A stretch of 44,756 nt of DNA from Spirogloea muscicola (Eukaryota > Streptophyta > Zygnematophyceae > Spirogloeales > Spirogloeaceae): NCBI GenBank assembly GCA_009602725.1, contig WELB01000123.1:165624-210379 (forward strand). The letters run 5' to 3'. A program made the translations under genes and the position numbers. The stretch's first letter is position 1, and every line of letters starts with the position of its first letter. The notes beneath the pieces were generated by a model, which was not told where the DNA came from, did not search any database, and saw nothing but the letters and a program-made list of their open reading frames with translations. This document shows, piece by piece, positions 1 to 44,756 of this stretch.

Positions 1-445
1 CCATGTGTGTCGATGGCCAACGGGAAGAACTCGTCTTCCCGCGGATGATCCGCGTACTTCAGCTCTTTGGCCCGAGCAGCGCAGGCGACCGCATACCCAG
101 CCGTGGTGGCACATTTGGCTGGGTGTGAGCGGTCATAGGCATCAGTAGTCACCACGTCCAGGAGAAGACGTGGCCCGCCGGCCTGTCGGGTGGCCACCAG
201 GTCTACACGCCTGGCATGGAGACCGTCGGCCCTGTGCTGGATTGGCATGATTCCGGAGTTCTCTGCTGCCACGGAGAAACCAGCCTCCAACAGGATGCCA
301 TGCATTACGTCGCGGAGGCGGTCGTGGGCCGCTGTCCGCTCTCCGCCGTGGGAACAGCGCAGAACATGAGCAGCCAGCTCTCCAGGCTCGGTCCCGCGCT
401 CGCCACACTCACATTGACGCACACCCTGGAGACATGGCGGCAGTA
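1..445 (-). mobile_element. Non-LTR retrotransposon fragment: CCHC finger and restriction-like endonuclease (RLE) region, runs off window
   Basis: Read on the minus strand, one open frame runs from about 440 to 1. It starts with a zinc-finger-like C-x-C...H-x4-C block (Q-C-E-C-G ... A-H-V-L-R-C) and continues into an endonuclease-like core with R-R-V-D-L-V, then a G-G-P-R turn and L-L-D-V-V-T-T-D. The same order occurs in the long RT element at 3283-6065 and in the copy at 455-1089, so this is the C-terminal part of the same kind of protein. The 5' part is missing and the C-terminus lies outside the window. It begins directly after the tail of the copy at 455-1089, same orientation, as in a head-to-tail stack. 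No frame break is visible in the part shown. The assignment to an RLE (PD-(D/E)XK-like) rests on motif spacing only. Confidence 0.75.
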
Positions 446-454
446 GGCCCAGGA

Positions 455-1089
455 GCCGGTGGACGAAAAAGGACTACACTACAAAGTGCAAGACGGTGCA
501 GAGGGAGATGCAGATGGCTGCTCAGTATCCACGTGTGAGCAACAGCAGATCAGAGAAACTCGGAGCAGGAGAAGCGGCACTTTGCCGAGACCCGGAAGCA
601 GCAGCCATAGCACGGCCAGCCCGCGCGTGGACCGCATGAGCCAAAGAGCGCTGCAGCGAGACCGCCAGCCTCATCCGAAAGACCTGCAAGAGGGAGCCGG
701 CAGCATTGAAGCCTGGCGAACCCTGCCGCCGCTCGATGGCCTCCCGGGCAAGCCGCTGGAGGAGATCCAACCAGCCACTGCCAAAGGCCCCGTGTACGTC
801 AATGGCCAGTGCCGCGAAGGCATCGCCTGGAGGGTGGTCACAGTACTTGCGCTCCTTACTCCGAGCCGCCAGAGCGACCGCGTGCCCGACGAGCGTCGCG
901 GACTTCGCGGGGTTGGCCGAATCAACGCAATCGGCAGTTACCACATCAGCGATGATGCGCGGACCTCCTCCGGGCGGGATGGCAACGAGGTCCGCGCGGC
1001 GGGTGTGAAGCTGTCCATCGGCGCCCCGCAGGATGGGCATTATCGTGGATTTCTCCACTGCCACCTTGTAGCCAGCCTCCAGGAACACA
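455..1089 (-). mobile_element. Non-LTR retrotransposon 3' end: RLE core, complete C-terminus and 3' tail
   Basis: An uninterrupted 188-codon minus-strand frame ends at 522. It carries the RLE-like core (R-R-A-D-L-V, then G-G-G-P-R and A-D-V-V-T) about 30-50 residues in, a middle block shared with the copies at 6382-6621 and 16587-16835, and the terminal signature S-D-L-L-L-L-T-R-G-Y followed by TGA. The 3' untranslated part (521 down to about 455) contains the GTAGTGTAGTCC block found behind other copies at about 11570, 14470 and (one mismatch) 16545. The 5' truncation point at about 1089 abuts the tail of the copy at 1090-1300. With no RT domain it is a dead, 5'-truncated copy. Confidence 0.85.
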
Positions 1090-1300
1090 GAAGGTCCAAA
1101 GTGGCCGAGAAGCGCTTTCCCAAAGCTTTCCCGGTAAAGAACGTAGCTCTCCTAAAGCAGCTATGGATCACTCAGTAACCCCTGCTAAGCAGCCTCAGGT
1201 CAGAGACGCTAGGCTCCTGGAAGTGGGTCCCTTGGCAGAAGCCAGAGGCAGCAGCGAGGGCTCTGCCGGCCCGCAGGTGCAGCGCGCGGGACATCTCCCA
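1090..1300 (-). mobile_element. Truncated non-LTR retrotransposon end (C-terminus L-L-S-R-G-Y) with tail
   Basis: The minus frame ending at 1172 closes with S-D-L-R-L-L-S-R-G-Y-stop, preceded by a block (H-L-R-A-G-R-A-L-A-A-A-S-G) also present at 6382-6621. Its tail (1171 down to 1090) contains TTTACCGGGAAAGC and a TTCTCGGCCACTT block that recurs on the plus strand at about 14598-14640. The tail is cut after GGACCTT, where the next copy (455-1089) starts. Confidence 0.8.
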
Positions 1301-1440
1301 AAGGGGCGGCGAAGGGCTATGAAGAGCCAGCCAAAAGGAAGCGCGGCCAGATTGACTGGTGGCTGGGAAAGGCCAGCCCAAAGGAATGGACAAGGTCTAG
1401 CCGAAAGGAGCCGAAAGGAGTGGACAATGTCCAACGGAGC
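1301..1440 (-). repeat. Two stacked retrotransposon 3' tails with stem-loops
   Basis: On the minus strand two tail modules follow each other: a CATTCCTTTGGGCTGGCC stem-loop module continuing into CCAGTCAATCTGGCCGCG, then a second GGCTGGCTCTTCATAGCCC stem-loop. Immediately after it the truncated C-terminal coding piece of the copy at 1090-1300 begins. The first module matches 6622-6670 (plus) and 2745-2805 (minus). Confidence 0.7.
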
Positions 1441-1665
1441 TGGAAAGCTTGAAGACCATTATTGATACTGCTCAGCTTTTATTAGTCAGCGGGATGCATG
1501 GGGGTCGCCCCAAGGCCCGCCTTGCGATGAGTCTGCCCGGCGAGGGACCCACGGACTGTCTTTTGCAGGCGTCATGCCTCCAAGCATGGCCTAGGCCGAG
1601 CAGCCGCCAAGCATGGCCGAGGCCGAGCATGCCGCCGAGCATGTCGGGTGCCGAGGCATGCGAAG
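1441..1665 (+). repeat. Dispersed repeat with short GC-rich tandem units; inverted partner at 14080-14300
   Basis: This stretch matches the reverse complement of 14080-14300 over most of its length, including GATGCATGGGGGTCGCCCC and a following CAAGGCCCGCCTTGCGA. At 1570-1640 it holds imperfect tandem units built from GCATGGCCGAGGCCGAGCA. In both places it lies directly 5' of a retrotransposon tail module, so it is probably another part of an element family rather than a gene. Confidence 0.65.
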
Positions 1666-1854
1666 CCACCCGAAGCGTGGACGGGACCAAATGGAACGAG
1701 AACAGCACCAGTGCCAGAGCGGCATGTACCGACCGGCACGAGGCCAACGGCCATATGACCTGGATGAATATTGGTCAATTTCCAATAACTATCTAAATAC
1801 CAAGGGAGCGCTAACATCTCTGCTGGGGCTCGCAGACCTGGGAACGTTACACCA

Positions 1855-1985
1855 CGTGTCAGCACGTACAGGTCGCTAAGTGCTGCCTGACTAGCGAAAA
1901 AGAGAGAAGTGGCTCTCCCAATGGGGGCAAGGGCTCTGAAATGCCAGCACGAAACGATTTGACAAAGGGTCGAAGGGGGCCACAA
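1855..1985 (-). mobile_element. Decayed retrotransposon end behind a tail module
   Basis: In minus orientation a tail module (about 1975 to 1905, with GTGCTGGCATTTCAGAGCCC and TTGGGAGAGCCACTTCTC) runs into a coding scrap S-D-L-Y-V-L-T-R-G-V at about 1890-1855. The usual final Tyr-stop has become Val-Thr, so the stop is lost. The order, old tail then truncated new C-terminus, is the same as at 1301-1090. Confidence 0.6.
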
Positions 1986-2034
1986 TGACGGAGGGGCCTG
2001 AAATTGCTATATCAGAACGGGGTGGAGTATGGAC

Positions 2035-2215
2035 TACTCAGTAGCTACGAGTGAGGAGCCTCTGATACGGCAGACTAGCTGCCGGAAACTCATATCCTGA
2101 AGGAAGCCAGATGCTGCAGCGAGAGCATGGCCAGCACGCAGCGAAAGGCAAATAGCAAGCCCTTCTGCCACTAGCTAAAGCTCGACAAGCTTTCTGGTGC
2201 ACAGGAGGAGCCTGA
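2035..2215 (-). mobile_element. Strongly decayed retrotransposon C-terminal end
   Basis: The minus strand shows a block like the C-terminal coding region of 5830-5968 (CAGAAAGCTTGTCGAGCT compared with CAGAAAGCTGGGCGAGCT), ending near 2035 in CTCGTAGCTACTGA, a corrupted T-R-G-Y-stop. Several frame breaks are present. Confidence 0.45.
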
Positions 2216-2224
2216 GCTCGCTAT

Positions 2225-2500
2225 GGAGAAATTTCGTGTATTTGAAACAAACGTAGGCCAAAACGGCCAAGTACAAAGAAGGCAAGCACATCTGATGACG
2301 TACTACATTCGACCCGCTCAGTAACCACGGGTCAGCCCATAAGGGTCGCTAGTCGATCCCTGAACAGTAGATGGCAGAGTCGAAGCCCTTCTGCAACCGA
2401 GTAGAGCTCGCCCAGCTTTCTGGTGCAAATCATGAGCCTGAGCACGATGTAAACAAAAGAGCCTCAAGGTGTCAAAAAGGAAAAGCACACAGCTAGACAC
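2225..2500 (-). mobile_element. Truncated retrotransposon end, second tail family (same family as the RT element)
   Basis: The minus frame ending at 2318 closes with S-D-P-Y-G-L-T-R-G-Y-stop and shares L-H-Q-K-A-G-R-A-L with the C-terminus of the RT element at 5968. The 3' part (2317 to about 2225) matches the sequence behind 5968: TGAGCGGGTC, GATGTGCTTGCCTT, then a short stem-loop TTGGCCGTTTTGGCCTA and AATACACGA. This is a different tail from the GGGCTGGC type but has a stem-loop in the same place. Confidence 0.8.
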
Positions 2501-2514
2501 TACTGGACCGCAGA

Positions 2515-2600
2515 TGGAATTTTAGTACCCACGAGTGAGCAACAGCAAGTCCAAGTAATGAGAGATTCGTATCCTGCTTTTTGCGCCAGCCGGCCTTTCA
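2515..2600 (-). mobile_element. Very short retrotransposon C-terminal end
   Basis: Only about 12 codons are recognisable on the minus strand: L-D-L-L-L-L-T-R-G-Y followed by TAA at about 2523. It lies immediately 5' (in element direction) of the copy at 2225-2500 and adds one more unit to the head-to-tail series running down to position 1. Confidence 0.6.
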
Positions 2601-2815
2601 GACCTTGTCTACTCCTTCAGGCTGGCCCTTGCCCTTTTCGGGAGAGCCATTTCTCTTCTCCCAGGCACCTCCCTCTCCTGGAAGCCTCCTTTCTTGTTTG
2701 AGACCAGTTTCGCCAATCTGCGGCTGCTTAATTAACGAAAGCGCGGCCAAATTGACTGGTGGCTGTGAGAGGCCAGCTTCAAGGAATGCACAAGGTCGGA
2801 AGGCGCTGGTGTAAT
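2600..2815. repeat. Two facing retrotransposon tail modules
   Basis: A plus-strand tail (about 2605-2690: GACCTTGTCTACTCCTT, GGCTGGCCC, GGGAGAGCCATTTCTCTT) faces a minus-strand tail (about 2805-2745: CCTTGTGCATTCCTT, GCTGGCCTCTCACAGCC, then CCAGTCAATTTGGCCGCG). No coding sequence is attached to either. Confidence 0.6.
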
Positions 2816-3282
2816 GACCCTGACCCTTAAGAGCACAGTCAGGGGTCAGTATGTCTTTGTTGGTTTCGGTCGCTGGGGTTTAGGACAAACCCCCAGCACA
2901 GCGAAGCACCACGTGTTCCACACAGCGGAAGTCTTGCCCTGAGGCGCCGCAGACAGGCGGCGACTCACCTCTCAGGTACGGGGCCAGCGACTGTCCTCAA
3001 AGGACCGCGCTTTCTCCTCAAAGGAGCAGTCACAGTCTTCCTCACAGAGAGCCGATAAAGGTCTGCGACGACGGGATGTGGCGACGGCCTGCAGCAGCAG
3101 GCAGCAGCAGGGCTGCGTCGGCGGGCTGCGGCAGCAGGCGGCAGCAAGGCTGCGCCTCTCTCTCGCTGGCATCACTGATGTTGACCGGGTGACCCGACTT
3201 TGCTCTCAGCCCTACTTATGATACTTTATATGCCACCATCCCCAGGGGTCTCTGGGAGGCTTGTCTCAGGGGAATCTAGTGC
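2816..3282. other. No gene recognised; leader side of the RT element
   Basis: This stretch holds no convincing open frame or known element. Short CAG-rich runs (about 3090-3150) and a direct repeat CTCAAAGGA (about 2996 and 3017) are the only structure seen. It may be 5' untranslated or N-terminal sequence of the retrotransposon at 3283-6065, but a stop codon at 3280 interrupts the frame. Confidence 0.4.
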
Positions 3283-6065
3283 GAGGGCAGGCCACGCGGC
3301 TCCATTCCAGAAGCGGCGGCCGTCCTGCGGCGCCGCCCAGCGCCGCCCTCTGGCTTTGTCACGCTCTCTCAGCGGCGCGCGCGCAATGGATCAGTCAACC
3401 AGCCCTCTCAACAGTCCACAGCTGGCATTCTAGCGCGCGCAAGACGCTTTGGCAGGGCAGGAGAACTTTCCCGGGCCGCTCAGGCCCTTTGCCCTGACCC
3501 CCTGGTTAGTACCAACGACGCCACAGAGGCTATCTTGCGACAGCTCCACCCCCCTCCACAACACCCCCTTGAGCCCTGGGCCGGCGAGCTCCCCAATCCT
3601 CTTGACCTATCGGCAGAGGCGCTCCGTGTGGCCCTGACCAAAGCCCCCCGAATGGTGTCTGGAGGCCCTTCTGGATGGCTCTTTGAGCACCTACAGGACC
3701 TATTTCTTGACGGAGATGAGAGGAGCTTCTCCCTGTTCCTGTCCACCTGCCGGCACATCGCCAGGGCTGCCATTCCACCACGCATTGCTGATGCCTTAAA
3801 CTCCAGCCACCTGCTAGCCCTTGCAAAGCCAACAGGCGGAGAGACCCATTGCGATGACGGAGGTTGTCATGCGGCTGGTATCAAAGGCCGTGTGCAGCGA
3901 GCTGAAACCCCAGCTGACCAGCCATCTATCACCCCACCAATTTGGTGCTGGCATGTCCTGCGGGGCGGAGGCCCTCATCCACGGCATCCGTGCCGCTCTC
4001 GATGTGGACCCTTCAATGATGGTCCTTGGGCTGGATATCACTAACGCCTTTAATACAGTGGAGCGCAGCGTCATTATGGAGGAGCTGCGCGACCACTTCC
4101 CTTCCCTTATACCCTTTTTCCTCATGGCCTATGGACGCCCACGGCGGCTGCTGTGGCAAGCAGGAGAGTCGTGGAAGACGCTGTGGTCATCTTCTGGCAC
4201 ACGCCAGGGGGATCCCCTTAGCCCAATCCTGTTTGCATTGGCACATTGCCGGGCTATTCGGCGCACCCAGAGCCAACACCCATACCTCCTCTTCCCTTCC
4301 TACGCGGATGACACACACATCATTGGACCTCCAACTGAAGTCATGGCGGCTTACCCCTTGCTCGTTCGCGAACTGGACCTGATGGGCCTGCGGGTTTGCC
4401 CGTCCAAGAGCGTGGCCTGGTCCCCACGCGGTCTCCCTGCCAAGCTTCAGCTCCCCCACGGCTGTCAGACCCCTGCCAATGGGCTGGCCATCCTCAAGGT
4501 CCCCTTCGGTACACCAGCTCACGTGGCGGTGGACTTGCGGGAACGCCTTCAAAAACACCTCGCCCCCCTCCCTTCCCTTCCCCTCCTTGGGGACACGCAG
4601 CTGGCGTTGGCCATCCTCACCCGCTGCATCGGCCAACGGGCTTGCTATCTGCAACGGACAGTTGCCCCATTGGGCATGGTGGCGGAGCTCTACAAGGAAT
4701 ATGATGACTCCCTTCAGCAGTCCCTGGCAGCCCTACTACATTCTTCATCTTTCCCCTCAGCTTCAGCTTCCCTCCAGGCCTCCCTCCCTACTCGCATGGG
4801 CGGCCTTGGCTGCCGGTCGTTGGAGCAGACGGCGCAAGCAGCCTTCCTGGGCTGCTGGCACCAGATCGCCTCCCTGCTCCCCATGCGCTTCCCTTGCCTC
4901 CACGACCCTGTACGCAATGTGGAGGAAGGCTCCTTCCCCTTCCAAGCGGATCTGAGGAGCATCCGCGACTCAGCCATCAGCTCTTTCCCCTCTCTCCAAC
5001 CCCTACTCACGCCATTCTCCACCCTCGCCCAAGCTTCTGATAGAGGGGCACAATCCAGACTGGTTACGGCAGTGGAAGACGAACGCCGCAGAAGGTTGAG
5101 GAGGCTGCCAGAGATTCAGAACAATCCGAGGAGCTTGGCAAGACTCACTTCTCTGGCCACACCTGGTGCCACTGACTGGATCACCTCTCCCCCCGTCGCC
5201 AACGCCTTCAGCATCAGCTCCGAGGCCTTTCGGACATCGCTTCAACTCTTCCTCGGCCTCCCACCTAATTGCCTGATTGGGGTGCGCCAGTGCGAGTGCG
5301 GCTTCCGTGCAGAGGGTGCTGTGCTCGCCACTCACATGCTGAGATGCCCCACTGGACCAGAAGTGGTGGGCATTCACAACCTCCTTCGCGATGCCCTGGC
5401 GGGCTTGATGCGCGACGCCGGCTACCGTGCGGTCGTGGAAGTCAACAATATCATGCCTATCACCACGGACGCCCAGGGACGTCATCATCGCCGCACACTT
5501 GACATTGTGGGCGTGCAACCTGGTGGAGGACCACGGGCCCTGGTCGACGTTGTTGTTACGGAGGCATATAAAGGCCCAGCATCAACACACATTGCTGGGC
5601 ACGCAGTGGGCGGAGCAGAGCAAAGAAAACTGCGGCATTACTCCGATTACCCCCAATGCGATCAACTCCTGCCAGCTGCAATCGACATCTTTGGCTGTCT
5701 GGGTCCTCGCTTCCACACTCTGCTTCAAAACATTGCCAATCTAGGCTACACTCGACGCGCAGATGTGTTTCCGGCTGAGATGGGCTTGCCAGCTGCATAT
5801 CTGTCGCTCTTGCGACGTCGAGTTTCGGCCTGTTTGCAGCGTGCTCAGGCTAGTGCCTTGCACCAGAAAGCTGGGCGAGCTCTAGTAGGTGGCAGAAGGG
5901 CTCCGTTCCTGGCATCTAGTATTCATGCATCGAGTAGTGACCTTTATGTTTTGACCCGTGGTTATTGAGCGGGTCAATCTGCTGTAGGTTATGTAGATTT
6001 TTAGATGTGCTTGCCTTTGTACCTGGCCATTTGGCCTACATTTCTTTCTAATACACGATCTTTCT
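3283..6065 (+). mobile_element. Non-LTR retrotransposon: reverse transcriptase, CCHC finger, RLE and 3' tail; 5'-truncated, one frameshift
   Basis: Coding runs from 3283 in one frame to about 3840, then continues in another frame to the stop at 5966-5968. The switch falls inside the RT block L-A-K-P-T-G-G-E / R-P-I-A-M, in a GAGA run, so it is a small indel. The second frame (715 codons from 3821) shows RT motif A G-L-D-I-T-N-A-F (residues ~70-77), motif B T-R-Q-G-D-P-L-S-P (~127-135) and the catalytic Y-A-D-D (~161-164). A C-x-C...H-x4-C finger follows at ~491-509 and an endonuclease-like core with R-T-L-D-I-V and L-V-D-V-V at ~555-580. It ends S-S-D-L-Y-V-L-T-R-G-Y-stop. RT followed by CCHC and RLE is the layout of R2/R4/CRE-type elements. 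The 3' region (5969-6065) carries a TGGCCATTTGGCCTA stem-loop and AATACACGA, and no poly(A). The usual N-terminal DNA-binding part is absent, so this copy is probably inactive. Confidence 0.9.
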
Positions 6066-6194
6066 CTGGCGCCAGCTTGCGGTGCCGCCAGTGGGTCACG
6101 GTTGTGGCGCGGCGCCACGAGCTCGCCACACGTGTCACATACACGTCATTGCGAGCACGGCTGGCAAATTTCAGGAATAGGCCGAGAAGCTCCG

Positions 6195-6300
6195 CTCTGG
6201 GAGTCCAATATTGGGCTGGCTTTTCCAGCCCCTATTTGCAATGGGCGAGCATTTCCGTCGTACTCCGGCTCCTTCAGACCTTGTCCATTCCTTTGGGCTC
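6195..6300 (+). repeat. Retrotransposon 3' tail module
   Basis: A GGGCTGGCTTTTCCAGCCCC stem-loop lies at 6213-6232, followed by ATGGGCGAGCA and then by a second tail start (CAGACCTTGTCCATTCCTTTGGGCT, split here as CAGACCTTGTCC and ATTCCTTTGGGCT). Orientation is plus. Confidence 0.65.
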
Positions 6301-6304
6301 ACAA

Positions 6305-6621
6305 TGAAACCAAGCAGCTACGGATCACTCAGTAACCCCTGCTAAGAAGAAGAAGAAAGTGCTCGCCCATGGAGACCCCTGCTAAGTAAGCAGCTTCAGG
6401 TCTGAGACGCTCGGCTCCTGGAAGTGGGTCCCCTGGCCAGAGCCAGAGGCAGCAGCGAGGGCTCTGCCGGCCCGCAGGTGCAGCGCGCGGGCCATCGACC
6501 GCTGCAGCGAGGCGGCCAAGCGCATCCGGTACACCTGCGCTAACGACCCGGCTGCAGGAAAGTTCACCGGCTCCCCATGGAAGCGACGGGCGATGGCGTG
6601 GCGGGCGAGCCGGGTGAGCAA
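6305..6621 (-). mobile_element. Truncated retrotransposon C-terminal end with a short insertion in its last codons
   Basis: The minus frame from 6621 encodes a block shared with 455-1089 (A-R-R-F-H-G-E-P, L-A-Q-V-Y-R-M-R-L-A, H-L-R-A-G-R-A-L) and reaches S-D-L-K-L-L-T, then an early TAG at about 6382. The expected ending L-L-S-R-G-Y-stop is found about 35-40 bases further on, at 6329-6346. Between them is a repeat of TTAGCAGGGGT plus CATGGGCGAGCACTTTCTTC, which is a piece of the tail module. See the finding on this site. Confidence 0.75.
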
Positions 6622-6675
6622 CTCCTTTGGGCTGGCCTTTCCCAGCCACCAGTCAATCTGGCCGCGCTTCCCTTT
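6622..6675 (+). repeat. Tail module in inverted orientation against the preceding element
   Basis: The plus-strand GGGCTGGCCTTTCCCAGCC stem-loop (6629-6647), continuing CCAGTCAATCTGGCCGCG, touches the 5' truncation end of the minus-strand copy at 6305-6621, a head-to-head junction. The module equals that at 1340-1390 (minus). Confidence 0.6.
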
Positions 6676-7104
6676 TTAATATTCGCCGCCTCTGCTGGAG
6701 GCGGCGCGCCTGCACATCATTTCGTCAGCTGGCGCGTCTCACTGCGCAACACCTCACGCGTGGCACGCGCGTCGCAGGCGTCAGTCGCGTGCCCGTCAGT
6801 GGTTACACGGTAGGGCTTGACTCGGAGTTAAGCGTCCCGTGACGGCGGGGACGTTACAGTAATAGTCTGATTGATGGACTCGTATGAGAAGTACGTCGTC
6901 ACGCCATCCGCCCATTGAGAGGAAGAATAGTCGCTTCCATTAGAGGGTGATGGCTGTGAGTGGCCAGCCCAGGAAAAAAATCGAAGAAACTTTCAAGGTG
7001 CCAGAGAAAGCGCAAAAGCGCGAATGACTCTCCATTCTCCATCTAAATGGAATTTTCAGGAACAAGACCTCGCAAGATATGCGAAATGTATGCCAAGCGA
7101 CGCA
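6676..7104. other. No gene recognised; one decayed minus-strand tail
   Basis: Apart from a degenerate tail module on the minus strand at about 6945-7000 (GGCTGGCCACTCACAGCC) I see no gene, RNA or intact element here. Confidence 0.4.
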
Positions 7105-7485
7105 TCACTTCGGAAGAAAGCTGTGTGCAGCACACAATCCTGGTGCAACCAAGTCGGGGGCACGAAGAGAGAAGGGTCTACAATGGCCTTCTCGTCCACA
7201 TAATGGCAATATTAAAAATTCTAGTTCTTGCAACTGTGGAGACGCCCTTGGCAGTGCAGCCAGATCTTGCCAATGTGAGAGGAGAGCTTTCAGGTATCCA
7301 AGTGGTGGATAGGCCCATGGGATCCGCCTGTAGTGCCACCAATGAAAGGTGTCATTATAAAGACTCACCAATCTGCTGCATCTGCCAACTAATAAAGCCA
7401 AGGTCTTATATTCACTGTGTGCCTCGTCGTCGAACATCGTCTCGAAGTGCTGCGAGGCTGTTGCGTACCAATGCTTTTTCAACAC
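7105..7485 (-). pseudogene. Possible leucine-rich-repeat fragment (F-box/LRR-like)
   Basis: A minus-strand open frame of 126 codons has leucine spacing like LRRs: L-A-L-L-V-G-R-C-S-R-L-V-S-L near residue 30 and A-L-P-R-A-S-P-Q-L-Q-E-L-E-F-L near residue 85. It has no F-box, no clear start and no partner exons. The nearest similar gene is the F-box/LRR locus at 8758-10633 on the same strand, of which it could be a paralogous scrap. It may also be chance. Confidence 0.3.
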
Positions 7486-7737
7486 TTCTGTGCGAGATCA
7501 CATTGATAATAAGGTCACTTCATAACTTCGTCCGCAACTCAATCTTTGCTCTGTGCGTGTGGCTTGTCTCGCAACCTATTCATTAGGGGGAGATAACAAA
7601 TCCATTCCTCACACGTTTCTGGTTTTGCACCATGTCACCTGTTAATGTTTTCTGCCCTTATTTTCTGCCTACACAAGAAAAGACATGAGTTGGCTTACAT
7701 AATTTGCAGCTAGTGCTATATCTTGGCGAGTTGCTAA

Positions 7738-7853
7738 CAGTATATACATCAGACATTCTGTTGCTTGTTTGTAGGGTAAGGATATCATTTGGCTACAGTA
7801 TATACATCAGACATTCTGTTGCGTGTTTGTAGGGTAAGGATATCATTTCCTCC
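7738..7853. repeat. 58-bp tandem duplication
   Basis: Two nearly identical 58-bp units (7738-7795 and 7796-7853) start with CAGTATATACATCAGACATT. Within the first 50 bases they differ at one position (GCTTG versus GCGTG), and then near their ends. The second unit overlaps the 3' edge of the copia fragment. Confidence 0.9.
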
Positions 7854-8640
7854 TTCGTCGACGGGCAATTGATCGAAGGATGGATGTCTGTGTCGAGAGG
7901 TGTGGAGACTAGCTTGCAGGCCTGCATTGGATATAAATCAAGCACCGACTGTACATGATAAGTCTGCCTATTTTGCAACATTCTTTCGTTGCGTTCTCTC
8001 AGAACATTCATCCGTGATGTTTATCTGATCTGCTAAATCTGACATTTCAAATAATGAAGCTAGTAATTTTTCAAACCGTCTGATCTCTTCACTGCTTTTA
8101 CAAAGTATTACCATGTCATCAATATATAAGGCACGAATACGTTGCACTATTCCTGACCCATTTACGTAGATTGTATGCTCAGATGACATCTGAAAACCCG
8201 CTCTGCAATAAGAATGGCCAACACGTTGGGACCATGCCCTCGGCGCTTGCTTTGAACCACACAATGACTTCTGCAACCTGCGACCACGATTTCTTTGTCC
8301 CTGCAAAACTTGCCCTTTAGGTTGTTGCGTACATAATTTTTCTTCCTCTAGATCACCTTTTAAGAATGCCATCCGTACATGCATGTATCGCTCTTCATAG
8401 TCCTAAGAAGTTCTAAATAAGGAATCTCATGGAGGTCAGCTTAAGAGTAGAAGCAAGTCTCATCAGTTTCAAGTCCTTCCTCCTGTGCATAAACTCTTGT
8501 TATCACTCTTGCTTTGAACTTGTCAACTGTCTCAGAAGCTTCTATTTAATTAAGAGCCCCACTTGCAATCTAAGCCTTCCTGCATTCAGGTAGCTTGACA
8601 GGAGTCCACGTTTACGCTTTGTTCTTATAAAGCGGTCACA
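7790..8640 (-). mobile_element. Ty1/copia retrotransposon fragment (reverse transcriptase), decayed
   Basis: Minus-strand reading shows the standard copia RT order with frame breaks. V-D-K-F-K-A-R-V-I-T-R-V-Y-A-Q and D-E-T-C-F lie at about 8500-8430, A-F-L-K-G-D-L-E-E-E at about 8360, K-S-L-C-G-S-K-Q-A-P-R-A-W at about 8250, and the catalytic L-Y-I-D-D-M-V-I-L at about 8110. Then K-L-V-S-T-P-L-D and Y-K-H-A-T-E-C-L-M-Y lie near 7900-7800. Gag, protease, integrase, RNase H and LTRs are not seen. It is the same family as 12035-13512 on the plus strand, so the two form an inverted pair around the F-box gene. Confidence 0.85.
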
Positions 8641-8757
8641 ATCCTCATCGGTAAAAGCCTGTTCTGCATTGCACGTGGTAAATGTGGAGCATCATACGAT
8701 GAAGACGGGCTTTCGATGTCAGAATGTGATCCTCGAGCCTTGAATGTATCTCAGGCG

Positions 8758-10633
8758 TCAGATTGGCAGTAAGCTATGGACTCGATACTTGTGAAATACA
8801 TAGCGGGAACTCCACTCCCCTTCCTCGCCAACTTCCCACTCTCCATCTACACTGTCTAGACGGAATGACATCCTGCCTCGTTGGAATCGCAGGCCAGCTA
8901 CCATGCTGTCTACATCGTATATCCTGATGGTCCTGAGTTCAGTGCACGACGAGAGAAGGTCAAGAAGAGCAGTCTCGTGTGGGGCTTCTTGACCTCTGAA
9001 GCAAACCCGAGCACAGCCTGGCCAACATCCTCAGGTCGTCACGCGCTACGCTCCAGCATGTGAGGGCTCTCAAGGCCCCAAGTTGAAGCTCGGTCTGCAT
9101 CGGCCACTCCCTGTATTCTTCGTCATTGGAGTCCCCAATCTCCAGCTTCACCAGCTTGCTGCAACCAGCGAGTGACCGAGCCAGCATTCTCTCGTGGCAC
9201 GACGTGGTCACCAAAGATGTCAACCCAGGGCACCACGTGCCGAAGTCCCAGAAGTCGTGCCCTTCAGCCTCGCAGTCGCGGCACTCCAAGGATTGAAGAG
9301 AAAGCCGGAGGGGAGGCTGCGGCATTGGACCAGACATGGTGCAGGAGATTAGGCTGAGGGACTGTAATGGGGTGGCCTCGCGTTGAAATGTGATAAGGTG
9401 GTATTGCGCTGAATATGGTTGGTCCTGTCATTGTCAACTTCTCCAGCGCCAGCGCTGAGGCGCAGTCATCCCATGGACGAGGCCTGTCAACGTTGATGTC
9501 TGGTCCGATCTCGGCCTCCAGATTGAGCTCACGCAGACCTGGGCAAGAGGGCGCCAGGATGTTCATGGCTAGAAGGACATCAACTCCAATGGAAATGCAA
9601 ATGTGAGTCCCACCGCTGTGAGTTGGCCCAGCTTGTAGCTGCCACCGTGCAGTAGCAACCCGTCACTCCAGCTCTGCTGGCACTGGAGCCTCCTAAGCCC
9701 GGGGCACTTGTCGAGAACCGCATCAGCGGCTCATATGGACAGCCCTGGACATCTCGTAACGCTGATGTCGTGCAGCATGGAGCAGCCGCTGGCCAGCCGC
9801 TCAAATCTGCCATCAGTGATCCCCTTGCAACCGCTCACAGAGAATCTGCGCAACTGCTTTAAATTCCCGGCAATCGCCTCCAAGCTGGAGTCGGTACAAT
9901 GCAGGCAAGAGTGTAGCTCCAGCTCAGTGATGAGCCGGCAAGCGGTGGAGATGGCATCGATGTCTACATCTGCACATGGTCATGCGTGACCAGACTGAGG
10001 ATCCGCCTTCTCCAGAATATCGGCAGCAGGATGACAGTGCGATTGAGCTGTTTCAGAGGCATCGGCAGCATGGAATTTGCAGGGCTCACCAGTAGCCCGC
10101 GGGCTGGTCAGCGAGAGGCTCTCCAGACGCGTGAAGGAGGTCACGTCTCGCACGGGAATGACGTCTCGGCCCAAGCTGAGCGCTCGCAGCACGTTGGGGA
10201 GCGCTTGGAGATCCTGGAACACGCGCCGGACATTCACGGGGCCGGCACCACGGTCCTCCAGCTCGCGGATCATCGTGGCGATCGTGACGCGCAGGTCGCA
10301 GAGTGTCGTGATATCTTCCAATTGGCGGAGATCGTCCCCTCGAACGTGTTCAAACAAGAGGGTGAGGCGCGTCAACGCCGGAAATGCGGAGGCCAGCGCG
10401 GGGGCAAGCTGCTGCGGTTCACCCCGGCCGTGGGCAGCAGCAAGGGCCCTGGCGCTGAGCTCCCGGTCCCGCAGGCACACCTCCGTGACGGCCGCTTTGG
10501 CCAAGCGGCGCCACAGGCGGCACACGCACACGATGTCCGCCCAGGCCGGCGGGGCGCCGGGCCGGGCGGCGGCGCGGACCAGCACGGCTGCAAGGACCGG
10601 GTGCGGCAGGCAGTCCATGGCGGCGGTATCCAT
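8758..10633 (-). pseudogene. F-box / leucine-rich-repeat protein gene, intron-containing, frame-broken
   Basis: This would be a substrate-recognition subunit of an SCF ubiquitin ligase. Exon 1 (10633-10090) opens M-D-T-A-A-M-D-C-L-P-H-P-V-L-A-A-V, a typical F-box start, with C-R-L-W-R-R-L-A closing the box. It then enters LRRs. A 120-bp intron (donor GTGAGC after 10090, acceptor CAG before 9969) joins in phase 1. From 9969 the LRRs are of the cysteine-containing type (L-T-E-L-E-L-H-S-C, S-V-S-G-C-K-G-I-T-D, S-V-T-R-C-P-G-L-S). An in-frame TGA sits at 9731-9733, and frame changes are needed near 9600, 9400 and 9000 to keep the repeat pattern. The last frame ends ...H-S-L-L-P-I-stop at 8758. 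The LRR periodicity survives every break, so this is either a young pseudogene or a gene with consensus errors. Confidence 0.7.
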
Positions 10634-10639
10634 CGCGGG

Positions 10640-11099
10640 AGTTGGCCGCTGACCGCGGGGACAGGTGCGTGGAGGCCGCGAACTGACGAGAGGGCAGCCA
10701 TGCACCCCGGCCCAACTACAGGCGCGATCCCCGAGGAGAAATCCCCCGGCCGCGTCGCACGATGACGGCGGCTGGCCGCGCCGTCTGCCCGACGGCGGCC
10801 GTCACTGCATGTGGCCGCCGCCTGGCCCAGCTCCCACCACTTGCGCCTGCGCATTCCCCACGCTGATATGTACAGCCGCTCTTTCGCTCTTGGCAGCCGC
10901 TTCCTTCCCAAATAAGAAGGAAATGGAAGACGACGAGGAGAAGGAGAACCACTTGCGCAGCCCGCGCCATCTCCGGCTGCGAGGCCTGATGGCCTCGCGC
11001 TGCGACGGTGCCGCCGGCGAGCCCCGCGGGCGGCACCGGCGCGGCTGCCTGGGCTGGCGGCGCCGCAGGCTGGCCGTGGCTTCCGGCGTGGCTCCCGGC
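10640..11099. other. GC-rich stretch upstream of the F-box gene, no gene
   Basis: Long overlapping frames are open on both strands here, but they are low-complexity Ala/Pro/Arg/Gly translations of GC-rich DNA and show no domain. It is likely the promoter side of the minus-strand F-box gene. Confidence 0.4.
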
Positions 11100-11290
11100 G
11101 GCAGCGGGCAGTGCAGGCGGCGGCGGCGGCGATGCCATGCAGCAGCCCCTGGGTTGCACACGGGGTTGCTCTCCCTCCCCTCAGCTCATTTGACGTCCTA
11201 CTGCTGACACGGGGGTACTGAGAGCGCCCTGTCTGCCTAGCCTGTGGTCCCGTCATGAATACCTCCTGGATGCACCTGGCTGGCTCCACA
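11100..11290 (+). mobile_element. Truncated retrotransposon end, third tail family
   Basis: The plus strand encodes S-S-F-D-V-L-L-L-T-R-G-Y-stop (stop at about 11219-11221), followed by a 3' region CGCCCTGTCTGCCTAGCC and CTGGCTGGCTCCACAGCCG. The same ending and 3' region recur at 24928-25130. Confidence 0.7.
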
Positions 11291-11559
11291 GCCGCTCCTT
11301 CAAATGTACAGCCGCACTCTTTGACGAAGGACAGGCGTCGTGGACGGCATGGCAGGCACAGTGGCGCCCAGCCAGTGGGCTCAGTCGCCAATCGGACGCA
11401 CACTCGACTGTGGGCCCCAACGGGGCAGATTGCAGGGCTTGTCGTCCCTCCTCCCTGGTCTCCACCCGGAGGTACAAGGACGCTGCAGTGGAACTTCCGC
11501 TGCACCCCCGTTGCGTCAGCCTGACGCCGGCCGCTCTTGTTTGGCTTTGGCTTGTGCTT

Positions 11560-11690
11560 TTGCCGTCTTTTGTAGTGTAGTCCCTTCTCGGCACCTCTTT
11601 CTTTGGCTTTGGACTTTGTCCATTCTTTTTGGGCTGGCTTTGCCAGCCCCTCTTCTCTATGGGCGAGCACTTTCTTTCTGCAGGCGTCAG
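11560..11690 (+). repeat. Retrotransposon 3' tail with perfect stem-loop
   Basis: GTAGTGTAGTCC, CTTTCTTTGGCTTTGGAC, then the perfect hairpin GGGCTGGC-TTT-GCCAGCCC at 11631-11649 and TATGGGCGAGCACTTTCTTT. This is the best-preserved example of the most frequent tail type. The C-terminal coding part is missing. Confidence 0.8.
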
Positions 11691-12034
11691 CGCAGGCAAT
11701 GGAGGGACCGGTGACTGACAACAACATGAGCGGCACCCCAATCGACAAGGAGCTATCCTCGTCCTCGTCTTCATCTATTGTGCAACGGCCGTCGCAGAAG
11801 TAAGCCTTGCTGCGCAGGCTAGCATTTGGCAAGGGCAACGGCACAGCAGTAGTGACGCCAATGACTGCAGGCACAACAAAAGAGTGCAGCAATTTGTACA
11901 GCACTGACATTCTGAAGATCACACAGAACAAGGTAATTCGTGTTACATCTTTTCATAACCGGCAGAGGTACTCCGATTTAACACTGACATTGATATAGAT
12001 ACCCCATCTCTATTGCATGATACTGCATGTTCTT

Positions 12035-13512
12035 CAAATGCAATGCACTGGAGACAGGCTAATCATGAAGAGAATCGAGATCACTTTACAAGAACAAAAT
12101 GTGAAATCTTGTCAAGCTACCTGATTGCAGGAAGGCAACAATGCATCGACTTTGACATTGAAGTACAGTCGACAAGTTCAAAGCAAGGTTAGCTACAAAA
12201 GCTTAAGAACAAACCGAGCCACTGGATTATGGTAAGTTTTTCCACCTACTCTTTGAGTAATGTCCATGAGATTGCTACTTTCACTTGATATCTGACCTTT
12301 AAATGCATCAGATGGATGTGTACGGCGTTCTTCAATGGAGATCTGGAGGAAGAACCGTACATGCAACAACAAGAAGGGCAGTTGTGCAGCGACAAGAAGA
12401 TCTCGTCCGCAGGTTGCAGAGTTTGTTGTACGGTCTGAAGCAAGCTCGGAGAGCACGGTACCAACGTCTTGACCACTTTGTATTGCAGAACGGTTTCTTT
12501 AGGTTTTATACTGAGCATAGAATTCGTGCAAAGGGGTCAGGTATAGAGCAACGCATTCTTGCCTAGTACTTGACGATACGGTGATACTTTGCAAGAAAGC
12601 TTTGGAAAACACCAGAGATGTTTTAGCTTCAGAGTCTGGATTGTCAAATTCAGGAGAGGTTAAACAAACATGAGCAATGCAGATTCTAAGAGATCATAAC
12701 GCAAGAATTTTCAAATTGACCAGACTCGGTGTATACTATCTGCTTCTGAGAAGCTTTCCATGCAGGACTGCAAGCCAGTCTCCACACCCCCAGACACAGA
12801 CGTCCATCTTACAGCAAAGATTCTCTGCAGACTGAGAAGAAACCGAAGGGAATGATAGTCCTAACTTACAACCAAGCATTAGGAAACCTGATGTATATCA
12901 TGTGAGGAACTCGCCCAGATGTAGCAGTAGCTGTAACACATATCTGACAAATCATGTCTAAACCTGGCTGGTCTCCTGGATAACCTGTACACGTACCTTT
13001 GAGATATTTGAAAAGGAAATGTACTTATGCATCTTGTCGAAAACAACCTTTTTCGTCAACATCTGTGGTGAGTCGCAGTCCAATATGTTACTTGACATTG
13101 CTGATTTTGACAGGGCTGATCACCTAGACAGCAGACGGTCAACAACCGGTCACATCTTCTTGATGACTGGGAAAGCCGCTGTCTTGGAGCAGAAGAAGCA
13201 AGCCTCAGTCGCACGGTCAACAAGTGAAGCAGAGCAGATGGCAGCTCCACACTCGTTCCAAGAAGCATAATGACTCAGACGACTATTGCTGTAACTCGGA
13301 TTCCATCGACCATCTACTACAGTAAGTACCGATTCACAGGGCAGCTTTGTACTGATTGCTCATTCAGGTCTCCACTCGCCTACCAAGCACATTGAGTTTC
13401 TACATCATTCGGTCAGAGACCATGTACAACAGAGTGTAGTATGTAACAAGTACTGTACTACAGCAGTTCAGGTGGCGGATATGCTGACCAAGGCTATTCA
13501 AAGTTAAGTCTG
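12035..13512 (+). mobile_element. Ty1/copia retrotransposon, 5'-truncated: RT and RNase H regions
   Basis: With several frame breaks, the plus strand gives the RT start W-R-Q-A-N-H-E-E-N (about 12050), V-D-K-F-K-A-R-L-A-T (about 12168), F-F-N-G-D-L-E-E-E-P-Y-M-Q-Q (about 12328), L-L-Y-G-L-K-Q-A (about 12425) and a corrupted Y-L-D-D (about 12570). RNase H follows with D-S-R-R-S-T-T-G-H-I-F (about 13130) and A-R-S-T-S-E-A-E-Q-M-A (about 13215). The normal copia ending T-K-H-I-E-F, V-A-D-M-L-T-K-A lies at 13383-13500, with a stop about 13507. A purine-rich tract (CCAAGGAGGAG, 13552-13562) precedes the LTR. Gag, protease, integrase and the 5' LTR are absent. Confidence 0.9.
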
Positions 13513-13562
13513 GTCCTTGTAGAGCACAGGCAGGTGTCCTGGCGCAACTCTCCAAGGAGGAG

Positions 13563-13985
13563 TGTGGGAGTTGAATCGGCAGCAGGCGCTGGCCTTCGGT
13601 GAGGAAAGGAGGAGACTCACCAATCAGGCTTGGCCGATCTGAGTATCTTATCTTAGTGCTAGGCAAAGTCGCGGGAGACTCTGGCGGTAGCTGAATGGAC
13701 AGGTCCAACAACAGATTGCTTCATTCCACGAGACGCTCAGTGGGCTGCTTGATCCTCTCATGAGTTGCGTTCCTACATGGGGACAGCTTGATTTCACATG
13801 CCAAACACGACTTTTAATCAAGCGCGGTGCCTTGCTTTCTCAAAGTACTCGTAGTTCTGGTTTGCCACTCTTCCACTTGCTTTGATCTTGCTTGCACTCG
13901 CTTGCTTCTCGTCTGTTTTTGTGTGGCTTCTGATTCTTTTCTTAACAAATCTTCTATCAATAAAGACAATATAAAGTAATGACAC
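13563..13985 (+). repeat. Copia 3' long terminal repeat
   Basis: It begins TGTGGGAGTTG directly after the polypurine tract. Most of it aligns with the reverse complement of 22530-22950 (shared GCCTTCGGTGAGGAAA, TGCTT-ATTCCAC and GCCTTGCTTTCTCAA). The right boundary is not exact: AATAAAGACAATATAAAG near 13957 could be transcript-end sequence inside the LTR. Confidence 0.75.
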
Positions 13986-14079
13986 CGATTCTTTCTCTAC
14001 CAAAGCTATCACTCGTAAAACTGATCCTACAGAGATCAAAGACTATGATGAGTCCGGTAGATCTGGCGGGCCCATCTGT

Positions 14080-14300
14080 CATTGGGTGGACAGCGCAGCA
14101 CCTGCGACATGCTCGGCGGCATGCTCGGCCTCGGCCATGCTTGGCGGTATGCTCGGCCTCGGCCATGCTCGGCGGCATGACGCCTGCAGGATATCCATGA
14201 ATCCCTCATGGGGCACGCTCCTCGCAAGGCGGGCCTTGGGGCGACCCCCATGCATCCCGCTGACTCAAAAAAGCTGAGCAGTTTCGATGACTGTCTTCAA
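14080..14300 (-). repeat. Inverted copy of the repeat at 1441-1665, with a GC-rich tandem array
   Basis: The tandem part (about 14105-14180) repeats ATGCTCGGCCTCGGCCATGC two to three times with small changes. The rest matches the reverse complement of 1445-1560. Confidence 0.7.
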
Positions 14301-14860
14301 ACTTTCCAGATCCGTTGAACATTGTCCACTCCTTTCGGCTGGCTCTTCACAGCCCTCCGCCGCCCTTTTAATAGTGCCGCTTTTCCTGCTCCGAGTTACT
14401 CTGATCTGCTGTTGCTCACACGTGGTTACTGAGCATCCATCTGCATCTCCCTCTGCACCGTCTTGCACTTTGTAGTGTAGTCCTTATTCGGCACTTCTTT
14501 CTTTGGCTTTGAACATTGTGCATTCTTTTTGGGCTGGCTTCGCCAGCCCCTCTTCTCTATGGGCGGGCAATCTCTTTCTTTTATAGAGGCAAATTCTTTT
14601 ACCGGGAAAGCTTCGGGAAAGCGCTTCTCGGCCACTTCTGGACCTTGTCTATTCGTTTCGGGCTGGCTGACAGCCCTCGCCCCCTTTGGGAGAGCCACTT
14701 CCTGATTGTGCTGGCCTTTCACAGCCGTAGCCCCTCCTTGAGTAGAGCTTACAGTCATTTGAAGGCAGGCTTTCCACAGCCTCGCTCCTGCTGGAGCTTT
14801 CGTTTGTGCTTATACTTGGATAAGCTGCTTCCGTCTCTTATTCCCTCCCAAGAAAAGGAA
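14301..14860 (+). mobile_element. Head-to-tail stack of retrotransposon 3' ends and tails
   Basis: Five tail-like modules follow each other on the plus strand. (1) CACTCCTTTCGGCTGGCTC with a CACAGCCC arm (to about 14365). (2) A truncated C-terminus S-A-A-F-P-A-P-S-Y-S-D-L-L-L-L-T-R-G-Y-stop (to about 14430), with its 3' region, GTAGTGTAGTCC and hairpin GGGCTGGC-TTC-GCCAGCCC at 14531-14549. (3) TTTTACCGGGAAAGC...GGACCTTGTC with hairpin at 14660-14676 and GGGAGAGCCACTTCC. (4) GTGCTGGCCTTTCACAGCC (from about 14709). (5) AGGCTTTCCACAGCC (from about 14767). Each starts where the previous tail stops. C-terminal wording identical to the copy at 16587-16835 supports one family. Confidence 0.8.
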
Positions 14861-15310
14861 GAATAAGATACAAGAAAGAAGCAGGTCTTGAAACTGGGCA
14901 AGGGCTGTAAGAAATCCGACAAGGGGCAGAAAGAGCTGTAAAGCTTAGAAGAAAGAAAGGGCTCTCCCAAAGGGGGCGAGGGCTGTGAGAGCACTCAGGA
15001 GATAGCATCCAGTACTCCTGCTCAGTGATCCTAGTCAGAGGCCGCAAGTCTGGAAGATCAGTCTCAGGAAACGAGTCGCTTCGCCTATAGCCTGAGGCGA
15101 GGTCAGGGCACGACCAGCACAAAGACGCAAGGCATGTGCCAGGCTATACTGCAGGAAGAAAGAGCCTTACCAAGTACACCAGGGCCCGAGAGCCTGCGGC
15201 GTTAACGAGCTAGTTGCTCCCCGTGCCGAAATAGTAAGGAAGAAGTATCAGCAGGGGCAACGGCTGGAAATTTCCAGCACGAAAAGGCATTGACAAAAAT
15301 CCGAAAAGGC
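14861..15310 (-). repeat. Decayed retrotransposon ends and tails, minus strand
   Basis: About 14940-15000 is a minus-strand tail (GCTCTCACAGCCCTCGCCC, TTGGGAGAGCCC). At about 15055-15015 lies a decayed ending D-L-R-P-L-T-R-I-T-stop, and about 15245-15300 is another tail (CGTGCTGGAAATTTCCAGCC). Confidence 0.5.
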
Positions 15311-15955
15311 TTGCTCAAGGACTGTCCATTAACGGAGAGGGGGATGATTTACCTCTTCCTCTGGTCACATTATGCGACATGTATTGCTCGTCGAGTGACA
15401 TGTGCCTATTACCCAGCCGCCCTGTCGTAAGCTGTTGATGACAGTGTCAACGTATCGAAGTCACAAAAGTCAGCACATCTACGATTGTGGGCCGTTGCAG
15501 CAAGGCCGACCCTAAATCCAACATAATTATGGTCATAAATTCCTCGTACTCCTGTTTGCATTCTGCTTTTCGCTCTCCATCAATGATGTATGCAGATGTT
15601 AGCAAAGCGTGCAGCAAAATATACTGGTCCAGAGATTACTGACATTTGGCATGTGGTTTATGAGCAAACAGCAAGAGATATATATTGGTAGAAGAGACCA
15701 TATGCATGGGTACGTGCTGGTCACGGATTTGTCTTCCATGACAAGCAAAGCAGATATTGACATTATGAGTCGTGGTTGCCATAACGATGGACATGATAAA
15801 CGTCCACAAGTCTAGGCGAACCATGAAAATCTGTGGACAGCTGCCAAGGCCAGTCAACCAACTCTAAGCGCGAGGGGCGGGCCGCACGAGAGTGATAGGA
15901 GAAGCGTTCGCCGCCGAGCAACTAGCGACCGAGCTTCTGTCGCTGCAGGTCCCGC
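15311..15955. other. No gene recognised
   Basis: AT-richer intergenic sequence. Open frames are short and match nothing I recognise. Confidence 0.4.
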
Positions 15956-16050
15956 CAGGGGCTTCCCCCTTCTCGTATTCTGTTCTTCTTTTTTTGGGCT
16001 GGCTTTTCTAGCCCCTATCCTCAATTGGCGAGCACTTTCTTCTGAGGGAC
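15956..16050 (+). repeat. Retrotransposon 3' tail module
   Basis: GGGCTGGCTTTTCTAGCCCC (15996-16015) pairs with one G-T wobble in the stem. It is followed by AATTGGCGAGCACTTTCTTC as in the other tails. Confidence 0.65.
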
Positions 16051-16199
16051 CGAGGACCAAGGTGCGGATTCACACGCCGGAACACCTGGGGCCACCGTGG
16101 ACCCCTTGGACGATGTCTGTACCCGCCGTGGTTCACCTGGGCCCATGTGCGAAGCCACCAAGGCTCACCTGGTAAAGCCAGGTCAGCAAGTCAGCAGGA

Positions 16200-16445
16200 C
16201 GATTGATGAGAAGATGGCACTCCCAAGGGGGCAAGGCCTTCTAACAGCCAGCCGAATGGAATTGACAAGGTCCGAACAGGCCGAACAGCGCTGAAAGACA
16301 TGAGCAAGCAAGGAGCATGTAGGACAGTCGCTTAGAACTCTTCATTTAGTACCCGCAAGTTAGCGCATTGCCCCGACACCAGTGATTTGTAAAGCTCGAT
16401 TGACCTCCCTTTTATATCATATGCACGGCGCGCATCTCTCTTTGC
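16200..16445 (-). repeat. Minus-strand tail and a decayed element end
   Basis: 16210-16285 is a minus-strand tail (CGGACCTTGTCAATTCCATT, CGGCTGGCTGTTAGAAGGCC, TTGGGAGTGCC). At about 16375-16352 the minus strand shows L-T-C-G-Y-stop, a decayed T-R-G-Y ending. Confidence 0.5.
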
Positions 16446-16835
16446 CCCTAAGAAAAGAAAGTGCCCGCTCACAAAGAAGAGGGGCTGGCAAAGCCAACCC
16501 AAAAGAATGAACAATTTTCAAAGCCAAAGAAAGAAGGACTATACTACAAAGAGCAAGATGGTGCAGAGGAAGATGCAGATGGATGCTCAGTATCCACGTG
16601 TGAGCAACAGCAGATCAGAGTAACTCGGAGCAGGAAAAGCGGCACTCTGCCGAGACCCGGAAGCAGCAGCCATAGCACGGCCAGCGCGCGCGTGGACCGC
16701 GTGAGGCAAATAGCGCTGTAGCGAGACCGCCAGCCTCATCCGAAAGACCTGCGCGAGGGAGCCGGCAGCATTGAAGCCTGGCGAACCCTGCCGCCGCTCG
16801 ATGGCCTCCCGGGCAAGCCGCTGGAGGAGAATCAA
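16446..16835 (-). mobile_element. Truncated retrotransposon end with tail
   Basis: The minus frame 16835-16587 carries the shared C-terminal block (A-I-E-R-R-Q-G-S-P-G-F-N-A-A, F-R-M-R-L-A-V-S-L-Q-R, H-A-R-A-G-R-A-M) and ends Y-S-D-L-L-L-L-T-R-G-Y-stop. The 3' region runs to a hairpin GGGTTGGC-TTT-GCCAGCCC (16482-16500, minus) and GTGAGCGGGCACTTTCTTTT. It is nearly identical in sequence to 455-840 and therefore a recent copy. Confidence 0.85.
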
Positions 16836-16967
16836 CCAGCTCTTTGCCCCTAAGAAAAGGAATGCGGTTGCCGATATGTAAAGTGCAGCTGTAAAAGCCA
16901 GCCAGGTGTTACGCTTCCCACTGTGTGAACGTCAGCCCAGGTGGTTACGCTGACCTGATTGGCACGT

Positions 16968-17207
16968 GACCGACCTGGCCTGGCCAGGTGGTCGCGCACG
17001 GGGGCCTGGGTGGCCCGGTGTCCACCCTGGCGCCTCGCGCACCGGGGCCCCGGTGCCGCGGTGTCCACCCTGGCGCCCCGCGCACGGAGGCCCCGGTGGC
17101 GCAACCTCCACCCTGGCGCCCCACCGTGACCGACCTGGCCTGCCCAGGTGGTCACGCACGGGCGCCTCGGTAGCGCGGTGTCCACCCCGGCGCCTCGACA
17201 CACAGTG
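16968..17207. repeat. 43-bp minisatellite with an embedded palindrome
   Basis: Units start at 16995, 17038, 17081 and 17155. Each has the form CGCACGGRGGCC...GTGTCCACCCTGGCGCC, period 43. Before the first and the fourth unit stands GACCGACCTGGCCTG followed by CCAGGTGGTC, which is nearly self-complementary. Frames are open on both strands across the array, as expected for GC-rich repeats. Confidence 0.85.
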
Positions 17208-17230
17208 CTGCTGGGGTGGTATAGTACAAA

Positions 17231-19707
17231 AGACATAGTACATTCTGTTGTACATGCTTTCTAACCAAATGATTATGAATGCCAACATGCTAGCTACGGC
17301 AATGGAAAACTGGATGAGCAATCAGTGCAAGACTGCCTACTTAATTTGTGCAAACTGACGTGAAGGTTGATGGAGACCGAAGGTCCAGCAATAGCCGTCT
17401 GAGCCAAACTGGGGACCAGCCTCTCAGAACCAGCTTTCATTGGGCAAGCAATTGCCTCAACTGCGACAGCCCAGCACAGCTTTCGCCTTAGGTGCTGACG
17501 TGAAATATTTGCAGCAGGGGTATGGCCTGCAGATTGTGCACTACCTATGGGACGTCTTTACCGGCCTCGACAAGCGACACGATGACCAGGACAGCTCAGG
17601 CATGTTAAAAACAGTAAGCAGCTTGGTGCAGCAGTGGAAGCAAGACCACAATGTGCTACTTTGTGCTGCTCGGCGTGTTTGCTCTGAGGTACACTGACCT
17701 GGCACGTATGTGGTGCTTGCGGCTGGCCAGCAGCTGGAATGCTGGAAGCTGAGGGATGGTCGGCTTCCATTTGGACCTGCTCAGGTGTGCAGCGAGACCT
17801 TGTCAGCTCGACCCAACAATAAGACAAGCCGTGCAAGTCAGCGGTGATGTTTCACCAGCACACGCAGGACCGGCATTGTTCTTTGGAGAAATAGCCATGG
17901 CAGCGAAGCACGAGAAAGCTTGGGTGCAGTGGCCAGCATGGATGCCCGCTGTGGAGCTGAGTCGAGTTCCTCACGGGAGTGGTTTGAAACCGCGCCGGAA
18001 TGACGGCAGCGGCAGCGGCTTGTGCACAAGCGTCCTCCGAAGCTCAGCGATTTGCTGAGCTTCTGCCTTCCGCAACTCCACCTGGGCTTGATTTGCTGCC
18101 AGCTCAGACAAACAGCGGAGCTGTGCAACCTGCGCAGTCAGGGTGCTTTAAGGCAGTCAGGGGATGCTGTAGACGCTTATGCTACAGCAGGCAATGATCA
18201 GTTTCATGCAGCAGTGACTGCAAGCGGCCAATGCTGTACAGACGACTCAGCATGCAAGGACCTAATCGGCACCCTCCGACAGGCCTACTAGCACTCCAGC
18301 CAGTGGCAAAGACGGGAGAATGTGAGGGAGACGGGAGAACACTGTCTAACGACAAGTCAGAGGCTCCGTCAGCGCTGCACTTGTATACCTCGTCGTGCAT
18401 GAGCCGTCTCCATCGGGCGCGTGCAGCGCTGGACAGGAGACATGGGCACCACATGGCAGGAGGTCTTGGAGCGGGGCTTTTGCACAGCTGTGGCAAAGAG
18501 ACCGGCACACTTGGGTATAATCAGCAAGTGTGCAAAGGAGCCGCAGAAGAAGACGAGGGGCCTGAGCCTCCCGGGCAGGACTGTGAAAGACATCATCATT
18601 GGTTCACGAGAAACGAAGTAAAAGGTCGAAGCATCAAGCATCCTGGCATCTTCCTGGATCAGGCTGACGTCGGCCTTCTGCGGCATCGGCAGCGGCAACA
18701 GCTGCATTCTGGTCAGGGTACGGCCTTGACCAGCTACATTACACTCCCCTTCGTGGAGCACTTGGACGAGGCTGTTTGCCCCGTTATGTGCCTCGCTTTT
18801 CTCCTGCGCAGGTATCTGCACGTCAGAGAGCACACAGCCTGTGAACCTCTATGCATCCTGTTGCCTCGCATCAAGAACCTCCAGACACCCGTGGCCAACG
18901 CTATCGGGCACCGGACCACCAAAGATAGACTTCAGAGCTGTCTAGACCAGACGAGGGTGGTCAAGAGTGGCCATCCAAAGGGAGCTTGGCAGCAGAAAGC
19001 TGATGTGGAATGGGCAGTACTTGGGATGCCGCCTGACAGCTGGCCTCGAGCGGCGAAAAGTCCTCTCTCGCAGGGCGAAGGGGGGCGATGGGGGGCTGTT
19101 GCACCACCTTGGCCTCAGCGTGATGAGCGCCGGCGCGCTTGTCGGCCTCGGGCCGGGCCGGGCGGGGGGTTGCGGTCGCCCTGGCCAAGACTCTGGACCT
19201 GTACAGTGGAGTGGCGCAGGCCGTCAGGAAAAGCTGGTCACCCCATGGCGTCGGCGGCGACACGGCGCGAGCGTGGCGGCACGTCAGCCGGCAAGCCCCT
19301 GCGAGGCTGTCCGCTTCAAAGGCGGCAAACCAGGAGGCCAGCAAGCAGCGCGGAGGGCCGGCTGCAAGGCACAGGCACATGACGGCAAGGGGAAGGGCGC
19401 CAGGGCTTGCCTGGGTGGGGGCCTGGCGGAGCGCGAGTGGCCAGTCCTTGGGCGCGGCATCCGCGGGCGAGCGGGCTGCCATGGCCGTGCTCGCGAACGT
19501 GGCCGCCATGTACCGTGGCACCGGCGGCGCGCGCTTGGAGTCGGCGGCGACGCCCGCGGCGCTGGCGACCAGGGCCGGCAGCGGAGAGCTCGGCGGAGGC
19601 GCGGCGGCGGCGGCGGGAGCGGGAGCAGGCGGCTTGGCAGCGGCGGCTGCAGAGGAGTGGCGCGCCTTGAGCAGCAGGAGGCCCAGGCCGGCCAGCGGCG
19701 AGCAGGG
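17231..19707 (+). repeat. Segmental duplication, copy 1
   Basis: From ACATTCTGTTGTAC (about 17239) to the N at 19708 this stretch is collinear with 22951-24926. Shared landmarks are GTGCAAGACTGCCTA, GACGT(C/A)TTTACCGGCCTCGACAAGCG, GCGAGACCTTGTCAGCTCGACCC, TGAGCCTCCC(G/C)GGCAGGACT and the GC-rich block from CTGACAGCTGGCCTCGAGCG on. The parts at 17440-18060 belong to a family also present at 20700-21150, 21665-21990 (inverted), 27520-28047 and 28062-28603 (inverted). No intact gene is seen. Confidence 0.85.
18625..18960 (+). pseudogene. Unclassified repeat-borne coding segment (possible recombinase-type core)
   Basis: A plus frame reads D-Q-A-D-V-G-L-L-R-H, then F-V-E-H-L-D-E-A-V-C-P-V-M-C-L-A-F-L-L-R-R, then C-E-P-L-C-I-L-L-P and K-D-R-L. 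A second copy with the same frame lies at 21448-21148 on the minus strand. Spacing of C-P-V-x-C-L...L...R...E-P-L recalls the region before the catalytic H-x-x-R in some tyrosine recombinases of DIRS or Crypton type, but no catalytic residues are found, so this is a guess. The segment is missing from the second large duplication (deletion at about 24276). Confidence 0.3.
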
Positions 19708-19708
19708 N
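19708..19708. other. Single N in a GC-rich run (possible assembly joint)
   Basis: One of four isolated N in the window (19708, 24927, 29572, 33302), all in GC-rich sequence. Confidence 0.8.
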
Positions 19709-20149
19709 GGGGCGCGGGGGCGGGGAGCGGGGCGCGGGGCCGGCGAGGGGGCTGGCGGCGCGAGGCTGCAATGGCGGCTGGGGGCGGGCTCCCCTGGCCT
19801 TTGTATTCGACCCCGGCCTCGGCCACTCCAGTGCACGCTCCTGCCCCTCCACGCGGCCCGACCGGACAGCTGCCCGGCCCGCGGCCCCGCCAAGGTCAAA
19901 ACTCCCGGCATCTTGGCCGCTGGGGCCCCACGAAAAATTCTGCGCCAGCCCCGCCAAGGTCAAACCCCACCGCATCTTGGCTCCCGTGGCCAACGGATCT
20001 CCCGCGCCTTTCCCTCTTCCCGCCAGCCCGTGCGCGCGGGAAAGCGACCGGCTCGGCGGCTCCCGCGCGTGGCCCCCGCCACGCTGGCTGTCCACCTCGG
20101 CTCCCCGCCGTTGCCACCATGCCCTGCTCCTCAGCCTTCTCCGGCTCAG

Positions 20150-20640
20150 CAATCACCCCCGCTTCTCATCTTGAAGTCCAGCGTTCAAGTTTGGACTTGG
20201 ACATCTCCAAACCAAGGCTTGCCACTCACAGCTTCCCCTCCTGAATCCAGCCCACATCCTTCCGCCTAGTGCCGCTGGACGCTGGGGAGGTAAGACTTGG
20301 TGGCTCCGAAATTTCCAGGAGCTTGTTTGGCAAGCAGAACCCAACGTCACGGGCAATACAGCAAGCAGTCCGCCTTCAGAGTTGCTGGGTCGCTCGCTCA
20401 GGTGTGCTGAATGCGCCCTTCCATCTTGCTACTGCGGCCTCCAGGCCTTCGCCGTCACATGCGTCACCGTAGGCCGCCCCGTTTACTCATTGCCTCCTCC
20501 GAATGTGGGCAAAACTGCATCCATACTCTCTTTGCCTGTCGTTTATGGCAAACCAGTCCTGCATCAGCCCCTTGTCGGCGCGCTCGATACCGCTCGTCGA
20601 AGTCTGATCCCTGGTTCTCAGAGTGCTTGACTGCGTGCAA
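20150..20640 (+). repeat. Segmental duplication, distal part of copy 1
   Basis: Collinear with 25620-26000. Shared blocks include CTCCTGAATCCAGCCCACAT, CCGCTGGACGCTGGG, CAGGAGCTTGTTTG, GCAAGCAGAACCCAACGTCA and GAGTTGCTGGGTCGCTCGCT. No gene is recognised in it. Confidence 0.8.
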
Positions 20641-20699
20641 CACCTCCGTTTGTCTGAGTCCTGAGCTTTTCAAGGCTTCTTATTAGCCGCACCATGCTT

Positions 20700-21990
20700 G
20701 CATGGTGTGTACTTCGGCACCAGCCGAACCCCGGCAGCAACGCTCTGTGGGCAATCAGATGCCTCACCTGAGACAAGCCAAGCGCAGCATTACCCTCAGG
20801 TACATGAGGTGAAAGGTCCGCAGTGTATGGCCTGCAGACTGCGCACTACCCATGGGTGCTCCTTACCGCCTCATCAAGCGGCGATACAAGCAGGACAGCT
20901 TCCGCATGCTGAAGGGAAGCAAGCAACTTGTTGCAGCAGTGGAAGCAAGACCACAAGGTGCTAGGTTGTGCTACTCAGCATGTTCTGCTCTGAAGCACAG
21001 AGCACTGACCTGGCACGTCTACGGTACAGGCGGCTGGCCAGCAGCTGAAAAGCAGGAAGGCGAGGGAATGTCAGCTTCTTTGAGGACCTGCTCAGGTGCG
21101 CAGGTTGTCGATTCGACCCGATGATGACACAAGCCGTGCGGATCAGCTCATATCTGGTGGTGCAAAGCAATGCAATGCAATGGTGGTCCAGTGCCTGGAA
21201 GCGTATGCCACCGGTCTCCTGAGGCTCTTGATGTAAGGCAACAGATTGCAGAGAGGTTCACATACTGTGTGCTCTCTAACCTGCAGACACCTGCAAAGGA
21301 AGGCAATGCACCCAACGGAGCCAAGAACCTCATTGACGTGCTCAACAAACCGAAGTGCAGAGAAGCAAGCCAAGGCCGTTCCGTTGCTGGATTGCAGCTG
21401 CTGCTGCCGTTGATGCCGCAGGAGTCCGAGGTCAGCCTGATTCTGCAAGCCAGATGCTAGCTTGATGCTTCTGACCTCTCGGATGCTTGTCTCTGTGAGC
21501 CGTTGTTGAGGGGTTTAAAATCCCTGCTCGACAGGCTCAGGCCCCTCGTCCACCGTAGCGGCTCCCTGGCTACACGTACAAGCTGGTTTCGTAGAGCAGG
21601 CACGAAAACATCGTCATCCATGCTGGCCACTGTACCCAAGCTTTTCGTGCTTCTACCCTCTGGCAATGCCTGAGTGTGGGTCCTGCATGTGCTGGTGCAA
21701 AGTCACTGTTCATCTCACGGCCTGTGTCATCATCGGGTCGATCTGAAAAGTTGTTCCCTGCACACCTGAGCAGGACCACAACAAAGCTGACAACCGCTCA
21801 CCTTCCAGCGTTTCAGCTGCTGGCCAGCCGCCTGCACCATGCACGTGCCAGATCAGTGCTCTGTGCCTCAGAGCAAACACGCCGAGCAGCACAAACTAGC
21901 ACCTTGTGGTCGTGCTTCCACTGCTGCACCAAGCTGCTTACTTTCCTGACATGCGTGAGCTGTCCTGTCAGTGTGCCACTTGTGTAACGG
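20700..21990. repeat. Imperfect inverted repeat of the 17.4-kb family, with a spacer
   Basis: The left arm (20700-21145, plus) and right arm (21665-21985, minus) carry the same family sequence (GTGGAAGCA-GACCACAAGGTGCTA, GGCTGGCCAGCAGCTGAAA, GATCGACCCGATGATGACAC). The spacer holds the minus-strand copy of the coding segment described at 18625-18960 (21448-21148). Confidence 0.75.
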
Positions 21991-22500
21991 TTAAAGTGGC
22001 CTGCCTCTCGTTTCCTGCGCACGGCCAGCCCACCCAATGGCGCGACATTAGCCCACGGTTCTGATTCGTGGCCTCGCCCAGCCTCGTCGTTAAGCTGTTT
22101 TGCGCCCAGATTGGCGCCCCGTGGCCCGCCTTTCCGCAAGCAGGCTGTCGAGGGTTTCGGGCCGCTGGCCAATGGCGGGCGTGACACCGGCACGTCCGCC
22201 CGTGCAGCAGACACCTCTGCCGTGTCGTGCTATCCTGTTGTCAGCATGCCGGTGTTCGGACTGCACAGATCCTGGCATTCTGCCAAAAGCCTTCCAGGCC
22301 AGCTGGCACGACTTTGTGAGTCTCTTTGCACAGCAGGCAAGCCGCAGTCAGCTGGTTCGTGTGTCCTCCGGACTCATCTATGGCCAGTGCCGAGCTGCCG
22401 AGGTCCGCGGCTGCGCTGTCCACCAAATTGACCATGGGCCCGCCCAGGGACTCATCATTCTCTATGCTCTCTGTATTCTGCTACTGACGATTATCTATTA
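21991..22500. repeat. GC-rich dispersed repeat piece, related to 29890-30095
   Basis: Blocks GCAGGCTGTCGA, GCACGTCCGCCCG, GACACC-CTGCCGTG and AAGCCCTTCCAGGCCA recur in the same order at 29920-30090. I see no domain. Confidence 0.5.
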
Positions 22501-22529
22501 GCTTCGCCAGAAGAAGGATCCGTGCCAGA

Positions 22530-22950
22530 ACTTGAGTATCTTGAGTGACGGATTGTTGATGAAAGGAGAAGCAGTAGCCAGACAAGAACAGACCAGACTC
22601 AAGCGTGTGCAAGCAAGAGCAAAGCAAGTGGACGGGTAAGCAGCCCAGGAACACGAGTACTTGAGAAAGCAAGGCAATGCACTTGAATGAAGTGGAGTTT
22701 GGCATGTCACACGGTGTGTCTTTGAACCCATATGCTGTGCCCATACTGGACTCTTGGTGGGATAAAGCAGCACACTAAGCGGTCTAGTGGAATTAAGCAA
22801 TCTTGTAATTCAACCTTCACCCTCAGCTACCCCCGCCATGGTTTTCGACTTTGCAGAGCACAAAGAATATGATTCTCAGATTCGCCAAGCCTTGTTTGGT
22901 GGGTCTCCTCCTTTTCCTCACCGAAGGCTGGCGCCTGGCTGAAGATAACA
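22530..22950 (-). repeat. Solo copia LTR
   Basis: The reverse complement matches the copia LTR at 13563-13985 along most of its length. Read on the minus strand it starts TGTTATCTTC at 22950. No copia coding sequence flanks it on either side, so it is probably a solo LTR left by recombination. It ends one base before the second large duplication starts. Confidence 0.75.
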
Positions 22951-24926
22951 TACTACATTCTGTTGTACAGGCTACCTAAGAGATTGATATTGACTATCAA
23001 CATGCTCGGTATGCGAGTTGAATTCGGATGAGCAACCAGTGCAAGACTGCCTAGTGAATCAGTGAAGAATGTCGTGAAGGTTGATGGAGCCGAGTTCCAG
23101 CAATGGTCGTCTGAGCCAACTGGGGACCAGCCTCTCAAAACCAGCTATCACTGGACAAGCAAATTCTTCGACTGCGACAACCAAGCACAGATTTCGCATT
23201 AGGTGCATGAGGTGGGAGGTACGCGGGTTACGCGCCACAAATGGGACGTATTTACCGGCCTCGACAAGCGGCACATCGACCAGGACAGCTCAGGCATGTT
23301 AAGAACAGTCAGCAGCTTGGTGCAGCAAGACACAAGGTGCCACTTTAGGCTGCTGGGCGTGTCTGCTTCGAGGCACAGAGCACTGACCTCGCACGTACGT
23401 GGTGCTGGCGGCTCGCCAGCAGCTGGCATGCTGGAAGTCTAGGGATAGTTGGCTTCCGTTTGGACCTGTCAGGTGTGCAGCGAGACCTTGTCAGCTCGAC
23501 CCAATGGAAGACGAGCCGTGCAAACCAGCAGTGATCTTGCACCAGCACACGAAGGAACGGCAGTGTTCTTTCATGGGGTCGCCATCCCGGCGAAGCAGGA
23601 GAAAGCCTGGGTGCAGTAGCCAGCATGGCAGCCGAGTCGAGTGCCTCACCGGTGTGGTTGACAAACGCGCCGGAGGATGGCATGGGCAGCGGCTTGTGGA
23701 TCAGACTCCTCCTCATTTCAGCCAATTCCCGAGCTTCCTCCTTCCGCTTTTCCAACTGGATTTTTGTCGCTGCCAGCTTAGAAAAGCGGCGGAGCTGAGC
23801 AACCTGCGCAGTCAGGGTGCTTCGCAGCAGTCAGTGGTTGCTCAGCACCATCCGCCAGGCCTACTAGCATTTCAGCCCTGGCAAAGCTCGTCTTGTACGG
23901 TAGCCTTATGCGAGGGGAGACAGGAGAATGCTGCCTAACCATGGTTGAGCAGGCTGGTTTGGTGCAACGCAAGGCTTGTTTACCTCGTTGTGTACAAGGT
24001 CTCTCCGTCGGGCGCTTGCAGCGCTGGCCAAAAGAGCAGGGCACCGGCACCCTATTGCAGATGGTCTTGGCTCGGGCCTTCTGCGCGGCTGTGGCAAAGA
24101 CACCGGCACACTTAAGTTGTCAGAAGTGTGTCAGGGAGTCGCAAAGGATGCGGAGGGGCCTGAGCCTCCCCGGCAGGACTATGAAACACATCATTTTGGC
24201 CACCGAAAGTTTCAAACTCAAGGCGAAGCATCAAGCATCCTGGCAGGATCAGGCTGACCTCGGCCTTCTGCGGCATTGAAGTCGGGAATGCTCGGGCGGC
24301 AGCCTGACAGCTGGCCTCGAGCGGCGAAAAGTCCTCACTCGCAGGGCGAGGGGGGGCGATGGGGGGCTGTTGCACCACCTTGGCCCCAGCGTGATGAGCG
24401 ACGGCGCGCTTGTCGGCCTCGGGCCGGGTCGGGCGGGGGGTTGCGCTCGCCCTGGCCAAGATTTTGGACACCTGTACAGTGGAGCCGAGCAGGCCGTCAG
24501 AAAAAACTGGTCACACGATGGCGTCGGCGGCGACACGACGCGAGCGTGGCGGCACGTCAGCAGGCAAGCCCTTGCGAAACTGTTCGCGTCAGAGGCGGCA
24601 AACCAGGAGGCCCGCAAGCAGCGCGGAGGGCCGGCTGCAAGGCACAGGCACATGACGGCAAGGGGAAGGGCGCCAGGGCTTGCCTGGGCTGGGGCCTGGC
24701 GGAGCGCGAGTGGCCAGTCCTTGGGCGCGGCCTCCGCGGGCGAGCGGGCTGCCATGGCCGTGCTCGCGAACGTGGCCGCCATGTACCGCGGCACCGGCGG
24801 CTTGCCCGTGGATACGGCGGCGACGCCCGCTGCGCTGCCGGCCAGAGCCGGCAGCGGAGAGCTCGGCGGAGGCGCGGCGGCGGCGGGAGCGGGAGCAGGC
24901 GGCTTGGCAGCGGCGGCTGCAGGGGA
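22951..24926 (+). repeat. Segmental duplication, copy 2
   Basis: Second copy of 17231-19707. It lacks about 330 bp that in copy 1 hold the coding segment at 18690-19020 (the break is after CGGCCTTCTGCGGCATTG). It ends at the N at 24927, where sequence of a different family begins. Confidence 0.85.
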
Positions 24927-24927
24927 N

Positions 24928-25130
24928 CTTCGTACTCGCCCCGCTCCGGCCCCGGTCGCTCAGTGCACTCTCCTGCCCCTCCTTTTGCGCAGCGGGGTTG
25001 CTCTTCCTCCCCCCAGCTCATCTGACTTCCTACTGCTGACTCGGGGGTATTGAGGGCGCCCTGTCTGCCTAGCCTACGGCTCCGTCATGAACACCTGTAT
25101 GCATCTGGCTGGCAGTTTACAGCCGATTTT
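24928..25130 (+). mobile_element. Truncated retrotransposon end, third tail family
   Basis: The plus frame ends S-S-S-D-F-L-L-L-T-R-G-Y-stop at 25053, followed by GGCGCCCTGTCTGCCTAGCC and CTGGCTGGCAGTTTACAGCC as at 11220-11290. Confidence 0.7.
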
Positions 25131-25619
25131 TTAATATCAGCAGCCGCTTGACTGACTCCTCCACGCGGCCCGACCAGCGTCCCGGCCCGCGGCCCCGCCG
25201 AGGTCCAACCCCCCCCGGCATCCTGGCCCCTGCGGCCCCACGGATCTCCCGCGCCAGCCCCGCCAAGGTCAAAACCCCGAGCACCTTGGCTCCCGGGGCG
25301 AACGGATCTCCCGCGCTTTCCTCTTCCCGCCAGCCCGTGCGCGCGGGAAAGCCACTGGCTATGCGGCTCCCGCGCGTGGTCCCCGCCACGGCACCTCCAC
25401 TCACCGCCCGGTCAGCGGCCCGCCATGATCAGAGCCCCACGGCATCTTGGGTCCTGGGGCCCAACGAATCCCACGCTCTCCTCTCCTGCCAGCCCGTGCG
25501 CGCGGGGGCCGCCGAGCCGGCTCGGCGGCCCCCGCGCTTGGCCCCCGCCACGCAGGCTGTCCACCTCGGCTCACCGCCGTTGCCACCTGGGATGCCCTGC
25601 TCCTCAGGCTTCTTCGGCT
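25131..25619. other. GC-rich low-complexity repeats, no gene
   Basis: Repeated phrases such as CGCCAAGGTCAAAACCCC, AACGGATCTCCCGCGC, GCCAGCCCGTGCGCGCGGG and CACGCAGGCTGTCCACCTCGG also occur at 19890-20120. Open frames on both strands reflect composition only. Confidence 0.5.
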
Positions 25620-26080
25620 CAGCAACGACCCCCGGATCGTCTTGAGGTCCAGTGTTCAAGTTGGACATTCACACTCCAAGGCTTGCCACTCACAGCCTCC
25701 CCTCCTGAATGCAGCCCACATCCTTCCGCCGAGTGCCCCTGGACGCTGGGCAGGTGGGACTTGGTGGCTCGGACTTCTCCAGGAGCTTGTTTGTCAAGCA
25801 GAACCCAACGTCAAGGGCAACGCAGCAAGCAGTCTGCCTTCAGAGTTGCTGGGTCGCTCGCTCAGCTGAATACGCCCTTTCATTTTGCTACGGCGCCCCC
25901 AGGCGTTCGCCGTTACTTGCAATGCTCATTGCCTCCTCCGATTGTGGGCACTGCGTCCATGCTCTCCCGTGCCTGTCGTTTACGGCAACACAGTCCTGCA
26001 TGCCTGCACTGGCGCAAAGCCACCGCTGCATCGCACCTGTGTCACCACTCCGCGAGCTGACAAGTTGCTCCTGCGGTCTT
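25620..26080 (+). repeat. Segmental duplication, distal part of copy 2
   Basis: Second copy of 20150-20640 (see that entry). Confidence 0.8.
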
Positions 26081-26309
26081 TAGCAGGTCCGTGAAGGGGA
26101 GCACCCGATTCCTCGTCAGCACTCTAGCCGATGGCCCGCCACACGCGTGCCAGCTTCGACTTCCAAATCAGAGCAGATTCCGAGCGGCAAGCAGCCGCAC
26201 CTTACGGACTTGCGTCAGTGCTGCACCGTGCTGCCTGAAAGTTCAGCAAGCGCAAGCAGTCCTGGTGTCCGCTGTACTCTCTTGCATAGCCGCGTGACTT
26301 TAGCGCCTC

Positions 26310-26545
26310 TCGGCCCTTTGACCCTTGTTTATTCTGGTTGGGCTGGCTTTCACAGCCCCCGCCCCCTTTGGAAAAGCTTAAGATCTTCTCCCGTCCCTTA
26401 GGGGTGGGATTTGGAGCGACCCCCCTGCGAAACTCGTGGTTACTGAGCGGGTCAGCTTAGCAGCAGGTGATGCACATCTGTCAATGTGCTTGCCTTTGTA
26501 CTTGGCCACACAGCTATCGTTCACTAACACAGACTCTTTCCTGGA
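26310..26545 (+). mobile_element. Tail module followed by a minimal retrotransposon end (RT-element family)
   Basis: GGGCTGGCTTTCACAGCCCC (26340-26359) belongs to the first tail type. Behind it comes T-R-G-Y-stop (ACTCGTGGTTACTGA, ending about 26445) with the 3' region of the second family: GAGCGGGTCAGC, AATGTGCTTGCCTTTGTAC and TTGGCCACACAGC. Here the second stem arm is destroyed. A new copy has again started right after an older tail. Confidence 0.7.
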
Positions 26546-27519
26546 GGGGGGGGTGGTACTGGAGCACTACAAATCATGGGCTGAGATTAGACGCAGGGTG
26601 ACGAGCTCGGACCAGTGAGGCTCGGAGAGAGGCACAGCCCTGCTGCCGCCTGCTGCCAACCAGGACGTGCTAACACCTGACCGTCTACAGGGGTGGGTTC
26701 CTCACAACGAGGCTGCCATGCCTCGTATTCACTTTTCAGCCAAAGCACCTCAGCTGAGAAGCTTGCAGCCAGGCACACACATTAGTCAGACACGTCATCA
26801 GCCCAAGTGGAAAAGACTGCGAGCACAGACGCCTTCGAGAACGGGGAAGGGCTGTTTGTCTTCATGCTCCGTGACCAATCTGCGAATGAGGTGGTTTGAC
26901 GACAATTGAACAAACTCAGCCACTACTCGAGACCCTGCTCGTAGAAAAAACATTTGACACTGTGGGGTGCGTCTTCTGCATCTTTGAGAAGGAAAGGCAG
27001 CTGTCTCATGAGCGGATCGATCTTGAGATGAGAAGCAAGGGTAGCTGTGTCATTAGCAGATGTGATCAGCAACAATACTCATTCACAACGTTCCTCACAC
27101 ATCCATGTTCAATTAACAATTGAACCATTTGTTTTACCAGCAGCACTTCTTGGTTGCCTTGTGTGCCTTCTTGAGGCATGCCACGTGTATCAACAGCATG
27201 GAGAATCAACCAACTTGCGGCCGCCCGTCGACTTTGCAGGCAAGAGCCCGGAGCTCAGCCAAGGGTGGCCCTACAAGGGAAGGGCTCGCCTACAAGGGGG
27301 ATGTGACTGACAAGTCCGAGATGCATTCTAATCTTAGGCCAGAAGCGTCTAGCAAGGACGAGGAGGCCTACTCTACAAATGGGTCAGCGCTGTGATGGCA
27401 AGCTCGCTAGCCGCTCGCTCAACGATCCCCCCTGGGTCTCAAAGTGCTTGAGTGCGTGCAACATCTCTGTGTCTTAGCCTTGAGCTTTTCAAGCCTTTTC
27501 ATCAGCCGTCACAGTCTAT
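26546..27519. other. No gene recognised
   Basis: Open frames are short and not supported by any motif. No RNA gene or element end is seen. Confidence 0.4.
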
Positions 27520-28603
27520 GCAGTTGGGCACCAGCCTCTTGGCACCTGCTTTTCTGGGCAATCAAATGCCTCAACCGCGGTCGCCAAGCACAGTGCCTTC
27601 GGTGCATGAGGTGGAAGATATGCATGGCCTGCATATATATGTCCTGCATATTGCGCACTACTCATGGGACGTCTTAACCGACCTCGACCAAGCGGCACAC
27701 CAGGACAGCTCATGCATGCGAAGAGGAAAGAGCAGCTTGGTGCAGCAATGGAAGCGAGACCACAAAGTGCTACCTGTGTGTTGCTCGGCCTGTTCCCTCT
27801 GTACATAGCACTGTCCTGGTAAGTTTGTGGTGCTTGCGCTTGGCCAGCAGCTGGAATGCTGGAAGTTGAGGACGGGTTAGCTTCTTCTGCTCAGGTGTGC
27901 AGCGAGACCTTGTCAAGACAATAGGTTTATGACACAAGCCGTGCGAGTCATTTTCACTTTATGCACCAGCACACGCAGGACCGGCATATTGCTTTCAGGC
28001 ATTGCCGTAGCGGAGAAGCACGAGAAAGCTTGGGTGCAGTGGCCAGCATGGATGGACGTGCGTGCGTGCATCCATGCTGGCCACTGCACCCAAGCTCTAT
28101 CGTCCTTTTCATCTACGGCAATGCCTGAAAGAAGTATGCCGGTCTTGCGTGTGTTGTTGCAAATACTGCTGACTCGCACGGCTTGTGTCATCATCCACAG
28201 TCTTGACAAGGTCTCCCTGCACATCTGAGCAGGTCAGAGTAGAGGCTGACCAGTCCTCGACTTCCAGCATTCCAGCTGCCGGCCAGCCGCAAGCACCACG
28301 TACGTGCCAGGTCAGTGCTCTGTGCCTTATAGCAAAAACGCCGAGCAGCACATAGAAGCACCTCGTGGTCTTGCTTCCACTGCTGCACCAAACTGCTCTC
28401 TCTTCTAGCGTGCATAAGATGTCCTGGTTGTGTGCCGCTTGACGGGGCCGGAGTAAGAATGTCCCATAGGTAGTGCGCAATCTGCAAGCCATACCCTGCG
28501 AGCCTTTCACATGCACCTAAGGCAAAAGCTGTGCTTGGCTGTTGCAGTTGAGGCATTTGCTTGCCCAGTAAAAGCCGGTGCTGAGAGGCTGGTCCTCAGT
28601 TGC
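27520..28603. repeat. Long imperfect palindrome (about 2 x 540 bp)
   Basis: The left arm 27520-28047 and right arm 28062-28603 are reverse complements with scattered differences. The centre is GCATGGATG-gacgtgcgtgcgtg-CATCCATGC. Outward, GCTTGGGTGCAGTGGCCA, AGGCATTGCCGTAG, GACACAAGCCGTGCGAGTCA and GGGCAA(T/G)CAAATGCCTCAAC recur in both arms. The arms belong to the 17.4-kb repeat family. Confidence 0.85.
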
Positions 28604-28762
28604 ATGCATTGGCGCGGCTAATGAGAAGGCTTGGAAAGATCAATTCCAAGACATAGATGCTGCACTCACCCAAGCAATTTGAGACCCAGAGGAAAATGGA
28701 AGAGGCTTGTTGGGCCCGCTGTCAAGGTGCTGACCCGTTTTGAAAGTAGGCCTTGTCGTCCT

Positions 28763-28799
28763 TGCTCTAGACCCTAGGGCCCTAGACCCTAGACCCTAG
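28763..28799. repeat. Short telomere-like tandem (CCCTAGA)n
   Basis: TAGACCCTAG units occur about four times, a degenerate version of the plant/algal CCCTAAA heptamer. Confidence 0.6.
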
Positions 28800-28899
28800 T
28801 GTCATCTGGCCCAACAAATCAGAATGTATCCCGGGCTTGTCGGTCACGTCCCCCTTGCAGGAGCCACCCTTAGCTGAGCTCCGGGTTATCACCTGCAAA

Positions 28900-29770
28900 G
28901 ATCACAGGCGGCCGCAGCTTTTGAGACCTCCTGCGCATAGCGTCCAAGCGGTCGTTGGCTGGGGAGCTCTGGTCGCCCTCGTCAAGAGGTTGTACACCTG
29001 TGCAAGTGACGGGTACAGGCTGTCAGGCATGGCCTGACAACTTAGGTCGTCGGCGGTCACACCGCGGGCGTCGCAGCACGTAAGCAGGCAATGACCGGGT
29101 CTCCGAGGCTGCCAGCAATCGAATCGGCAGGACACGAGGCCCACCAACGGCGAGGGCACAGTGCGCAAGGTGGCGACCAGCGCAAGGCCAACGCTCCACG
29201 GAAGCAAGACGAGGGGCCATGGCTTGCCTGAAAGGCGCCGTGCACAGCAAGCCATCATTGTGTGGGCGCGGTCGTCGCGGCCGGGCCTGCTGCATGGCCG
29301 TGCTCGCGTACGTGGCCGCCATGTCCTCCAGCGTGGGCCGCGCGGCGCGTGGCTCAGCGGCATGGGCTGCGGCACCGGGCCCGGAGTAGAGAGCTTGGCG
29401 GAGGCGTGGCGGCGGCGGCTGGGCAGCAGGCCGCGGGGAGCCTGTGGCAGATGCGAGTGGGACGTCCGATAAAGGTGGGAGGTTGGACAGGTGGCTGGCC
29501 GGCGGCGAGCCAGGGCTGGGCAGCGGCGGCAGGTCGGCGGCGGCGGCGGCTCGCGAGGAGGGGCCCGCGGANCGCTCAGGGCGGCGGCGGGCCATGGCGG
29601 CGGCGCGGCGGCGGTGGCGGCGGCGAGGGGGAGGAGCGCCTGGGCGGGAGAATGAGCCGAGGGGGAACCGCGAGTGGCCCGGGTCAGGTTGGGGGCCAAC
29701 TTTAAATTTTCCGCGCAAACCATTTGCAGTCTCGCCCCCTCCGGGCCCGACATTAGGCCACGGACATTCT
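28900..29770 (-). repeat. Third, divergent copy of the GC-rich block of the segmental duplication
   Basis: On the minus strand M-A-A-T-Y-A-S-T-A-M (about 29330) corresponds to M-A-A-T-F-A-S-T-A-M at about 19515 and 24785, and a C-L-L-T-C-x-x-A-R block follows in all three. A long minus frame is open in each copy but reads differently downstream, so coding is not established. The N at 29572 lies within. Confidence 0.5.
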
Positions 29771-30480
29771 TAGTGGCCTTATATTCTTCGTCTTGCACTT
29801 TGCCTGGACAGTGTTGGCTAATTTGGCCACCCTTTTCATTTCATCCGCACCGCGCGCCTTCTTCTTTTCCAGCTACCCCACGCCCATGTTGGCCGAGCTG
29901 CTTGCTATCCTGCGGGCAGGCTGTCGAAACTTCTCCGGGCTGCGGGCTGCAGGCCCCCAGCGCGTGGCAGCCGCACGTCCGCCCGGGCAGCTGGACACCG
30001 CTGCCGTGCCTCGTTATTTCGGTTGTCGCCATCCCGACATTTAGGCCGCCTCAGACCCTGGAATTTTGGCCCAAAGCCCTTCCAGGCCAACCTGCACTTA
30101 GGGCCAATGTACACTTGGACGGATGGATGCAGCCGAGGATACGTCGCGTGGTGTTTGGAACGCCCGGGGTTACAACCTTGCCAAACGGAGCCCAACACGA
30201 GGCCATTCGTGTCAGTAATTGTCTGTCGCCGCAGCAAGACGATGAATGGTCATCAGAGAATGCGTGGCATTGGCAGTGGCAAGCCGCTGAGGCCGGAGGT
30301 GTGTGCCTTCCGAACTTATTATGGCCATTGCCATTGCCATGCTGCTGCGATGTCCACCCTTTGGCTTCTGGGCCTGCCGGAGTGCCATCCTCGATAACCC
30401 GCGTCCCGTCAAGCTTACGATTCCATCTTACCGAGGACCAGAGGTTACTTGGAGCTGGTTATTACCTTTAAGGATCTCTT
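29771..30480. repeat. Repeat-derived sequence, no gene recognised
   Basis: 29890-30095 resembles 22090-22300 (see there). A plus frame stays open to 30471, without a recognisable domain. Confidence 0.4.
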
Positions 30481-32150
30481 AGGACAAGCACTTGTGTTGA
30501 CAAAGAGCAGGCTTTCGTACACTTTGAAGACTAAGGTCGTCTTATAGTCAAGCGTTCCCTCAAAAATTTTGAGCATCTGACTGTGCTCGTAACACCATAA
30601 GTCTGTCTGTAGCCTCGAGCAACTTTAACAATTCGCTGAGATGATACGAGCTATGAGGCCGTTAGCTTCTTAGCGCGCAGTGCATTGCATGCCAGCTCGG
30701 CACTAGTACTGTAGTCGTTCCGTTCTGTCTTGGCTCGTCCAAGGCGGCCCACTGTGACAGACGTCAAATTTAACGTAGTAAAGATTGACAGGCTTCATCG
30801 CAATCTTTTGGCTGGCTTCATCGCGGGCTTTGCTTGCTAATGTGCTCGTCCTTACATTTCGCATCAGAGGAGAGAGCCCTCGCAAGTGCACCATGGCGGA
30901 TAGAAGACGTTCCTTTGCAGAAGTGGGATGACTCATAGACTGACTTCGAAGCTCTTTAGTCCGATTTCCACCGTGTTGGATAGGCTTCAGCTACGCGCCG
31001 GGCAGGTGTTGCCGGGCAGCAGCTCCACACAGCCCCTACAATAGCCTCGGAAGGTACTGGAAGGGTAAGGCAGTACTTTACAATGGCAACTCATTCCAAT
31101 AACCAAGGTCCAAAGGTGGTTGAGGCTGGGGGAGGATATCACAACAGCCTAGCCCCTCAGCATCCTCCCTCTGCTCCCAAATTCTCCCCATGTAGCCCCC
31201 GGCGCCACGCTCCTAGCACCCCTTCCCCTGGTCAGGAAAATGGTCGCTAAACCCTAAACCCCAGTCAGCGCCGCAAGTCAGCAGACCCCCAACGACCTTA
31301 AAGTCCTTCTTGGCCTCCCTCAGCTCTGTCTTTAGGGGTTCTGCAGTGCATGCAGTGCAAATGTGGCGATGGAAGACGGGGATGGGAACCCACGATATGT
31401 CCTCCATGGTGTGCATGGAGTTGAGTGGACGATGGCAGACCTACTCAGAGATGCCATATTTGGCATCTTCTCAGAGGCAGAAAATCATCGGACTTTACGA
31501 TGATGATGTCCGTCATGCCCATCGAGCGCAGGGCTGACGGACTTTATACGCGGCCAGTCGACCTGGTGCCCACCGTGCCCGGAGGGGGCTAGCGTATAAT
31601 TGCAGATGTTGCTGACAGCAAAATTTCGGGGCTCTCAGCCTCAAAGACTGGGCATGCGCAGCCACCCTCGCCTGTAGCAAGGGCTCCAAACGCGGATCAT
31701 TTGGATGGGTCCGGTTAGCGCCACTGGCTGGCAATGTTCACGAAACGATTGGGTCTCAGTGGCTGGAATTTCTTTGAACTGACTTGCGCATTGTGCGGTG
31801 TCCAAACGGTGGCACGGCGGGCAGACTGATACCAATCCCGCTGGCTGTAGCAAAGGTGTGTTGCATGCAACTCTCCTCTTCCAACAGCGAATCATGGCCC
31901 ACGCCTTGCATTTGTTTTGGACCGTGCTCTAGCTGCCGCGTTTGACAGTTTGCAGCTGGACTGGTATTGGGGTGCTAGGAAATTCAGAAGAAAGAGCTGT
32001 TATTCGTGGGAGGCATCAGCGACTCATTGGCGGCTTCACAATACCGAACTCGTCAACGAGAGCTGCAAATCTAAAGTTATAATCCACTGAGGCGGCTGCA
32101 AATTCGGAACTCGAAAACCCAAAAAACTGGAGTGCACGTGCTGCAACATC
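30481..32150. other. Intergenic; short unassigned frames and a telomere-like motif
   Basis: A 77-codon minus frame from 30936 (M-S-H-P-T-S-A-K-E-R-L) and a 67-codon minus frame from 31416 (M-H-T-M-E-D-I-S-W) look less repetitive than average but match nothing I know and have no confirmed exons. CTAAACCCTAAACCCC at about 31247-31262 is two telomere heptamers. Confidence 0.35.
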
Positions 32151-32221
32151 TGCGCCGCCGGGGAATCGAACCCCGGTCAGTACCGTGGGAGGGTACTATG
32201 ATACCACTACACCAGCGGCGC
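32151..32221 (-). tRNA. tRNA-Gly (anticodon CCC)
   Basis: The minus strand folds into a complete cloverleaf. The acceptor is GCGCCGC paired with GCGGCGC plus discriminator A, the D arm lies in TGGTGTAGTGGTATCAT, the anticodon stem is GTACC/GGTAC with loop CTCCCAC (anticodon CCC, reading GGG), and the T arm is CGGGG-TTCGATT-CCCCG. The internal A box (TGGTGTAGTGG) and B box (GGTTCGATTCC) are intact and there is no intron. A run of six T on the minus strand (32121-32126) about 25 bases downstream can serve as the pol III terminator. CCA is not encoded, as usual for a nuclear gene. Confidence 0.96.
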
Positions 32222-32690
32222 CCTACTCCACTATTCCACTTGCAATGATTGCACGCAGCGCTAATTTTCGCCAATCAAAGCTATAGATATATAAAGTTCT
32301 CCCTCATAATCTATGCATATAGCAGTTCTTTCATGTCCGATCCATCCACCAGAAATTCTTCATGTGCACCATGTCATCTGTTACCATTTCCTGCTTCATC
32401 GCAGACATTTCGGTGCTTGTGCGAACCTTCCACAGGCTGTTGCCCTCATTCATTCGCTGCGCTTGGTCTCGTTTGCTCTGCCTGCCACTTGGAGCCTGAC
32501 ACGACACTGAATTCTGCAGTCCTTATCGACGTTGTATGACAATCGACTCCCTGTGCCATGAACAGCCAACGGCAAAGCGCGGCCTGCCCGCAAACGCACT
32601 GCAAGTGCTTGGGGACGCTGGAGCGAGATTGGTGCAGGACCAAACCCCTCGTATACCCTTGCGCAGCCGTGGTTCAGTGCTTTCCAGCCT
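32222..32690. other. No gene recognised
   Basis: Upstream flank of the tRNA; only short frames without motifs. Confidence 0.4.
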
Positions 32691-32699
32691 CAGTATTCT

Positions 32700-32945
32700 T
32701 CCAGTTGTTGTGAGCTTTGAAAGGGCTTGCGTCTTTCTCCGGGTCTCGGCGGAGTGCCTCCTTCCCTGCCTCGAGCTACTCGGACCTGATGTTGCTCACT
32801 CGCGGGTACTGAGCTTCCCTAGTATGTTGTCGTGATTGGTAGAGTAGAGGAGTCCTTCCTCGGCTTCTCATTCTTCGGCTTTGGACATTGTCCATTCTTT
32901 TTGGGCTGGCTTTGCCAGCCCCTCTTTCTTTATGGGCGAGCCTTC
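32700..32945 (+). mobile_element. Truncated retrotransposon end with perfect tail stem-loop
   Basis: The plus strand encodes S-G-S-R-R-S-A-S-F-P-A-S-S-Y-S-D-L-M-L-L (split before T-R-G-Y-stop, ending about 32811), parallel to S-G-S-R-Q-S-A-A-F-P-A-P-S-Y-S-D of 16587-16835. The 3' region leads to CTTTGGACATTGTCCATTC, the hairpin GGGCTGGC-TTT-GCCAGCCC (32903-32921) and TATGGGCGAGCC. Confidence 0.8.
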
Positions 32946-33054
32946 TTCTTTCACAGCAGTTGCCACTTGTCAAAAACCTCACAGCCGAATAGGATTACGA
33001 TATACTGGAAGCCATATCAGAGCGAACAGAAAATACTTCTTCCAGATTACAATA

Positions 33055-33120
33055 GCAATGGCTGTGAGAGGCAAGCCCAAATGCCCAAAAGGAACGTACA
33101 GGGGCAGTCTACCATGCAGG
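33055..33120 (-). repeat. Decayed tail module
   Basis: The minus strand has GTTCCTTTTGGGCATTTGGG and CTTGCCTCTCACAGCC, a weakened stem-loop of the tail type. Confidence 0.45.
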
Positions 33121-33247
33121 GTTCGACATCCGCCTGGTCCCCGGCAACTGCAATCATTGAACCACCAGTGACACTGCCGTTAACCTCTGATCATCAGGCG
33201 CGCTGTGCCCAACTGCAGCTCGCTCGCTCGCTCGGGACGCTGTGGTA

Positions 33248-33293
<46 letters not shown>
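33248..33293. repeat. (GCG)n trinucleotide microsatellite
   Basis: About 15 GCG/GGC units directly before the N at 33302 and the first coding exon of the Moco sulfurase gene. It may hide the true start codon. Confidence 0.9.
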
Positions 33294-33295
<2 letters not shown>

Positions 33296-33302
33296 TGCCC
33301 GN

Positions 33303-36300
33303 GCGGGCCGGGCTCCCGGCGAGGCCCCGAGCCCTCGCCCCGGCCGCGTCGCTGCGACGGCGGTGCCGGCCAAGGACGAGGCCGCGTTCCTAGCCCGCTT
33401 CGGCGACGCGTACGGATACGCCGTCGCTGGCGGCATCGACGAGCTGCGCCGGCGCGAGTTCCCCCGCCTAGCCGGTGAATTCTCTGTTCATGCTTCGATG
33501 AGGCGTGGTCATATCCATCGCTCTAGAAGAGGCCAGCCGCTGGCGACCGGCTGCGCCAGCCCGGCCGGCTGATGCGCGCCAACCCGGCCTGCTTGCTGGC
33601 CGCCCGGAGCGTCGTGTCGAGTCCTGTTCTGGGCTCGAAACGGCTGTCGGGGCTGGGGCGTCCGCGGCCCTGGTTGTCAGCAGCCTAAGCTCACGCTGGC
33701 AGGCGCCAATCTGAGCCAAACTGCTGGCTTTCTGCGCCGTCGCCAGCACTGAGGACATGCACAAAGTACCATACTGGCAGTACGCAGTGGGCTCCTCCCG
33801 GCTGCTGTGGCAGCGGTGGTGGTGGCCGTCTCGATGGGGCCTTACTCAATCTCGCCACCATCGATGGCCATGCAGGGTCCGTGTACGTGGACCACGCGGG
33901 CGCCACGCTCTACGCAGAGTCGCAGTTGCAGGAGTCCATGCAAGACATGGCTGCCAACCTCTATGGCAATCCCCGTATCCGCCCTGCAGTACAGATAGCT
34001 AATGCAGTGGCCCATAGTCACTTGGCACAAGTTGCTCCATGGGAGGTTGGTGGCACCTGTAAAAAACGGCAGGGCGTGGCCAGGCTCCAGCAAGTGTAGT
34101 CACCAGTTGAGTGGGGATGTTGCTTGACCATGCTGCAATTTTGCATCAGGCATCCTTGACAGAGGACCACTGCAGACAGCCAGAGCGACAGCGCCAGCCG
34201 TGCGGCCAGTCTCATGGAAGAAATGCGGGCTGAGGTCTGCGCGCGTCCCCGTCCCTGTCGATACACAAACAGCTGGTCCACAAGAGGTGGCCGTCACCTG
34301 TTGTCACATCACGCTGCTCTCGAGGCTCCCTCAAGGTGTCCATGCATTGGTCTGGTCACTAAGAAGACCGCAGAGGAGATTGTTATGCTCAGACCAGATG
34401 TGACGATTGTCTGTTTGCACTTCGGAATAGCTCAACAAGATTGTTGGAGGCACCCTTGTGAGGTCCCAGTCCAGCCGTCCATGTGGCCTGGGGTGGCGTT
34501 GATGGGAGCTCTGGGGTCATGATGGCCCATCGTTCCAACTCTTGCAGGTTCTTGTCTTCTGTAAGGCCCCGCAGTCAGAGTACGTGTGCGTCTTCACAGC
34601 CGGGGCCTCCGCTGCTCTCAAGCTGGTTGGCGAGACGTTCCCGTGGAGCAGGGGCAGCACGTTTCTTTACCAGCTGGAGAGCCACAACAGCGTCCTGGGC
34701 ATCAGAGAGTGTGTGCCATTTTTGCCCGATGCATAGTGTGTCAGTGGCATGACTTGATGCTGTCTCAAGTCACTGTCAATCATCAACCCTTGACCTATGC
34801 CTGCCTGCATGGCTGTCTCCAGGTACGCCCTTGCCAGCGGCGCAAGCGCAGCAGCTGTGGACCTCGTCCGGCATGGCGACGCCCCTGCCGAGGCTGCAAT
34901 GCAGGGCAGCGCTCTCCCTTTGCAGCTTCGGCCAAGGAGGCCTCTGCGCAGGAACCAGGCAGAAGCAAGTGGCACCAGCCGCCAGACGGAGAGCTCTTTG
35001 AGCACTCAGTGCTGCTGCAGTGGATCGTATAGGGCCACAACAAGTGCAGATGCCGACAGTGAGGAGGTGGTGGGGGAGGCCTGGCATCTCCTTGCGCTCT
35101 CGGCTGAGTGCAACTTCTCCGGGGAAAGGAATGACCCGAGTCTGATTGAGGAGCTGCGGCTCGGCCGAGGGCTTCTCACTCCGAGGTGAGCCGGCGCCTG
35201 CCTCTGTTGTCAACCTTCATGCCAGGTGGCAATCTGCCTGCTGCCAAGAAGAGGATGTAGTCAACAGCTGTTTGTCAACCCTACTGTTTGCTATGCACAA
35301 ATTCTCTCTTGTGATGTGATAGCAGAAGAAGAGTTGCCCTCTGCCCTGATCTGCTCAACTGGGCTTGGACTAAGGCTCTCTCTTGTAGCAGAGAGAGGAC
35401 GTTGGTACTGCTGGATGCTGCCAAGGCCTGCAGCACAGGACCTCCAGACCTGTCCAAATGCCCAATTGACTTTGTGGCCATATCCTTTTACAAGGCAAGC
35501 TATGTGTCAAAGTGGATGGCTACCTGCTGCTTCAATATTTTCACCAAAGCGAGAAGATTGATTGAGTAGTGTCACAAAATCTGGCAGAGGTACTAAGTAC
35601 TGAGGATGGCATTGGCTTTGGTCTCCAGATATTCGGCTACCCTACCGGGTTGGGGGCTCTCCTGGTGCGACGAGGTCAGGCACCTTACATTGCAAGCACA
35701 AGAGTTTTCTCTTGTCCCTGTCAGCAACTGCTGCTTTCTTGCAGCCCACTTTGTTGATATGATTTTAAAACGTCACTAGTATCCTTTCCAGTTGCTCAAC
35801 AATCAGTGGAAGTAGAGAAGGAGCTGCAGGTTCATACTGCTGACAGTTGGTGTGAAGAGAGGAGAGCAAGATCAAAGCACGTTGCTTGTGGGCCAATTCC
35901 CTTGCCCAGCCATTGTGCTGCCTCAAGAAGACTGCAGTGACTAGTGTCTTCAATCTTCTGTGATACAGATGCTGCAGATTGCCTGCAGAAGAAGTACTTT
36001 GGAGGAGGTATGCATGGGCTCGTCTTGTTTCTCCAAGATTGACAATGCTGCGTTGGTTCTTATTGTCTGCCCCAATTGCTGTGCCTGAGCGACGAGTACC
36101 TTAGCTGACTGAAGAGCAGAGGTATCTGCGAGCTCCTCTTCAGGCACTGTGGCCTTGGCCATCAGCGATTTGGACGTTGTGAGGAGGAGGGAAGCAGTGG
36201 AGGCATGGCTGGAGGACGGCACAACGTCCTTCCTCTCGATAGCGGCCCTCAAGCACGGCTTCGCTGCCATCACCCGTCTCGGCATGCCTGCCATCGGCAG

Positions 36301-39300
36301 GTCCGCCTGTGCCTTTGAGTGGCTGGCTTTCCTACACTTCACCTGCTGATGTGGTTGGTTACTCGGAGCTTGACTGCAGCCCCTACGTTGTTCTCCTTGG
36401 TTTGTATTCGCAATGCTGACGGTTGTAGCTAGGCTGGTTTGCAGGCACACTGGAGTGCTGACAATGTACCTAGGTAGCAAGCTGGCGGCGCTGCGCCACG
36501 GCAACCGGAAACCTGTTTGCGTGCTCTACGGCAGCCATGACTTCCAAGGAGATGTGGACAGCTTAACTAAAGTGGGTTGGCTTACTTGCATAGTGATGAT
36601 GACTATTTTAAGGTGTTGCGGACATGTAAATGAGGCATTGTCATTGATAACTTCGACCAGCCAGTGCATGCCATATGTGTCCGCTTTGTCATGTTTGTCC
36701 GACTGTAATTGCTGCTGCTGAGCTGCCAAGCTGCTTGCAACCAACCTATGATTCGGCTGCAAGCAGCGCCAGGGTCCGATAGTGACCTTCAACATTCTGA
36801 GGGCAGACGGGTCCTGGGTCGGCCACCGAGAGGTCGAGAAGCTTGCTGTGCTGCACGGCATTCATCTAAGAGTACTGCTCAACCTTGGCCATATGCTCAC
36901 GTGTCCTTGTCTGATTGCCTACTTCTGCAGTGCCCTCTTGCAAATTGCCATCACTGCGTGCCTTCAGCAAGTCAGCTGGAGTGCATGTGACTGTCATGCA
37001 TGTTTGCACAGTGATCTGCTTTAGAAGCAGAACCTCAGATGTTTAGGATGTTGCACTCCTCCAACAAGCATGTATTGCTACCAACTGCAGACTGGCTGCT
37101 TCTGCAATCCGGGAGCCTGCGCAAAGTACCTGAAGCTCTCTCATGAAAACTTGCTGGCTCACTATGAGGTAACCAGTTGGCTACAATAGAGTGATGCAGG
37201 CCACCACTTTCTCTACCTTGTTGAGGAGCATGTGCTTGAAGAGCATGCCATGCTAGAACATTGCTTCTCAGACCCTGCATTCTCAAGCCCTATCCCGTGA
37301 CCCTGCAGCTCAAAATCAGACCGGTGGTGGTTTATTGATGTAAGCCCTTGTCTCTTTGTTGTCAGGCTGGACATATCTGCTGGGACGACAACGATATCAT
37401 TGATGGAAAGCCCACTGGCGCTGTGCGCGTGTCCTTTGGATATATGTCTAGCTACAGTGATGCAGCAGTGCGGCCACTTATCTCTTGGCTCCTCTGTCGA
37501 GTAGACCTTTGGAGAGTAAATTGATGTGGGTGTGCATACAACATAAAGAATACTGTGCGAGAGGGCGAATGGCTCGAAGAGAGCGATGCCACCACTTGAT
37601 CCAGAAGCAGTTGATATGAAGAAAGCTTGAGAAGCTTAGGAGCTATTCGTGCTGCCTGCGTGACTATTTGACTCCAATGACTGACTATCCATCAATTCTG
37701 TCTTTCAGGCTGTAATCAATTTCGTCAAGGAATGCTTTGTCGAAGGCGATATGGAGCTTGCCAGGACATGTCAGCGCTTGCGTGCACAGATTCCGCCTGC
37801 TGCTTTGAAATGGTCCAAGATGGGGCCCCTAGATGATCAGGGTGCTGTAGGCGGCAACGAGCTGCGCTTGCAAGCCATCTTTGTGTATCCCGTCAAGTCC
37901 TGTGCCGGCATACCAGTGGAGTCGTGGCCGCTTGGCGACCGAGGTGCGCATAGCTGGCAAGCAGCAGTGCTTCACTGGCCAGATGCATGCTGCCATACTC
38001 AGCTGAAGGTCTGCACATGCGCAAATCTTGCTCTTTGCAAGAGGAGCTGTCCTTCTGAACATCGCTCAACTTTCAGTCAGGGCGTACAGCTGCCTGAAGG
38101 TGTGATTCAGCAAGATGGTCAACCTGGAGTATCTATCATCTGGTCCTCAAATCCCAGAGACTTGCCTGTCTGCTCGTAGCTTTCTGATGACTGGGAAGCT
38201 CTTTTGGCAGGCCTCCAGTACGACCGGGAGTGGATGGTTGTCAATCCGGCAGGGCAAGCCCTCACTCAGAAGAAGGTAAGGCAACATTCAGAATGTGGTG
38301 AAGGAGATAAATAATTCCATGCCAATCAGAATGAAGAGAACCAGCAATCCTAATTATGAAACTCATCCTCAAATCTCCACATGCACACAGTGGCCAGCAC
38401 TTTGCTCTATCCAGCCCAAGCTGGACCTGACGGCCAGGGAGCTGGTGCTTAGAGCCCCTCACATGCATACCGGCGTTCGAGTTCCCCTCCAGGCCTCCTT
38501 GAGTTCACACAAGGCCGTCCATGTCTGCAGTGACAGGTCCCACCGCTTGTCTGCACTTCATGCTGGTCTCTTCAAGATTTACAAATTTAGACTGTATCCA
38601 GATGCGAATAGGTTGAAATGGCGACTTGCTGCTTGGCACACTATGCAACAAGTCGCCATTCATGCTGGATGTCTCCTGCTAGTTAGAGATTGTTCTCTTT
38701 CAGCAAGCGCCTTGCTCATTCCTCCACTTCCACCTGGTGCCGCTTCAGGGTGGAAGCAACGGACTGTGGGGACGAGGCGGCATCATGGCTGAGCAAAGCG
38801 CTGCGCACAGAGTGCCGGCTTGTCTACCAGGGTGTGCACCAGCGCTATATTTTTGGTCGCCAGGGGGAAGCTGGCTCTCCTACACCTATGAGGCATAAGC
38901 CCCTGGAGGAGGCCCCCACTGATACGAGCAGTACAGGCCTGGCAGTGGAGAGGGACCGTGACAGAGGTCCAGGCCCTGCGCTGAGCTTTGCTAATGAGGG
39001 CCAGCTTCTGCTCATCACTGCTGCCAGCCTTGAGGATTTGGGCAGCAGGGTGAGGGCGGCATCTGCAGCTTCGCAAGAACCGTGCTGTGAGTCCACAGGT
39101 AGGATGCGGAGATTGTCTAAGTCGCTGGTACTTATGGCCTCCTAGCACATCCTCTGCTATTCTATAGACGTCGATTCCCCCATGACTTTCCTTATTACTC
39201 ACCATGGGCAACACTGCTAAGCTTCTGATGAGATGGTTTGGCTCTCGGCCTCTGAACAGGAGAAATGAAGGGGACAAGTAGCACATCTCCAGCGGACACA

Positions 39301-40106
39301 CCTACTACAGTGCAGTTTCGGCCCAACCTGGTTGTGTCGGGGGGCTGCCCGTATGCTGAAGACAAGTGGCGGGAAGTCTTCATTGGCAGCCACAGATTTC
39401 AGGTATGTGTCCATGCCGCCTGATATGCTTGACGTGCTGTCTTTCTGCCGTCACACTCGTTGTGATCTAGGATTTAGGAATTGGCGCACAATTGGATTGT
39501 GTCAGGCCTTGGTGAGTATGTCTTGTCTTCATCTGGGCGTGATAATTATACATGTTCTCAAATACATTCCGTGGTTTCTGATGAGCTTCCTGGCTTAGAA
39601 GCTAGTCTGTTGGCGGGCATGCTTTGAATTAGCTGGTCGCTGGATGCTGTCGCAGGTGTTAGGGGCGTGCAACCGCTGCCAGATGATCAATGTTAACCAG
39701 AGCTCAGGCAGGCCAAGCGTCACCAGGGAGCCGCTGCACACCCTCTCATCCTACCGCCGACACAAGGTGCCTAAGCCCAGCTGCTGCATGAGCTCCTGCT
39801 GAAGTTGCAACAGGCTGGATACCTCTATTGATGACATGCATGCACATCAGATGCAGTCTCATTCTTCTGCCTGCAGAGCTGTGCTCAATTTATACTGAGC
39901 TGGTGAATCCCGTGGTGTGCCTGTGGCAGGGCCGAATTGACTTCGGGATTCTTCTCTGCCAGGCTATGGAGGCGAACCTTGCTCCTTCAACTCTTTCACC
40001 TCTAAGCGCTCGTCCTCTGCCAAACCTTGCAAATCGGTCCTCCTGGCGGCACGGCCATGAGGAAGTCCTTGCAGTTGGCCAGGAGTGTGTCACAGTATCG
40101 TGTTGA
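33303..40106 (+). CDS. MOCOS: Molybdenum cofactor sulfurase, 20 exons
   Basis: It adds the terminal sulfido ligand to Moco for xanthine dehydrogenase and aldehyde oxidase; the plant homologue is ABA3. Exons: 33303-33474, 33876-33974, 34176-34234, 34548-34708, 34823-35185, 35389-35494, 35629-35674, 35969-36007, 36144-36300, 36433-36571, 36773-36871, 37091-37168, 37366-37467, 37709-37943, 38211-38275, 38391-38536, 38749-39098, 39260-39402, 39656-39766, 39930-40106. They total 2847 nt with no stop and all phases match. The N-terminal NifS-like PLP domain shows [33 protein letters not shown], the PLP lysine in S-F-Y-K (codon 35492-35494), [12 protein letters not shown], and the sulfur-carrying cysteine region [10 protein letters not shown]. 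The C-terminal MOSC domain shows [21 protein letters not shown] and C-N-R-C-Q-M. The first ATG is not visible: the frame is open to the N at 33302 after a GCG repeat. Intron 6 uses a GC donor. It converges on the USP gene. Confidence 0.95.
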
Positions 40107-41006
40107 CCAGGAAGTGCCACTTGTCCATTGTTTCGCATATTCATCATATGAAGCTGTAGCGGGTCATCAGGGAGCACCTTGCGAGACCAGACTTCTCAAT
40201 TTCTGATGTGGAAAGCACCTTCGGGATCCGCCAATTGGCATGACTAAAAACCCCTTCCCTTCCAGGAGTTTGCAGTCTCCTGGTGCTGCATATCCAGATA
40301 ACAAGTTGCCAAAAGACGTTTTGCCTGCCAGGTTATGCTTTTGCCAAATGCTGCACATTACTGGTTAGCTATGTGAACAGGCACATCCATAGTCCCAGTG
40401 TCTGGAGCAAATGTCCTCCTGAAAAGCCATTGTAGAGGTGAGTGTGGGAGCTGTCACAACATATCATACTCTGCCGCTTAAGGACCTCTGGGGTGCTTCC
40501 AGCAGTTTGAGCCTTAAAACTTGCACTGCTTCTTGACAAGCAACCAAAATTTCGATCAATTTCGATAAAGATCGTAGACCAAAGAAGATGCTGTCAGTAC
40601 ATGTGACATTCACGGATGTGGCACGCCGGCACTTGAGTGGCACTCTTAGCCTATTACCTGCCATGAGACAACGAAGTAGTCCTGCTTCAAAGGCCAAGTC
40701 AGGTATTCTTCCGTTCTCTACTGGAAGGGAGGATGGGTTGGAGGATGACAAAGCAAGGTTGCATTGAGTCAGGAGCCTCCTTCAACTAGGCAAAACTTCT
40801 GCTGGAAACAGGAGCACGTTGATGTCTGAAGTACAACACCTGATACATGTGTGACTAAGATCACTGCTTTGGTCATGATGTTACTCCAGTGGCAATTTCA
40901 AGGACCGCCCGCTCACTGGGCTCACTGGACCAGGCAAGGGGCCAACTGCAAGCACAAAATCTTCCTCGCAGCTTTGCTAATGGGGCCCAGCTGAGGCCCT
41001 GCCATT
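40107..41006. other. Intergenic region between convergent genes
   Basis: It holds the 3' untranslated regions of the Moco sulfurase (plus) and USP (minus) genes. I do not see an AATAAA hexamer close to either stop; the poly(A) signals are not resolved. Confidence 0.5.
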
Positions 41007-44000
41007 CTACTGGCGGAGCAAGCTTTGGACTCGCGCATACAGCTCACGCTTCACCTCCTGAGGTACCTTGGCTAAGAGCTCCTTCCGAGCTGCCGCTTGC
41101 AGCTCCTCTCTGCACAGCATGAGCATTGCGAGCAGAAGTGCTCTGTGACTGTCAATGACGCGTCTGAGCATCACCTACATGGCTTGTTTGATGCACAACC
41201 TTATATGGATTATGATTGCAGCCTTGAGGAGGCAGACTCAGTTTGGCACATGGCAATGCTTGGACCAACTTGCTTACATAACCAGCAATGTAACGTTTGG
41301 TAATGCATGCGACTGGCAGATGCACTTGACATACATGAGCAGAGCCCTGCTCTTTCTGGAGTCTCCAGCCAGCTTATGGCACCTCTTCACAGCCCGCATC
41401 TTAGACCGCACAGCGTCACACCAACCGGAGCGGTGCAGAGCTTCACGGCCTGCTGAGGCTATGCTGCACGAGCAAATGCAGGAAAGGCTGAGAGGTCAGT
41501 TTGTGATGTGTCCTGTCAGCAAGCACGTCCTTGCACACATGGCAAGTGAATCTGAGCAAGCCCACACTGCCAGGAAGATTGGCAAGTGAAAGGGACTTGG
41601 CACACTACCTCTGATGTAAGTCATAAGGCAACTTAAGCTAGCATAGAATCAAATTACCCGGCAGAGAGCAAAGAGCAGGCACTCGGATGCACATGCTCAA
41701 ATGTCCTGCTCGCGTGCACTAAGAGTCGGGTACATGCTCGCACTCACCTTGCTGTGCGCAGCCGCAAAGCAGCACCCTCAGTACTGCCAGTGGCAGCTCT
41801 GCCATTGGATGGCGCACGGGCGGGAGCGCTAATGTCACTAGGAGGCCCTGCCTCTGCCTGACTAGGAGAGCTCCCATTGGTCTCACCACAAGGTCTGTCC
41901 TTCAGGATCTGCTGCTTGTATGGGGGGTTGCCCGTAGGGCCGCAAGGATTGCCTGCAGCTGCGCTGCCGAGGCTGGTAGGCTGCATCACAGCCGCACCAA
42001 CTTCGGTCCTCGCTCGCTTGCTGACACCAAAGAGTGCGTCCTCTGATCTCCAGCTGCTGGCACCACGATCTGACTTCGGAGAGACGACGGCCTCACGGGT
42101 GCGTTGCACCAGTGCTGCTCTCGGCTGCGGCGATGGAGGCAGCTGGGCTGCATACATGGTTCTTGGGGCATTACCGACGCCAAGACGAGCAGGCTGCTGA
42201 AGCAGCGCCGCCGGCTTGCTCGCTGGCGGCTCCGCAGTGGTCATGGGCGGCGTGTTGGGAGGGGACGGGCTGGAGGACGAGGACAGCGTCGGCTGTGCTT
42301 CTGAAGCGGAGCAGGAGGCCATGCGAGGGTGGGTCCTGGCGAAGAACAGCATGTACGCCTTCTCGGCCAGGACGGTGGCTGGGCTGGCCGGCGTCACGAG
42401 CTGGTCGTCGCAGCAGTACCAGCAGCCAAAAGAATCCTGGGCAGTCGAACAAATCCACTTGTTAGTGCCTCATCAAGATGCAAGCCCATACCAGATTGTC
42501 TCTAGCCGATATTTCAACATATATGAAGCCTCCTAACCCAATGTAACGTGAAGAGATTACACAAATCCTAAAAATCCTTGCAAGGGCAGAACAAGATAGA
42601 AGCAAAACATTAAATTACTTGTGTGCAACCATGCCGATGTGCGCCTGACAATGGCATCAGAAGAATGTCCAGGGACAGCCATGTCATGGCTTACTTTCAT
42701 GTAAGCGTAGTAATGCCCAGAATCTTGGGAGTAACCTGAATGGACATGATGGCGTATAGCACGTACTTAGGCAAAGGGTCCTGCAGTGTGAACAGTGCAC
42801 ACAACCGCTCAGCCCAGGCCTCAGAAGCCGGTAAGGACATTGGTGAAGATCCAGCAAAATTTCACTGGCAGAGGAGCAGCACGTATTATCTGAAAGCTTA
42901 TGGCCCAGGTAATATCGGATCGTGTATTGCCAAATTGTCGGTCAATAGTGGGCCAGGGAGGCACACCTTGCTGTTGCGAGTCATATGCTCACGCAGGCTC
43001 AAGCACTCCTCAAACATAATATGACGGTCTATCTTGGCGCCAAATATATTACCAAATCTCTGCAAGCAGAGGCAAGGCTACGAAGATCAGAATGTGCAAC
43101 CGAGCTACGTTACTGCACATCAGAGTCAATCACAGTACTGTGAGCTTTGGGCGAGCGCAAGCGCCTGAAGCACCACAGGCCATGCAGAAAAATCAGCTAG
43201 ATCACTAGAGATTGATACTTCACTCTCACCTTGAACTGCAGCACCAAGATGTTGGGAGCCACCTGGATGGTCATCTGCTTCTGGGCCGCCGAGAGCATCT
43301 TGCACCTGCTCCACCCAGGGAACGCAGCACGCCCAGCTCAAGTCTGGAGCACAGTCAACGCCATAGACAAGCATTGCAAGCAAGCTGCCACGTCTAAGAG
43401 CTGTGCCGGCATCACACGAGCGCCACCCTGCTCCGTTGGACTCTAAATCTGATGCACTTCCCATCAACTTCTGCTGCCGTGGCTCACCGGTCGCAGCGGT
43501 ACTTGTTGTCGCCGTCCAGCATCTCGGGCGAGCTGAAGCGGGCGAGAGCTTCCGCGAGCGTCGCGCACGGGCGGTGGATGTCCAGGCTGAGGTCCAGGAA
43601 CTCGTCCAGCGTGTTGGACTCTGCGCCGCAGCCGAGGCACTTCACCTGGCTCTGCAGCACGCCCCCGAAGATGTCCTTCACCACCGTGCGAGGTTCCGCC
43701 GCCGCCGCCGCCGCGCCGCCCTTGCCACTGCCGGCGGCGCCGAGGCAGCCGCCATTGCCGTGCCCAAGCGGCGCGGCCCCGCTCCGGTGGTGCTTCTGGG
43801 CGATCCCGTGGAGCTCCACGCAGGCCTTGTTGCATGCCTCGACGGCGAGCCGCAGGAGCTCGTGGGCGTCCTCTTGGCGGCCCAGCCGGAAGTGCTTGGC
43901 GATGTGCCGAAGGCGGTGCACCATGCGCTGCGGCTGGTCCACTGCCAGCGCGCTCCGCAGCGACTTGGCGATGCGCCACTCCAGCAGGCAGAAGGCGCAG

Positions 44001-44345
44001 CTGTCAACGTCGCCCTTGCGCAGCCGCGAGCCTGCGCCCGAGACTGACCGCCGGTCAGGCTCGCCTTCTCAAGCCTGGCCAGGCCGCTCCCAGCACTGGT
44101 CGAGCAATGAAGCTGGAGCCCACTAGCGGTCATGGCAGCGGCAACTGTGGTGAGAGTGGTGAGGTGGGCTCACAGGCGGTGGAGTGCGCGGCGGCGAGGC
44201 AGAAGTTGGCGAGCGGCGGCGTGTAGGTGAGGCACTGGAGCACGGAGTTGAGGTAGCAGGTATTGCCGAGGTTGCGCAGCCCCGGGCCGACGCGCTGCGG
44301 CGCCGCCCACGCCAGCTCCAGCTCCGGCAGCAGCTCCGAGTCCAT
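41007..44345 (-). CDS. Ubiquitin-specific protease (USP/UBP, peptidase C19), 7 exons, one missing base
   Basis: It removes ubiquitin from proteins. Exons in coding order: 44345-44174, 44031-43488, 43305-43230, 43059-42967, 42780-42695, 42436-41748, 41109-41007, all with GT-AG introns. Start ATG is at 44345 ([10 protein letters not shown]). The Cys box [13 protein letters not shown] puts the catalytic Cys at residue 30. Q-E-D-A-H-E-L-L and [11 protein letters not shown] follow, then C-x-x-C zinc-ribbon pairs (C-L-G-C; C-D-R-C across the intron 2 junction), [12 protein letters not shown] and F-G-A-K-I-D-R-H-I. The His box [12 protein letters not shown] is complete, but exon 5 is 86 nt where 87 are needed: one base is missing just before [15 protein letters not shown] supplies the acidic residue and Y-M-L-F-F ends the domain. 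A low-complexity tail follows, and the last exon ends S-L-L-R-Q-stop. With the base counted the total is 1764 nt (587 residues). The domain order resembles plant UBP16-20/animal USP36-type enzymes. Confidence 0.9.

Positions 44346-44756
<411 letters not shown>

Follow-up and report, generated by a model that had tools for sequence, protein, structure and literature searches.

The first 2600 bases of the window (the whole 44,756-nucleotide stretch of Spirogloea muscicola DNA analysed here, taken from a 153-Mb assembly of 471 contigs) carry a nest of element 3′ ends on the minus strand, which is probably built of 5′-truncated copies of several LINE families with a restriction-like endonuclease (RLE), inserted by target-primed reverse transcription at sites of about CYCTYTT that resemble the elements' own 3′ terminus. 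The best common factor of the insertions is the pyrimidine motif at the target-site duplication, which, when present on the opposite strand, attracts insertions in antisense as well. The initial annotation had described seven truncated ends in a head-to-tail stack. Many ends are indeed present and all the identified ones share one orientation, but the simple stack does not hold, and nesting inside hosts, as opposed to stacking at ends, fits most of the readable window junctions.

The pieces of the pile were sorted into nine kinds (X, B, Y, Z, F5, F3, V, A and Q), all on the minus strand. The conserved C-terminal motif, (L)TRGY directly before a stop codon, is clear 5 times in positions 1-2600 and 12 times in the whole window. 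Going down from the upper end, element X (2456..2558), placed by its motif anchor, similarity and sequence, has LTRGY* at 2539-2522 and a tail that is cut at 2456. B1 (2229..2455) is a B-like, 5′-truncated element with the motif at 2335-2318 and a complete 3′ end (..AATACACGA..); it matches the locus L015 at 81% and forms an inverted repeat with window 5831-5975, which falls in the plus-strand B element used as reference (3821..6062 as used, 3′ end at about 6062, with RT, RLE and LTRGY*). A plus-strand tail also starts at about 2598. Next to B1 lies the first half of B2 (2140..2222), B-like coding that is the host of element Y (1900..2139) and whose joined flanks align to window 5838-5970 on the plus strand. 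Y has LTRSY* at 2055-2038 and a complete 3′ end, and is bounded by a 7-bp duplication, TTTCGCT, with copies at 2146-2140 and 1899-1893. The second half of B2 (1851..1899) follows and is cut again near 1851. Past the stretch 1850-1652, which lies outside the pieces placed here, comes repeat Z (1295..1651), which may be a LINE. It has a hairpin-type tail and another copy on the plus strand at 14098-14372; F5 splits it and F3 cuts it near CCCTTTGGGAG. F5 itself is a 59-bp 3′ end inside the Z tail (1340..1398) with the duplication TCCTTTYGGCT at 1409-1399 and 1339-1329; on comparing the joined F5 site with the plus-strand Z copy, 10 extra bases remain. Element F3 (1154..1294) shows the coding end LSRGY* (1189-1172) and a tail cut at 1154, and the tail piece V (1090..1153), which resembles window 14598-14654 on the plus strand, is cut after GGACCTTC. 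Element A (465..1089) has RLE coding, LTRGY* at 539-522 and a tail cut at TAGTCCTTTTTC, without the ~85 bp that other A copies carry past the cut point 465. Element Q (1..464), with RLE-type coding, matches C20:845828-846292 at 86% and the A copies at 69%. Since an N-run of ~1.8 kb starts 27 bases outside window base 1, the continuation of this run-off copy and the far side of the nest are unreadable.

Each copy had been taken to begin at the end of the previous tail. We found instead that the tails of four elements end at an internal cut (X at 2456, F3 at 1154, V at 1090 and A at 465), and Y sits inside B2. The marks 2523, 2318, ~2035, 1172 and 522, read earlier as tail ends, are within a few bases the ends of the (L)TRGY* stop motif. 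When Y and one TTTCGCT copy are removed, the remaining sequence aligns to B coding; therefore the ~2035 copy is an insert and the ~1855 copy is the rest of its host, and not two stacked copies. At least three further pieces (Z, F5 and V) have to be added to the seven copies. The junction at 1089/1090 is as first described, one tail being cut after GGACCTT(C) and the coding of the next element beginning directly. B1 differs in that its complete 3′ end adjoins the truncated start of B2, a few bases apart and with no clear duplication. The same kinds of pieces are seen in mixed orientation at window 6211-6671.

The plus-strand B element has a reverse transcriptase domain (PF00078, E 1.1e-15, window 3821-5965), which gives weak matches to R2 protein chains in the PDB (E 0.001-0.009). 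By eye, the C-terminus of A carries RRADLV, IADVV and KERKY, corresponding to the RLE catalytic pattern D..D..KX2KY, and that of B carries LDIVG, VDVVV and KLRHY with the second K replaced. In the accessible text of PMC5678591, RLE LINEs have a variant of the catalytic PD-(D/E)XK in which the K lies within a KX2KY motif. Judged from these residues, the coding of A and B fits the RLE LINE catalytic pattern, and the restriction-like nuclease type named earlier is supported by the RLE-type coding present. The B knuckle, also read by eye, is CX1C, 11 residues, H, X3, C as compared with the published CCHC form CX2-3CX7-8HX4C, so that the ligands are present and the spacing differs. The copies have the features of target-primed reverse transcription, namely a fixed 3′ end, variable 5′ truncation and duplications (clear in 21 of 51). 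A scan of the window against Rfam at the gathering score gave nothing except one tRNA.

The C-terminal motif occurs at 3,604 + 1,217 + 3,532 = 8,353 places in 153 Mb, that is one per 18 kb, as counted with three disjoint motif patterns whose reversed control gave at most 3. These matches split almost evenly between the strands, and the copies are spread along contigs C1 and C2, unlike an arrangement of about one cluster per chromosome. Close pairs were studied among the matches listed, a sample of at least 229 ends from C1 and the initial 1.63 Mb of C2. In this sample 44 neighbour pairs are no more than 1 kb apart, where a uniform spread would give 12.8; 31 of the 44 share a strand and 13 do not (p 0.005). 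The same-strand excess reaches out to 20 kb (102:60 in the same sample), and therefore part of the bias is likely regional; the step from near to far pairs (31:13 vs 71:47) is not significant (p 0.15). Genome-wide, pairs ~200-260 bases apart are same-strand in 190 cases and divergent in 101 (one-sided p 1e-7), a comparison of these two classes only and at one spacing, for which we reckon equal numbers under random orientation and in which the geometry of the two classes may differ. Same-family neighbours in the similarity listings lean only slightly the same way, with 19 of 32 on the same strand and 13 on the opposite one, by eye and among the matches listed. By listing, again among the matches listed, the same:opposite split is 9:8, 3:4, 2:0 and 5:1, where three neighbours in the last look like copies of one place and one further listing was left out. 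Given the twofold bias and thousands of copies, the one-orientation run of the window, which was chosen by eye, is unremarkable.

For the sequence at insertion points we fetched 66 loci around the 3′ ends of A, B and F3 (29, 29 and 8), of which 55 were usable (20, 29 and 6); the remaining 11 were dropped for broken tails, N runs, want of a clear anchor or end, or being a repeat of another locus. The background was taken from the distal flanks of the same loci and is thus a local control. In the 200 bp of flank directly downstream, 25.2% is sense element 3′ region, as against 11.6% at 0.9-1.2 kb (n = 55, paired p 0.015), whereas antisense element 3′ region makes up 13.1% and 14.5%, respectively, a difference that is not significant (n = 55). 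Counted per junction, the next 150 bases hold a sense 3′ region in 18 cases, an antisense one in 9 and none in 28, compared with 7, 12 and 36 at 1 kb (n = 55 in both); the 18:9 ratio alone gives p 0.06. It may be noted that the library consists of 108 ends from the fetched loci only and is incomplete, due to which the class of 28 is overstated and must be read as an upper figure. Since the sense enrichment is about twofold and yet up to half of the insertions lie elsewhere, sense element ends are favoured but not required. The proposal that the elements target their own 3′ tails therefore survives as a preference, visible in the sense enrichment near the 55 junctions and in the 190:101 pairs, and fails in its strict form, with 28 of 55 junctions having no such region and 9 of 55 an antisense one.

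Among the 51 copies with both junctions, 21 have a target-site duplication scoring at least 7, against 4.3% in mismatched pairs, and 30 have none at this score. The duplications are ~7-23 bp long and begin with a pyrimidine motif, about CYCTYTT over the 21 sites, where 17-21 of 21 bases are pyrimidines at the first five positions vs 7-15 of 21 at most positions further off. A strict matrix was made from 11 sites after removal of 10 that are in, or possibly in, sense tails, which limits circularity. With it, the sense strand of the tails scores 43.5 sites per kb in A, 22.7 in F3, 17.8 in the other tails and 3.6 in B, and the flanks 8.5 and 6.6; three of the four tail groups thus exceed the background and B lies below it. 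The antisense strand of all tails has 0 sites in 10,334 positions. In the tails of B, A and F3 the looser matrix from all 21 sites, which is partly circular, finds 96-169 sites per kb on the sense strand and 0.4-7.1 on the antisense strand (96 and 0.4 for B), compared with 31.3 and 29.8 in the flanks. For 5 of the 6 host cut points in the window, no more than 5.6% of flank positions equal or exceed the motif score; the F3 cut at 1154 lacks the motif. When the six are compared with their own hosts, the share of positions with an equal or higher score is 23%, 96%, 0%, 20%, 15% and 0%, and the combined p is 0.004 within own hosts vs 1e-4 against flanks, the scored stretch taking in a few bases of the inserted element.

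Some sites were used repeatedly. The A-tail site TAGTCCTTTTTC was used twice, at window 465 and at L013, where an F3 end interrupts an A tail at the position of the window cut, with the duplication TCCTTTTTCAG. L034 was considered as another insertion at this site; by eye both facing tails are broken there, and a rearrangement is more likely. The Z site CCCTTT was also used twice, by F3 at window 1294 and by A at 14373. The site CCCTTYTGCC lies antisense to B and was used three times (L040, L044 and L059), and such repeated antisense insertions are predicted by the motif rule and not by the tail rule. L044 is the less clean of these cases, its upstream flank being antisense B and its downstream flank sense coding of another family.

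These observations can be drawn together in one mechanism. The target motif of about CYCTYTT resembles the element 3′ termini ..CACTTTCT, ..CACCTTCT and ..GATCTCTTTCT. Opposite the motif lies a purine-rich strand, which the RLE would nick; the 3′ end so released, itself purine-rich, would pair with the pyrimidine terminus of the element RNA and prime reverse transcription there. Because the tails carry the motif mainly on their sense strand, an insert into a tail would tend to take the same orientation and would add new sense motifs beside the old, by which same-strand nests would grow. A motif on the antisense strand, such as GCCCTTCTGCCACC opposite B coding, takes insertions in antisense. 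What we observe of this chain is the 5′ truncation, duplications that start with the motif (21 of 51), the strongly one-sided strand distribution of the motif in tails and the sense enrichment. A wider proposal can be put forward only tentatively, and we think it somewhat doubtful: the 3′ end of the element RNA may itself decide where insertion takes place, through pairing with this short pyrimidine motif in the DNA, such that tails full of the motif on one strand become self-renewing landing pads and RLE LINEs of several families nest in each other in one orientation genome-wide without a dedicated host target. Two tail hairpins are visible by eye. A fold of 11 tails gave 8 pairs; in none of them is a change on one side matched on the other, and hence there is no covariation support for a shared RNA structure in these tails.

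Strict self-targeting of the Zepp type, whereby the machinery would recognise existing 3′ tails as such and add copies head to tail, accounts for the sense 3′ regions enriched at junctions and for the same-strand pair excess (31:13 and 190:101), and the Zepp clusters are described, in the portion of the source available, as nested insertion into existing copies giving 3′-end arrays (PMC8226300). We nevertheless regard it as unlikely, as 28 of 55 junctions have no adjoining element 3′ region by the incomplete library and 9 of 55 an antisense one, one window host is coding and not tail, and the copies are numerous and spread along C1 and C2. It is likewise improbable that there is no targeting at all, with very abundant elements inserting anywhere, old repeat-rich ground gathering nests, and one-strand runs arising by chance or regional asymmetry. 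The mixed orientation at window 6211-6671, the long-range same-strand bias and the nearly balanced same-family neighbours in two listings (9:8 and 3:4, among the matches listed) are what such a process would leave, but it does not explain why the enrichment is sense-only within 200 bp relative to 0.9-1.2 kb of the same loci, why duplications start with a pyrimidine motif, or why same-strand pairs number 190 against 101 divergent ones.

R2-type enzymes make end-to-end template jumps, and a reverse transcriptase that switches to the 3′ end of another RNA would lay down a chimeric same-strand string in one event. The complete 3′ end of B1 adjoining the truncated B2 start without a clear duplication has this form, and that join may come from template jumping. 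For the nest as a whole this origin is very improbable, since it predicts complete upstream tails, yet four element tails are cut internally and two nested copies have duplications. We consider an assembly artefact, in which repeats were collapsed or misjoined at a gap edge, to be just as remote a prospect: the N-run of ~1.8 kb does lie 27 bases outside window base 1, but pieces of different kinds have coherent duplications and nests are found in other fetched loci too (e.g. L013, L017 and L029). Insertion at the pyrimidine motif by target-primed reverse transcription is therefore the reading we carry forward.

If a motif common to target and tail does explain the nests, it could predict the site and orientation of pile-ups, and, if true, the shared-motif rule would connect RNA-DNA pairing with the way in which RLE elements, now being tried for gene insertion, choose their targets. 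It is mostly a natural-history result, of interest to LINE specialists and not a new kind of system. Oriented 3′-end nests have been described, in the available part of the source, for centromeric Zepp-like LINEs (PMC8226300). In the open-licence literature, as far as its accessible text goes, we came across no RLE LINE described as nesting in tails in this way. Nested 3′-end arrays are thus known for Zepp, and the dispersed, apparently motif-driven RLE version is apparently new.

Zepp in Chlorella and Coccomyxa and ZeppL in Chlamydomonas are described, in the accessible portions of the reports, as showing nested insertion, frequent 5′ truncation and arrays mostly of 3′ ends, with Zepp placed among L1 LINEs at about one cluster per chromosome (PMC8226300, PMC3446292). 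The comparison with Zepp made in the initial annotation is apt in form because of this nested insertion into existing copies giving 3′-end arrays, although what is seen in Spirogloea is a preference and not a rule. Unlike the L1-type Zepp, the Spirogloea elements carry the RLE pattern at the C-terminus, on which region the comparison rests, and they belong to several families with widely spread copies instead of about one cluster per chromosome. Among RLE LINEs, they are like R2, NeSL, HERO, CRE and Utopia in the weak RT match to R2 and in the D..D..KX2KY of A, and by eye differ from the published CCHC spacing in the B element. No fixed gene target was noticed for them; Utopia inserts in U2 snRNA genes. 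GilM/GilT, MoTeR and FoTeR form arrays in one orientation. From the text available, MoTeR1 of the blast fungus and FoTeR of Fusarium have a restriction-enzyme-like endonuclease and telomere-like repeats at the element ends (PMC7367193, PMC12857005), the Giardia elements GilM/GilT are named among telomeric elements (PMC10088271), and HERO includes families with a microsatellite preference (PMC4640811). As far as these sources describe them, GilM/GilT, MoTeR and FoTeR resemble the present elements in being LINEs bound to a repeated target, but they sit in telomere repeats, whereas here the target is a pyrimidine motif found in the elements' own tails and elsewhere.

The same-strand bias of LINE ends, which were counted on both strands as genome-wide pattern matches to the C-terminal (L)TRGY* motif, reaches as far as 20 kb for neighbouring pairs on C1 and part of C2, both contigs of the assembly. 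On C1, between about 1.30 and 1.69 Mb, the minus strand holds 22 of the 23 ends among the matches listed. An N-run of about 1.8 kb starts 27 bases outside base 1 of the window (locus L069), and the far side of the pile of truncated minus-strand LINE ends is therefore absent from the assembly.

A copy of family A, one of the RLE LINE families, is found at 16455-16840 on the minus strand (within 16430-16865), with a duplication of about 20 bases, including CTTTTCTTAGGGGCAAAGAG, on both sides, and is a clean example of insertion. Another LINE family has been active recently: of the 40 genomic sites that score best against its 3′ end at 32795-32945 (+), counting the window's own copy, 39 are 100% identical. 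A single tRNA-Gly (CCC) gene lies at 32151-32221 (-), with a LINE end about 0.6 kb away.

As for other retrotransposons, a Ty3/Gypsy-like element occurs in near-identical copies across several contigs (loci L001-L008, of which L002 and L007 were read), with open frames of 1,172-1,237 codons. The region 12200-13500 (+) of the window resembles, by eye, decayed remnants of a copia-type retrotransposon, with stop codons.
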